Assembly (NCBI GenBank): GCA_001600615.1
Contig: BCKK01000005.1
Coordinates: forward strand, 1,761,559-1,825,558
From: Dioszegia crocea
Lineage: Eukaryota > Basidiomycota > Tremellomycetes > Tremellales > Bulleribasidiaceae
Length of the DNA: 64,000 bases
Direction of reading: 5' to 3'
A program made the position numbers and the translations under genes. This document shows positions 1 through 64,000 of this stretch, one piece after another. The notes under the pieces are model-generated. The model was not told the origin of the DNA. It ran no database searches and worked only from the letters and a program-made list of their open reading frames with translations. Position 1 is the stretch's first letter. Each line of letters begins with the position of its first letter.

Positions 1-1923
1 TTACCACAATCATCACTCCCCAGTCCTGATATCCTGCCCTGGTCCAATCCACCTGGGCAATCACACGCCCAAACACCTACATCGACATCATCAACCCATA
101 CACCCATCCTATCCGCTACTTCTCATATGGCCCCCGTGGTATTCCCAACCCATGTCTGTCATTGGTCCAACTGTCACCTGACATTCTCGTCAATGCCCGA
201 TTTACTAGGACACGTTGCAGCCGATCATCTAGGTGCGCCCGGTTTTGGACCTTCAAACCCCCTCCCACCCCAAAGTCCAGCTTTATTTCTTCCTCATTCC
301 AACACCCATCCCTCGACTTCTCATTCTCACTCCCGATCCCATTCGACCCAAAGACAGATCACACTCCAACCTTCAACTCAGGCGCACCATCAACTCCAAT
401 CCCTATCCTCCCTCTCTTCATCTTCCTCAGGCTCAGCCTCTGATCTCATCCGACACTTCAACACCCCCTTCCCACCTTCATCCTCCTCCACACCCAACTC
501 ATCTTCAGGCATCGGGACTGGCGGCGTAATCCCCTCACTATCAGCACTAGGTTTCAACACCTCTCCAAATTCTCAAGCAGAACAAGACCGTCTTTTGTCT
601 TGTCTATGGGACGATTGTTTCCCCCTTCCTACCGAATGTTCCGCAGACGAGCCAGATCAATGTCCTCCACACACGCATATCCCCGCTCCGGCAGATTGTA
701 CCGTCTCTCACCCGCACTCCCATACCCACACACACCGAAATACCTCAGGCGAGCCATTTAGCCCACAGACGATGTTGAGGCATGTACTGGAGGAGCACTT
801 GGGTGTACCGAGTGATATTTTAGGTTGGGATAGTCGGGATGCTGAGTTTGGGCTAGAGGCTCTGGCGGCTGGTTTGGCTGTTGGTCGGTCTGATGGAGGA
901 GTTGGGAAAGGGGCAGGTCTTGGTGTGGGTGACTTACAACTCCCACCTCCGACACTCGAAACGGAATCTCGTCGACATAGCGGTACACCCCTTCTCTCTC
1001 CACCTTCCGCGCCTTCACCCCCATCACCCAAACCACTCATATGTCACTGGCACAACTGTTGTCACGGTGAACCATTCACCAACCCATCAGAATTGATGGA
1101 TCACCTCTCGGAAACTCACGTGGGTCGGGGGAAGGACTCGTACTCGTGCCTATGGGGAGATTGTGCTTGTTCGGCCGAGGTGGAGGTCGAGGTGGATGAA
1201 GACGATGCGAGTGGGAGCGGAGTCAGCATGGGAGAAGGGAGTGGAGGCGGAAGCGGGGACATGAAGAATCATGGTCCTGTCCAAGGTCGACTATTCCGAT
1301 CTCGACAAAAAGTCCTACGGCACCTTCAAAGTCATACAGGTTACAGACCATTCATATGTCATGTCTGTCAACAGGCATTTAGTGAGGCTGCGCCACTTGC
1401 TGCGCATATCAGAAGACATAATGAGGAGAAACCGTTCTGTTGTGAGGTTGAGGGATGTGGGAAAAGGTTTGCGATTAGTTCAAGTTTGACTATTCATATG
1501 GTGAGTTTTGACCGTCTCTCTTCCTCTCCCATTCTACCCAATCTTTTCCAATCCTCTCACTTTGCCCGTCATTACTACACCATTCAGCCACCCATACTCC
1601 TTCGTTGATTCATCCCTAAGTACAGACCCCAGCTAACCCCCCAGCGCACACACAACGGCGACAAACCCTTCGTTTGCCCACACTGTCAAAAAGGTTTTGT
1701 AGAAGCTTCAAACCTCACCAAGCATATCCGAACACATACTGGCGAACGACCATTCGCGTGTCTCCATCCGGGATGTGGGAAACGGTTTCCAAGGCCTGAT
1801 CAGCTTAAGCGACATGTGGCGATACATGATAAAGAGCGGGAGAGGGTCAAGGCTGGTGGTGCTGGAGGAGGGGGAGGGGGGAAAGTGGGGGCAGGGAAGA
1901 CTAGGGGGAAGGGGAAAGTGTAG
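1..1923 (+). CDS. C2H2 zinc-finger transcription factor, Zap1/ZafA-like (5' end outside window)
   Basis: The reading frame is open from base 1 with no stop before the ATG at 127, so the gene probably starts upstream of the window. Exon 1 (1-1500) is joined to exon 2 (1645-1923) by a 144-nt intron; the join falls inside a finger linker and keeps frame. The N-terminal half is Pro/Ser/His-rich and carries atypical fingers of the C-x-W-x2-C type (near 157, 600, 1042 and 1147). The C-terminal half has four consecutive classical fingers with TGERP-type linkers, ending in the RPDQLKRH finger, then a Gly/Lys-rich tail. C-x-W-x2-C fingers followed by a terminal finger array are typical of the zinc-responsive activators Zap1/ZafA, but Gli/Zic-type factors share the CxWxxC feature. 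The family call is an inference; DNA binding in the nucleus is secure. Confidence 0.8.
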
Positions 1924-2304
1924 AGATGTGCGAGGAACTATGAGCTTGCTATGCGCAAGGCAAGGGAGAAGGTTAGAAGTAGGCTTTGACTATCTCCACC
2001 TCGTTAGGGATATCTTCATGTGACTTTATTGGTCTCTTGGTAATCTTCAGGCTGAGGCTTCCGGGAATTCTGCATCTGCGTCCAGGTGCAGTACGATGGA
2101 TCCTGCATGACATCTCTCGAAGTGAAATTGTCCATTGGTCGCCGGCGCTTCTTTCCATCAGGCTACGCTTGGCCAAGCTGATTATGACGACAGTACTCTG
2201 ATCTCCACCCAAACCATTAAGCCCCCTTCTTGATTCATCCACTCTGCAATCCGACAAAGCGCATGACTATGCCTGGACATCAGACCGATCGTCTCCCCTT
2301 GCAT
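1924..2304. other. Convergent intergenic spacer (3' UTRs)
   Basis: This spacer lies between the zinc-finger gene and the first secreted-protein gene, which converge on it. It contains one copy of ATTGTCCATTG at 2127-2137, a motif that recurs downstream of the other two paralogs. No coding region was seen. Confidence 0.6.
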
Positions 2305-3025
2305 CTACGCCTGAACCCCTTTCGCCTTCTTGTGGTTGTATTGCCTAGCCTTGACGATTTCTTCACCGCGGGTAAGAGGTTGAGCAAGGGCACGAGTGGT
2401 GCTGCGCCGGAAAGAGAGGGGCGGTGGATTGTTGCTAGGCCCGCAGCCGGCACTAGGGGCCTAGGAAGTATCGTCAGCTACATATTCATATTCCAGACGT
2501 CTAGGAAAAGATATTTTATCACTTACAGCAAGTGGGCAGCCACCGTCATTGGCTAATGTGCCATCCAGATTACCGTCTAAAGCATAGTTGCACGTATACA
2601 CGGTGGTAAATCCGGTGGTGGTATCACTGCGCAGATATCAGCTGCGGCGATCGGTCTTCTGAGGAATTGAACGACGAGGTGATATGTCAATGGGCAAGAG
2701 GGCGTGATCACTCACGCATACCAAAGGGAGCAAATCGCAGTCTTGTAATCCGGGCTTCGAATAATCCCACTGAAAAAGGCCGTATTTTCAGTATTGGCAG
2801 GCACGATGGTGCTGGGACAAGCAACTAAAGGGTCATTTCAGAATTTATGGTGGTATCTAGATCCCGTACATGGCGCGAGGCGCGACCATACTCACAGTAG
2901 CACGAAGTTCCGCCGGACGTTACTGCCCTCGGAGCCATTCGGCCAGTGGTACGGTTGGCGGCGGGGCTAGCGTGCACCATAGCCAATAGGGCAAGGCAGG
3001 TAGTAACGATAGTGAAAGATAGCAT
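2305..3025 (-). CDS. Small secreted cysteine-rich protein, tandem paralog A (164 aa)
   Basis: The protein begins with a clear signal peptide (MLSFTIVTTCLALLAMVHAS) followed by a TTGRMAPRAVTSGG segment and a CYFxCP motif. The gene has four exons: 2896-3025, 2716-2824, 2527-2626 and 2305-2460. The sum is 165 codons including stop, and all junctions are GT-AG. The mature part has about six conserved cysteines (CYFxCP, one before intron 2, TCxY, GCP, one in exon 4) and a GNLDG turn. It ends in a basic tail (FRRSTTR ... VKARQY ... KKAK). The two neighbouring paralogs share intron positions and phases, so the trio arose by tandem duplication. The function is unknown; it is probably an extracellular or wall-associated effector-like protein. 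Confidence 0.85.
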
Positions 3026-3704
3026 GGTGGCGAGTTCTGTCTGGGATGAAGGCTTCCAGTGCAGTGGAGAAAGGCGTGAGGGAGGATGGGGGAAATGGGA
3101 ATAACAGCCCAGGGCCACCTCGACTCTGTTTATGTATTTCTGATAATTTCTCGGGGTCAGCGCGTCAGCTCCCATCACTCGTATCATCATGGTCGCATGG
3201 CCCATCCATTGAGATACTTGGGAGGTTAGTGTGACCGTCAGTTGAGCAGGCTGGACACCACCCTGGGGAAGCGAGCAGGAGCCGGGCTGATCGAGATCGC
3301 TGGATGATCCTGAAATTGTAAGTTACGTGACGTATATTTTTAGACTGAGCTTGGCTCTCCTATCTAGTTCTGCAGCAACTTCTGCTGCAATGCAAATGCC
3401 TAACAGTACACCGGCTCTCGCAGGCTCAGCTCTTGCGCAGTGTGCAGTGTGCAGTACAAGCAACATAATGCCTGAATGCGACCGACGGGGATGCACGGGT
3501 CATCCGCCAGTGTTCTCCGAGGCGAAGGGTGAGACTTCTGCAAGCGCGCAACCGAGTCCTGAGAGATCCCACCATGTTCATTGTCCATTGTCCATTGTCC
3601 ATTATCAGATGTCCGAGCAAAAATTCCCCTACAGGCCCTCATTCCAATTCCGTCCAATTCAAATCTCGAAACGCAGCGCCCAGATCCTCCATCATCCACA
3701 CCCT
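3026..3704. other. Intergenic spacer between secreted paralogs A and B
   Basis: This spacer holds the promoter of paralog A and the 3' flank of paralog B. Two short blocks are shared with the promoter of paralog B: CATCCATTGAGAT at 3203-3215 (other copy 4565-4577) and GTGACCGTCAGT at 3231-3242 (other copy 4634-4645). These are remnants of the duplication unit or shared promoter elements. The ORFs here look like chance frames. Confidence 0.6.
3577..3604. repeat. TCCATTG heptamer microrepeat (4 units)
   Basis: Four consecutive heptamers (TTCATTG, TCCATTG, TCCATTG, TCCATTA) lie about 100 nt past the stop codon of paralog B. Shorter versions lie at 4940-4955, past paralog C, and at 2127-2137, past paralog A. 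All are in the 3' flank on the sense (minus) strand. Confidence 0.85.
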
Positions 3705-4393
3705 CTACGCCTGCACCCTCTTTGCTTTCTTGGGGTTGTACTGCCTGGCCTTGACGATCTTTTCGGCGCGTGTGAGCGGTTGAGCGGGAGCGCGAGTGGT
3801 GCTGCGTCGGAACGCTCCGTCAGGCGTCGGATCTGTGCTAGGGAAGCAGCCTGCACTGTCGGCCTAAGGAAGAATATCAGCTGAGCGACCAAGTGCTAAA
3901 AGCTTCGAGGTAGCACTTACAACAAGGGGACAGCCACCATCATTATCAGCTGTGCCATCTAGATTGCCGTCCGCTGTGTAGGTGCAGAAGTATAGATTTT
4001 CGCTGGCTCTGCAGTATTGTCAACTCAGAACTCGTGAATAGGTCAGCTGGTAGAATGGCCCGCAAGGTATGAGTGGTGTGATCTGTGAGCGATGACTTAC
4101 GAATAGAGGCAGCCTTGGCCCCCACTCTCAAGTGGCGGTAAAAAATTAGGAACCAGGGGAGCACTTGGGGCACCATTGCCCGGCTGAATGACCGTGGGAC
4201 AAGTGACTTTGAAAACGAAGTCAGCTTCGCTGCAGCTTGATGCATCGGCATGCACAAACTTACAGTAACATGTGGTTCCCTCAGAAGTGACTGCCCTGGG
4301 GGCCATCCGACCGGTGGTACGGTCAGCAGCCGGGAAAGCGTGTACTGTCGCCAGTAGCACAAGACAGGAAGTGAGAATAGAGGAGGATAGCAT
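3705..4393 (-). CDS. Small secreted cysteine-rich protein, tandem paralog B (160 aa)
   Basis: The start MLSSSILTSCLVLLATVHAF is a signal peptide, followed by the family segment TTGRMAPRAVTS and the motif CYFTCP. Exons are 4264-4393, 4101-4206, 3921-4008 and 3705-3863. The sum is exactly 161 codons with stop. Exon 1 is 130 nt, the same length as in paralogs A and C. The GNLDG turn, GCP motif and basic tail (FRRSTTR, VKARQYNPKKAKRVQA) are conserved, whereas the middle of exon 2 differs strongly between copies (PGNGAPSAPLVPN here). Conserved cysteines around a variable loop suggest diversification after duplication. No function can be named. Confidence 0.85.
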
Positions 4394-4999
4394 GTTGGCG
4401 AGATGTGTCGAGAGACGGGAAGATTGTCGAGAGCGTCGGCAAGAAGCAGCTGAGCGGGTGGGGGAAGAACTCAAGAACGAAGGATGGTCAGTGTTTGTTT
4501 ATCCACTCGCCCTTATATCTCTGCGACCGTCGCAATCTCTTATCAAGCCAGAATGTCAGCATGCCATCCATTGAGATGATTTCATGGAGCTAAGGTTGGA
4601 ATGAAAACTTTGAGAGGTGGAGTGTTTGGAGGAGTGACCGTCAGTAGGGATTGAGCGAAGGGGAAGCGAGGAAGGAATGTACGGCAGCCTATGGGAAAAT
4701 TACCCGATATGGTAAATAATCTCGCCAGGTTCTCGGTCGAATCCAACCTGTTGGAGTCTGGTAAAGACAGGTAGAGAGTGCTACTATAGTGCTTCTGCCT
4801 TTATCCACCCACTACCACCCACGATATCAATCGTAGCAGTCGCGCGCAGAGCACACAAAGCCCAAGATCGGTGGGGTGCCGAGAGAGCCTAGATTCCATG
4901 CCAGAACCCAAGGGTCATGGTCCGAGATGAGACTTCGAACATTGTCCATTGTCCAGATCGAGCTCTACGTGACGCCCGCCCTACTCCTCTCGCCTTCAT
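4394..4999. other. Intergenic spacer between secreted paralogs B and C
   Basis: This spacer contains the promoter of paralog B, with the two blocks shared with paralog A at 4565-4577 and 4634-4645, and the 3' flank of paralog C with the ATTGTCCATTGTCCA element at 4940-4955. The ORFs here are short and unlikely to code. Confidence 0.6.
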
Positions 5000-5698
5000 C
5001 TACGCCTCAGCCCTCCTGCCCTTCTTCGGCTTGTACTGCCTAGCTTTGACGAGCTTGTCGCCTCGTTTAAGTGGCCGGGCGACGCGAGTGGTGCTGCGTC
5101 GAAAAAGGCCGTCGGGGACCGGGTCCGAGCTGGGCTGGCAGACAGCAATATCGGCCTGAGAGGATAAGTAGTCTGCACACATAAATTGGGGAGGAAAGAC
5201 CTACAGTTTGAGGGCACCCGCTTGCGTTGGTAGCGGACCCGTCGAGATTGCCTTCAGAGGTGTAAGTGCAGGTTGAAGATGGTTCACCGCCCCTGGAGAA
5301 AGCTTCAGCAATGATTCCGAGCGTAAATTGAATATTGGCGAAAGAGGACCATGGCGTTGGAAGGGCAATCCGATAGTCGTCGCTTGGAGGATGCAGGAGT
5401 AGGAAGAAGAGATGACTCACGTATAGTTGCATTGACGACCGGTTCCAGAAGGCTCGGAATTCATAAGACCCTGAGAAGACTCGCCGTCAAGGATGCCTTC
5501 GGGACATGAGACTGGAATGGATTAGCTGATGCACAGTCGCGTCCGGACATTTCGGCTGAATCACTCACAATAGCATGTAGTCCCGCCTGATGTCAAGGCT
5601 CGAGGAGCCAATCGGCCGGTCGTACGGTCGGCAAGATAGCTAGCTTGCGCCGTCGCCAACATCAGAAGGCAGGCGGAGAGGATCGGGAAAGAGAGCAT
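5000..5698 (-). CDS. Small secreted cysteine-rich protein, tandem paralog C (154 aa)
   Basis: The signal peptide MLSFPILSACLLMLATAQAS precedes TTGRLAPRALTSGG and CYFSCP. Exons are 5569-5698, 5421-5511, 5205-5292 and 5000-5155. The sum is 155 codons with stop, and intron phases match paralogs A and B. Exon 3 has the CTYTSEGNLDG block. The tail FRRSTTRVARPLKRGDKLV contains a dibasic KR not present in A or B, a possible Kex2 site. It is the most divergent of the three in exon 2 (ILDGESSQGLMNSEPSG) and lies furthest upstream in the array. It is a secreted protein of unknown role. Confidence 0.85.
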
Positions 5699-6340
5699 TG
5701 TTGGCGCTGTAGAGAGTGGTAAAGAGTTGGAGTGTAGTTGGAGGGTCGGGGGCGATCAGAGCAAACGGGAGTGAGGAATCGGCTGCGAGGGAAGGAGATC
5801 TGATGAATCTGATCAACGTGATATCAGTGTGATATCAGTCTTGTTTATGTACGAATGCACAATCGCAGACCTTCGCAAACATCCCGGCAAACAAGCCGTC
5901 GCACTCATCAGATCATCAGATCTTGAGGCGTTTGTGGTGGTCTGTCGATTGAGACATCTCCACTTCTGGTGAGTCACACTGTACGTAAAGGTACGTAACG
6001 TCGCGTCGACCCTGCCTCTGCTACTCCTCTGCCTCAGTGTCACCGATGTATGAAAGATCAGTCAAGTCTGCACTTATCATATGGGCGGCATGAACACAAT
6101 AGCCTAGCTCGGAACGAGAGATGTGGGCTAAAGGTGGGTTATAACATCAAATAGGAGCGAGCGGGTCGGAACTGAGCACTGATCGATGGTTCATTGGTAC
6201 CTCTGTGCATTCTATACATGTTGAAGCTATGGAGTTCCTCTAGACTACCAACCCCATCTCGATGTAACAGCTCAAACAGCGGAGATACCTTTACTAGACA
6301 ATATCAGCTCAGACCAACCACGCGCCGGCAAAAGCCCAAC
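5699..6340. other. Intergenic spacer / promoter of paralog C
   Basis: This is upstream of paralog C and downstream of the KR-repeat precursor. A small direct repeat of GTGATATCAGT lies at about 5818-5839. The reading frames present lack the codon pattern of the neighbours, and no gene is supported. Confidence 0.5.
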
Positions 6341-6885
6341 TCACAAAGGCTTAACTCCAGACTCATCGTTCTCAACAGGATAAGTATCGCTTTCCACCTC
6401 CCCAGTCTGCCTCTTCTCCTCCTGTGCGCTCCCTGCAATTGCGGCCTTGGCGACGGTGTTCATGTCTTCGGGTAGGAAAGGCTTGACGCCTGATCCATCG
6501 TTGGATACGGGGTAGATGTCGGTCTCGGGGTTGGTGGCTTGGCGTTTGGCAAGAAGACTGGAGTGGGTCAGCACGTGTGCGATAGAGGAGAGGTGAGAGC
6601 AGGTATCACATAGGAAAGGAGGAGAGGAGTAGGAGAGGGAACACAGGGAAGGGGAGGAATCAAACTTACGCCTCTTCAAATGCCCTCCGATCCTCCTCAA
6701 AGAAGAAATCGATACCTCCTTGCCTAAAAGTAAAGTCAGCTTAGGTATATGAGGCAGACAAAAGCAGAGAAAGAATGGACATACCCGTTGGACCGCACAG
6801 CGATGTTACTAGGGATCTCGCCGTGCTCGTAGGCCATACCGAGAGTGGCGAGGACGAGCGAAAAGAGGATGTTAGAGAGCTGCAT
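6341..6885 (-). CDS. Secreted Kex2-processed repeat peptide precursor (123 aa)
   Basis: Three exons (6785-6885, 6670-6723, 6341-6557) sum to exactly 124 codons. The protein starts with a signal peptide (MQLSNILFSLVLATLGMAYE). After an acidic stretch, LLAKR precedes a 22-residue block, QATNPETDIYPV... ending SGVKPF. A 22-residue spacer ending in EEKR follows, then a second 22-residue block, QTGEVESDTYPV... ending SGVKPL at the C-terminus. Both blocks begin with Gln directly after KR and share the pattern DxYPVxNDxSGVKP. This is the architecture of fungal Kex2-processed repeat proteins such as pheromone, repellent and quorum-type precursors. Kex2 cleavage and export of the peptides is inferred. 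No similarity to a named peptide is claimed. Confidence 0.85.
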
Positions 6886-7294
6886 TTTGGACTGAGGGTT
6901 GGTTGAGTGAAGAGTGGAGTGGGTGTGGATGGCGGTGTGGGAGTAGTGGTTGATTGTTGGAGAGATGAAAGTGTAGATGAGGGAATAAAGACTGGAGGTA
7001 CAATCGGATACTTATACCTGTAGGCTGTAGGTGAGAGTTCTATCAATAGTCGACACAGCTTTGAGCGTCGTCAACAACGCCTCTCTAGCCGTCGTCAAGC
7101 GCCATTTCCCAGGTCGTCGCCTCCCGATCGTAGGTCAGTAACCAACAGCAACGACTCGGTAGATAAAATGATACATGCCTTTCCAAGCAACAAAAGGCGT
7201 CCGTGCCCGTATCCAAGGATCCGTTGCTTGACGACCGGAAATCTGAAACATCCCCCTAGCTTTCTCCCCCACCGACCCCACCCTGACGACGGTT
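6886..7294. other. Spacer: promoter of the KR-repeat precursor and 3' flank of MAK5
   Basis: The first 100-150 nt upstream of the precursor start are purine/pyrimidine-skewed, as is common for 5' UTRs here. No coding sequence was recognised. Confidence 0.5.
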
Positions 7295-10191
7295 CTAAGC
7301 TGCCGGAGCTCGCTTTCGCTTGCCTGAGACGATCTTTTTGCCCTTCTTCTGTACTTCGTCCCATGCTTTAGCAGTGGGTGCGCCTAGCAATGTTTCATGT
7401 CCTATGCAATTAGCAATAATTCCCCCTCGCAATTTCTGGTGCGAGATGAAACATACCTGATGCTCTGACTAAATCGTCGATGATGACTTTACTCCCTGAC
7501 GTAGGATACTTGGCCGATACACCCCTCGCCATCAATGGTTCCTTCAATAGATGCTTCAACTCCGCTTTTAATGATGAAACATTCTCGACTCGATTTCCTC
7601 GCCTTTTATGCTGAGGCTTAATGTGCGGTCGGTCAAATGTCAATTCTCCATCATTGAGCCTAGATTATCAGCTTGCTCCTCTTCATCTGGATATGTGAGA
7701 CCAGCCGAACTCACATATCATCATCCAGATCAATATCCATAGCTTCCGCAGCCTCCTTGAGCCAATTCCGATCATGCGCCTCCTTCTTCACCTCATGTTG
7801 CGCCTTTTCGATGGCCTGGGCGACTTGAAGCCTCTTCTTGAGTTTGGGTAAGAATCCACTTTCGATAGGTAGCTCGGGCAATTCAAGAGCTGGACAAGTG
7901 AGCTTTAATCCCAGCATAGGCATATACATGGTAGTGGAAACTCACCTCGACCCAAACTCCTCAATAGACTCTTTTGCATCCCCCTTTCCTCAGCACTGAC
8001 AATCTGCAGCGCAAACCCTGGGTTCTGGGCACGGGCCGTACGTCCACTCCGATGAATATAGGCATCGGCCGTTCGGGGTAAATTGAAGTGGACAACATGG
8101 TCGACATTGGGTATATCGAGTCCTCGCGAGGCGACGTCGGTAGCTATAAGGACCGCAGACTTAGACTCTTTGAAACTACTGAATCAGCATAGTCACCTGA
8201 GATCCAGAAGCGACAGACAGCTTACCGATCCAAATTCTTGAGACGCTGTTTCTGCTGCAATTGCGAGTGCAAAGGGTAGACGGGCATCTGCAGCATTTCG
8301 AATAAAGGTACAAGTCGGCGAATACCGTCGATACTGCCTGTGAAGACCATAGTTCGGCCGGGATATCGGAGGAGGAAGTAGTAGAGGTATAAATCCTACC
8401 AAGTCAGCTATCGCGCCGTCGCTACAGAATAGCCCTCATAGCTTACTTTATCTGTCACGACACACTCCACCATACTTTCTCTCAGGGACGCAACTACTCC
8501 TCCATCCGGACTTAAATCGATCACTTCGGGATTGGCGTCTCTGAAATCTAGGCGATCGACTAGGTCCTCTACGAATCATAAGCTGAGTCCAGCACGAACT
8601 TGTAGCTTTACACGGCACGCCAACTCACCCAAAGCTGAAGCCCGTTTCGTCCCATTCTTGGGCTTCCGCTGCTTCCTCTTCAAGTTCTGCTGCAAGTCTT
8701 TCGACAGTGTGGCGGAGAAGACGAAAGTCTGCATGTCGGCACGGGGTTGCGTTTCCGGTGCTGCGCTAGCGGCAGCAGCAAAGACTGGGTCCTCGTCGTC
8801 AGGTCCAGCAGTCACACTGTTGATATCAGCACGGGAAGCTTTTGTCAAGGCGCAGGATAACTTACGCTCCCTGTCTCTGCGTCAGACGGACAATACTCTC
8901 CAATTCGGCGAAATGACCATTCTCAATCATTCGATCCGCCTCATCGATAACCAGGAATCTCAGAGTCCGGACTCCTGCGGCCAGCTCCTCATCCTACGTT
9001 ATGTCAGACTCGGCCCTAGCGGAAATAAGGAGTGCAGCAACTTACCGATTTGATCAGATCCCACAATCGTCCAGGCGTAGCCACCAGGATATCTGCTCCG
9101 CGCTCTATGATCCTTTTCTGCTTATAAGCGCTCAGACCACCGATGACACTTCCGATGCTAATCCGTGGTGGCTTCTTTTGCTTCTTATTTGCCGCCTGCT
9201 CCTCTTCGCCAACAAGGTGGTTGACGACTTTTTGGAGATGGTCCATCACTTGCAGAGCCAGCTCTCGGGTGGGACAGACAATAAGGGCGGAAAGAGGACG
9301 ACGGGACGATTTGGAAGGTGCTGGAGATCGAAGAAGGTGTGAGAGGATAGGTAAGGAGTAGGCTAGGGTTTTACCGGATCCCTGATGTTTGGTCAGCTTG
9401 TCACAGAGAAACATGTACGGCTCATAGCTCACAGTCTCCGCTACACCAACGACATCTCGGCCTGTCAGACCTGCAGGCAGAGCTCGGCCTTGAATACCTG
9501 TCGGCTTGACGAAACCGAGAGCGAGCAAAGAGCGTTTGATACTGGGATGCAGCGAGATGTCGGACCAATCAGGCAGAAGAGCATCTGGGACAGTCAGCCT
9601 TTGCACTTACCTCCCTAGAGCGTCAGAAAGTAGGCTTACCGTCAAATGGCTCCGCGGCTTCTGTATCCTCTTCATCCTCCTCGTCCAGATCCTCTTTCTC
9701 CATCTTGCTGAACTCGGGCAGATCCGTTTCTTCATCGGCGACCTCATCCTCTTCTTCCGCTTCTCCGGCTTCTTCAACACTCTCTATCTCTTCCACAGGC
9801 TCCACAGCCTTACCCTTGCCTTTCACCTTCTTTCCCTCCGCAGCCTGTGATGTCAGTTTCTGACGAGCTATTCATCGACAAGCAGCACGGAACTCACCAC
9901 AAAGCGAGCGACCTTCATTCCGCCCTCCGCCGTCTCCCACTCAATCCCCACATCATCCAACTCCTCCAGCATCATCATCCCTCCTCCATCATCAAAACCT
10001 GCTAGTGATCCCGGATCGAGCTTCTTCCATTGAAGCGAGTCCGCCGTCAGACGCTCTCTCTTGGCCTTAGGCACAGCTGCGGTCGACGACGATTTTGACG
10101 ATGAAGTCCTGGGTCTTTTGCTTAATTTTCTTGACTTGGAAGAAGAAGAAGCGTTGTTGGCTTGCGCCAGACTTGAGAGACTGCCCCTCAT
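7295..10191 (-). CDS. MAK5: DEAD-box ATP-dependent RNA helicase Mak5 (DDX24 family), 60S ribosome biogenesis
   Basis: This is a multi-exon DEAD-box helicase. Its N-terminus has the Mak5-type block [16 protein letters not shown] and a long acidic region. The Q-motif region (GFVKPTGIQ), P-loop AETGSGKT (split by an intron near 9380), [23 protein letters not shown] and SAT follow in order. Motif [10 protein letters not shown], lies near 8050-8070. The C-terminus is basic ([15 protein letters not shown]). In yeast Mak5 acts in the nucleolus in maturation of the large ribosomal subunit. The start at 10191 ([10 protein letters not shown]) is chosen because upstream in-frame sequence is not family-like; an in-frame Met at 10311 is an alternative. 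All helicase motifs are intact. It shares a short divergent promoter with SYF2. Confidence 0.93.
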
Positions 10192-10380
10192 GATGGAGTG
10201 TATGAAGCAGCTATATGGGTGAAAGTAAGGTGAACTCAACAGAGCATCTTTGGGTGGACCTTTGGATTTCAAAATAATCTTTTTTACGTAACGAGGTTGC
10301 CACTCACCCAAATACAGCCATTAGAGACACCCTCGCTTTTGCCTTTGTACATCATCGTCTCTCTATCATTCGCATCAAAG
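10192..10380. promoter_or_regulatory. Divergent promoter MAK5 / SYF2
   Basis: Only 189 nt separate the two start codons, so both genes must be driven from this interval or from within each other's 5' regions. No specific factor site can be named. Confidence 0.6.
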
Positions 10381-11720
10381 ATGCCCCCTCGAAAGCCAAG
10401 AGAGGCGCGCTCGACAGCGCCGACTCCATCACCCGCCCCAGGCGCGAAAGGCCGAGCCACATCTCGCGGCTCTGCGAGATCAAGCCGCTCACGATCCACC
10501 ACGGACGGCAATGGCGAGACGAGCGGAGTTCCCAGCGTCAGCGCTGTGGCCGAGGAGAATGAGGATGAAGAAGAGGATGAGGAGGTCACAAACGAGGATG
10601 TGTCTATGACGGAGAAAGAAGTGGAGGATGACGTTGAGGAAGCGGGAGGGGATGAGGAGGCGGTTGAAGAAGTGCCGGAAAGCGGTGCCGATGCAGAGGT
10701 GGTTGCGCCACACGCTGAGGGCAAGGAGAAGACGGCAATGGAGGACAGAGTTGCGAGGCTGAAGGAATTGCGGACGCGCATGGTAAGTTGACATTCTTGC
10801 TTGGTCGCAATGTTCGATATAGTCATTGATCCCGCCCCGTGTCGTGAAGCTGACTATATAGAACCAAAGCACAGCTGCCAATCGACGCGACCTAGTTTCC
10901 GATCACCAGAAGCAAAAGGTCACAGCAAAAGAACTGCAGCGACTCGAGAAGCAGAAGAAGCTCGCCCAGACCCTGCGGCTGAAGAGCGAGGCAGAGGCCT
11001 CAGGGGAGGACATGGAGAGGCGGAAAGCGTGGGAGTGGAGCATTGAGCAGAATGAGAGATGGGAGGCGAAGCAGGAAGAGTCAAAGATCAAGAGTGATAC
11101 GCACTTCCACAGTACGTCTTACCCCTCCCTTTGCTGCCGTCCGATTTCACACCTTGGCTGACACTTTAGATGCCGAAGACGACGCTTGGAAGAAGTACAA
11201 CCGGGATATCCGATCAACTAAAGCCGATCTATCAACGTACGAAAAGCAAAAAGAGGCTGCTCTCGGTCTGGCTCCTGGAACCCTCGTGCCCGTCGGTGCA
11301 TCAGGCTCAGGCTCGCGTCATTCCGGTGCACTCTCAGCAGCCGAAGATCTATACCGTGGTGCCGATACATTGTCGTATGGTGATAGTAAGCCCAGTGAGG
11401 ATGCGGTGGATCGAGTCATTGGCAAGATCAATAAAGAGTACGTCTGTTTGCTTTTTGGGCAGAAGACAGCGGCTGATAAAACAGTATTGATAAGCCTGGG
11501 AAGAGGAAGAAGAAGCCTGAAGAAGAGGGCGAGATCAACTATATCAACGATCGGAACAAGGTGTTCAATAAGAAGGTTGCGAGGTATTATGACAAGTATA
11601 CCAAAGAGTACGTTTTCAATGCTGGGTCTTGAGACTTCACACTTTGTCGTGGCTGGGTATCGGGCGAGGCTGACTTTCATCAGGATTCGGGCCAACTTCG
11701 AGCGCGGTACAGCTTTGTAA
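10381..11720 (+). CDS. SYF2: Pre-mRNA-splicing factor Syf2
   Basis: Five exons (10381-10782, 10862-11111, 11170-11437, 11485-11607, 11684-11720) give 359 aa. The N-terminus (MPPRKPREARS) is basic, then strongly acidic (runs of Glu/Asp). The conserved Syf2 domain follows: DRVARLKELRTRM, NRRDL, the RRKAWEWSIEQNERWE motif, DAWKKYNRDI, and the C-terminal block INYINDRNKVFNKKVARYYD with the ending ANFERGTAL. Syf2 is a component of the Prp19-associated (NTC) spliceosome complex and acts in the nucleus. The acidic N-terminal extension is longer than in yeast Syf2. An in-frame upstream Met at 10297 exists, but the ATG at 10381 has the better context. Confidence 0.93.
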
Positions 11721-12294
11721 GAAGCTGCCAATCCAGCTTAATGCAGATACACCGTGTATCGGGTGGATGTGGGTTGGAACGGGAGAGTCTGGGGCGGGGT
11801 TTGAAAAACGAAAATGTCCGGGGTGGACGAATGTGTCCCCATGTATCTGTATGTACTCGATGATCTCACATTGCCCCTGACCACAATTCGATCTTCAAGC
11901 GTCACCGCCGCAGCGGTCCCCGGTATCCATCACTCACCCGATGTCTCAGCTGGCTTCAGTCGCTCAACTCCTCGCCGCCTCGCTGCCAGTAGCCCTAACT
12001 TGGACGGAGCTCGAAGCTGACGATGTGACTGTCACTGATGACAAGTGAAACCCGAATCTACTTTGACGCATCGTGAGGACTTTGAAGGCTTACCTGAATG
12101 ACGAAATTCGATCCCGGCCTACTGGATATCCTTTCAGCAAGTTTTCCTTTCTGATCGGAGCTTGCCCAGCCTCAGGGAGGTCGTTATACCGTACATCAGA
12201 CGTACCTTCTACATATCACTACTCTAATCTTCAGAATTTGCAACTGGCAGGATCAGGCAACGCTCCGTCATACCTCCAACGACAAAAACACACC
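11721..12294. other. Intergenic spacer
   Basis: This is between SYF2 and the following plus-strand orphan. An in-frame upstream Met for the orphan exists at 12073, but the intervening sequence is pyrimidine-rich and looks like 5' UTR. No other feature was seen. Confidence 0.5.
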
Positions 12295-13368
12295 ATGAGC
12301 TGGACATATCACTCTGTTTCCCCCAATGTCAACGATGGGTCCGCGCTGTCGGGCGACTCGGGCCTCCCCTGCCCACTTGCACCTGGTGGTACGCATAGGG
12401 AGCATCCGTGGTCGGCCTTGCTGCTGAGTGATAGGGGCACCACGCGAATGCTGGCCTGTTCTTGCGGAGACAGTCTCGACGTGCAATCATGGTTTGGTGA
12501 AACGACATGTCCATCCGGCGAAATGCCAGGCCAGCCTCACATGCCAACTGATCTGTGGGTCGGACTTCAGGGTGAAATTGCGGCTACATGTACCTTGTGT
12601 TTCGCCCCCAGCGCCTATCCGAGCGTGTTGTCGCCTGCAGTCAATACCTCCATCGGAAATACCTCCATCGGAGCTTCGCCCGGACGGCAGGTCGAGACTT
12701 GTGAGTCGGAAGTTTTAGTCAGACCCTCAATGTCATCGTTCGCTCACGCCGTGCAGCTGCTGAGGGTAGTGTCACAGCGAATGATGCTATTCTGAAGGCG
12801 CCGTGTGCACCTGGTACACATGTCTACTACTCCAAGGCACCAGCAAAAGCAAAGAGTGGCATTGCACTCGAAGGGTTTCCGGTCAATCGCAATACACTCT
12901 CTACGTGCGAGACGTGTGGATGGAGTATGTGGCCTCATGGAGGCTTCAGACAAGGAGGTTGCGCCGAAAGGCAGAAGACGGAAGGTGGAAAGTACCCTCT
13001 GCGTAAGTTGGAGTCGTGAACCTTGCGAAATTGAGGATAAGTCATACGTGAGGCTGATGTCGATAGCACATATCGCTCGATTAGCCCTCAGCCAGGCGGC
13101 TGACGTTGAAGGAGAATGGTCGTTCCATTCTTCACCTGCGGATCGCTGGGAGTGCGCATCCTGCAAACAGAGCTTCAGGATGGATGCGTATATCAGCCCG
13201 ACGCATTGGGAGGATTACAAGGAGAAGAAATACAAAATGCCAAAAGACGGATACGGGCTTCCCGAGCCTCTAGTATGTTCAGCGACCTAGTTTCGATATG
13301 TTATCTGTCTGCTTTTGGAATCATCCTCTGACCAGCACTCCGGCTCGGCGCTCACCTGTCACCCTTGA
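12295..13368 (+). CDS. Hypothetical cysteine-rich protein (296 aa)
   Basis: Four exons (12295-12700, 12757-13002, 13067-13272, 13336-13368) sum to 297 codons with stop. Start MSWTYHSVSP has a good context (CACACCATGAG). The protein contains several close cysteine pairs: ACSCGD, CTLC, CETCGW and CASCK. The first two are in exon 1 (around 12460 and 12590) and the last two in exons 2 and 3. It also has PHGGF and SPTHWEDYKEKKY segments. Paired CxxC motifs suggest metal (zinc) binding, but they match no finger family I recognise. No signal peptide or membrane segment was seen. The last exon is only 10 codons plus stop. Function unknown. Confidence 0.65.
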
Positions 13369-13611
13369 CCGGCCCGCTCGCTTCGGTCTTGGAGAAGTAC
13401 CGAGAGTTGCGCAGAGTGGCGGAAAGAGAAACGCCACTCGCCAAAGAGCCACGTGGAATCGCTTGCTATGGCGTGCCTGATTGGGAGGAATGATCAATCA
13501 GTCAAGCAAGTCGAAGCTGAATAACTCTGCATCACACCTCCGCCCTCAATTGTGTAATACAGCAACACACGAGAAGCTGCCGAGCTCCAAAGAAAGAAGG
13601 GCATCAAGAAA

Positions 13612-15484
13612 ATGCCGCTAAATTCCCTCCCGCCGTGGCCTCCAGCCCTCCCCTCATCTCACCTGAATCACATTCAGTCCCTAGCCGTAACTCACGCCCT
13701 CTCGCATGGCTTCACCCATCTCCCTCCATCCCCATCTAACCCTCCCACACACACTTTCGCGGCTCCGCTCTCACTCTTCCCCTCACCATTTCCCCGACAC
13801 TTGTTCGAGCTCGCTTGCGAGATCCAGACGGTTTACAATGCCCTCTATGCCCGAATTGCGCTAGATTGGCAATTCCTCGACAGGGTGATGGGCGGGGTGG
13901 CTAAGGTGGACAGCTTCCAGGGTGAGCTGTGGAGAGGCTGGAAGAAGGTCAGGGAGGAATTGGTACAGGTGAGTAAGGTGCAGGCAGCGAGAATGGCCAT
14001 TCAGGCGTGATGAGTAAGCTAATCGCTATAGCCGCTACAATTGGGTGTATTCCGTTCCGATTATCTGCTTCACTCCCTATCCTCACTATCGCCTCTGGAG
14101 CTCAAGCAGGTGGAGTTTAACACCATTTCATCGTCTTTCGGCCCACTAAGTCAGAAGGCTAGCGAGACGCATAGGTGGGTCTTATCTCAGCGATAAGCTC
14201 TATTGGCTGCAGGCGCGCGAGTCGACTCTAGCTGACTCCATCAGATACGTTGCCAAAGAGACAGACATGTACTTTGCCTCATCCCCTTATCTGTCAAGTC
14301 TCGATAATTACCCTGTCAACGACGCGCTACACTCAATAGCCCAAGGACTGGCGGAGGGGTGGCAGGCGTATGGGCGTAAAGACGCGGTTGTCCTCTTTGT
14401 CGTACAAGAGGGAGAACGGAACATCTTTGATCAGATGGCTCTGCAGTACGAGCTGATGAGCGAGTGAGTCCACTCTCACTACCTATGGCCTACCCGAACA
14501 AGCTGACAAATAGGCACGGCATTAAGACGGTCCGACACACCTTCGCCGAACTGGCCGACCTGGTCCAGCTGGACCGTAACTCCAAACGACTCCTCCTCCC
14601 TGATCCCTTACAAGACACTGCCGAACCTCGCGAAGTGGCCGTAATCTACTATCGGTCCGCCTACACTCCGACCGACTACCCCGGAACGACCGAATGGGGT
14701 ACCCGACTCCTACTCGAGCGATCCCGAGCGATCAAGTGTCCCTCTATGGCACTCCAGCTCGCTGGCGCCAAGAAGATCCAACAAGTCTTGGCTGAGCCTG
14801 GAGTGCTCGAGGATTTCCTACTCGGTCCCGACCGACCCGATGTAGGATTCGGAAAGGGTGCGGGTAATCTCACGATGGAGGATGTTGAGAAGGTCCGGAA
14901 GACCTGGATAGGATTATGGCCGTTGGATAATTCGGAACTGGGTGTTGAGGGGTATAAACTCGCTACGACCCAGAGTCAACGCTTTGTCCTTAAGCCGCAG
15001 AGAGAAGGAGGGGGGAACAACATCTATCGTACCGATATCCCGGCGGCGCTCAAAGCGCTCGAACATCAGCAATACCTCCATCAGCAACAGCAAGGAAGGA
15101 GGAGTACGGAAACGGAGACTCAAGCGAGGGAGGCGTATATCCTCATGGAGCTTATTACGCCACCGGAGGGAGTGGGGAATTGGTTGGTTCGAGGAGGAGA
15201 CAATCAGGCGCGGAAGGCGGATGTAGTTTCGGAATTGGGTATCTTTGGAGTGTCGATCTTTGGGCCTGAAGGGTCGACGGGGCATGAAGAGGGACAAGTG
15301 GAGGTGGTCAATAGAGAAGCCGGGTTCTTATTGAGGACTAAAGGTAGGGAGAGCGATGAAGGAGGTGTGGCTATTGGTATGTCTTGCTTGTTTGGAGGTT
15401 GGGCAGGGTATGAAAGAGATGAAATGCTGATGCATCCTAGGAATCAGCTCGATCGACAGCCCGGTCTTGGTGGATGTCGTCTGA
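13612..15484 (+). CDS. GSH2: Glutathione synthetase (ATP-dependent)
   Basis: Five exons (13612-13968, 14032-14174, 14245-14463, 14514-15376, 15441-15484) give 541 aa, matching the eukaryotic glutathione synthetase length plus insertions. Family features include the FRSDYLLH segment, VEFNTISSSFG (substrate loop), VVQEGERNIFDQ, the VIYYRSAYTPTDYP segment, and RSRAIKCPSM. The ATP-binding glycine loop VLKPQREGGGNNIY and LMELITPPEG follow, near 14985-15170. A Gln-rich insertion (HLHQQQQG-like) lies around 15070-15100. The enzyme joins gamma-glutamylcysteine and glycine in the cytosol, the last step of glutathione synthesis. All recognisable catalytic motifs are present. Confidence 0.95.
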
Positions 15485-16217
15485 GCGGCTGTAAATGAGA
15501 AGAGAAGGGAATAGGTCAAGTTTAGTATGCGGTGCTGGGGCAATTCGTGCCAGTATGGTAAAGTGTGCCCAAAGGCAGGCATGAAATTCACAAAGGCTGC
15601 TGATTGAATGACAGGGCCATATCCGACCTTTCTCTATCCTGTGGGATAAAGAAGCTGGACTTACTACCTTACTGATATCATGCCCTTGATTAGGGTGGGC
15701 GATGCTGACCAGTCTACCTAGGCTCCCGAACATGCTAGACATGACAGCGGAGGTACTATTGACGTCATGTGCTATCCTTTGAGCTCACTTCTGATACACT
15801 TGCAGTGTATGTGACTGAAACACAGATGTCGTGTCTCGGTCCCTGAGCGGACTTCTGGTCTGTGCGCTGATATACGTTCGAACATCAACATTCGTCACTT
15901 GGCCCTTCCCTTCCTCCTGTGACAGAGCCCATGTGAGTCAGAAAGGTTCGCCGTATGAAACACGGTCAAAGTGATGGCGAAACGAAACATCAACAAGCCA
16001 GGGGTAGGTACGATCCCTTCTCGGGCACCGTGAAGTCCTCAACGATTGGCTGTGGCGCTGGATCAGAGTCCGCCCGCCTCCCGACCCCGACCCTTGGGCC
16101 CTCACCGCCCCGCCGCCCGATCCCTCTTCTCCATCATACTTCAACCCATCATTCCCACCTCCAAAATCTCCTCTATCTTTCGTCCCACACACTCACAAGA
16201 TCAGCTCACGTACGCAG
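15485..16217. other. Intergenic spacer
   Basis: This is the 3' flank of GSH2 and the promoter of the next orphan. The final 150 nt before 16218 are strongly C-rich on the plus strand, a pattern common in promoter or leader sequence here. Reading frames in this interval do not look coding. Confidence 0.5.
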
Positions 16218-17196
16218 ATGTCAGGCTACTACCCCTCGAACCCTGATCAGATGTCGACCGGCGGAGGCGGGCAAGACGATCCCTCTGGCGACAGCCGCTC
16301 CGTCCTACCTGACCTGAGCCAGTTCTCTTCAGCCCCAAGCGGTTCTGCTGCCGCTAAGGCTGCATATAACGATGGGTACGCGCTGCCTGACATCAGTCAG
16401 CGTCATGTCTCCGGTCAGGGTGGAACGAGACCCCACTGGTGGCATTACACGCCCGGGAAATTCTCGTTGAGCCACCTGAATTTGGTACAGCGAGACCAAA
16501 AGAGCACGCCTCGGGTCGTTCCCCGACTCCCGGCTTTCATCTCCAAGGGAACGGCCCCGGAACGGGTGTGGGATGGTGAGTTTTGACCTTTTCGTTTCTG
16601 TCCTTCGTCAGGATGTTGACTGATCATCGCAGTGGATGCACCTGGATACGCCTACCTGAGCACTTGCCAGCAGACCGACCCAAAGACCGGTGTCACAAGC
16701 TACTTTTGTGAGTTGCATGCGAGACCCCCCCTATTATCTGCTTTGATCAAGAGATCGCCGCTGCCTAATACGTCCGTACCTGTGATACGCAATCAGCTGT
16801 GACTTCCCATCGCATAGATGCAGTATGATGCTGATACAATGCTCTATAGCAACGCACAGCTTCCCCACCGACGCAGCAACCACCGTCTTGCCAAAGACTC
16901 TGTATGCGAAGGGATCGTGCAAGCGCAAATGCGGAGCGAAGCTGACGAAGGGGAAACTTGTCGACCAGTACGGGCATATGCCCGAAGACACAGGCAAGTC
17001 GCTGGCCGAGCTCCTTACGCGCGTGCAGAGGGTTCATGAGGTCCAAGGAATGGATATGAGCTGACTACATGCAGACCGCCTCCAGCACTGGACCTTCACA
17101 TTCAACGACGACAAGCGCTTCAACCTCTCGTTTTACGCACCTGTCGTTCCAGATGATCGAGTGTTCCTCGTGGGTCCAGCTCTCTCGAGGGGGTAG
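16218..17196 (+). CDS. Hypothetical protein with a GC-AG intron (232 aa)
   Basis: Exons 16218-16575, 16633-16707, 16850-16993 and 17075-17196 sum to 233 codons. The last intron starts GCAAGT rather than GT, and ends in a normal branch point plus CATGCAG. If it is not removed, translation ends at 17064. The N-terminal region is Gly/Ser-rich and disordered. The C-terminal part is folded-looking (WTFTFNDDKRFNLSFYAPVV) and the middle has CKRKCG. No signal peptide or membrane segment was seen. I do not recognise the family. Confidence 0.65.
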
Positions 17197-17435
17197 TCGG
17201 TTCTTGTTACCGTCATGCGTGTGCGCGGTGTGCGCGTGACTGAGTAGTCGCGAATGAGTCTGGGTTGAGAAGGGAGACGGATTAATATACATATTGAGGG
17301 AGCTTGAGAGGCCGGTGGTGATTGTTAGATTTTGGACGCACGTGGATGAATTCCCTTTCTCTGACGTCGAGATCGGTTCTTGCCCCTTGCTCGTTGTACG
17401 ATTGACTGCAATTCGACCCTCGACAAGCCATAGTC

Positions 17436-20265
17436 CTACAACGCCTCTAAGAACCCAACATCACCCATGATCTCCCTCTCCACACCATCCCCTCCCTCCA
17501 GCTCCGTAACCCCATCTCCAATCCCCCCTCCAGCCCCAAAGCCCATCCCCACACCCACCTTTTGCCGCTTAGGCACAGGCATCGCCGCACCTTCCGGCAT
17601 TACACCCTGACCAGCCTTTTTCCCCATTTTCCTAGCCCTTACACTCGTTCCAACACTCCCTCCCCCCCTTATACCCGTCCCTACATCTTTGCCCATCCCT
17701 ACCACAGACCCCATAGTTCCCTCTCTTTCAAACCGTATTCCTAAATCTCCGCTCGGTCCTGCTTCCCCGTCCCCGGCCCCAACGCCGTGTCCATGTGCAG
17801 CCTGCAAGGCCAACCTCGCTTCCGTCTCTGCCTGCGCTGCTTCATTTAGCGCCACATATGATTCCAACCCCGCTGCCAGTCCTTCCGACAATACATCTCC
17901 ATCCAACCCCGACAACATGTTAATCCCCCCATAATCCAACCCGGCCGATCCGGGTCCGGATGTCGAATCGTGGAGCTGAAGATTGGACGCCACCGGTAGA
18001 GCAGGTAAATCAAGCACGAATTCCCCCTCGGCATCTTCATCCTCATCTTCAATATCCGCCCCATCCTCAATCCTCGCCAAAATATCCTTGACAGCCTCAT
18101 CACTCAGGACATCCACAGGTCCGGCGCGTTCCTTCTCCTTCTTCACTCGCGTGCGCAACATCTCGTACCCTTGCCCACTGAGTACTTCCGCCAGACTCCC
18201 CAGACCTGTATCTGAACTGTGGGGTGGGGGGTCATCGTATAGACCCGAAGCCCAGGAGGGATATTGCGCGATGATATCGGGATGGACGTGGAATGTGAAG
18301 AGGATCATTCCGGGTGTATCGGGGATAGGCAGGCCGAAGGAGTCTTTAGGCCTGATAAGGGGGAGGCGGGTAGGTGAGGAGTTCCAGAGAGTTTCGGGCA
18401 GGTGAAATGTGGGTGAAGGGGCCTTGGGACGGCCCTTCTTACGGCCGCCGGAAGCCGGGCGGGCGGAGGCACAGGTGTCGAGCAGGATGAGGATGGATCT
18501 GGCCTGAGTGTGTCAGAATTGTATACGCTCAGAATTGTACACGCCCACCACAACCCAAATGACAGAATATCGGCTGAGAGAGATAGAGGTAAAGCCCAAC
18601 TTACAGCTGGAGAAAGCCAAAAGATATCCACAACTTCATGACCCATTTCAGCCCTCGATCCCAACTGTAGTCGCCGATAAGCAAGCCACTGATCCTCTGT
18701 ATAAACCCTAGACGGATCTGGACGCTCATTCGTCGGTGACGCAAAGTCGATCGTGAGTAGAGTCCGGTATAGTGCTCGTAGCCGACATGCGTTGAGTGGT
18801 GATGAATCGAAGGCGGCTATTCTTCGGCCTACAAGCTGGTGCTGTCAGCGACTGTAGACTCCGAGGGCTTGAAGGGAAAAGTAAGAAGATAACGTACAGA
18901 TTGTTGTCGGCGATATTGATTCTGCTTACGTCGGGTCAGTTCATCTTTGTGAACTTCACCCCTCGTTCGAGCTTCTTGCTCTAGCCATCGTTTCTGTATC
19001 GTCAGTATGTATGTGTAGGTCGAGAGAGTCAGACTTACCTGCAGTCGAGTCCAGTACGTTCTTACAGCTTCCTGAACCTGAAAAGTCAGCACACTCTAAA
19101 CAGCCAATCGAGCTTAGAACTCACCTTGACCAAATCGACCCCTACTTCACCCTCTCCAACACCCTCATTCCAAGCTGCCCACGCATCCTCCACCACAACT
19201 CCAATAAAGAGCATCACATCCGTATCCTCAACAGGCTTTGTGAAGTCCGGTCGATACTCTTGTATCCCATTGAGCGACATGTTGATTGGTGGTGCGGGCG
19301 TGGCAGGGTCTGGAAGTATCGAGAATCCTGATACGCGGAAACCAGCTACGGGGTATTCAAGGCCCAGTCGGCGATTGGCCATCTGATGGACTAGGTGCTG
19401 GGCGTGTCAGCAACGCCACATATTCGAATCATGCCGGGAATTTAGCTCACCTCTAGTTTGATACTTCGTCGTTTCCTTCCCGTATGTCCAACCGTGCCCT
19501 TATCGTCGACCTCATTCACCCCACTCGCCTCCCTGAGCGTTTCCCCTTCCTCTCCTTCTGGTCCAACGCTGCCTCCTGCTGTTGACTGTCGGGCCTTCCG
19601 CTTCCGGCTCGGACCAGCTACCGCTGACGCAGGCGGAACCGAGTCAGGGATCGCCGGTACTGATTCCGCTGTTGGATTGGGTTGGTGTACCGGCAGTTTC
19701 TGTTGCTCTTTGGGCACGGAATAGGTAGATACCGAAGCCAGCAGAACGTCGTACTTTTGCTTGAGGTCGTTATACTCGAAGCGCGGTACGAACATTTGCG
19801 CAAGTGCCGGGTCGAGGTGTGTGGCTGAGCGTTGTTAGCTGGGAATCCATACGAGTTCGGATCGTGTAGGAACGTACCATCTTTCCCTGGACCTTCTTGT
19901 CTCTTTAGTCCTGCTCCAATCTGCGTCAGAGTTCCAATGACTCCATTGAGGACTTGCGCAGAATGTACACCCCCTGAAGATGCTGCGAGCTCTTGCAGAG
20001 TATGTACGACCTGCTCGATCTGGACGAAAGCACTGGTAGATCCTGACGATCCAGGTACCGTAGAGATACCTTCAGTCGATGAGCCAGCCGCATTGGCATT
20101 GTGGGTCGGGCCGGCACTAACGCTCCGGGCCTGGTTGTGGCTATTGTTGTTGTTGATGGCGACACGTATAGCCTCCAATGCGGCTTCTTCAGCATCACGA
20201 TCTCTCGCTTCGGCCTCATGAGTGAGAGTAGAGTCGAGCGGGAAGTCGAATGTGGCGTCGTCCAT
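17436..20265 (-). CDS. Hypothetical large protein, low-complexity rich
   Basis: This is one multi-exon minus-strand gene starting at 20265 (MDDATFDFPLDSTLTHEAEA) and ending at 17436 (GDVGFLEAL). The N-terminal exon is helical and Ser/Asn-rich. Exon 2 contains FEYNDLKQKYDVLLASV and a PSRKRKARQS basic segment, a probable nuclear localisation signal. The middle has a conserved-looking core (HLVHQMANRRLGLEY, VEDTDVMLFIGVVVEDAW, RSILILLDTC, MILFTFHVHPDIIAQYP). The C-terminal 290 residues carry an acidic block (ADIEDEDEDAEGEF), then Gly-rich sequence with basic PKRQK. The gene is probably nuclear. A TATACGCTCAGAATTG-type 16-nt near-duplicate lies in the intron around 18520-18545. Function not recognised. 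Confidence 0.7.
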
Positions 20266-20673
20266 GATGCCAATCTGGGATTGCCACTATAAATGTGGGG
20301 GTGGACGTCTAGAGTGGAGGCGGGGGTGGATAATAGGTGTGCGGTGGAAGATGCGACAAATGTAGGCGCGCTATGAGCTTCGGCGTTACCGGCGTTATTG
20401 GGCAGAAAGGTCAGTGGCAGTACGGCTTTTTCGCTATGTATCCGGGACCGGATCTTCACCCGGATTTGAGTCGGATACGAAAGCCAATTATGCCCGTGCG
20501 CGTTTCACGACGCGATAAAAAAGTCAAAGTCCGGAACACCTCATTCCTTACTTTGAGCACTGTCAGTATCGTCGCATATACCTCTTCAGTCTTCGCCCAT
20601 AGTGCTCTCTCTACTCAGACCGCTCGTCCGTATACAAGTACAGACCAAATTCACGGCGAAAAATCAATTGAGC
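20266..20673. promoter_or_regulatory. Divergent promoter: large orphan (minus) / GUK1 (plus)
   Basis: This 408-nt interval between the two start codons includes the 5' UTR of GUK1, rich in TC/CT. No defined binding site is claimed. Confidence 0.5.
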
Positions 20674-21527
20674 ATGTCCACACCAATCAACCCAGAGGTC
20701 GTCAAGCGCGTATGTCCGCGTCTCATGCCCTATCCCACCTTGCCCCGTTCGAGATCACTCAAGATGATTTGCGCAATAGACTATAGCTGATATGGTAGCC
20801 TCTTGTCATGTGTGGCCCATCTGGGACTGGGAAATCCACCCTGCTCAAGCGTCTATTTGCTGCCCACCCAAACAAATTTGGGTTCTCGATCTCCCACACT
20901 ACGCGTCGACCTCGAGGTGGTGAAGAGAACGGGAGGGAGTATCACTTTGTGACTGAAGAGGAGTTCATGAAGCGTGTAGGGGAAGGAGAGTTCTTGGAGT
21001 GGGCTAAGTTTGGAGGTAATTGGTGAGTGATCCCGATGAGGCACCTACCTCGTCCGCAAGCACTTTTGCGTCGGCATACTTTCATGTCCACCCGCTAACA
21101 GTCCAGCTACGGCACGACATTCGCCGCTCTATCAGCCCTCAATCCTCTCCGGTGTATTCTAGATATAGAACTCCAAGGTGTCCTTCAACTCCGAGCTCGA
21201 GCAGCCTCGCACGGTCTTTCCCCAGTCTACCTATTCCTCTCACCACCCTCAGCTGCGACTCTCCGTCAGCGCCTCGATGGCCGTGGGACCGAGACTGCCG
21301 ACTCGATAAAGAAACGGTTGGAGGCGGCGAAGCGAGAGTTGGAGTATGCAATTTCATCCAAGGGGCAAGAGGGGGAAGGATTCGAGGTGGTCATTGTGAA
21401 TGATGAGGTGGAGAGGGCTGGGGACGAGCTTGAGAAGGTAGCGATGGGTTATGAAGGCTGGGAGAAGGCTGGGGATAGCCTGCCTGACTTTGACTTGAAG
21501 GAGTTGGAGCTTGAACCTAAAGCTTAG
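20674..21527 (+). CDS. GUK1: Guanylate kinase
   Basis: Three exons (20674-20709, 20799-21022, 21107-21527) give 226 aa. The P-loop is [10 protein letters not shown], directly after the first splice junction. The GMP-binding region includes [21 protein letters not shown], the [10 protein letters not shown] segment and [24 protein letters not shown] corresponds to the conserved DIDxQG block, and [17 protein letters not shown] is the lid region. The cytosolic enzyme phosphorylates GMP to GDP using ATP. The protein is slightly longer than yeast Guk1, with an acidic C-terminus. All recognisable functional motifs are present. Confidence 0.95.
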
Positions 21528-21714
21528 AGAGGGGAGATGTTAGCCTTTCGTCATTGTATGTCGCTGGCCAGTCTCCAAGGTGCCAATGGTGATTATGGAC
21601 TGCTCGGCCAAAGCATACCTGCCTCTCGTACCCCATCAACCGACTGGGACATTGCAATGTCTCAGAAGACGCATCTGAGCTCTAACTTCGCATTCGTACA
21701 ATGTGCAAGCCCAA

Positions 21715-23438
21715 CTATAATTGTCCCCCATACTGAATATTCGTATCTGAAGCCGCTACAAGATCAGCTCCTTCCACACCCAACTATAAGCGAGGCGAGT
21801 ACTCACGGACATCCCTCACATCCACAATATCCTGATGCCCAGCCTCCTCCTCTTCATCCTCTTGCCGCCTTATCCGCTCTTGCTCCTCTTCATCCGTATC
21901 GCTCCCTTCATCGTCCAGATACCTACCATCGTCAGCTTCATTTTAAGCCACCGAACAAGAACGTACCGATCTTCGCGCTCATTGACGGGATATGGACCAA
22001 ATGGATTATCACCCCTCCCTTTACCCTTCACATTCGGTCTTGGGCCCGGCCCAGGCCCAGCCTTATCTGACATATTCATATCCTTCATCAACCGGTCGAG
22101 ATGCTTCTTCTTCTCTACGTCTGCTTTGGCGGTGCGTTCGGCTGCTAGACGGTCGAGCTCGGGTTTGTAGTCGCTGTGGACGTCAGCGAGTGTACCCCAG
22201 GAGAGCGCACAAAGCTCTTAAGTAGAGCGGGATTAATACGAGAAAGAGGGGAAAAGGACCGCAAGACTCACGTTTCCCACTCTTTCCTCGATTCTTCAAC
22301 TGCAGCAAAGAACTCTCTCATCCCTTGTCCAGTCATAGCGCTCACCCCAACCGCCTGAGTAATCAGTATCCATCCACACTCCCACCCAACTTTCAACTCT
22401 TACTCACCTTGAGATTATTATAAAACTCCTCCAGGACCAAACACATACTCCCCATCAAACTATTCATATAACCCCCTTCCCCATCCTCACCTCCAGCACC
22501 CGAAGCAGCCGCTAATGCAGCCTGATACGCCTCGAAATCCGTCATCCACTCCAGGGCGAAATCGTGTGGTTCCACATCGATCTTGTTGAATACTAGCAAG
22601 AATGGAAGGCGGGTTTTGTACATTATCCTACAACGTCAGCTGGGGTCCACATACCAGAACGAGTAGCTTACGAGCAGGCGTAAAGCATGTTACTCATAAA
22701 TGTTGCAGGACTCGTCGTACGCGGTGTGTCGATAATGTACGCGACGACGGTAGGGAGTGATGAGGCGATAGCGTCTGTTATGATGGCTCCTGAGGCTGAC
22801 CAGGTAAAAATTTCAATTTGACCAGGGGTGTCAACTAGGATATAGCTGTATAGTCAGCCAACAGCTTCAACTCTTGAAACTAGCGGGTATTATCACTCAC
22901 TCGACGGTATCTGCGCGCTTCTCGACGTATCCCAATACCTGATCAAACTTGGTCGTGAACAGATTCAGCGCGGTTAGAATTCCACCGTTCGGTCCGAGAT
23001 TATACCTGAGCATCAATCAGCGATTATCCCTCTGACTTATCCCAAAGCCAGACAGCAAGACTCACTGCTTCATCACTTCCTTATAGTCTACTGTATCTCT
23101 GATATCTATATTGGCAGAGTATGGCATGTGCGTCACGGCCGGGTCAAGATTGAGGATATACGGCGGTGAGTTTTTAGAGTGTAGGTGGGAGTTTAGGCGT
23201 TGGAGGAGGGTTGTTTTGCCCTATGTAGGTAAGCTAAGATACTGATGGCTACCTCTAGAAGCTCCTTGTAACCTTCGGACTAAGAGTGACTTACCGACCC
23301 AGCCATACCGATACACAGAATCACAACAGGCTGCTTCTTAGGCGTTTCGCCTTCACCCGTCGAGCCCGCTTCTGTAGCTGGAGCCGGACGGGATGGTCCA
23401 GCATCCGTGCTGGGAGGATTCTGCTGCGTTGCTGACAT
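21715..23438 (-). CDS. NPA3: GPN-loop GTPase 1 (Npa3/XAB1)
   Basis: This multi-exon gene starts at 23438 ([18 protein letters not shown]). G1 is [14 protein letters not shown]. The diagnostic Gly-Pro-Asn loop is [15 protein letters not shown]3 is VDTPGQIE, and the base-specificity motif is FNKIDV (near 22575). The C-terminal third is charged and helical, with [18 protein letters not shown] and an acidic [17 protein letters not shown] stretch. GPN1 assists assembly and nuclear import of RNA polymerase II and is essential in yeast. The last intron is likely (GTGAGT donor, CTGAT branch, TTGTAG acceptor), giving a stop at 21715-21717. Without it the protein ends at 21784-21786. Confidence 0.93.
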
Positions 23439-24254
23439 CTCTGACTGAGGGCTCAGGTGGGGGTACTGCTTGAGGCTGGTAGAGGTATGATCTGGTATGA
23501 TGCAGCAAGCTGTAGAGCTTCGGAGAGAGCTTCGGATATTGGGTGGTAACTTTCTGCGTTACGTGATTGACGTTACGAGGGGTTGTAACGGTCCATTTTG
23601 AGTGGCGGTTCTGACTTGGGCGGAGCGGGTGGCAAACGCCACGGCTGTTGAGAGATTAGTGTGGCTGCTGGAGTGATAGCTATCCGTAGCGCTAGTAATA
23701 GGGACTCCTGGACACCATATCTTTACGCTCGAAGTCCAGTAAAACATATGCATATATAAATAACTTATCTAGATCCGCTCCCACACCCGGCCAAACGCGA
23801 GCTCTAGCTTACAAGTATGTCTCTGCAAAGGCATCGCAGAATCCACACCTGATCTGATAACAAACCAGTCCAAGTATCACATGCGTGGCCTCCCCCAGGG
23901 TTCTATGTATGCTGCCATATCAAAAAGCAGATTACGTAGTTAGGTTACGTAATCCTTAGTTAGCCACTCTCCGTACCTTGTACTGTCGCCAACCTTGCCT
24001 AGGTCTCTTCTCTCATCCTCTGGTTAATACAGGTTGAGCTGAGACCTAGGTGAGCATGTATCCTCTGGTTAATACAGGTTGAGCTGAGACCTAGAATCTG
24101 ACTCAAAACCATCCATGCAAGCAAATTAATAGACAAACATCATTGACTCAAGAGTAAACCCTCTAACTTCTCCCTTCCTCGCCAGCCCTGAGGAAGAGCA
24201 GATCATCGGCAGTCTCCTCGAAGACGTCCTCGACAACCCTTCTGAGCAGCCAGA
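23439..24254. other. Gene-poor spacer with tandem repeat and TACGTA-rich stretch
   Basis: This is the NPA3 promoter followed by AT-richer sequence than the surroundings. Several TTACGTA/TACGTAA words lie around 23560-23960, and there is a tandem duplication at 24016-24094. No coding sequence was recognised. The interval is the most accessory-looking DNA in the window. Confidence 0.55.
24016..24094. repeat. Tandem direct repeat, 34-nt identical core, 45-nt period
   Basis: The sequence beginning TCCTCTGGTTAATACAGGTT and ending GAGACCTAG occurs at 24016-24049 and again at 24061-24094. The 3' end of the unit (GAGACCTAGG) also occurs in inverted orientation just upstream, as CCTAGGTCTC near 23998-24007. 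Near-identity implies a recent duplication. Confidence 0.9.
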
Positions 24255-25396
24255 CTAATCGAATTGTGTCCATCGACCGGGATTACGCATGGCTTCGGTC
24301 GCATCTGCCCTCAACCTGTTCCACGATTCCCTCACCCACTCCGCCGCATCTGTCGGCTGAGGGAGCAACTCACTCCAGCTCGTTGACCCTTTCCTCATGT
24401 GGGTATCGGTGCGGAGCCCGAATTCTTCCTCGTAGATGTCCGCGAATTTTCCGTACAGTGCAGAAGACACTGTGTGATCTGTGGTGTTGTTTTCCGCGTC
24501 TCTTGCCTTCCGATACTGGGCGTACTCTGCAAAGATCCGGCACACGGAGGCCTCTTTGTCGCCCGCAACGTCTGATCGGTGATCCTGCACTGCAGCGCCA
24601 CCTCGGAAGGAAGAGCACTGGCACACAGCTGTGACGAGCAACCCCTCTAGCGCTGACAGCATTGTGTGGGAAGCTGCTGGATGGACACTGGCGTGCTTCA
24701 TCTCCTGCTGAGTTTTGCTCGGCCACAAGAGCAGATCCCCGACTGTGTTTAGGACCAAGGAATTGTTGCCCTGAATGTTGCTGTATGTATCGAGCAAGCT
24801 GTCGAATGTTGACACAGTAATCTGGACTTTGTTAGCTGATTTGTTCGGAGAATCATCACACGAAGGTCCACGTGCACTAAACTCACCGGTTCATCGGATT
24901 GTTGGATTTTTGTGCCGGCCCGATCCAACGCGAGAAGCAAAGCACGGTTTCTCATCTTGAATGCACCGTCTTCTCCATGGAAACGTATCACAGGGGCAGC
25001 AGAGCAGATTGGGAACACTTCGGCGGTGTCACTGTCAGGTTCGGTAAGGTAACACGCTACGGCGAGATCCCCGGAGAAGCCCTGTTCTCGTAGCGCAGTC
25101 AGCGCATCTGGGGCTGACCCCGATGCGCTGGCGAGGTAACAGTCAGGTGTGGCCGTGGAGTAGGTGAAATGTTCATCGTCGTCTGAGTCGGAGTACTGAG
25201 GGTTGCAACGGAAGTTACCGTCCTGTAGCCCTTCAGCACTTGCTAGTATCAGAGTGATGCATGGCTTACCTGTAGCCCTTCAGCACTTGCTAGTATCAGA
25301 GTGATGAAGGGAACAGGCAGACTGGCTAACTAGCTATATAGGGGCAGTGGCGCTAAACTACGTGTTACGTAAACTATCTGACGGGTTGTCCGCCAT
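24255..25396 (-). CDS. Hypothetical protein (322 aa) with a duplication-derived intron
   Basis: I do not recognise this protein. The best model uses exons 25383-25396, 25270-25321, 24887-25222 and 24255-24821, whose sum is 969 nt, exactly 323 codons. The start ATG sits in a strong context (GCCAACATGGCG). The second intron (25223-25269, 47 nt) equals the period of a tandem duplication. The large exons encode an Asp-rich segment (YSDSDDDEHFTYS), then LAVACYLTEPDSDTAEVFP, and a helical C-terminus ending NPGRWTQFD. The small first exon uses a weak GTCAGA donor, so the 5' end is tentative; the two 3' exons are well supported. Confidence 0.5.
25222..25306. repeat. Tandem direct repeat, 38-nt identical core, 47-nt period
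   Basis: The 38-nt sequence starting CCTGTAGCCCTTCAGCACTT occurs at 25222-25259 and 25269-25306. On the minus strand each copy ends CTACAGG, so the upstream copy supplies a splice donor (CAG|GTAAGC) and the downstream copy an acceptor (CTACAG|G). Confidence 0.92.
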
Positions 25397-26194
25397 GTTG
25401 GCGATGTGTGGTCTTATGAGAGCTGTGTGGTATCAGGATGACGAGCGCTGGTGACTGGTCCGGGAGTTACTGCGATGCAGAGTGGCGAATGCAAAAGACA
25501 AATAGTACTTGCTGCCCAATTCCAGGCCACACCTGACCGCTGCGCATCCTCCGTTGATGATAGTGGCAAAACCATGCAGAAGAAATGCTATCCTTTCAGG
25601 GGATTTTTTCGTTTCAGGGAGTACGTGATTCCGGGCGCCACGGGGGACGAGCATTTGGGCGCACAGGTCTGCCTCCATGGCTCATCTTGCAATCACAGTA
25701 ACGATCCAACCTCAACTTAGTCAGAACAGGGAGACTCAGTCCGCATTGTCCACTGAGGCATGATCCCGGCATGGCCAGCAATTCCCAACCTGAAACAAGG
25801 TGAAACATGCCGTGAAGGAGGCGGGTCCAGGCACAAACAATAGCCGCATTGGGTAATTTGAATTAGTACTAGCGGGAGTAAATAATATGAATAGGAAGGA
25901 ATTTAGTAATGCGTGTACCGCTCTTTGTCCTTTGCCACTCCCCTATCATTCATACATCTCATACCTTGCCTTGTCATACAGCACCTACAACAGAGTCACA
26001 CGCTCAACTCAGTGCTACTCAGATCTGAGCAGCAATCAATCACGCCCTTGCTCTCGGAATAGCTTATCAGTTACCACCCCTCGCCACTCGCCCAAGCGTC
26101 AACAACTCGCTCATCCATTCACTTTGGACTTGCTTCTCACCGCTGCAGAGCATCTTCAGTAATCAATCAACTTCATACGGCCTAAGCGAGCAGG
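25397..26194. other. Intergenic spacer and CDC42 promoter/5' UTR
   Basis: The 300 nt before CDC42 are rich in CT, CA and TC runs, typical of leaders in this genome. A possible ORF at 25451-25720 has no supporting features. No repeat or RNA gene was recognised. Confidence 0.5.
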
Positions 26195-27504
26195 ATGCAG
26201 ACGATCAAATGTGTCGTAGTGGGAGATGGTGCGGTTGGAAAGTAGGTTTTACTGGAATCTTGAAGAAGTTTGGTGGGTGTGAAGGGGATGTGAGGAATAC
26301 AAGCGGGAGTTTTGCGGTGCGGAAAGGATGGCGGAAAGCTTGGAAAGTAGTGGATTTACTGGCTTGAACGAAGCCATAGGAAGACGAGGATGGAAATGCA
26401 GCAACGGAGGACGCCAGCTGATCTTTTAGGACATGTTTACTGATATCGTACACAACCAACAAGTTCCCTTCGGAATACGTCCCAACAGTGTTTGACAACT
26501 GTTAGTCCTCTGCTTCTTTGCGCCTTTTTAAGACCTTTGCGGCAGGCGCGCGGTGCACGCAATTGGGAATCAGGCTGATCCTTAGATGCCGTGACGGTCA
26601 TGATAGGTGATGATCCCTACACCCTGGGCCTATTCGATACTGCCGGTAAGTCTGCCCTGCCTTTGCTTTTCTTTTTCCCTACGAGTCGGGCATCCTGTGC
26701 TAGGTTAAGAGGGGGAGCGGATGGCCACACCATTCAAAAGTCGGTAATCGAAAGTCTGGCGGCGTGAGGCCGCAGATATTCAGTTTCACTCAACCTTATC
26801 CATCCCGTTGCTTCTTGCGTGATCATTCCAGCCTTTGAGCTTTTCGCTGACACCATTCAGGTCAGGAAGATTACGACCGTCTCCGCCCGTTGTCTTACCC
26901 CCAAACGGACGTCTTTTTGGTATGCTTCAGCGTGACAAGTCCAGCATCATTTGAGAACGTGAAGGGTGAGTTGACAATTTTCAATACTCCTTTGGTCTCT
27001 TTGTCTCCACGTCTCTCATCATGGTCCACCTATAGTTGGAGTAGACTTCATCTCTTTTTGTAAAGAGGCTGATTCATTCAGAAAAATGGGTTCCCGAAGT
27101 CCGACACCACTGCCCCGGCGTCCCCCTCCTGGTCGTTGGTACACAAGCCGACTTGCGCGAAGATCCCGGCCACGTCGAGAAGCTTGCGAGGCAGAAACAG
27201 CGGCCCATCTCGGCCGAAGCGGGCGAACGGCTCGCGCGTGAAGTTGGAGCTGTCAAGTATGTCGAGTGTAGTGCGTTGACGCAGCGCGGGTTGAAGAATG
27301 TGTTTGATGAGGTGAGTTTTTTGAGCTTGACCCGGCTTTGGATAGGAAAGGGGTATTTGTCGCTAGGAGATAAAATTGGAGGATTATAACTGAAGACTGG
27401 TGTCTCATGCCCATTGGCAGAACTCTCAGCTGACACCACAGGCAATTGTCGCCGCACTAGAGCCACCCGTAGTCAAGAAGAAGAACAAGTGTTTGATTTT
27501 GTAA
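26195..27504 (+). CDS. CDC42: Rho-family GTPase Cdc42
   Basis: Six exons (26195-26241, 26430-26500, 26586-26645, 26861-26965, 27082-27311, 27442-27504) give exactly 191 aa, the canonical Cdc42 length. The P-loop GDGAVGKTC is split by intron 1. Switch I is YVPTVFDNY, switch [20 protein letters not shown] occupies the TKxD position, and the Rho insert follows. The polybasic tail KKKNK precedes the CLIL CAAX box, which predicts geranylgeranylation. [17 protein letters not shown] and [13 protein letters not shown] favour Cdc42 over Rac. It controls polarity and septin/actin organisation at the plasma membrane. Intron 2 uses a GTTAGT donor. No defect was seen. Confidence 0.97.
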
Positions 27505-27971
27505 TCGATCAACACTCCGCCCCTATCTCCCGCATTTCGACACACATCCAATAGCCATCAATCACCCTTTCCCTCTTCCCCTTTTTTCAACAACCATCGT
27601 CCGGCATCTTCCTTATCCGAGGCTCGGCTCGTATACCCCCCTTTTTCTTTCTCTCAAGTGATATCATGGTGTGAATAACAATTATTCGGAAGTTTTTAGA
27701 TTCAATGGCATGATGGATTCGTCGGGGATTGGGATACTCGGTGGAAGGGGGGATTCGGGGGAGGCAATCTATTCCTCTCCTTTAATTCTTCTTCAATTCC
27801 GATATCGGCATGTATAGCTATTGATCTTGCTTCTGAGATCTCTGTCCAGCGTAATATTGACCGGGTCGTCTCCAAGAGCCGGAATGATGTGTGGGAATTG
27901 ACAAGTGCAACCGCGGACCATCTCCAAAATTTGCAACTAATTCATCAAGATTTATATCCATCTACTACATC
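27505..27971. other. Convergent spacer CDC42 / URB1
   Basis: This contains the 3' UTRs of both genes, including T/C-rich runs after the CDC42 stop and AT-rich sequence near 27660-27820. No coding potential was seen. Confidence 0.5.
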
Positions 27972-30900
27972 TCACTTTCCACCTTGATCCCCAACCCCCT
28001 GATCCCAAGCCCATCTCCTCCGTTCTTTCCCAACCCACTCTCCCACTCCCTTCCCAACAAAACCAGCCCTATACCCAATTTCCTCCACTGCCCATTTAGC
28101 CCGACTGGCATCGACACCCGTCTCGGCCTTTACGCCCTCTTCACCTCCTAGCGCTAGACCAGCCACGAATAGATTTTGCACTATAGTCGTCTCCTTCTCA
28201 ACATCCGTGTCGGCCGTAGTTGTACTCGACAAAGACGAAGCAGAAGAAGAAGTGAGGTGGATCAGGCGGTCGACTAATGCTGGAAGGATTATAGCTGCTG
28301 AAGTTGGGCAAAGGGGTGCGAGGATTGAGGTGATTCTAGATAAAGGGATAAGACGATTAAGGTCTGTTCTTATCAGCTTCTGTACTGACTCGAGAGAAAA
28401 GACTCAAACTCACCTGCAGTCTCCGCGGCTAAACACACAAATCGTTCCGTACGGACTAACCAATCTTCCCTCTCTTTATGCTCTCTGAGCGCATCGAAGA
28501 GTGTTGATCCCGACGCAGAAGGCTTGGTATCCATCTCATCATCCCCTTCAGCCCCATCGGCCTTGGTGACTGTTAACGCATCGGCGCTGGGTTGGTCTTT
28601 CCGCTTCTGCATTTCACCCTCTACACACGCCCTCACACATCCTTCGACAAGACCCACCAACCTGCCCCTCTCTTCCGCTGCGTTTCGCGCTGGACTAGAA
28701 AGGCTCGTTTGGAGTTCAAGCCAGCACCATGAGATGAGGTGATGTTTGTGCGTCAAAGATCGAGCGGCCTGAGGAACCTGGACCATACTTTCCATTGCCT
28801 ACACAGTCAGCTTCTTGTCATCTTAACGGAGAAGTTCAGCTTACCTGAAGGATCAAACGTCGGAATGGGATATCCACACTGATATGGAACATGTCGGAAA
28901 GATACTCCCAGACATGCCGTTTCTTCAATAATGTCCAATCCTACCATATCAGCCTTTGACCCTAAGCACTCGGGAGGGTAACTTACCGCTTCACACCTCG
29001 TCCCATCCCTGATCAATCTCACAATCCACCCTCTGTCCCTCTTAACTTCCTGCACACTCCCCATCTCTCCCTTCTTCTCCGACCTATCCCCCAAGAGCAG
29101 CGTGTACAGCATAGGCACGTCCCACGCATCAAATACCGGGCGTTGGAATAGGAAACGCGAAGTGAGCGGGTAGAGGAAGTGTGAGGGTTGAGATTGAGCA
29201 TGCAGGACGTGCGCCATGAAGAGCGTAGGGAGAGTAGGGAGGCGAGGGGTGACGTTGGGTCGGGAAGGATGGGGGATAAGTGCGTGTTGGAGTAACATGA
29301 GAGTATAGAGTAGTTGGTCTCGTTCATGGAATGGTTTGTCCTATCTGGGTCAGCATGTATCCCGGTTAGATAGTACCTAAACATACCTTTATGATCTCAA
29401 TTGTCTTACCCAGACAGTATCCCGCCAAATCCCTCAATCCCTCATCCCGACTAGACAACGCACAACAAGCCACACCCAAAGCATTACTTCGCAGAACTTC
29501 TACCCAATCCAACCCCGTAAGCGTCTCATCCGACATCATTGCCGCAAGTAACGACAACACAAAGATTGGATCGTAAATCTTCTCATCAGCCTCTTTGGCA
29601 ATCTCGCCTGTCTCTACCCCGGCCATTCGTCGCCGCAGGGGGAAAGAAGTGCACGTAGCGAGAACTTTTGAAGAATCAAGATTTGCGATTCCGTCAGTTG
29701 CGCGACTGGCGGGTGAACCGGTAGGTGACCAGTGCATGAGAATAGAGGCTGTTGAGATGTGTCGGATGGTTTCGAATGTCCGCCACATGCCCAGAATTAG
29801 GCGGTCAGAGAGGGACATGGTTCCTCTATAGAGGGAGAGAAGGGGCTCTATGAAGGGTGGTTGACATGATGTGTAGGTTGAAGCGTGGAAGAGGGCTGAG
29901 TAAAGACGGATGAAGGGTAGTCGATCGGATGCGAGAGATGAGGGACGAGAGAGGGCGAGGTAGGTAGGTGATGAAAGTAGATGTTGGAGGTGCTGACGGA
30001 TGAAACTTGCCTAGATCCTGTTAGCTTCTTATATGCCTCTTTGGTAGATTTGACATACCCTGATTTCACATCGGTCCACCAGAGCCAAAGCCAACTGAAG
30101 AGGAACATCTTCGCCCAGCCTGTCCTGCATGATGGCAGTCATGACCGGCTCGACTAGTCCGACATCCAGATCCTTCTCTTTCCCGCCTGACAGACTTTTC
30201 ACTACGGGGTCAGCTAGACATAACGAAACCATGCGGATCTATGAACTCACCTAGCCCCTGCAGAATCTCCAACTGTTCCTCAGTGATAGGTTTCAAATCC
30301 GCACAGACCCTCACCGCATACTTCAGCGCCGATCCCCATACTCCACCCAACCTCAAGCCCTGCTCGTATGCTGGTGTCGGTATCTGGCTCAAACGGCTCA
30401 ACAACCGGCCTACCACCGCATTGAATTCCTCAATCGCCATCAGGGCAGAGTTCACCACGCCGACTTGTCCGATAGCGAGGTAAGCTAGTACGTCGATAGC
30501 GGCCTCTGTCCGGGCTGACACGACCGAAGCATCACGAATGGCCGAAACAGCCGTCTCGGCCAAAGCCTGACCGTCCGCCGTTACTTTCTCGCGACACGGC
30601 AAATCGAGTAGACTCGCATTGACGACAAGGGATGTTCGGCGTTTGAGCAGATCGGGGGATGAGGACAATAAATCCGCAGTAGTCGACGCGATTGACGGAT
30701 ATGTCAAGACGAGAGCCTGGAGAAGAGAAGCCGATTTCTCATCGTCAGACTGGACTAATCGAGTGATGGCCCCGTCGTCTATCGAAGGGAGGGATGATTG
30801 GGCGTTAGAGTCACCAGTGGAGTTCCGGGCAGAGCGTTGTTTGGCCAAAAGCGCAACGAGGGGATCCAGAATGCCCAATTCGAGGAAAATGGGGAAATGG

Positions 30901-33900
30901 GAGAGCGCCGTGATTGGGTCGTTGGCCCTGAGAGCGATTTCACCAAGGACATTCTTTGTCCTTGGGGAGACTTCGATGGACTTGCCCTTTTTGTTGGTTC
31001 CGATTAAACGGTCGGGGTGAGTTCCGATTTTGGTCAGGATGGGTTTTGCTTGAGAGGGGGGGAGGAAGCGGGTCCATGGTTGGAGTAGGTGTAAGGCCTG
31101 GAGAGTCAGCCACTGGGGACGACCGATAACCCATTGAGACACAGGGACGACTCACATCGAGAATATGCTTGCCCTTCTTGTCCTCAGCGACCGCTTTGGT
31201 CAATTCAAGAACATAAGGCTCGGCAATGGACTTCTGCTCGACATCCTGGTCATCTAGCACTGTAGCTAGTGTATCCAGCTCTGCAGCATGTCAGCTTTGG
31301 CTTCGCTCCATGGAGAGCCGAAGATAGCTTACCAGCTCGACAAGAATCATCAGCGGCATTGAGGTATGCCTGCTGCATCCACGTCCCGCTAAACACGACA
31401 TCCTTCGCCCTTTTCCCAAGCGCGACATCAGTCATTCCGGATAGAGCAGCGTGGATGAGACCCAGAAGCGCCACGCGGTCGGAGGCCGGTCGGGACGCAA
31501 GGAGATGAGCTGCGAATCGGGCATAGCGGGATTTCACCCCATTAGAGGCGGTCAAGATATCGTCCTTGATCGAATTGACTGTGGTCGATAGGTCGCTTGA
31601 AGGGTGGATGAGACGCCATTCGAACGATGTCTTGCGCCATTCGCTGTCATGTTAGCTGCGAACTTGAAGATCGACTCCAACGCTGAAACTCACTCTTCAT
31701 CTAGTAACTCCGCCAGCCCCCCTTCATGCTCATTACTTACCTCTGCCTTCTCCCCCTTGACAGCATTCAAATCCCCCTTGATGTCCCTCACAACCCCTTC
31801 TAGTCCTTCTTTAGCCTTCCCATCCTCTCTAAGCTTCTGCAGCACCGATGCCATTTTGCCCACATACGCTTCGACCCACTTCGTATCCCTCATTTTGCCA
31901 AGTGTGCCGAGGATCAACCTTCTAATCACCCTCCCTACCACACCGGCCGCTTCACTCGAGATATGCTGACCGCCAACTTTAGCCACCCACTGCTCCAGGA
32001 TAGTCATCAAGAGCGGACTAGGCAAACTGGCTTCATCCCAAATGAGGAAATAGTCCGGTACTAGCGCAATCACTTCGTCAATGTATCGATAGGGTAACTT
32101 TGTGCACCGCCTGACACAGTCATCGATGAAGGATAAGAAGTGGACTTGTTGAATCACACCCGCTGCGCCACTTTCGGCCGGGAGACGAGGAAGGGCAGAG
32201 AGGAATATGTCTAGTTCGGATGGGTCGTGGTCGTATAATGGTGTACCGACCAGTAAGGTCTGGAGAAGTGCCGTCGAGTGATAGGTCGTAGTAGGGTTTG
32301 AGCTAGCGAGGTGGAGTTGGAGTATATGGTAGAAGTATGAATATTGTGATGCGGCTGAATATGTTAGCTGTCTGTCTCCAGATAAGGCGAAACCATCAAC
32401 TCACAAGCCTTATTGGTCCATTGCCAACCCTTGACAGCGCCAAGGAGTTTCAAAACATGTACCTGACTCAACGCCTCGAATCCCTCCACATTCCCTTTAG
32501 CATACCCGAACCCTCCGCCCATCCCGGCCGTACCCATCGTACCCACCGACACCCCACTCCTCGTCTCATCAACCACCGACCCATTATTCCCCGTCGCTTT
32601 CGCCTCTTTGCGCTCCCTCCGTTCCTGCTTGACCGAGGATGACGAAACGAGTAATCTCCCCACGTCAAATTTGGCATCTTGCGCCACGACGGGTAGGGTC
32701 GAATGATACAGCCTAAACAACCTGAGTGCAGACTCAGTCAACATCGCTGATTTGGCCGCTAAAGCCGAATCAACCTCTCCGTCCGCATCGGGTGGGGCAA
32801 GAGTGGCGGATTTCTGAGCATAAGAAATGATGACTAAGATCTCGGGTAATCGTCTTCTGCACTCCATCTCGAGTTCTTTCCGACGTCGAGTCCAGGGATT
32901 CTCGTTGAATACCAAAGATGATGAAGAGGGTTCATTTCCGATTTCCTTCTCGATTCGAAGGAAGAGAGCCTGGGTGACGGCGAGCTTTTGGAGACATCGG
33001 GCGATTGTCATGGCTGTCATGTACTGGACGAGGTGGTCGGCGTGTTGCAGACCCTTGGTCATGTGCGCCTTTGTGAGTGGGGAGGGGAGGATGGACTCTA
33101 TGACAGTCTCAAGAGCAGGTGGGAGACGGCGGAAGGGCACGGTGGAAGGGTCGGTACCTCTTGGGACTTGTTGCCGGAAAGTGAGGATTGAAGGGGGAGG
33201 GAGTGAAACGATGTGGCCGACGTAAGACATGGTAGCCATCCATCTTGCGTGCAGTCTGGGCTCGATGGCTAGGGCGGAATTTGGCCAGTAGCTGAAAAGT
33301 CAGCTAAGATTCCTGTCAGGTACCGAGTACATAACTCACCCAGCGACGAGCTCTGGGCACGCCTCCAAGAGCTTGATTGCCCACTCCCCAACTCGACCGT
33401 TATCATCGACCACTTTCCCGCCTAATTTCCGCACCACATTGGACAGAATCCGATTGTGCAATCCCCGCCGTATCCTATCCTCTCTATTCCCATTCATCTG
33501 CTGATCGTCGTCATCCATCTCATTCATCCGTACAGCAGATGGATTATCACTCTGACGCCGAGGATACCACCCTTCATCAACAAAGCAAACACCTCGACCG
33601 GGAACAGTGGTGACGCTCTCCAAGAATGCAGAAGCAATCTCAGCGATGGGTTTGCCCGTGATAGGCTCGGTCTCTTCCCGACTGAACAGAGCGGTGATGG
33701 CGTCAATTGCACGCTCGTCAAGAAGTGCCAGGGAGACTTTACGGCCTGTTCCTGGTGAAGGAGCCGAAATGGCATCCCACATGGAAGTGAGAAGGCGGTA
33801 GATGGTTGTGGGCGGGTCTTGGTCGAATTGGGTGTAGACATTCTTCATGATTTGCCGAGTATGAGAGTGGAAATTGGGCGAAGGGAAAAGAGGGCAGATG

Positions 33901-34803
33901 ATATCAAGGCAGAAATGACGCATATCTGAATTTCAGCTTGAATAATTCTGAGACTGCGAGTAGGACCTACCTGGCTTGTCGAGAGGGTCTTTCTTGCCAT
34001 ACTCGGCTGTCCCATCTTTCCGCCTTTTGCGCATGAGCAATAGCTTGCCAAGATTCTTCACTACGCCTCCTTCGATTAAGCATGCCCACAGACGCAGAGA
34101 TAGTCGACCGCTGGAGCTGTTGGAGGAGCTCGAAGCGGGGTCAGGCTTGTCGACCTGCATTGCTGCTGCCGCGAGAGCAAGGCCGGCAATTGTGGTTTCT
34201 CGATTGGCGGAGTTGATCATTCTGCATAGCTGAAGTGTCAGCTTGTTTTACCGGAAGTGCGGATAATGCTAGCTCACATGGTCATGGTATCTTTCCTGAG
34301 GGGCCAAAAGCTTGTCCACAATGCCAATAAGCAAGTTTCGAAAGAATGGCAGCGGTGTCAAAACGCGAATGATCTGCGCTAGAAGCTGGACTGCAGCTTC
34401 GACCAGCTTCTCATCTCGTCGCTAAGATACGTCAGGTTCTGCACTCTCACTGCTCAGATATGCTTCAGCTCACCTTGTCTCCCTCTTGCCATATCCCAAA
34501 GATCTCGTCGCAGGTAGGTGACAGATCCAGATAATGCTGGACGACCACCACAGCCGGATGGGCGATAGGTAGAGGCAGCTGCGAGTGCAGAGTCAAGATC
34601 TGCTGATGAAAGGCTACCAGCGCTGAGACTATAAGCGAGACACATATAAGTACAGAGGAGAGCTACTCACATTGCCTGTTGCCAGCTCCCAGTCCCTCTT
34701 TGACAGCTTTGCCAGAGACGAACACCCTCGTTCCGGCCGCTGGTTTTGCGACGACGTCAGACGAGGGCCCGGCTGCTTCATCTCGCTTCCGTTTACCACT
34801 CAT
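27972..34803 (-). CDS. URB1: Nucleolar pre-ribosomal-associated protein 1 (Urb1/Npa1)
   Basis: This is a very long minus-strand gene with many introns. It starts at 34803 (MSGKRKRDEAAGPSSDVV, with a basic nuclear signal) and ends at 27972. It is mostly helical repeat-like sequence, as in Urb1/Npa1. The most diagnostic segment is VTTVPGRGVCFVDEGWYPRR (around 33560-33620), matching the conserved GRG-x-CF...GWYPR motif. The preceding block includes LSLRLWACLIEGGVVKNLGK. Urb1 is needed for early 60S pre-ribosome assembly in the nucleolus. In this window it complements MAK5 functionally but is not adjacent to it. The exact exon structure was not fully resolved. Confidence 0.88.
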
Positions 34804-35346
34804 TGTGGGTCGTTTGTATGGTAAGTATAAGAGGTATAGTACTATACTGCTCTACATGCCATGGCAGCTTTGACGATTCCAAAATCTCGAAGTTCTTGCG
34901 GTGTACGTAAGCCACCTTCACGTGACCTGCGGAAGTGCCCCGGAACCTTCGGAACCCCGCCGGAACCCAACAGATCTACAGGCGTCCCATCCGACCAGCC
35001 ATCTCACAACGACCCTTAGAAAGCTCCGTAATGCCCCATCTCACAAGGCATATCTCATGCTGGCACCGGATGAAGAGCTCGGTTCACCTCCGGGTGTGAT
35101 AGTCCAGTATGACGTGGTTTAAACAAGGCTAAAAGGGATGCGGGCGACTGATCTTGGCAGAAGGGACAAACTTCTGTGAATTGTGACTGACCATCCTTCA
35201 TCTCATCTCATCTTCGCTTCGAGCTTATCAGTTCAAGCTCATGAGCTCCACCAACCAACTTTAATTACACTCCTTAGATCTCGTGAACTGTAAATTTTCC
35301 ATACCTCAGGACATCACACTCAGCGTCGGGCTCCATCACCCATAAG
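34804..35346. promoter_or_regulatory. Divergent promoter URB1 / arrestin-like gene
   Basis: A 543-nt interval separates the two start codons. The plus-strand gene has a C/T-rich leader with TCATCTCATCTC runs near 35190-35215. No specific element is assigned. Confidence 0.5.
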
Positions 35347-38300
35347 ATGTCAACACCATACGTTTCCAATCGGTCGTCAGCCGGTTCTGGCCTAGGCATC
35401 AGCTACGCCGCCCTATCCCCTCCTTCAGTATCCACCACACAAGTGAGCACCGGCTTTATCGCTTCTCCTCCTCGATCACTCCCACACATCCCCTCCAGCC
35501 GTCAGAACTACGGCCATCCCGAGTCCCCCACCAAGCAAAATCCATACCAGCCCAAAGTCTCTCTTCGACCTACACACCATCGATCAGAGAGCTCTCGGGG
35601 CTTCACGTCCTTTTCAGCTCTCTCTCCAGCCACCGGTCGATCGACGCCACTCAGGTATCGATCTGAGGAGCGTGCCGAGGGGTCGATGAGCAGTCGGGGG
35701 GACGACGGCGCTGCGGGTTTGAGAAGGAATACCTCGAACGCTTCCACCGCTACGGCAGGCAGCAGACTACGAAAAAGTCGCAGCTCCGACCTGCTCAGGC
35801 GGCTGTCAGCTAGGGGCTCGGAAACCGTTTCGGGCGGTAAATACGTGCCACTCTCAGGCGACGACGGCGAGCGGGACAACGACCATCAACCTCATCCCCA
35901 GCCTCGAGGTCGCAGCGATACAGTATCCACTGTATCTGCCCACCCTGCGCAATCTCCCCAAACACACGAACCCGAGAAGTCAGAATCTTCCCATCACTTC
36001 ATGCCCTCTGAATTCCCCGCACCCCCTTACCGCCCCCACTCGTCTTTCCAGGCCGGACCCTCGTCTCATCCCCTACCCCAATCCCACGCTCTTGCGCGAT
36101 CACAATCACAGCCTCAACCCGGATACTATCCGGACGAGGCTGAGGAGTTCCCCACCGATCCCAAACGTATATCGGACCCCTCGACCGGTATTCATTCGCA
36201 GAACCATGCGCTATTCGTCGCTGAGAAGGGCGGCAAAATGCTGGCGTACTCGGCAGAAGGTATATGGTCTGCCAACTCCATCGCTTCCACTCCTCCGGTC
36301 GGCAGCGTCAATCCCCAGACCACACGACCGGCGGCACGAGACGACCAGGACCTACAAATGCGCCCGTGGTCTTATAGTACCGAATCGCACCAGCGGCCTC
36401 AGCACGTACGGTCTCTCTCCGAGGGTGCTACTTTGGCGCGATACGGTACCCTCCTTCATCCGGCTTCCGGCGGTCAGCGGGCGAGTACGGAGTTGGGGAT
36501 CATGCTGGGCAATAAGTCTCGTCGGTTAGGTCAGGGCAAGCTTCTCCCGCCTCCAGAGCTCGAGGCGTGGAAGGCGACAGGCGGGGCGGTGACGCAGAAA
36601 GTCAAGCTTGAGGCAGCCAAGAAGCGGAGGGCGCGAGTCGAGGTGGACGTCGTACTTGAGCGAGAGTGTGTAGTCGAAGGCGGTGAAGTACGCGGACGGA
36701 TGGAAGTGCGGGTCAATGGGAGTAAGAGTGAGGGGTTAAGAATTGGGGGTGGGAAAGTCAGGGTAGTAGGATACGAGGGTAAGTCTTGACTGTTCCTCGG
36801 AGTGACCGGCACTGATCAAACAGATATATCACCCACATCTCGTCATATCTTCTACCACCACCCTTGTCCCCTTCCCCTCTTCGCCCATCCACCTCCACCT
36901 GGCGGTGTCCGATCATCCCTCTTCGGTTCGGCGCCAGACGAAGATGGATTCCGCGAAGTGGTACCCGGACATCACTACGTGCCCTTCTGTATGCGCCTCC
37001 CTCTCTCTGGCGGAGCCAAGGGCGCATATACTTCCCCACACCCTAAAGGTCCTTCGGTCCGATACGTCGTTGTTGGCTCGGTAAAGCTTTTACACCCCAA
37101 AACGGGCAAACGGTCCATCGCGCATTTCTACAGGCCGATCGTGATTCTGCCTTACCTCAATCCGGGCATTGTATTGGCGCCATGCGAGGAGATGGTAGAG
37201 GTAGTTGAGCGAAGGGGGCTGGGGTGGAGTTTGGGCGGAGCGAAGGGAATGGTGGAATTAAGGATTGCGTTAGGTAGAGATGTGTGGGTTAGTGGTCAGA
37301 GAGTATGGTGTGAGATTGGAGTCAGAAATGAATCTAGCAAGAGGGTGAGTCTACATTTCTTGATATACAAGTACAAGCTTACATCTAGATCAAATCTCTT
37401 ACGTTGGCGTTGCTCCAAACGGTACAGACGTTCTTACCGGATAATGACACCGCGGCAGTCTCGACCGACAAAGATGGTTTCCCCAATGCCGATGAAGCGC
37501 TAGGAATCGCCAGTACTTTCAGGCGGAAAGTCGCCGAAGAGAGTATAGTGGCAGATGAAGCGGAGCACGGTGGAGGAAGAGTGACAGGTCGGAGTTGGTG
37601 GACCGGGGTGGAATCTGGTCAGATGGGCGGATGGGATCTAAGCTTACTCATACCAGTAAGTCTCGACTTATATCGGTTGGACAGTAGCTGATAGCCCAGA
37701 ATGGCCTACTCACTATCCCCCGATCTCGCCTGGTAGAAGTGACCTATACCCTCCGCTTAACAGCCAACGGCAGCTCGAACCTATTCGTCGATGTCCCTCT
37801 CACACTTATAAATTTCCTCTCTATCGATCCTCCACCTATGCCAGGCGATGGAGCAAGGTTCGGCGTCACCCAACGAAATGCCCAATTAGCACACGAAGCG
37901 CAGTACGGTAATCTTCACCCTGTCGCATCTACCGCGGGTGGACACTACGGTGAAGAAGGTAGCCTCCGATCTGGCGAGAGTGCCAATGGCGGTATTGCCG
38001 GTGCTGCCCGAGCCAGCTCGACCACACTTCATATCGACGCTCTCCTCTCTGCTGGACGGGCCCGAGCGGAGGCTGAAGCTGCCGGTCATTATCCAGATGC
38101 CCACGCGAGGGTATTGGCTCAGACCCAACACCGCCAAGGCCGCCCCGAATCTGGTATTAGCGTCTACAACAATACCGATGTCTTTGGTCAGGGCCAAGGC
38201 ACACCTCTTGGCGGATGGGCGAATCGAGCTTCAGTCCCCGTCACCCCTGGACTCAGTGGTGGTGTTGGCGGATCTCGACCCAAGGGCGCCAGAGCAATGT

Positions 38301-41300
38301 CATACCTCTCTGGCCGATCTTCCAATCAGCCCTTATCGGAAGAAGAGGAGGAGGAAGACGATGAGGAAGAAGAGGACGAAGCGGATCGAGCATTACTAGC
38401 TGCTGCTCGACGCGAAGGTCGGAAGATGTCTCTGGCGGCCTTGACTCGTGCGGCCCAACGAGAGTCTGACGACTATATGCGAGACGATCTCATTTCGCCC
38501 ATGCGTGAAACTCCACCGACAGGCATGTGGCTGCCTTCCGAAACGCCCTATGAGGAGGTGTTTAAGGTACTGGGTGAAACTCCCAGTATGCGCAGTCGGA
38601 GCGATAGGGATGCGGTCGGGTCACCGGCGCCTGTGCCTACTATAGGAAGCGCCAAGACTCGCCGGTCGTCTAGGGATGAAGAGGCCGAGACGCGCCGATT
38701 GGAGCGGTTGACTATTGCCGAAGAGCAGGAGGCTTTGGCGTCTACAAGGGGATCATCAGATGAGAATCATCAGTATGATACGGAGGAGGAAGTGGTGGCG
38801 GGAGGATATGCAGAAGGGGATTTCAGGCCTGCGGAGCAAAGGCTGGTTATTGAATCCCGAGCGGAGCAGAGGCGGAGTCATGAGATGATCCCTGAGGAAG
38901 AAGAGCCAGAGGATGAGGATGGAGAGATTGGGAATGAGACTATCCTAGAGGATCTAGTCGCACCTCGAGACGACAACACACTCCGAATGACCCTTCCTCC
39001 CCACCCTGACGATACCCATCCCCGATCCGCCTCGCCCGACGCATTCGAGTATAACGATCAAATGCAACGATCACCCGAACCTGCCCTTCTGGGTTCGCTG
39101 GGCTCTGCATCTGGGACTGGAAATACCGCCTCCTCCCTCCGAGTCCCATCTCGCTCCGGATCAGGATTCGACAATATGCAAATCCGTTCGGTCGACAGTG
39201 AGCGCGAGGCATACATCCAACAAACGCGCTCAGTATATGGCAGCTTTGCAGCCTCGGCGATAAGTGAGCAAGAGTCAGAAGTCGGACAGGTGACACAGGT
39301 CATCAAGCGGGATCTGTCCATAAAGACACCGAGCAAGACAATGAAGTATCGTCTGAAGCGGAGTCAGGCCAGGGGTGGGGATGGGGATGATGAGGCGGAT
39401 GAGGAGATGGATGAGGATAAATTGTCGCCTAGTCGGGCTTTACATATCCCTCGGTCGGGATCGGCCCCGCTTGGTATCCTAGGCGGAGGGAGGAAACACT
39501 CTTATACCCCTTCGCCAGAGAAACGGGCGAGTGATCATGGAGGTGTCTCTCCAAAGACAGTTTATCACCGACCTGGATCCGCACCAAATATCGCCCATCC
39601 CATCCGAGGCGATAGTTCCTCTGCCCCCGTCGCCCCTTCCCCACTCCGCGATACCCTCGCCGCCCCTTCATCTATCGGTCGGGTATTCGCCAATCGGCCC
39701 TCCTTCTCCTTCAATGCCCAACCCACCTCTAATCGAGAAACAGACATTGATCAATCGCCCCGCGGCGGAAATACCTACTCCCTCTCCCCCGGACCCAGTC
39801 CCCGTTCTGGCTTCCCAAGCACCCTCACTGCCGAACCGATGTTGCGCCAGCTCTCTGCGCACTCGAGTCAACTTCGGAACCAGGTCAAAATCCGTCCGCC
39901 GAGCGAAGAAGTCCCGCCTCTCGCTCCGTCTGTCGATGGTGATTCGGCGTCGTCAGAGGGTCACGGGTTGGAGAGTCCTCCCATCTCATCAAACCCATCT
40001 GGGATTGATGCGATGATTCAGCACCAATTGGGCGATCAGCAGATATCGGATAAACCCCTCCCTTCCGATCCGGCGAAATTGGGCTTCAATCCCGTGCTTG
40101 ATCCTAATTGGCGGCCTGGGTCACATACCCTGCATACCCAAGTAGCCTTCGCTCGGACTTCCTTCTCTGCGCCCGACCAGCACTCCCAATCCGCCGCAAA
40201 CGATTCACCTAGGCGTAATAGATCCCGGAAAGGTTCCAGGGCGGCTCCTTCGGCCGGGGACCACAGTGCCTATTCACACGAAGGCGAGACTTACGCTTCG
40301 CACTCTGTTCATCAGAAATCTCGGCCTTCGAGTCCGTCTGGCGGATCTATGACGAGTCACTCTAGCCATGGACCCATGCTCAGCGGGGTGCAGAGCCGGC
40401 TACTACAGCTCGAAGCGCGAGATGAGGCGTTGAGGAAGTTCAGCGTGGCTAGTGCTGCGTCTGGCGGGATGGGTGAGAGGGAGAGAGTAGGATCGGGAGT
40501 ACCCACTATCCCGCGAAGCTCCGTGGGGGGATATGAGAGGGAAAGAGTGGGATCTGGGGCGGGAGTCATACCTCGGAGTTCTCTAGGGGGTCATGAAAGG
40601 GAAAGGCTAGGATCGGGGGCGGGTCCGCTACCCCGGAGTTCGCTGGGAGGAGCTGGAGGATACGAGAGGGAACGAGTGGCCTCAATCCCGATTCACCGAG
40701 ATTCAACTGCGAACGAGGGAATACGGCGAGAGAAGAGTAATACAAGTCAGCGTAATTCTGCGCCTGTCGAAGAAGGCGAGGCGGAGAAGAAGGTCAGGAA
40801 ACGGCGGTCATACACTACTGCGCTAGGCGCTCGACCCGTTCGTTCTGCATCGGATGATGTACTCGATCGATCATCCGCTCCTGCTGCCCCAGCCCCCGAC
40901 GCAGGATTGGGAGGCACGACCTATGTTACTCGACGGCCATACGGGACTTCACCACCTGTGATTGAGGGCGACGCTCAAACTGGCTTCGGCTGGCAATCCC
41001 CTACTCGACTCGAAGTATCCTTCTCCCCTCCTTTGGCTAGTCGACCCGTTACAGCTCTTCAGCGCAATATGTCAGTCTCGTCAGTCAGTACGACGGCTAC
41101 GACTATCGAAGCTGCCCTAGCGTCTCGTGCTGGCCAGCGTATAGGTCCTACGGGACCTCGATCATCCCCTTCTTTGGCAGCTGGTCAAACGCGACGAATC
41201 CCCCAACCCCCTATTGTCGTTGATCCTTATGAGACTACCTCCCCTACCCAAACCTCGGCACCACAGGGTTACTCCTATTCCACTCCGGCGTACCAAAATC

Positions 41301-41515
41301 ATACGTACGCGCGATCACCAGAAGGAGAGCAGGGCGGGTTTGGGAGGTATCTTACCCCTGGTCAGGCATATGGGGCGGAGGCGTATGGGAGTGAGCAAGG
41401 TAGTGTGGGGAGCAGAGCAAGTGGGCGGAATAGAGAGTGGACGGAGCCAGAGCCGGTACGGCAGTGGGTGGCTAGGGGATCGCAGGCTACGGACGATTCA
41501 GAGGGGCTGTTGTAG
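35347..41515 (+). CDS. Arrestin-domain (alpha-arrestin-like) protein with very long disordered tail (2011 aa)
   Basis: Four exons (35347-36778, 36824-37344, 37389-37655, 37700-41515) sum to 2012 codons. Residues 1 to about 410 are Ser/Pro-rich. The folded part spans about residues 430-830 and contains arrestin-type beta-strand segments: RVEVDVVLERECVVEGGEVRG, HHYVPFCMRLPL, VRYVVVGSVKLLHP, VWVSGQRVWCEIGVRN, RLVEVTYTLRLTANG and NLFVDVPLTLINF. The remaining 1,180 residues are acidic or Ser/Arg-rich and disordered, with a block of tandem repeats at 40472-40690. Alpha-arrestins recruit Rsp5-type ubiquitin ligases to membrane cargo. A short YxxxP-like element near the end is not proof of a PY motif. 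The arrestin assignment is from fold-level pattern and is fairly strong; the cargo is unknown. Confidence 0.72.
40472..40690 (+). repeat. Coding tandem repeat, about 20 codons x 3 plus a partial fourth
   Basis: Units follow the pattern ERERVGSGxxxIPRSSxGGY: GVPTIPRSSVGG, GAGVIPRSSLGG, GAGPLPRSSLGG, then a decayed fourth unit beginning YERERVASIPIHR. They lie inside the disordered tail of the arrestin-like protein. Each unit offers an RSS phosphorylation-type site. Confidence 0.88.
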
Positions 41516-41708
41516 ATGTTGAGTAGGTAGTGTAGTAGATCTGGGACATTGAGGGGGCTACATATATCGTATAGTTTATACATCTTAGACAATTGCCGTA
41601 GCTAGTGGGTATGATATTTAGGATATTGCTCTGGTTTCCTGTTCAGTCAGCGGTGCATTATCAGATGGGTTTGTTGGACCTAACAGGTATTGGACTTACA
41701 CTGCACGC

Positions 41709-43523
41709 CTAAACAGTCTTCCGCCCCTTCTTCCTGATCTTCTTGGTGTTCCGCCTCGAAGCCAGCTCGACCCATTTATCGTGCTTGTCCGGACTAAGCC
41801 CATATGCTTCAAGCGCATCACTATCAGTGTCAGCTAGGCCTAGGATGGAACCGTTGGGCAACTCACTTATCCAACTCCATCAACAACCTCAATCCTACTG
41901 CATCCCACGCTGATCCAACCCTACCTTCCACCCCGCGCATATACGCCCCCATCTTCCCCCTCCCGTCCGAAGGCAGAGACAACCAAACCGCCAGCCTTTG
42001 CTCCTCGTATCGATCATGAAGTCGGAAGAGGGTTCGGAGGGGACAGGAGTGGGAAAGATCCTCGTCGTCCGATGAGTCCGAGGTCTGGCTGCTTTCGGAG
42101 GACGAGGATGTCTCATCATTGTCGACCGGGTTCCTGGTACCGCCTGGCGTGGTTGTGACTTTGGAAGGGGAGAGACTCCGTCGTCGATTGGATAATGAAA
42201 AGGGATCACTGAGCCAGTCCGACCGGTCGATCTTGGCAATGAGCACTTCGGAGTGTTTCTCTTCGAGGATCTCTCGGACTTTCCGGAGAGTCTCGAGTAA
42301 AGCCATATCGACATCTTCCTCCCATCTCCTTCCTCCGTTATCGTCCGCACGGGTGGTGATAGGTTCCCACTCCGCCTGATCCGGCACGACCGTCTCGAGG
42401 TCCAACTCATCCGTCAATGCCCTCCTCTTCCTGCTCTGCCCCTCCTCCTTACCTTCCTCCGCCTTGATTTCTCCCTCCTGCCCATCGACCGCAACAAGTC
42501 CAGCCCTGGCGCGCCGCTTGATCTCTCCAATCTTAGCAGTAGCCATACTGATCGCCAGGTCACACCGCAGCAAATCTGCCTCGATTGCAATCCGCATTGG
42601 CCGTTCCTGGTCTTCCTTCTGAGCGAGCAATGTCGCCTTCTTCGTGATCCTCTTCTCTACAAAATCTTCATCAGCCTTCTTCACCGTCACCGCCAACCCC
42701 TCCAGACCTCGCACATGGTCAGCGAAGAGCCTGAGCCACTCCATCCTTTCCCCGGCTTTCATATCCCATTTCCCCACCTCGTCTTCCGCCGTTACTCCAC
42801 CCTGCGCCGACGCCTTGGTGTGACTCGCCCGTGCGGCGTTTTGGAGACTGCGTATAATGTCTCGGGTCTGAGAGAAGAGTGGTACGAGGTAGACCCCCGT
42901 ATCGTCAGCCTCGGGATGGGCGAAAGGGGCCGCGAGGAGATGAGAGGTGATTTTGTCAAGCCACGATGTGACTTCCGGCCGTGAGCTTCCGACGTAATGA
43001 GCATGGATGGTGAATAGTCCGCGGAAGGATTGAGAGGCTGTAGCTCCCAGCGCTTGGGTATCGGAATCCGACGCGTCGAAAGTCGCGTGGCTGACGAGAG
43101 CGATGGCGAAGAGATACCCTTCCATGGCTCTCAACACCCATTGCTCCGCCTCTTCCGCCCTTCTTTCATCTGGCCCTAGGCAGGATGTCTTGAGCAGAGT
43201 GACATAGTCCGATAAGGCGTTAAGGCCCTTGATAGTGTCTCGAATAGAGGTTGGATTGGCGGCATGAAGGGGGAGATTGAGAAGTGGTTCAAGTTGATCT
43301 GCTCGAGGGAGAGCAGGGCGGGTTGAGCGGAATAGTGAGAATAGGGAAAACTTGGGGAGGAGAGAGGAGGCTGTCCATCAGCTCGTATCCGAGTCTGGCT
43401 TGACGCGTGAGAGAGGGATGTAGACGTACTGCTGATTGGTAGAAGACCGGTGTAGGTGGGCAAATCCGCCACCCAGCCAAAATCTGGGTCCGTGCGGCTG
43501 GTCTCACTTTCGCTGTGGGACAT
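41709..43523 (-). CDS. Hypothetical helical protein with basic C-terminus (569 aa)
   Basis: Three exons (43430-43523, 41867-43370, 41709-41820) sum to 570 codons. Start MSHSESETSRTDPDFGW; a second in-frame Met lies 25 codons upstream. The sequence is mostly alpha-helical, with EEAEQWVLRAMEGYLFAIAL, WLDKITSHLLAAPF, and KWDMKAGERMEWLRLFADHV. A coiled-coil-like acidic/basic region (KRITKKATLLAQKEDQERPM) follows, then a Ser/Asp-rich linker (SSSSESSQTSDSSDDED). The C-terminal tail is strongly basic (RRNTKKIRKKGRKTV), suggesting a nuclear or nucleolar location. I do not recognise the family. Confidence 0.72.
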
Positions 43524-43926
43524 CGTCAGGGCTGGGGCAGGTATGTTTACTGGCTGAATTGCGGATGATTGGTAAGAGCATGTAGACATGGACAGCATTA
43601 TTCAATGCACACGCAGACGCGCTCTTCAAGCAAGATTCAAGCTCTGTGTGCCACTCCTTGTGTGTCCTTGAACTCAATCTGAAACATCCTCTCCGAGTGT
43701 GGCGGTTTCATCTTCTCGCCCAGTGGGCGATGTTGTCACACATTGCCATATAGTAGTAGATGGGCAGGCCATACAGTAAACGCCTATGATGACATCTCGA
43801 TCCGGTACATCCATCACATTTAGCACTGGGGATTGTCGTACTCTTCATCGCGGCCTGTGTCCGCGGAAATTCGCTACCGCCCGTCCCCCCTGCAGCGATG
43901 TCAACCTCGACTATTTATCGCTGAGA
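43524..43926. other. Intergenic spacer
   Basis: This is the promoter of the 569-aa orphan and the 3' flank of the next minus-strand gene. The sequence looks noncoding. Confidence 0.5.
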
Positions 43927-45048
43927 CTAGTCGAAGTCCAGTCCTTGGCTGATGATCAGCATGCGATTGTCATCTTCGTCAGCGTCCTTCGCCCGGATCA
44001 CCGCCGTCGAGAATCCCCTTGCCAACGAAACCTTCGCACGACTCTCAAGAGCCGTCTCGCCCTCCGACCGCAAGGATGGACCCTTCCCGTAGTACCCCAT
44101 GATGTATTCGATAGAGAGTGCCTCTGATTGATCAGCCCTTGAAAGCTTATCGTGCGTGTCAGAGATCCAGTTATATATCACTCGGAACAGATCTCAAGGA
44201 ACAATCAGAGATCCCCTGCTCGTGTGGCTTGTTTGTGGGGGAGCAGAAGTGTCACGTACCGTTGTCGCCAAAACGGTTTCCGGGGGCCACACCGCTCTCC
44301 ATCTCTCCCAGATTGAGTGAAGCATTGCAGCCCTCTCTTGAGCACATTAGACCGTCCACATCCGCCCTGTAGAAGAGTGGTTGTAAAGGGAAGTAGTGTG
44401 TGGCTAACTATCGTCAACATGCGGAACAGTAAACGTCATGTGAGAAGCGTAAGGTCTTGACCTACGGAATGTTTTGTCATTGGAAGGTGTGCAGTGCGCA
44501 GTCATCGTACTCTCTGCCAGCTCTGCAGATCATCGCGTCAGCGAATCCTTGTCATGATGAAAATGTGTGCCGACTTCCAAAGGACTTGCCCACTCACCGG
44601 AAGGGAAGGTGCAGGTCGAAAGCAATGCTGTGCAAATTGATGCAATGGATGTGGTCAACCGAGACCCAGATTGGTTGGGAGCTGCTGGGCATTCAACAAG
44701 AGACTTGTATGTCGGTTTTGACTGAGAAGTCCACGGAGGCAGAAGAAGAGGAGGGGGGAGCACGGTGGGTAATTGTTCCGCAGGTTCGAGTGTGTTGTGT
44801 TGATAGCGAGCCATCGCGAGGGCATGATCAGTGACGTCGCTATGATCAGTGTCGCTCATACCGCAGACGCCCGACTCCGTTGTTGTAGATCCTCCAGCCG
44901 CGTCGGCTGATTCTGGTAGGTTTTCGCCGACTGCAGCGTGATCGAGGCCGAAGAGCACCATTCCGTCGTCAACGTCGACGGTCGCTTGACGCGGATCACC
45001 GTTTGAGTCGAAGTAGGAGTTGTACATGGACGGGTAACGATCAGGCAT
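43927..45048 (-). CDS. Hypothetical protein with a degenerate zinc-finger-like segment (277 aa)
   Basis: Four exons (44598-45048, 44462-44522, 44256-44366, 43927-44137) sum to exactly 278 codons. The start MPDRYPSMYNSYFDSNGD has a good context; an in-frame Met further upstream at 45375 would add 109 residues of arginine-rich, unlikely sequence. The N-terminal 150 residues are disordered, with Asp/Ser, a poly-Pro/Leu run (LPPPLLLPP), and no domain. Exons 2-3 encode HCTPSNDKTFRRADVDGLMC, which resembles the FxRxDxL part of a C2H2 finger but lacks a full ligand set. The C-terminus is acidic (KDADEDDNRMLIISQGLDFD). One donor (AC|GTGACA) and another (AG|GTCAAG) are weak, so the internal junctions are moderate confidence. 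Confidence 0.55.
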
Positions 45049-45627
45049 TGTGGCTCGAGGGGAGTGTGGTATGTAAAGACGAGGGGCTGGAGGGCTTGTA
45101 TACCCGCAACGCAGGGCCCAGGCACGCCGAGACCGTCTGCCAAGTCCCCCCTCAAGGGTTGTACGGTCAAAGGAAGTCAAGCGTTTGAAGGGCAAGAAAA
45201 AGCGAGGGCATGGCGTTTGGGTCGATCGTATCCTCCGGACCGTTTGAAGCTTGTGCTTGACAAGTTCCGACGATTTGAGAGTCCGCCGGTCCAACGACGC
45301 GACGTGATTGCCGCTGGATCTGGCGAAACGCGAGAGGAAAGGACTGCGCCCCTGTGACTGTTTCGGTCCTGTCACATTGCATGGTCAGGCGAAGATGTGT
45401 TGTGACTCCCGACTCCCGACGGCTCAGCCAGTAGTCGAGGCGACAGCACCGAGGCAACAAATGAGAGTGCATGTTGAATCTGAAGGTTAAGCAGTTTTGT
45501 TCATTTACATCCCAAGAGGTCCCTCGGTCTCCTCCAGCTAGTCCGCATCCGTCTCGTAATCATCCCCACTTTCCCCTAGTCCAAATTGACATCCCCGAGT
45601 ACTGCCCTGATCCGTGCAATCACCCCG
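45049..45627. other. Intergenic spacer
   Basis: This is upstream of the 277-aa orphan and downstream of COG6. It carries an open frame (45049-45375) in phase with the orphan, read here as 5' UTR. Nothing else was supported. Confidence 0.5.
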
Positions 45628-48371
45628 CTAAGCCTCCCCAACCCCAAGCGCAACAGCAACCTCCTCCCTGCCCCTCCTAACCATAGTCTCCCCAAACTCA
45701 TACCCTTCCTTCTTATCCAAAACCAAATCACAAACCTCGCCATACGCCTCGCTAATCTTTCTCAGAGCCTGACGGTGTATAGTCTCCGCGAGCTGATTAG
45801 ACGTGAGCAAAGTGAGGCGCGGAGACGAGAGGACATCGAGTGAGTTGAGGAAGGTGGAGAATTGTGAAAGGGCGGCAGTGAGGGATTTAGGGGATGTATT
45901 GGGGAGTCGAGAGAGGGGTGTCTGGGATATCAGCAAATTATCCTTTTATAACATATAAGGATAAAGCTTACATCTGCTGGTCTTGTTCGGACTGCTCGCA
46001 TTATCGGTGCCAACCCACACTGCTCAAGTAGTTTCCCATGCTGGTCTCATCAGTATTACCCCCATGAGATGAGTGGGCCAGTACTCACATGCTCGAAAGT
46101 CATACTCTCCACATGTTTCTGAATCTGCTCTTCGAGCCTCTTTGCCCGCTCTTCAGTAGACTCATACCCTTCCAGCGAATGCTGATAATCAGCACATTTC
46201 CAAACCTGGAAGGGTCGGACTTACAAGAAGATAGTTCAAACAGTTGATCAAGAATATATCACGTTCCCACTCGCCCTTGCCCCCCTCCCCAGGCTGGACC
46301 TTCATCTCTGCCATTCGCTCACACATCTCAACCGCGGGATCGACCGCTTTGGCGAGGATGGTATCGAACCCCTCTCCTCTGTCGTTGGCGTCAACGAGCG
46401 AGGTCTCGTACACCCCGATAATGTCTCGCAGTATATGAGTGGCATCGCGAAGGGCGAGAGGTGGTGTAAGAGTTGCGTCGGGTGGCTGGGGATATCAGTG
46501 GGGAGTATAGGTAAGAAAAGGGAGGGACTTACATGTAGGAATCGAAGTAAACTTCTGCCTTGGGCGTCTAGCATTTCTAGGAATGTAGATTGGCTTCCTT
46601 CGTAGATACTTCGTCTGTCAGCTTTTGCCTTCACGAGAGTGACAAATGAGAAGAAGCGTAAGCTTACTCCTGGAGTGTCCGACAAAGCAGCGCTTGATCC
46701 CCTATCGTCCTCTTCATCGTAACCAGATAAAACTGCAGCAGGTTCGCAATCCGGTAAGTCATAATGATCCCTTCTTGGGATTTGATCGTCTGCTGTATCC
46801 GAAGCTGGATCAATCAGCTTGAATCCGCGTCGCAGCAAAACCGGTATCTTGGCTTGCCTTGAGTGGTCTCCCCAAACCATCTAGATCAATATCCAAACAT
46901 TCCCTAACGGAGTTTCTCGCTTCTTCCACTTCATCCCGCTTTCGTTCCCCACCACCCAAGTCCATCGAGTCCTTCCCATCTCCCTGACTCCCATTTCCCT
47001 GCGTTTCCACATTCTCGACAACAGGCGCCTTTGCCGGCCCACCCCGAACTTGGCCAACCATTCTCTGTCCCGCCTCGGCCCCAAAGAGACTCTCGAGGAA
47101 TTCGTGCTCGCTCGCTGTGGCTTGATGGATCCACGCTAGCATATCTCCAACATATCGGATTGGGTCATGTGCGTGGATCTCTATCGGTCTAGGAAGACCG
47201 TTGGGTCCACCACGGGTGAGCGCATCGAGAAAGGCTTGGAGGAGGGATCCAGAGCGTGTCTGTGTCAGGGTTTTGACGACGTCTCTGCATTTGGTCAGTG
47301 ACGTTCCCACCTTACTTGAAACCTTAGACGACTTGAAACCTTAGACGAGGGTTGGAACTCACCTGAACAATGAGGACCTATCGCGTAAACGGCGCATTGC
47401 CTCTCGCAGAGTAGGCGATACTTCCAATTGCCCCTCACGCGTATAATGTCGCATTTCGAATTGACACCATCGGTACAGCTTCTTATACCCCGCTTCCATC
47501 TGCTCAGACGTAGACTGCATAATGTCAAGTCTGAATGGTCAGCTAAGTAGCCCCGGATGGGTCCACCAAACCGTATTGCGTAACTTACCCAGCCTGCTCT
47601 TTGCCTTCTTCTCCACCTAACAGCGCTCGGCAGTCTCCGCGGATCGCATGCACCCTATCCAACGCGCTGAAGAGGGATTTACCAACGTCAATCTCGCGAG
47701 ATGTAAGGGCTTCCAGTTCCGCGGATGAGAGCGTGAAGCGCTGTAGGAATAGCGAGATGATTTTGGCGCGAAGTTGGGCAGAGTCACTTTGAGGATGAGC
47801 TATGGCCTACGCGAATGTATCTTCTAGCTTACCGCTGTGCTCTCAGACCCTCAGCTCGCTCCAGTAGGTACTTTGTACCGACATTCGCCTGCTCCAGCTC
47901 CGCTTCGACCTGATCGCACCTTGACTGCATTTCCAGCATGTACTGGCGCAACACTTGCAATTTCTGTCCAAGATCAGCGACGCTCATCCGGCAGTTTACA
48001 CGGCAGGCACAACTCACGCTATCCACCTCTCCAAAAGCATCCAAGAACCTCTGACTGCTCTCGGCCAATTTCATCTCCACATCCCTCTTCAAATACCTCC
48101 GCGCCATGACTGCCGATTGACCTTTAAGCGTCCGGCGAGGCGACTCCCCCATCCCGCCAGCCTCATCTCCGGTCGCATCACCATTACCAGCCGCCTCGTC
48201 GCTCTTCGGAGCGTAGAAGCTTGCAGCTATCTCCAAAGCCTCGCGTGAAGACGGATCGTCGAATGTCGTCCCTAGAGCTTTGTAGATCCTGAGTGAAATT
48301 GGATTATTTCTTGATGGGGCGGTAGGTGCCGATAGGTTCGTCGTTGGCGACCGGCTAGGAGCGAGGGACAT
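45628..48371 (-). CDS. COG6: Conserved oligomeric Golgi complex subunit 6
   Basis: This is a multi-exon gene starting at 48371 ([16 protein letters not shown]) and ending [10 protein letters not shown]. The opening [20 protein letters not shown] is the conserved Cog6 N-terminus. A long coiled-coil follows ([20 protein letters not shown]), then the helical-bundle body: [53 protein letters not shown] and [17 protein letters not shown]. Cog6 belongs to lobe B of the COG tether, which acts in retrograde transport within the Golgi and so in glycosylation. An insertion rich in Gly/Asn/Glu lies around 46930-47040. The gene faces PIS1 across a 248-nt shared promoter. Confidence 0.92.
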
Positions 48372-48619
48372 CTTAGGCAATGTATACTTGCCTTATAACA
48401 CAAGAGGAGGCTAAGGTATGGCTTGTTTTTGGCTGGCAAGGTCTGGTGTCGGAAGCTTTACGTAAAACGTCCGCCTTCCGACGGAAACTTGACCCGCCGC
48501 CCAGCAAGGGAAGCCCGCCGGCCTCCGTCTCCCAAGCCATCTCCATACATCACTTACGCTCGTCTCCCCTTTGCAAATAAGCACTCTACATCCCGCTACA
48601 CACAGGATCCTGCTGGAGA
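48372..48619. promoter_or_regulatory. Divergent promoter COG6 / PIS1
   Basis: There are 248 nt between the start codons of two secretory-pathway/membrane genes. No specific site is identified. Confidence 0.55.
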
Positions 48620-49955
48620 ATGGCACCCACCACACGAGCTTCCCGAAAATCCACACCAGAAGCTGCGGCTTCGACCAGCACGACGACCGCATTGGACACT
48701 TCGGATATGACCGTTGACGGTGAGAAACCTGTGATGCGGCCGAGAGAGGGGAGTAGGACACGACCTCCTAGGGAAGATGTGTATCATCCGAAATAGTGAG
48801 TCTCAAGAATATCTTACAACGCGTCAAGAAAAGGAGTATCGGTAAAGATAGGCGTGACCGAGGGATTGTTGTTTTTCGAGTGGACTCTAGTTTTCTTCAA
48901 TTTACTTGGACTTGAGCTAATACTCTAGTGCTGTGGATCTAGCGTATGTCCATCTTGCATCTCTATTGATAATACTGACCACAAACTGACGAGATAGAAC
49001 GACAACGTAAGTATCCTTTCCCCTCTTGGCCTTATCAGCCGCGGTGCTGACAGATACAGCGTAACAGATAACGTCTTCCTCTTCCCTTCAAACCTCATCG
49101 GCTACGTCCGAGTGATACTAGCCGCTGCGAGTCTGTGCATCATGCCGCTATATCCAAGAGTATGCACTGTGCTCTATTTCACATCATGTATTCTCGACGC
49201 GGTGGATGGGCAGGTGGCTAGGCGTTTGGGGCAGACGAGCAAGTTTGGCGCTGTGTTGGATATGGTGACGGACCGGTTAGTCGACTCTCTGACTCAGTGG
49301 TCATTGCTAATGATGTAGATGTACGACAGCCTGCCTACTGTGTTTCCTCGCCATCAGCTACAGGCCTTGGGCGCTCGTCTTCCAATTCTTGATCAGTCTC
49401 GACTTTTCATCGCATTACATGCACATGTACTCGTAAGTCAGCATCCTTGGACTCTCACCTGCCCGACCGAATAGAGATGAGTATCATTCGCTAACTCCCA
49501 GCTCGCTCGCCACAGGCTCGACGTCTCACAAAACCGTAACATCCGACGTCTCCCGAATCCTTTGGCTATACTACAACAACTCCCTAACCCTCTTCATATT
49601 TTGCTTCGCCAACGAGACCTTCTTCTTCTGTCTGTACCTCAACAAATTCTGGACAAACTCCATCGCACAATCAATCCCATTCCTCCTCACTCTCACTCGG
49701 GATCTAGGCTTGCCAGCGGGCGCAGGATGGGCGTTGGAGAATATCTCATGGCCCCAGCTCGTGGCTTTGATTACTTTCCCCATTTGTGCCGGAAAGCAGA
49801 TCATCAATGGTGTTCAATTCTGGAAAGCTAGCAAGATTGTAAGTTGGCCTTGAGCAAGAGGGGTGACTGGGGATATGCTAATTCTTTAGCTTGTAGGAGT
49901 GGATATTGCCGAGAGACAGGCGAAGCGGGAGCAGGAATTCAAGGCGAGGCAGTAG
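48620..49955 (+). CDS. PIS1: Phosphatidylinositol synthase (CDP-diacylglycerol--inositol 3-phosphatidyltransferase)
   Basis: Seven exons: 48620-48795, 48929-48943 (15 nt), 48998-49006 (9 nt), 49060-49275, 49319-49432, 49502-49838 and 49890-49955. The sum is 311 codons. The CDP-alcohol phosphotransferase signature DG-x2-AR-x8-G-x3-D-x3-D is complete (DGQVARRLGQ ... GAVLDMVTDR), around 49203-49275. SSHYMHMYS follows, as in other PI synthases. Several membrane helices are visible (LIGYVRVILAAASLCIM, LTLFIFCFANETFFFCLYL). The enzyme makes phosphatidylinositol in the ER. A 59-residue Thr/Ser/Pro-rich N-terminal extension precedes the domain. Intron 4 has a GTTAGT donor. Confidence 0.95.
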
Positions 49956-50311
49956 AGAGTGGAGCCTGGGGTGGTGCTGTATCGTCGTGACTCGCGGGCT
50001 ATAGGTAGAGAGAGGGAATTCGATTCGACATGTTCTCGCGAGGGTTGGAATTTGGTCAAATGGATGTACGTGAGAAGCAAGGAGGAACTGGAAAGGCTGG
50101 AAAAGGCAAGCTGGGAATCAACATCAGGGTCACCTGTAGAGTACAAATTTCTATATCTACATCTATGTAATGAGCAAGTCACATCTATTCTAGGTGGTGA
50201 GCCAGTCACGCAATCTGCTGTCACCTATCGACGGTCGTTCCAAGGTCCAGCTTGGCTCGTACAAACACCTCATACAGGCAGACACCGCCAGGCCAATCTC
50301 TACGCTTGACT
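49956..50311. other. Convergent spacer PIS1 / small orphan
   Basis: This interval holds the 3' UTRs of both genes. No gene was seen. Confidence 0.5.
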
Positions 50312-50968
50312 TCAATTCCACTCATGCTCATCCTGATCAAATCAGCCTTTGCATCCATGGACTGAAGCAAAATCTAGACCTAAACTCACCTCATCATCCC
50401 GATCATCTTCATCCTCCATTGATCGCCCACTCTTTGCTCGATCCCAAAAAGCCACCTTTTCCCAAATTCGCTTACACTCCCCTCCTATCGTCTTATGCCT
50501 CACAACAACCACCTGTCCACCATCAACCACATGACCTCCAGCTCCAACCAGTACGAAATCTTCATACCCCTCTAGCTTGCCCAACACTTTGATCCCCCGT
50601 CGATGCTCAATACATTCGATAATGTTCACTTCGCCACGAGGGTAAGGTATTATAGCCGAGGCGGGCTGGCGATACTTCTTCAATTGACCACCGCCGCTTT
50701 TGGAGGGATTGCATTTAGGCTGAAGTCGGCCCAAAGTCCGGAGAGGGTGGAAGGTTGTGGAAGTGAAGGTAGAGTGGGATTTGAGGATGGGTGGACGGGA
50801 GAGGGGGAGGTGGGCGCTGCTGCTTGCTGCGGAGGTGGAGGTGGAGGATGAAGGCGAGTGTAAGGATTGTGAAGAGTGTGAGGAGTGGGAAGAGTGGGAG
50901 TGGGTTAGTGAAGGGCGAGACCGAGTCGAGGCGCTGGGGCCAAGGGCGACTGGGGTAGAGCTTGTCAT
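50312..50968 (-). CDS. Hypothetical Ser/His-rich protein (199 aa)
   Basis: Two exons (50390-50968 and 50312-50332) sum to 200 codons; the last exon has only six sense codons (DEHEWN) plus stop. If the intron is retained the frame closes at 50342. The N-terminal half is low complexity (THSHSSHSSHSSQSLHS). The C-terminal half looks folded: YPRGEVNIIECIEHRRGIKV, LGKLEGYEDFVLVGAGGHVV and VVVVRHKTIGGECKRIWEKV. It is not recognised. The acidic end is DEDDRDDE. Confidence 0.65.
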
Positions 50969-51581
50969 TGCGAGTGAAATACGAGATGGACTCGAAAGAT
51001 CAATGCTGGCGGTAGAAGTAGAATGTATCGGCGGCGCGAAGGTATGATCTGTTGATGAAGATTACGCTGAGACACAATTGCAAGAGAGGTGAATGGGCCT
51101 GATGAGAGAGTACACACAGCAACAAGGGGGGAAAGGGCACAAGTCTCGGGATAGGTCCACCCATAAACCGCCCCGGCCCGGTCTTATAACCCCGTCGACT
51201 CCTCCACCCTCACGCCATATTACACGTTCGCATGCCTCTGCTGCAGAACTGGAAAAACCAAGAGGCGGAGACGCGACGGGGAGGACAGAAATCGGAGATA
51301 AGGCTTCGATAAGGACTAGGTTTAACCGCGTTCTGCCGGTCCGGCCCGAAATCCCGATAGAAGGTGTCGTAAGGGGTTTATCCGAAGGCCGAAGGCCGAT
51401 GAGTGGCGCCGGAGGTTGCTGGACGTCAGGCTAGCTACAGTGGTGTGGCTCCAACGTCTATACTGTCATACAATTCGAAGGCCATGCAGTATACATCTCT
51501 ATCCAATTTCATGTATACCAGCCACCACGTCTAAAGTCGATCCGTCCAGCATTCAGAACTAGTCTGGTCGTCGACCTAGTA
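50969..51581. other. Intergenic spacer
   Basis: A plus-strand ORF at 51093-51434 has Arg/Gly/Pro-rich composition and a CCGAAGG direct duplication near 51380-51400 but no domain or splice support. I treat the interval as noncoding. Confidence 0.5.
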
Positions 51582-51929
51582 CTACCCGAGCATCACCATG
51601 GATTCGCCGTTTGAGGACGGGGCTGGGTCGTCGGGAGTCCAAGTCGTACTGGTGAAGCTGTCCAGGTGAGCTTGGAGGAAGTATCTGACTACCTCCCCTT
51701 TGCCGCTCGCCTTCAGCCACTCCATGATGTCCTCCTTGTCGTCCTCGATCTCTTTCTTCCGCTCGGCAGAGTATGTGCCTGCCTCTAATCCCCTCTCCGA
51801 TTGATTTCTCGACCGCCGGAGCAGCTCGAAGCGTTTCCACGCTTCCTCTGGGACATCCACAGGGGTCTTGGTTTCCTCCCATGCTTCGTTCATGGTGGTC
51901 AGAATGACTGTGACGGTAGCTTTGGCCAT
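51582..51929 (-). CDS. Small hypothetical protein (115 aa)
   Basis: This single exon starts at 51929 (MAKATVTVILTTMNEAWEET). An upstream Met at 51992 would add a Thr/Pro-rich leader, less likely. The protein is hydrophilic and helical, with WKRFELLRRSRNQSER, ERKKEIEDDKEDIMEWLKAS and GEVVRYFLQAHLDSF. No signal peptide, membrane segment or cysteine motif was seen. Function unknown. Confidence 0.6.
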   Translation of the reverse strand: MAKATVTVILTTMNEAWEETKTPVDVPEEAWKRFELLRRSRNQSERGLEAGTYSAERKKEIEDDKEDIMEWLKASGKGEVVRYFLQAHLDSFTSTTWTPDDPAPSSNGESMVMLG

Positions 51930-52463
51930 GGTCGTTGGAGGTAAAAGGTTGGTGTAGATGTGTTGGGGCTTGGTGATAGGGGTGGATGTCACTGTGTGTG
52001 TGTGTTGAGGAAAACAAGGAGGGGATTGGGGGGAACGGCATCCTTATATCGTGCGCCGAGATGGGAGCTGTCTCCGTTTGAAAGGAAGAGGTACAGGTCC
52101 GATCCATTCAAGCTTGTCCCTGTCAAGGGCCACTGACCTGTCTGAGCATTAGCTGCACTTGTCTTGGCACAGCCTCGATCACTCCCTTCAGCTTCTACCT
52201 CGCTGACTTGTTTGAGCAGGAGCAGGGGTTAGGTGACACAAGTTTCACCGGCTCAGCTCTTCTCAAGCTAGCCCGCTTTCGCTGCCGTGCACGCGTGCGC
52301 GTACATACTGAAAGCCTGTAGCAGTAGTAAATGACAAGACTAGCGTCAGAGGTACGAGTACTCGTAGATTGTCAATAGATGTCAGTCACTCCGCCTATAT
52401 CCACAGTCCTCATATCCCAAAACTCTAGTGCATATACCCATATCCCACCACCACACCGTACGC
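51930..52463. other. Intergenic spacer
   Basis: This is the promoter of the 115-aa orphan and the 3' flank of SEC53. A GTGTGTGTGT-like run (51990-52005) lies just upstream of the orphan. No gene was seen. Confidence 0.5.
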
Positions 52464-53609
52464 CTAAGCCTTAGAGAAGAACAACTCATCCAACAACTGC
52501 TGGGTGTGTTCAGGACTAGTAACGGTATGTCCAATCGTCCTAGGATCTTCAAAGATTTCGTAGTCGTTCCCACCTTCGAAAGTCTTGTCTCCAAAGAAGT
52601 GGATTTGGTCAAAGCCTTCATTCTCGATATGCTTCAGCGAGTAGGTTTTGTCCCATCCTAGAGTGATCAGCTTGGGGTTTGACGGGGTGAAGGTTGAGAC
52701 TGCGATGGTGTAGCAAGACAGTAGAGGTGATGCACCGGAAGACATGTAGGACAGACGCCAGGAGCCAAACTTACCGTGGGGGAAAACGTCAAAGCTGATC
52801 TGACCACCAATGGCGAATGTCAGACCGAGATGGGCGAATTTCTCTTGTAGGATTTTGACCATCTTTTCACGGACTTTGTGCTCCTACCCACGTCAGCTCA
52901 TATAACAAGTTTGTCTTCTGGCTAGCTGAGTTTTGGTCACCAACGTACCATGTCGTATTTGTAGAAAGCCGCACGTTCCTCCAACCTAAATCATCAGCAT
53001 TGACCCCTTCAAGTAAATCTGAACAAGACTCACGAGCAAGCTCTGCCAATAGGAGACATATTCACCATCCCCCTCCTGTACTCGATGAATGTCCCTCTAG
53101 ATTATCAGCTTTAGCACCCACAGTAAAGTACACTCTAACTCACCGTTTGATGGGAATATCAAGCTCTGAGAAGTACCTCAAAACAAAGTTGACAAGGTTC
53201 TTATACTCCTCTTCTCCGACATGCTCAATGAATGAAGCTGAAGCAAGCGGTTGACCAAGCTTGGAAGCCATCAATCCATTCTCCGAGAAGCAGTAATCAA
53301 AGTTGTCGGAAACTACATGTCAGCCCAATCTCTTGTCCGTTTTTGGATCGCGCACTTACCCTCTTCTCCAGCAACATGAAGCTGCTCGACAATCTTGACC
53401 AAATCACTACCGCCCACAAACGCCACGGCAGTATACTCCCGCAACTTCTTCAACGCCGCCTGCATCTCAGGCGTGGCGCTCTGCCTCGCTAACGACAACG
53501 TCCCATCCACATCGAACATGCAGATCGTCTTGGGGTGTTTTCGCTCGGCAAAGGGTTTAATACCCTTGGGGAAGACGTTCTGGGGTGTTGTGGTTGCCAT
53601 TTTAGACAT
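52464..53609 (-). CDS. SEC53: Phosphomannomutase
   Basis: Multi-exon gene; start [16 protein letters not shown] (an internal Met three codons later is possible). The HAD catalytic motif is [11 protein letters not shown]. Further conserved blocks are [40 protein letters not shown] (near 53050-53150), [12 protein letters not shown] followed after an intron by [11 protein letters not shown], and [20 protein letters not shown]. It converts mannose-6-phosphate to mannose-1-phosphate for GDP-mannose, feeding N-glycosylation, GPI anchors and cell-wall/capsule mannose in the cytosol. All catalytic motifs are intact. The C-terminus ELFFSKA is family-typical. Confidence 0.96.
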
Positions 53610-53891
53610 GTTATAGAGGAGACAGGTGTGTAGGTATGTGTGGAAAGAGCTGCAAAGAGGACGGATCAGGAAGTTTCAGCCTCGACGCGTCCTCCCACGT
53701 GGACGGCCAGACGCGACTTGACCCTGCACGTGACATTCGCCACCCACCCGGAACCTTGGCTGACCAACATTTTGCAGCAGACGTGGCAGCTTCCATTGTC
53801 TATACTTCTTATATCTACAAAGGCAGATAGCTATCCATGCTCTGCTCATATATACAGTCGGCACAGACAGCCTAGAAAGATACCAGCAAAT
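53610..53891. promoter_or_regulatory. Divergent promoter SEC53 / acetyl-CoA transporter
   Basis: A 282-nt interval separates the start codons. An open frame from 53640 is in phase with the transporter but its sequence resembles 5' UTR. Confidence 0.5.
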
Positions 53892-56490
53892 ATGCCCATG
53901 AAGACACGCCGAGCAGTCTCTGTCCAACCTACCCCCACCGAAGAAGCACCATCATTACCCACTGCCACATCCTCTTCAATCCGCCTAGCACCTCCTCTTG
54001 ACCGCCGCTCGACGCGCTCCAAAACTACAGAACCATCTCGTACTGGATCTTCCCGCTCCCCATCTGCCGTACCTCCCTTGACGACATCCACAACACCCGA
54101 TACTCTCATCCCTGACCCTGCTTCACGACAGGCTTCTGAATTCTCCGACGGGGAATTGGGCAATACAACCTCTGCCAGTGCACTCATTGACGACGAGGAA
54201 GAGGAAGATATGTTTGGGCGTGATGGGTCTGGATTGAGAGGGCGGAATGTGGAAGATCTGGGGGAATTGGAGGAGAAGGGATTGTTGAGGCGGAGAAGTA
54301 TCGATGCGGAGGATGGGACTAGCTCGCCAAGGAGAAGAGTCTTGCCTCATCCGAACGGCAAGAGTGATAAGGGAAAGGGGAGGGAGGAGTCGTTTGAGCG
54401 GGTAATGTTGGATGAGAAGGGGGATGATGAAGAGGGAGGGCAAGGTCTGAGTAGTACGAGGGATAAACAGGCGTTTGCCCTATTGGTATTGCTGTGTGAG
54501 TCATCTGATGTCCTTAGCGGTCGTGCCGTTGACTTTCAACTGACATTATAGATCTGTAAGCTATTTGGCGCTTCTTAGACGATTCTTAGCTAATCCCCAG
54601 ACTTCAAGGAATCCCCCTAGGCCTAACATTTGGCACCCTCCCTTTCCTCCTCAAACCTCATCTGTCCTACTCCCAACTGGCCATCTTCGCCCTGTCCACC
54701 TGGCCCTACTCGCTCAAACTCCTCTGGTCACCTATAGTCGACGCTTGGTTTGTGCCCAAGTGGGGTAGGCGGAAGAGCTGGATCGTCCCCGTTCAAGCAG
54801 TGGTAGGGATGGGGCTATGGTGGATTGGAGGCAGAGTAGAGGGTTGGTTGAATGCTGAAGAGGTGGATATACGATTTATCACCATGGTGTTTGGAGGTCT
54901 GATATTGGCTGCTGCGACACAGGGTGAGTTTTAAGCTACATGGAAGAAAGGCTCAGCTGATCAATACAGATATCGCGGTGGATGGTCAGTTGCCCCATTT
55001 GCACCGGGGAATTAAGCTGATATTTAGGCTGGGCTTTGACTTTACTCTCTGCGCCAAATCTATCGTATGCTTCAACAGCCCAAACGATAGGGTTGGGAAT
55101 AGGAAATGCGCTGGCGTTCACCGTTTTCCTAGCTTTCAATTCGGTCGACTTCTCGTAAATTGCCATATTGCCCATCGTGATCAAAACGACCCAACTGACC
55201 ATATCAGAAATCGATACTTCCGGTCGGCACCATTACCCTACGGTCTCCTCTCGCTCGGCTCTTACATGCGATTCTGGGCTATAGTCTTTGCCGCTGTCAC
55301 GTTCTGCTTGGCAATGTACAAGACCGAAGATCCAGTCAGTGAAGATGACCCGGATATGGACGTAAAGAAGGTATACAAGGTTATGTGGAGTATTATAAAA
55401 TTGAAAAGTAAGCTGGCTTCCACTTTCCCGTCCAGACCTGGGCTCAAGCTGATAATGCGCAGACATCCAATCTTTCCTCTTAATCCACCTAGTCTGTAAA
55501 ATCGGGTTTCAGGTAAACGAATCTGTCACTTCCCTCAAACTCCTCGAAAAGGGCCTCTCGAAGGAAGACATGGCAGTAGCTGTTCTCCTCGATTTCCCAG
55601 CGCAAATGATTGCAGGTTGGCTAGCAGCTAAATGGTCAAGACCGACACATGGAAGTGGTGGAGGTGGTGATAGAAGTGGGAAAGTACTCAGACCGTGGAT
55701 ATGGGCGTTTTGGGCGAGATTGATCATGGCTTCTGTGGCTGGGTTTGTGGTTTATGGATTTCCTAAGGGTGAGGTGGGTAAAGGTTACTTTGGGTTGGTG
55801 GTGGCTACGACTTTATTGTCTTCGCTTGCTAGGTCAGTTGGACGTGCCTCATGTAGGGATATAGCTGATATCCAGTACGGTCCAATTTGTCGGTATTACG
55901 GCGTTCCATACGCAGATTGCCGATCCTCTTATCGGCGGGACGTACATGACAGTAAGCTTCCGTCTTAATTTCACCCACCGCAAGACAAGCTAACGTCACA
56001 GCTCCTCAATACCATATCCAACTTAGGCGGCACATGGCCCAAACCCCTCATTCTACGCTCAGTCGACGTACTTACCAAAGCGACCTGCTCTGTAGGTGGC
56101 GAAGAGTGTATCTCAGAACATGGGAAACATCTCTGTGAGAAACTGGGCGGGTATTGTGTGGTGCAGAGGGATGGGTATTATATAATGAGTGCGGCGTGTG
56201 TCGTTTTGGCGGTGGGGCTGTTGATGGGCTTTATATTGCCTACTGTTAGGCGATTACAGGGTGAGTCGTCTTGGTTGTGGTTTGGAGTTCTAGGAATAGA
56301 GAGATCTGGTGTGGGGCCAAGAGACGGGGCAAAGGGAAGGGCAGAGGACATTTGGATCAAGATGATGGTGGGGATGGCGTCTGGTGGACGTGTGGACCTA
56401 GGCTAGGCGAAGAGGGACTGACCATAATGGACCAAGCTGATGGTTTCAGCACTACCCATGAGCGCGTGGAGAGTGAAGATCCCCGAATAG
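53892..56490 (+). CDS. Acetyl-CoA transporter (SLC33A1/AT-1 family), ER membrane
   Basis: This is a multi-exon membrane protein. About 200 disordered N-terminal residues (MPMKTRRAVSVQPTP ... DKQAFALLVLL) precede the transporter core. The signature LYLLQGIPLGLTFGT is assembled across a 4-nt exon (54552-54555). Further conserved blocks are LKLLWSPIVDAWFVPKWGRR, SWIVPVQ, and IKLKNIQSFLLIHLVCKIGF. ADPLIGGTYMTLLNTISNLG, PKPLILRSVDVLT and the C-terminal FILPTVRRLQALPMSAWRVK follow. Multiple hydrophobic helices fit the 11-12 TM family. Members move acetyl-CoA into the ER/Golgi for acetylation of proteins and glycans. The Cys-rich luminal loop (CSVGGEECISEHGKHLCEKL) is typical. Confidence 0.92.
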
Positions 56491-56818
56491 CCCCCGAAAC
56501 CCGATGGGCCATGTCGAGGGTGGGTGATCATCTAATGCATACCAGTATATCCATGTCGCCGAGGTATAGGTCGAAATTTCCACTTTGGGTAATTTACCTT
56601 CGGGTTTCATGCGTGTTTCAGATTTTGGGGGATATTACGGTAATGGGGATGAGGTGTGTGAAGGGTTGAGTGAAAGGTTGAACTGGATGTGGAATGCGAA
56701 GGTGGCTATGGGGGGATATAAGTTGATGGTCTCTCACTCTTTACTCACTTACGCACTCACTCCAGCTACGCCTAGGCAGATATACAGGAACCACCCGGCA
56801 ACTTACCCTATCGCAACA
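56491..56818. other. Intergenic spacer
   Basis: This spacer separates two plus-strand genes. The open frames here lack features. Promoter of the glycosyltransferase gene. Confidence 0.5.
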
Positions 56819-58738
56819 ATGTACGAACCCATCCCTACAGCCGGCTCATCCCGTCCTCGTCGGATCTTGTTTATGACACAGTAAGTATCCCCCCTTCGTC
56901 TTATCTGAAACACCCTCGGATCTAGGCTGACGGATCAGTGCCGAATCCGGTCAAGCCAATGCGCATTTCGCCGTCATTTCTTCTTTACTTCAACATCATA
57001 CAGATGTTGAAATCCATCTGGCGTCATTTGAGGGTCTGAGATCCAGGGTGCCTAAGGGGGTAACTTTCCATCCGCTAGTAGGGAGATCTATGAGGGATAC
57101 AGATTGGCCAGAATGTAAGTCTGACCTACTTCCCCACTCCCGTCAAGTGACCCAAATTTGACTGTTCCGACTTCCGGGAGCTCGAGGCTGACGATACAGT
57201 ACTCCAAAAAGCCACTTCTATCGGAACTGGATTCATCTCTTCGCTCAAACTCGCTCATGGTCTCATGCGCAGTCTTGTCCCTTACACCCCAGCCGAATAT
57301 GTCACTACGGCCCACAGTGCCCATTCCGCCATCTTATCCATCGACCCAGATCTGGTCGTTGTCGATACGCTATTCCAACAAGGGATAGATGCCGTCGTCA
57401 GGGCCCAGAAGAAATATTGCCTACTCAGTCCGAATACATTGAAGGATAATGCGGGATGTGAATTAGGATTTAAGGGTTTAACATATCCCTTGTAAGTTTT
57501 CATCCTCTACTTTTAAGACCCTGATTCATGCTGATGGTCAGACTTGGTATAGGTTACTCTTACCCCCTCTCTTGGCCCCTCTTACCCCTCAACGCAATCG
57601 CAGCCCTCCACCTTACCATCCACATGACGCACTTCGACACCCACACCCTCTCGCTCAATACCGCCCGTCACGCTGCCGGATATCCCGGTCCACTCCCCAT
57701 GCCACACCCCGACCCAGACGTTCCAGTATTATGCATGACGACTCCCACACCCGGTCTAGACTACCCCATGCCCATACCCGACCGCGTGATATGCTGTGGA
57801 CCCATCACCCAATCTTGGCGCTCGGTTCGGGATGTCGATTCGGAATTATACACCTGGTTAAATCGAGAAGGAATGACTACGGTGCTTATTTCCTTGGGGA
57901 CGCATTACCTCTTAGATGAGGCTCAAGCTGGGGCGGTATGGGAGGGAGTCAAGGCGATATTGGGAAGAGAGGATATTCAGGTGTTGTGGAAATTGGTAAA
58001 GAAGGGGGAATATACGTTAGGGGGAATGGAGAGTTATGGTCAGAGATTAAAGGTGGTGGATTGGATAAAGAATGAGCCGGTGGATCTCCTAAGGAGTGGG
58101 AAGGTCGGCGTGGTGGTTCATCATGGTGGTAGTAATTCTTACCATGAAGCTCTTGCGTGAGTCTCTTTCTCTGGATCTGACTCTCTGAGTGTGGGGTATA
58201 GGCTGATGGGACAGTGCGGGTGTACCCCAAATTATACTTTCGGGATGGTTGGATACGCACGATTTTGGAGCAAGGGTGGGGTATGTCGGAGTTGGGAAAT
58301 GGGCAAATGAACGAACGGCGTAAGTCTCATCTCCTCAACTCCGAAATCCTCACATTACTATCCTTGAATCTGCGGTTTCGCTATGTTCTTCACACCTCTC
58401 CTCTCGATCACCTCTTCCTAAGTCCTACATCCTCAATGCGCAGTGACTCCCTCTATCCGTAAAGACACAAGCTGACATTCAGATCCAAATCCAATGCCAA
58501 AGACATCACTTCAGCCTTCCTAGATGTCGTCGGCCGTCAGAAGGGCGATGCCACTTCCGAGGCGTTCAGACTCAGGGCAGTTCAGTGTCGGGAGGAGATT
58601 GAGGGATATTACGAGACGCATGATTTGCTTGATGGGCTGAGACTCGGAGGGGGTAGTGGGATGGAGAAGATGAAGTTGGAAGGGAGGGATTTGGCGGCAG
58701 AGTGGATATGGGAGTACTCGCACGACCTCCAACGATGA
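56819..58738 (+). CDS. UDP-glycosyltransferase-like (GT1/GT-B) enzyme
   Basis: This is a multi-exon gene starting MYEPIPTAGSSRPRRILFMT. The N-terminal Rossmann part has the GT-B opening RILFMTHAESGQANAHFAVI and VDTLFQQGIDAVV. The C-terminal donor-binding half has VLISLGTHY, QVLWKLVKKGEY, VDWIKNEPVDLLRSGKVGVV and the nucleotide-sugar motif VHHGGSNSYHEALAAGVPQI followed by ILSGWLDTHDFGARV. This is the HxGxxSxxExLxxGVPxxxxPxxxDQ pattern with LDTHDF near the DQ position. The last intron (58321 to 58481) joins ERT to ASKSNAKDITSAF. It probably glycosylates a small lipophilic acceptor; the acceptor cannot be inferred. A hydrophobic stretch (WPLLPLNAIAALHLTI) is present mid-protein. Confidence 0.85.
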
Positions 58739-59241
58739 ATAATGGAATGCATCCCCACAACATCATTCTACTGCAACAGTATACATGCTAATATCGGCTA
58801 CTCTCTCGACTAACCGTACAGTCACTCCCCGCCATACATTCCTTCAGTACACCCCACATATACCGTCTGTCAGCTCAGGACCAAGGAGAAATGGTGCACA
58901 CGTGGAACAGAGCGAAACAAGCTCGTACAAATGAGGAAAGCTCTTGATCGAGTGTCCGATATGTCCCGACAGGGGGAGGTGTAGGCGAAAGGATGCTGCT
59001 GAACAGACGCGTTTGACCACCATGCTACATGTCGTGCTCAGTCGTCATGTCAACCGCTGAAAAGATCCTTAGTCTGATCTCGTGGCTTTTTGGGTGACGG
59101 ATGGTCTCTGTTCAGGACATCCTCGCGGACCCTCTGCCCAGGTCTTTCTCGTCTACATCACACATCCTGGAACAATCCCCACAAGCTCTATACACACTTA
59201 TCATCCTAAACAATCAATCAATCCCACGACAAATCGCCAAC
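58739..59241. other. Intergenic spacer
   Basis: This is the glycosyltransferase 3' flank and the upstream region of a putative 85-aa gene. The final 80 nt are CA-rich, with short CAATCAATC repeats. No other feature was seen. Confidence 0.5.
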
Positions 59242-59544
59242 ATGTCAGAGATGCCTGCCATCAAATTCACTCAACACAACAACTCCGACCGATCTTACTA
59301 CGGCCTCAGGACGGCTCGTGATTTTACCGTGGCGTACACTCTGGTCGATGCCAACATGTCAGGACGATCGATGCTACCGGCATTGGTAAGTGCATCATAT
59401 TGGCTTGAATCTCGTTTGGCTCGCTGATAGATTGCAAGTCATGGGAGCAACGATCACTCATGTGATCGAGGGGGGAGACGAAACGTTAATGCCGATGGCG
59501 GATTGGCTGAAGCGGGCGACTGCCTCTGTCCGCGAAGTGATTGA
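59242..59544 (+). CDS. Putative very small protein (85 aa)
   Basis: Two exons (59242-59385 and 59431-59544) would give 85 aa starting MSEMPAIKFTQHNNSDRSYY. The ATG lies in a good context (GCCAACATGTC), and the intron has a GTAAGT donor, but the CTGATAG acceptor is very close to its branch point. The second exon (IASHGSNDHSCDRGGRR) is not obviously folded. Alternative acceptors give a shorter protein. It is treated as tentative. Confidence 0.35.
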
Positions 59545-59842
59545 TGCTCAGTATGGAGTGGAGAATTGATCCGATTGAGACACAGTACTGGCCGCTGAGA
59601 AATGTACAGACAAGAGTATTCCACACTTAGATCATCCATCCAATAGCATGCAAAGTCCACCGCCACCAACTTACCTCTGACCTATACGGCATGCGGCTAT
59701 CTCGCTTATTTCCACCCGCTTATTGATCGTCACTGCTGAATCATTTGAATGAGTCGCACATCCACCACCAAACTGTGTATATTCTTGGACTTCTCCATGA
59801 GAACATGAGGATGAGTCGATACAAATCAGCTTTTCCAACAAC

Positions 59843-61599
59843 ATGACCCAGCCACAGCAACACCAACGGGACTCGGAAGTGACGGAAGTGGACGACAACG
59901 CGATGCAATTCGCCGGACCCAACCCTGACCCCTTACCTCCCGTGGCTCCAGTCGACGACAAGACGAGCTCGATGGATAATAGGTCAGAAGTAGGAGATGC
60001 CGTTGCAGCTCTAGGACCACCGCCGGATGGTGGACGAGAAGCATATCTCGTAGTCCTGGGAGGATTTCTGTTGATGTATGTTTCGTTTGGATTCAGTAAG
60101 TTTTTCAGATCATTGTCGGTGTCTCCAAAGTTGACGACTGCTAGTCACTAGTTTTGGTCAGTTTCAGGCATATTACCTCGCCAATCAACTATCAACATAC
60201 TCCAAATCTACCGTTGCGTGAGTTGAATTATGGTACGCAAATCACAAAGCTGACCTAGCAGATGGATTGGGTCTTTACAGCTCTTCATCACTTTTGCCCT
60301 CTCTCTGCCTGCAGGAAGATGGTTCGATGCCCATGGAATGAGAGGACCGGCAATATCGGGTACTGTCTGCTTTACAGGCTCCCTCATTGCTGTTGCCTGT
60401 AAGTTACACGCATTCAGTCTTTGCTCCCTGGGCCCCGGCTGACTTTTAGTCTGTCATGAATTTTACCAATTCCTCCTCGCTCATCTCGTCTATGGCTTTG
60501 GCTGTGCAAGTGTCTTCGCTCCGACAGTCGCTTTGGCCGGTCATTGGTTTGCCAAGCGCCGGTCTACTGCAATGGGCATCATCGTCGCTGGGACAGGTAT
60601 CGGCGGTGTTATCTACCCCATCATGCTGGCTAGGCTGCTAGCTATCCTCTGTGAGCTTCTACCTTGTATACAAGGACCATAGCTGATATTCCAGCCTTCC
60701 GAGATACTCTCCTCATCATGGCAGGGATGAACTTTGCCCTCACTTTCCCCACAATCTTTATCGCTCGTGCCCGCCTCCCCCCAAAAGTCCTCCCTCCTTG
60801 GAGTATCGTCAAAGAGCCATTCAAAGACAAAGCATACGCATTCTTGGACCTAGGCACAGCAGTTGCAGCTCTAAAGTATGTATTCTCCCCAACTATTCCG
60901 AATCCCGACTAACCCTCAGCCTCTTTTCACCATTCATCTACGCCCCTCTTTTAGCCAATACAAACTCCCTACCTCCAAATCTCGCCTCTTACGCAGTCGC
61001 GATTCTCCAAGCGGGATCAACGACCGGTCGAGTCTCAGCTGGGTTGGTCGCCGATCGTTTAGGTGTCTGGCGGACATACCTCGGAGCAGCAATTGGCGCG
61101 GTGATATCCCTCGCTGCGTTCTGGATTGGAGACACCGGAACGGCAGGGACCGTCATTGGACTATGGGCATATGGCCACTTCAGTGGGATGTGGATTACGA
61201 TGATTGGTGGTTGTTGTGCGAGCGTAACGGCCGCGTCGGGGAAATTGGATCAGCTGGGTTTGAGGTTGGGATTGATGTTTGGTGTGATGGCGATTCCGAA
61301 TTTGTTGGGACCGGTGATTTGTGGATGTGAGTCTTTGTCTCTTCTGTTGTTGCTTTTCGGGCTGGGAACTGCCACGGAAGAGTGAAGAGGATATTCGAGC
61401 TGGGAAATCTTACACGGCACCGAGCCCTGATATAGCGCCATAGGCCCAAGCTGACCCTTCAGACATCATCAACGTCACGCCTGGCGGACGATTCACCTAC
61501 AGTGGGATATTTTCAGTTTGCACTATGGCCTTGGGTTCCTGTATCACCCTCACACCGTGGTTGACAACCTTGTGGCGGGCGAGAAGGGCGAAGGGATAG
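59843..61599 (+). CDS. MFS transporter, monocarboxylate-transporter-like (MCH family)
   Basis: This is a multi-exon gene starting MTQPQQHQRDSEVTEVDDNA. After a hydrophilic N-terminus the family hallmark PPPDGGREAYLVVLGGFLLM opens TM1. Further family segments are FGQFQAYYL, FALSLPAGRWFDAHGMRGP, AGHWFAKRRSTAMGIIVAGT and GIGGVIYPIML. In the second half SYAVAILQAGSTTGRVSAGL, VADRLGVWRTYLGAA and FGVMAIPNLLGPVICGYI are seen. Twelve helices are expected. The MCH relatives of mammalian monocarboxylate carriers transport diverse substrates (for example riboflavin by Mch5), so the substrate is open. It is located at the plasma or an internal membrane. Confidence 0.9.
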
Positions 61600-61849
61600 G
61601 TAGAGGATCTTGGGATGTCTGTGTTGTATATGTAACTGAACTAGGCTTGCGACAGGTAGCTGATGGTGTTTGCTGACTCGGTATAGCGCCACTTCTGATC
61701 ATCCTGACTCTGCACCTCGTATCATCCTCATGCTGACCATCCCGATTCTCACAAGTATACGGAGCGAATCCTTGTTGTGAAAGATACTGTATCGCAACTA
61801 ACCCATGCATCAGATGTTTACAATACAGGCCTCACGCATCAGCTCATTC

Positions 61850-62948
61850 TCATCCCTGCGACTCATCATCTTCAGTCCCAGAGACATCGACCACAAACTC
61901 ATTCCACACCTCTCTCAGCTCCTTCATCCCCTTCTCCACCTCCTTACTTGCACTCTGCTCAGCCCCGGCATCCCTCCATACAGAAGCTTGCCAAGTCAAG
62001 AACTGCCTCTCGAACTTGACTCTCTCTCTGTCGATACTGGGTTGAAACTCTCTCTTGGCGATTTCTGACATTGACCCACTCCCCAGTTCAAGCATTGGCC
62101 TCAACCTCGCCAGGTATGTCTTGTATGTCGATCTGACCTCTGCCCACTTCGTCTCGTTCGAAGTTCCGTCATCGATGAGATAGCTGGGCGCGGAGTTGTC
62201 GGCATTCTGACTGAGACTAGCGGATGGGATCGACCTCGCTGATTGTCAAGTGGTGATAGGTGGAGTTGCCTGCACAGCGGCGATGGACGCGGCCTTTTGA
62301 ACCCTTCGGACTTGCTCGACAAAGGCGTCGCGACTCGATTCTTCCTCTGTGAAGAGTTGTGGGATGAGGGTTTTCCATGCGGTTTCAGAACTGATACATC
62401 AGCCAGTCATATACGCATATTCTCAGCTGCAGCGAGCGAACGCACCCTGAATGGACACTCGAGCTAAGTGGCATGAGGCGCAAGACTCACTAAGTAGCAT
62501 CCGTATTCCCCTGTAGGACCGAAACACACAGCCCAACGTGCTCATCCAGTAACTTCTGATGCCGAATCCCCATCTTGCCCAGCATCTGCCGAGCAGAGTT
62601 CAATCGAGTCAAAGCACGGTCAACCTGAGCCCTCTGCTCGGTATCCTCCTCCCCGGTCTTCGTGTCCGAGCCCTTGTTCCGCAATAAAACCTGCACAAGC
62701 CCCTCAATCTGACTCAGAGCATCCACAGCTTCTTCCCTAACATAGGCGAATGTGAAAGGCCGTTCACGAGTGATGCGTGTCCACTTTGACATGTCGCGAC
62801 TTTCATTCGAGAGTGCCGAATGGACAATGTGGATGATGGACGGATCGTCGAATATATTTGAGTCGCGTAGTCGGACGATACGGACCTTCTCTTGTGCCGG
62901 TGGGCGTGGGCCTACAGCTGGCGATGAGTTGGAGGTTGTAGATGACAT
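61850..62948 (-). CDS. Hypothetical protein interrupted by an in-frame TGA
   Basis: Exon 1 begins MSSTTSNSSPAVGPRPPAQE at 62948. It is joined by a short intron (donor GTGAGT after TTA; exon resumes at 62390) to SETAWKTLIPQLFTEEESSR. That exon runs in frame to a TGA at 62246-62248 after TPPITT. The same frame then stays open for about 130 codons to 61850: RSIPSASLSQNADNSAP, YLARLRPMLELGSGSMSEIA and WNEFVVDVSGTEDDESQG. The exons are helical and charged (SRDMSKWTRITRERPFTFAY, RALTRLNSARQMLGKMGIRH). No domain was recognised. The TGA may be a true stop, a hidden intron, readthrough or a disabling mutation. Confidence 0.6.
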
Positions 62949-63609
62949 ACCCAGGCCGTCCGCGGCGTGTGATTGAGGTGGGGTGACTGTAGGTGAGAAT
63001 AGCCGAGTAGAGGGATGTATAACAGGCCAAACCGTCTGTCCGTGAGCTTTGCGCTTGAATAACCCCGGCTGTAACGTCCTTTGATCCAGAAATCCGTGTT
63101 CACCCCTATCAAATTAAACTCTCCCTTCATCCTCACGTCTCGTCTACCCGCCTCAGACGGGGCATGTGCTGCTTGGCCAGGGTGTTAATCTCATCCTCAA
63201 CGTGATGTTGCTGGTCAAGGGCATGCCGGTGTCGATGAGACTTCTCAGTGGTAGCCTGCAGGCCGTCAGTTGCCAAATTTGAGTATGGCTGCGTGCGCAA
63301 CGCGAATCAGTACTGGATCGCGTCAGAATAAATCATCCTGAAGTCAGTACTGAGTGCGTGTTGCAGGTGACAATGATCGGATATCAGAACGATTCATCTA
63401 GTAGAGTCACCGGGTCATATTTTGATAGCTACAAGAGGTCATTAGAAAGCCGAATCCGATGCAGGAGGCAAGACTCACTTTTGATAGTATCTACAGCTGG
63501 CTTCCACCTCAATCTCCTACACTCCAATACGCCACGACTAGTATATCAGCCAAGCCCATTCCACGATTCGTCGAAACAGACTCACCAAGCTCAATAAGCA
63601 ATATCGCTC
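62949..63609. other. Intergenic spacer
   Basis: This is the promoter of the preceding orphan and the 3' flank of the monooxygenase gene. No supported gene, repeat or RNA was seen. Confidence 0.5.
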
Positions 63610-64000
63610 TCACCCTTTTGTCATCTCCACCACCTCAGCCTTCTGCGCCCCTCCGCCCTCCTCGCCCATCCCAAACCCTTCAAACATCCTCACCATAGCC
63701 TCCGCCGCATTCTCCCCATGCATAACCCCCATCAACTCCTCTGTATCCGCATACGACCTCGCCGCTCTTTCCCTCATTACCACTTCGTACTCCCTCATTT
63801 TCGGCTCAATGGCAACTTGCCACTCCTTTGCAGTTTGCACATCTACCTGCCCTCCGACCAGCCTCGCCAAATCTAACGCATCGGCCAAAGCGACATTGAC
63901 GCCTTCTCCATTCGGAGCCATCAGATGCGCCGCATCGCCTAACACCGTCACGCCCGTCCTTGCCTCCCATTTATCCGTCTTAGGCAATTGATATATGGGC
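63610..64000 (-). CDS. FAD-dependent monooxygenase, C-terminal part (continues past window)
   Basis: The frame is open from the right edge, and the N-terminus lies outside the window. The visible part reads PIYQLPKTDKWEARTGVTVL, then the diagnostic GDAAHLMAPNGEGVNVALAD, the FAD-binding GD motif of the TetX/salicylate hydroxylase class, near 63880-63945. Helical DALDLARLVGGQ follows, with a Glu-rich end REYEVVMRERAARSYADTE and a short tail AEVVEMTKG. These enzymes hydroxylate aromatic or polycyclic substrates using FAD and NAD(P)H. The substrate cannot be inferred. No intron was seen in the visible segment. Confidence 0.88.
   Translation of the reverse strand, partial: PIYQLPKTDKWEARTGVTVLGDAAHLMAPNGEGVNVALADALDLARLVGGQVDVQTAKEWQVAIEPKMREYEVVMRERAARSYADTEELMGVMHGENAAEAMVRMFEGFGMGEEGGGAQKAEVVEMTKG

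What the first reader, a model, noticed from the sequence alone, without database searches (positions are those of the whole stretch)
6341..6885. Candidate new secreted peptide system: KR-flanked repeats in a 123-aa precursor
A signal peptide is followed by two 22-residue blocks, each starting with Gln immediately after a KR dipeptide and sharing DxYPVxNDxSGVKP. They are separated by a 22-residue spacer that itself ends in EEKR. The spacing and the shared sequence after each KR are hard to explain except by Kex2 release of related peptides; cyclisation of the N-terminal Gln to pyroglutamate is possible. Such precursors include fungal pheromones, repellents and quorum-type peptides. The identity of the peptide is unknown.
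Basis: partly seen in the sequence, partly recalled or inferred. Interest (0 to 1): 0.8.

Follow-up and report, generated by a model that had tools for sequence, protein, structure and literature searches.

The report
Conserved secreted yeast peptide precursor family
A small fungal gene encodes a precursor that is probably cut up in the secretory pathway to release short peptides, and relatives with the same peptide core and nearly always the same cutting sites occur in Dioszegia, Kwoniella and a Cryptococcus species, so it looks like an undescribed family of secreted peptides whose role is still to be found.

Summary
A three-exon minus-strand gene (6885-6341) encodes 123 aa with two copies of DxYPVxNDxSGVKP, each starting with Gln after KR. 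One correction: block 1 has no KR at its own end, so Kex2 and Kex1 would give a 42-mer and a 22-mer.

Three iterated searches of 5.8 billion proteins found 14 relatives, 11 non-redundant: Dioszegia hungarica, seven Kwoniella, Cryptococcus sp. DSM 104549 and two unnamed fragments. With the window that is 20 core copies, one to three per precursor. All 20 start with Gln after Arg, 18 after a dibasic pair. The core is conserved, the stretch after it is not. Five of ten full-length precursors have one copy, giving 25-26 residues.

The genome shows one copy and a Kex2-type P domain. Two published surveys required three repeats, so would miss one- and two-copy forms.

Best reading: a new Tremellales family of Kex2-processed, probably pyroglutamylated secreted peptides, most likely a signal. 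Processing is inferred; function is untested.

The parts
6785..6885 (-). Exon 1: signal peptide (by eye, residues 1-18) and start of the conserved N-terminal segment
   Evidence: aligns with relatives
6724..6784 (-). Intron 1 (61 nt, GTATGT...TTTTAG)
   Evidence: the two K. bestiolae models P0011 and P0013 differ by an insertion at about the same place
6670..6723 (-). Exon 2 (54 nt): rest of the N-terminal segment (GGIDFFFEED), dibasic RR, start of the bridge
   Evidence: K. heveanensis model P0007 lacks 17 residues at about the equivalent place
6558..6669 (-). Intron 2 (112 nt, GTAAGT...CTCCAG)
   Evidence: translated intron differs from P0001 at 4 of 36 positions, exon 3 at 0 of 72
6341..6557 (-). 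Exon 3: end of bridge with LAKR, core copy 1, linker ending EEKR, core copy 2, stop
6690..6831 (-). Conserved N-terminal segment, residues 19-45 (crosses intron 1), followed by RR at 6689-6684; candidate second Kex2 product
   Evidence: coordinates: a dibasic site follows the segment in 10 of 10 full-length precursors; 23 of 29 identical to D. hungarica over residues 19-47
6416..6541 (-). Predicted peptide 1 after Kex2 and Kex1: 42 residues, QATNPETDIYPVSNDGSGVKPF + linker
6344..6409 (-). Predicted peptide 2: 22 residues, QTGEVESDTYPVENDESGVKPL, at the C-terminus

Best explanation
A secreted prepropeptide of a Tremellales family for which I found no description. Step 1 (inferred from sequence): the signal peptide sends it to the secretory pathway. 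Step 2 (inferred; supported by conservation): Kex2 cuts after the RR or KR that follows the N-terminal segment and after the KR/RR in front of each core copy, and Kex1 trims the basic residues. Step 3 (inferred): the exposed N-terminal Gln cyclises to pyroglutamate, protecting the peptide. Products are acidic, Cys-free peptides with core [PV]E[ST]DxYPVSNDGSG[VL]K[AP]F: 25-26 residues in single-copy precursors, 42 and 22 in the window. Step 4 (inference from the strict core conservation, weaker): the peptide is an extracellular signal recognised by its sequence, acting on the producer or its kin; the N-terminal segment serves as folding/sorting propeptide or as a second peptide. I put steps 1-2 at about 0.85, step 3 at about 0.7, step 4 (signal) at about 0.45.
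For: 20 of 20 core copies in 12 non-redundant precursors begin with Gln directly after Arg, 18 of 20 after a dibasic pair; the 77 Arg of these proteins include 20 followed by Gln, and these are the 20 core starts. Mean pairwise identity over 10 full-length precursors: core 0.76, N-terminal segment 0.68, signal peptide 0.41, stretch after copy 1 0.34. Between that Gln and the core lie 1 to 21 residues, yet the Arg and Gln stay. Ten of ten full-length precursors have a dibasic site after the N-terminal segment. The genome encodes a proprotein-convertase P domain and a DPPIV_N match, the STE13 type of domain. Pyroglutamyl peptides released from KEPs were measured in C. cinerea (PMC9769878, sections 6-7). 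The eight predicted peptides examined are acidic and Cys-free.
Against: No transcript or peptide data. Two of 20 copies (P0005 copy 1, P0014 copy 2) have a single Arg, a poorer Kex2 site. C-terminal ends of the released peptides differ (KPL, KAL, KP, KAFxGAGxx, or a long linker), so the mature end is uncertain. In the window and D. hungarica the dibasic site after the N-terminal segment sits nearer the segment than in Kwoniella, with an alignment gap of eight columns, so its homology is approximate. No receptor is known; the PF05096 type of glutaminyl cyclase was not found although its controls rang (the M28 type was not searched). The iterated profile search selects for similarity to its seeds, so part of the invariance is a selection effect. 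Cryptococcus sp. DSM 104549 has a degenerate second half of the core (SSEGGKVTAF), and no C. neoformans or C. gattii protein is among the 14 hits.
Confidence: 0.7

Rival explanations
1. The peptides are structural or surface components of the cell wall or capsule surface, in the manner of Ustilago Rep1 repellents, not signals.
For: Kex2-processed Rep1 peptides control hyphal wall properties in a basidiomycete (PMC6339444, passages).
Against: Eight predicted products are hydrophilic and acidic (GRAVY -0.21 to -1.08, charge -1 to -7, no Cys), and five of ten full-length precursors carry a single copy, a poor design for bulk material.
Confidence: 0.15
2. The N-terminal segment is the main active part (for example a second peptide or an inhibitor/chaperone), and the core peptides are secondary.
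For: Its conservation nearly equals that of the core (0.68 against 0.76); a dibasic site after it in 10 of 10; predicted strand-strand-helix, though at low confidence.
Against: The core is the part that is duplicated, and it is somewhat more conserved. Model pLDDT 55.6 gives no fold to interpret.
Confidence: 0.15
3. Effector or mimic aimed at a plant, insect or microbial neighbour rather than at kin.
For: Dioszegia live on leaves (recalled; PMC4720289, a paper on plant hub taxa, names Dioszegia 49 times, listing only). Pro-domain processing of plant-pathogen effectors by convertases of this type is the subject of PMC8528282 (title and start of abstract).
Against: Same core in Kwoniella and a Cryptococcus, which share no single host (recalled); strong conservation rather than diversification.
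Confidence: 0.1
4. Precursor of a cyclic ustiloxin-like RiPP, cyclised through the invariant Tyr by UstY-type (DUF3328) enzymes.
For: Kex2 sites and invariant Tyr in 20 of 20 copies.
Against: No UstYa match in the genome, but no control rang either, so this is uninformative; no DUF3328 match among 15 neighbouring ORF pieces tested. The conserved core is longer than known cyclic cores (recalled).
Confidence: 0.05

Closest known systems
Kex2-processed repeat proteins (KEPs) of Le Marquer 2019 and Umemura 2020
   Same: Signal peptide, dibasic sites before similar peptides, short secreted precursor.
   Different: Both surveys demand at least three repeats; of the 12 precursors here, 11 show one or two copies and only the fragment P0004 shows three. 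Kwoniella is not named in either main text and Dioszegia not in that of PMC6339444; Dioszegia was not searched for in the other. Supplements were not read.
Coprinopsis cinerea KEP 497993 (pyro-QIPAELPTKSINGNIEPY and pyro-QVPVDEPA)
   Same: Basidiomycete, conserved across genera, Kex2-type release, N-terminal Gln found as pyroglutamate (PMC9769878, sections 6-7).
   Different: Core sequence is unrelated by eye; not compared by profile. Agaricomycetes.
Ascomycete alpha-factor precursors
   Same: Signal peptide, pro-region, one to several peptide copies after KR.
   Different: No MF_alpha Pfam match; no regular STE13 XA/XP spacer (2 of 20 copies start QA); core unrelated by eye.
Cryptococcus neoformans Qsp1
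   Same: Secreted peptide from a propeptide in Tremellales.
   Different: Matured outside the cell by the protease Pqp1 and imported by Opt1 (PMC7537855, passages); its sequence looks unrelated by eye, not compared by a tool.
Ustilago maydis Rep1 repellent precursor
   Same: Basidiomycete Kex2-processed precursor without STE13 signature (PMC6339444, passages).
   Different: 37-residue peptides attached to hyphae and surface-active (PMC6339444, passages and a reference title); here acidic hydrophilic peptides.

Membership tests
KEP (strict survey definition) | Secretory signal peptide | tested here: inconclusive
   Hydrophobic N-terminus in window and relatives by eye; no predictor run
KEP (strict survey definition) | Three or more similar repeats between Kex2 sites | tested here: not met
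   Window has two; of 12 precursors only the fragment P0004 has three; criterion
Kex2-processed secreted peptide precursors (broad kind) | Conserved dibasic site directly before each conserved peptide | tested here: met
   18 of 20 dibasic, 20 of 20 Arg-Gln; window 2 of 2
Kex2-processed secreted peptide precursors (broad kind) | Kex2 encoded in the genome | tested here: met
   P_proprotein domain over the Pfam cut-off, in two pieces of one place on the same contig; the catalytic domain was not searched
Kex2-processed secreted peptide precursors (broad kind) | Released peptide detected | not testable with these tools
   needs mass spectrometry
Ascomycete alpha-factor | MF_alpha domain | tested here: not met
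   0 Pfam families for the window protein; only sub-cut-off, unrelated matches for six relatives
Ascomycete alpha-factor | STE13 XA/XP spacer after KR | tested here: not met
   first dipeptide is XA in 2 of 20 copies, XP in 0 (listing)
Ascomycete alpha-factor | STE2 receptor in genome | tested here: inconclusive
   no match, but no control rang
Ustiloxin-type RiPP | UstYa (DUF3328) gene nearby | tested here: inconclusive
   genome search silent with silent control; none among 15 neighbouring ORF pieces
Rep1-type repellent | Hydrophobic, surface-active repeats | tested here: not met
   GRAVY -0.21 to -1.08 for the eight peptides computed; surface activity not testable
Qsp1 quorum peptide | Sequence match to Qsp1; Pqp1 maturation and Opt1 import | not tested
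   compared by eye only; Pqp1 and Opt1 dependence not testable here (PMC7537855 passages)

The most novel reading that the evidence does not exclude
A peptide hormone system shared across Tremellales: one precursor releases two different conserved secreted peptides, a 27-33-residue N-terminal peptide and one to three pyroglutamylated copies of the ESDxYPVSNDGSGxKAF peptide, sensed by a dedicated receptor not yet known in Basidiomycota, where mating is held to use only a-type pheromones.
Probability: 0.25. Interest if true: 0.85.

Novelty: new member of a known kind. Interest (0 to 1): 0.6.

Why it matters
Few secreted peptide signals of basidiomycete yeasts are known (recalled), and Tremellomycetes score low in the largest survey: 1.00 KEP per strain against 5.30 for Basidiomycota, with all 46 basidiomycete strains without a KEP in this class (PMC7329392, abstract and passages). 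This family suggests one reason: the surveys needed three repeats, while here one or two suffice and conservation across species reveals the peptide. It gives a short, synthesizable molecule with a predicted start and modification, seen once in this genome, so its function is directly testable. Kwoniella is in the same family as Cryptococcus, and one Cryptococcus species carries a member.

Tried and rejected
Chance repeat: rejected, 0 of 200,000 shuffles and conserved in relatives. Unspliced 154-aa ORF (6341-6805): rejected, relatives align over the spliced exons and the translated intron diverges. Paralogues in the genome: none seen; searches with the window protein and with P0003 found only this gene, though that tool scores only its best candidates. 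A degenerate core pattern hit 5 places, two of them this gene; the other three have stop codons close by and no KRQ, and the reversed-pattern control gave 3. PDB: the single sequence gave two weak ribosomal-protein hits (E 0.15 and 0.16), the profile none. NCBIfam: two unconvincing matches, one member each, E 0.13 and 0.2. AlphaFold model: mean pLDDT 55.6, pTM 0.16, not interpreted; no fold search run. Glutaminyl cyclase: PF05096 silent although three controls rang; M28 type not searched. UstYa and STE2 searches are uninformative because no control rang. Literature: core strings in 0 papers; Kwoniella with Kex2 in 0 papers; a mixed search that asked for three of five terms gave 0. The organism of the window was not identified; Tremellales, with D. 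hungarica as nearest named relative, is inferred from P0002.

In one search the D. hungarica copy 1 was typed with one inserted Ser left out so that it fits 18 columns; the segment 'KRQ' gave no value there, and the 'stretch after copy 1' also takes in tails of single-copy precursors. From the 14 hits I left out P0001 (near-identical to the window), P0007 and P0013 (second models of the same species) before the counts, and also P0004 and P0014 (no N-terminus).

Full report
Observation. The minus strand of 6341-6885 carries a gene with three exons (6885-6785, 6723-6670, 6557-6341) that splice to 372 nt and 123 aa. Both introns have GT and AG ends and a CTGAC site 14 and 12 nt before the acceptor. 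Exon 3 holds LAKR-QATNPETDIYPVSNDGSGVKPF, a 22-residue linker ending EEKR, and QTGEVESDTYPVENDESGVKPL at the very C-terminus. The two blocks agree at 13 of 22 positions; 0 of 200,000 shuffles reached that.

Relatives. A plain search found two proteins: P0001, an ORF on an unnamed 1298-nt contig identical over the 72 exon-3 residues, and P0002 of Dioszegia hungarica (139 aa, 51% identity). A profile of window plus P0002 added P0003 (Kwoniella sp. CBS 6097) and P0004. A profile of four sequences raised the total to 14 proteins: Kwoniella sp. CBS 6097, sp. CBS 9459, heveanensis (two entries), pini, mangroviensis, dejecticola, bestiolae (two entries), Cryptococcus sp. DSM 104549, D. hungarica and three unnamed entries on short contigs, probably metagenomic. 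Kwoniella and Cryptococcus are Cryptococcaceae, Dioszegia Bulleribasidiaceae, all Tremellales.

The core. Twelve non-redundant precursors (window and 11 relatives) hold 20 copies: one copy in K. pini, K. mangroviensis, K. dejecticola, K. bestiolae and Cryptococcus sp.; two in the window, D. hungarica, both unnamed Kwoniella, K. heveanensis and P0014; three in P0004 (P0014 and P0004 are fragments). Every copy starts with Gln after Arg, 18 of 20 after a dibasic pair; the exceptions are P0005 copy 1 (ERQ) and P0014 copy 2 (SRQ). Of 77 Arg residues in these proteins 20 are followed by Gln, and these are the 20 core starts. Within the core D4, Y6 and V8 are invariant, P7, D11 and G14 are kept in 19 of 20, E2 and N10 in 18 of 20. 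In K. heveanensis copy 1 is bounded by KR on both sides and is 26 residues, the same length as the C-terminal peptide of three of the four single-copy Kwoniella precursors (the fourth has 25); this is the best guide to the mature form there. In the window the same logic gives 42 and 22 residues.

The N-terminal segment. In 10 of 10 full-length precursors a dibasic site follows a conserved segment of 27 to 33 residues, such as LQPGDVPLNVAVRSVNGEIKHFYEKDEIEYYKQ in Kwoniella sp. CBS 6097 and YEHGEIPSNIAVRSNGQGGIDFFFEED in the window, and a short bridge then leads to the RQ of copy 1. The site lies nearer the segment in the window and D. hungarica than in Kwoniella, so its homology is approximate. 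Mean pairwise identity is 0.68 in the segment, 0.76 in the core, 0.41 in the signal peptide and 0.34 in the stretch after copy 1. The segment spans the intron 1 junction. Paired entries suggest that the exon layout is shared: one K. bestiolae model has an insertion at about the place of intron 1, and one K. heveanensis model (another strain) lacks 17 residues at about the place of exon 2. A structure prediction had no confidence.

Processing. The genome has a P_proprotein domain over the Pfam cut-off, as expected for Kex2, and a DPPIV_N match. A pyroglutamate end is plausible: many KEP peptides confirmed in Coprinopsis are pyroglutamated and no unmodified species could be confirmed there (PMC9769878, section 7). 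The PF05096 cyclase was not seen.

What is known. Two surveys defined Kex2-processed repeat proteins: one of 250 fungal secretomes (PMC6339444; abstract, passages and sections 10 and 24 seen) and one of 1461 assemblies (PMC7329392; abstract passage and other passages seen). Both demand three or more repeats, so one- and two-copy members could not be listed; the latter gives Tremellomycetes 1.00 KEP per strain. Searches of the held papers for core strings and for Kwoniella with Kex2 found nothing; supplementary tables were not open to me. The window gene does not meet the strict KEP definition, nor the tested marks of alpha-factor or Rep1; Qsp1 was compared by eye only.

Reading. The best-supported account is a prepropeptide family releasing acidic, pyroglutamyl peptides by Kex2. 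The strict conservation of the core against a free stretch after it argues for sequence-specific recognition, and the single-copy form is that of a peptide hormone rather than bulk material; hence a signal is my first choice, at about 0.45. Structural use, an active N-terminal segment, an effector role and a cyclic RiPP are weaker. No step beyond sequence conservation has been shown.

Surroundings. The gene lies between a DEAD-box helicase (piece at 9016-9606, minus) and a small Cys-containing secreted-looking protein (5698-5000, minus). Of 15 neighbouring ORF pieces scanned, five matched Pfam families: a DEAD helicase, SYF2, glutathione synthase (two pieces) and a C2H2 zinc-finger protein; nothing there suggests a biosynthetic cluster.

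Noticed in passing
window 5698-5000, minus strand: Next gene downstream, four putative exons, 154 aa, secreted-looking N-terminus, several Cys and a C-terminal tail rich in dibasic sites (FRRS, LKRG, KKGRR); no Pfam match.
   Followed up: partly
window 6831-6690, minus strand (precursor residues 19-45): N-terminal segment nearly as conserved as the core and followed by its own dibasic site in 10 of 10 full-length precursors; possibly a second secreted peptide.
   Followed up: partly
P0012, Cryptococcus sp. DSM 104549 (no window coordinates): Single-copy member with the second half of the core degenerate (SSEGGKVTAF) and an extra KR-bounded stretch before the core; might be a changing or decaying peptide near the Cryptococcus lineage.
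   Followed up: no
window 1-1608, plus strand: Open frame of 535 aa with C2H2 zinc-finger matches, one over the Pfam cut-off.
   Followed up: no
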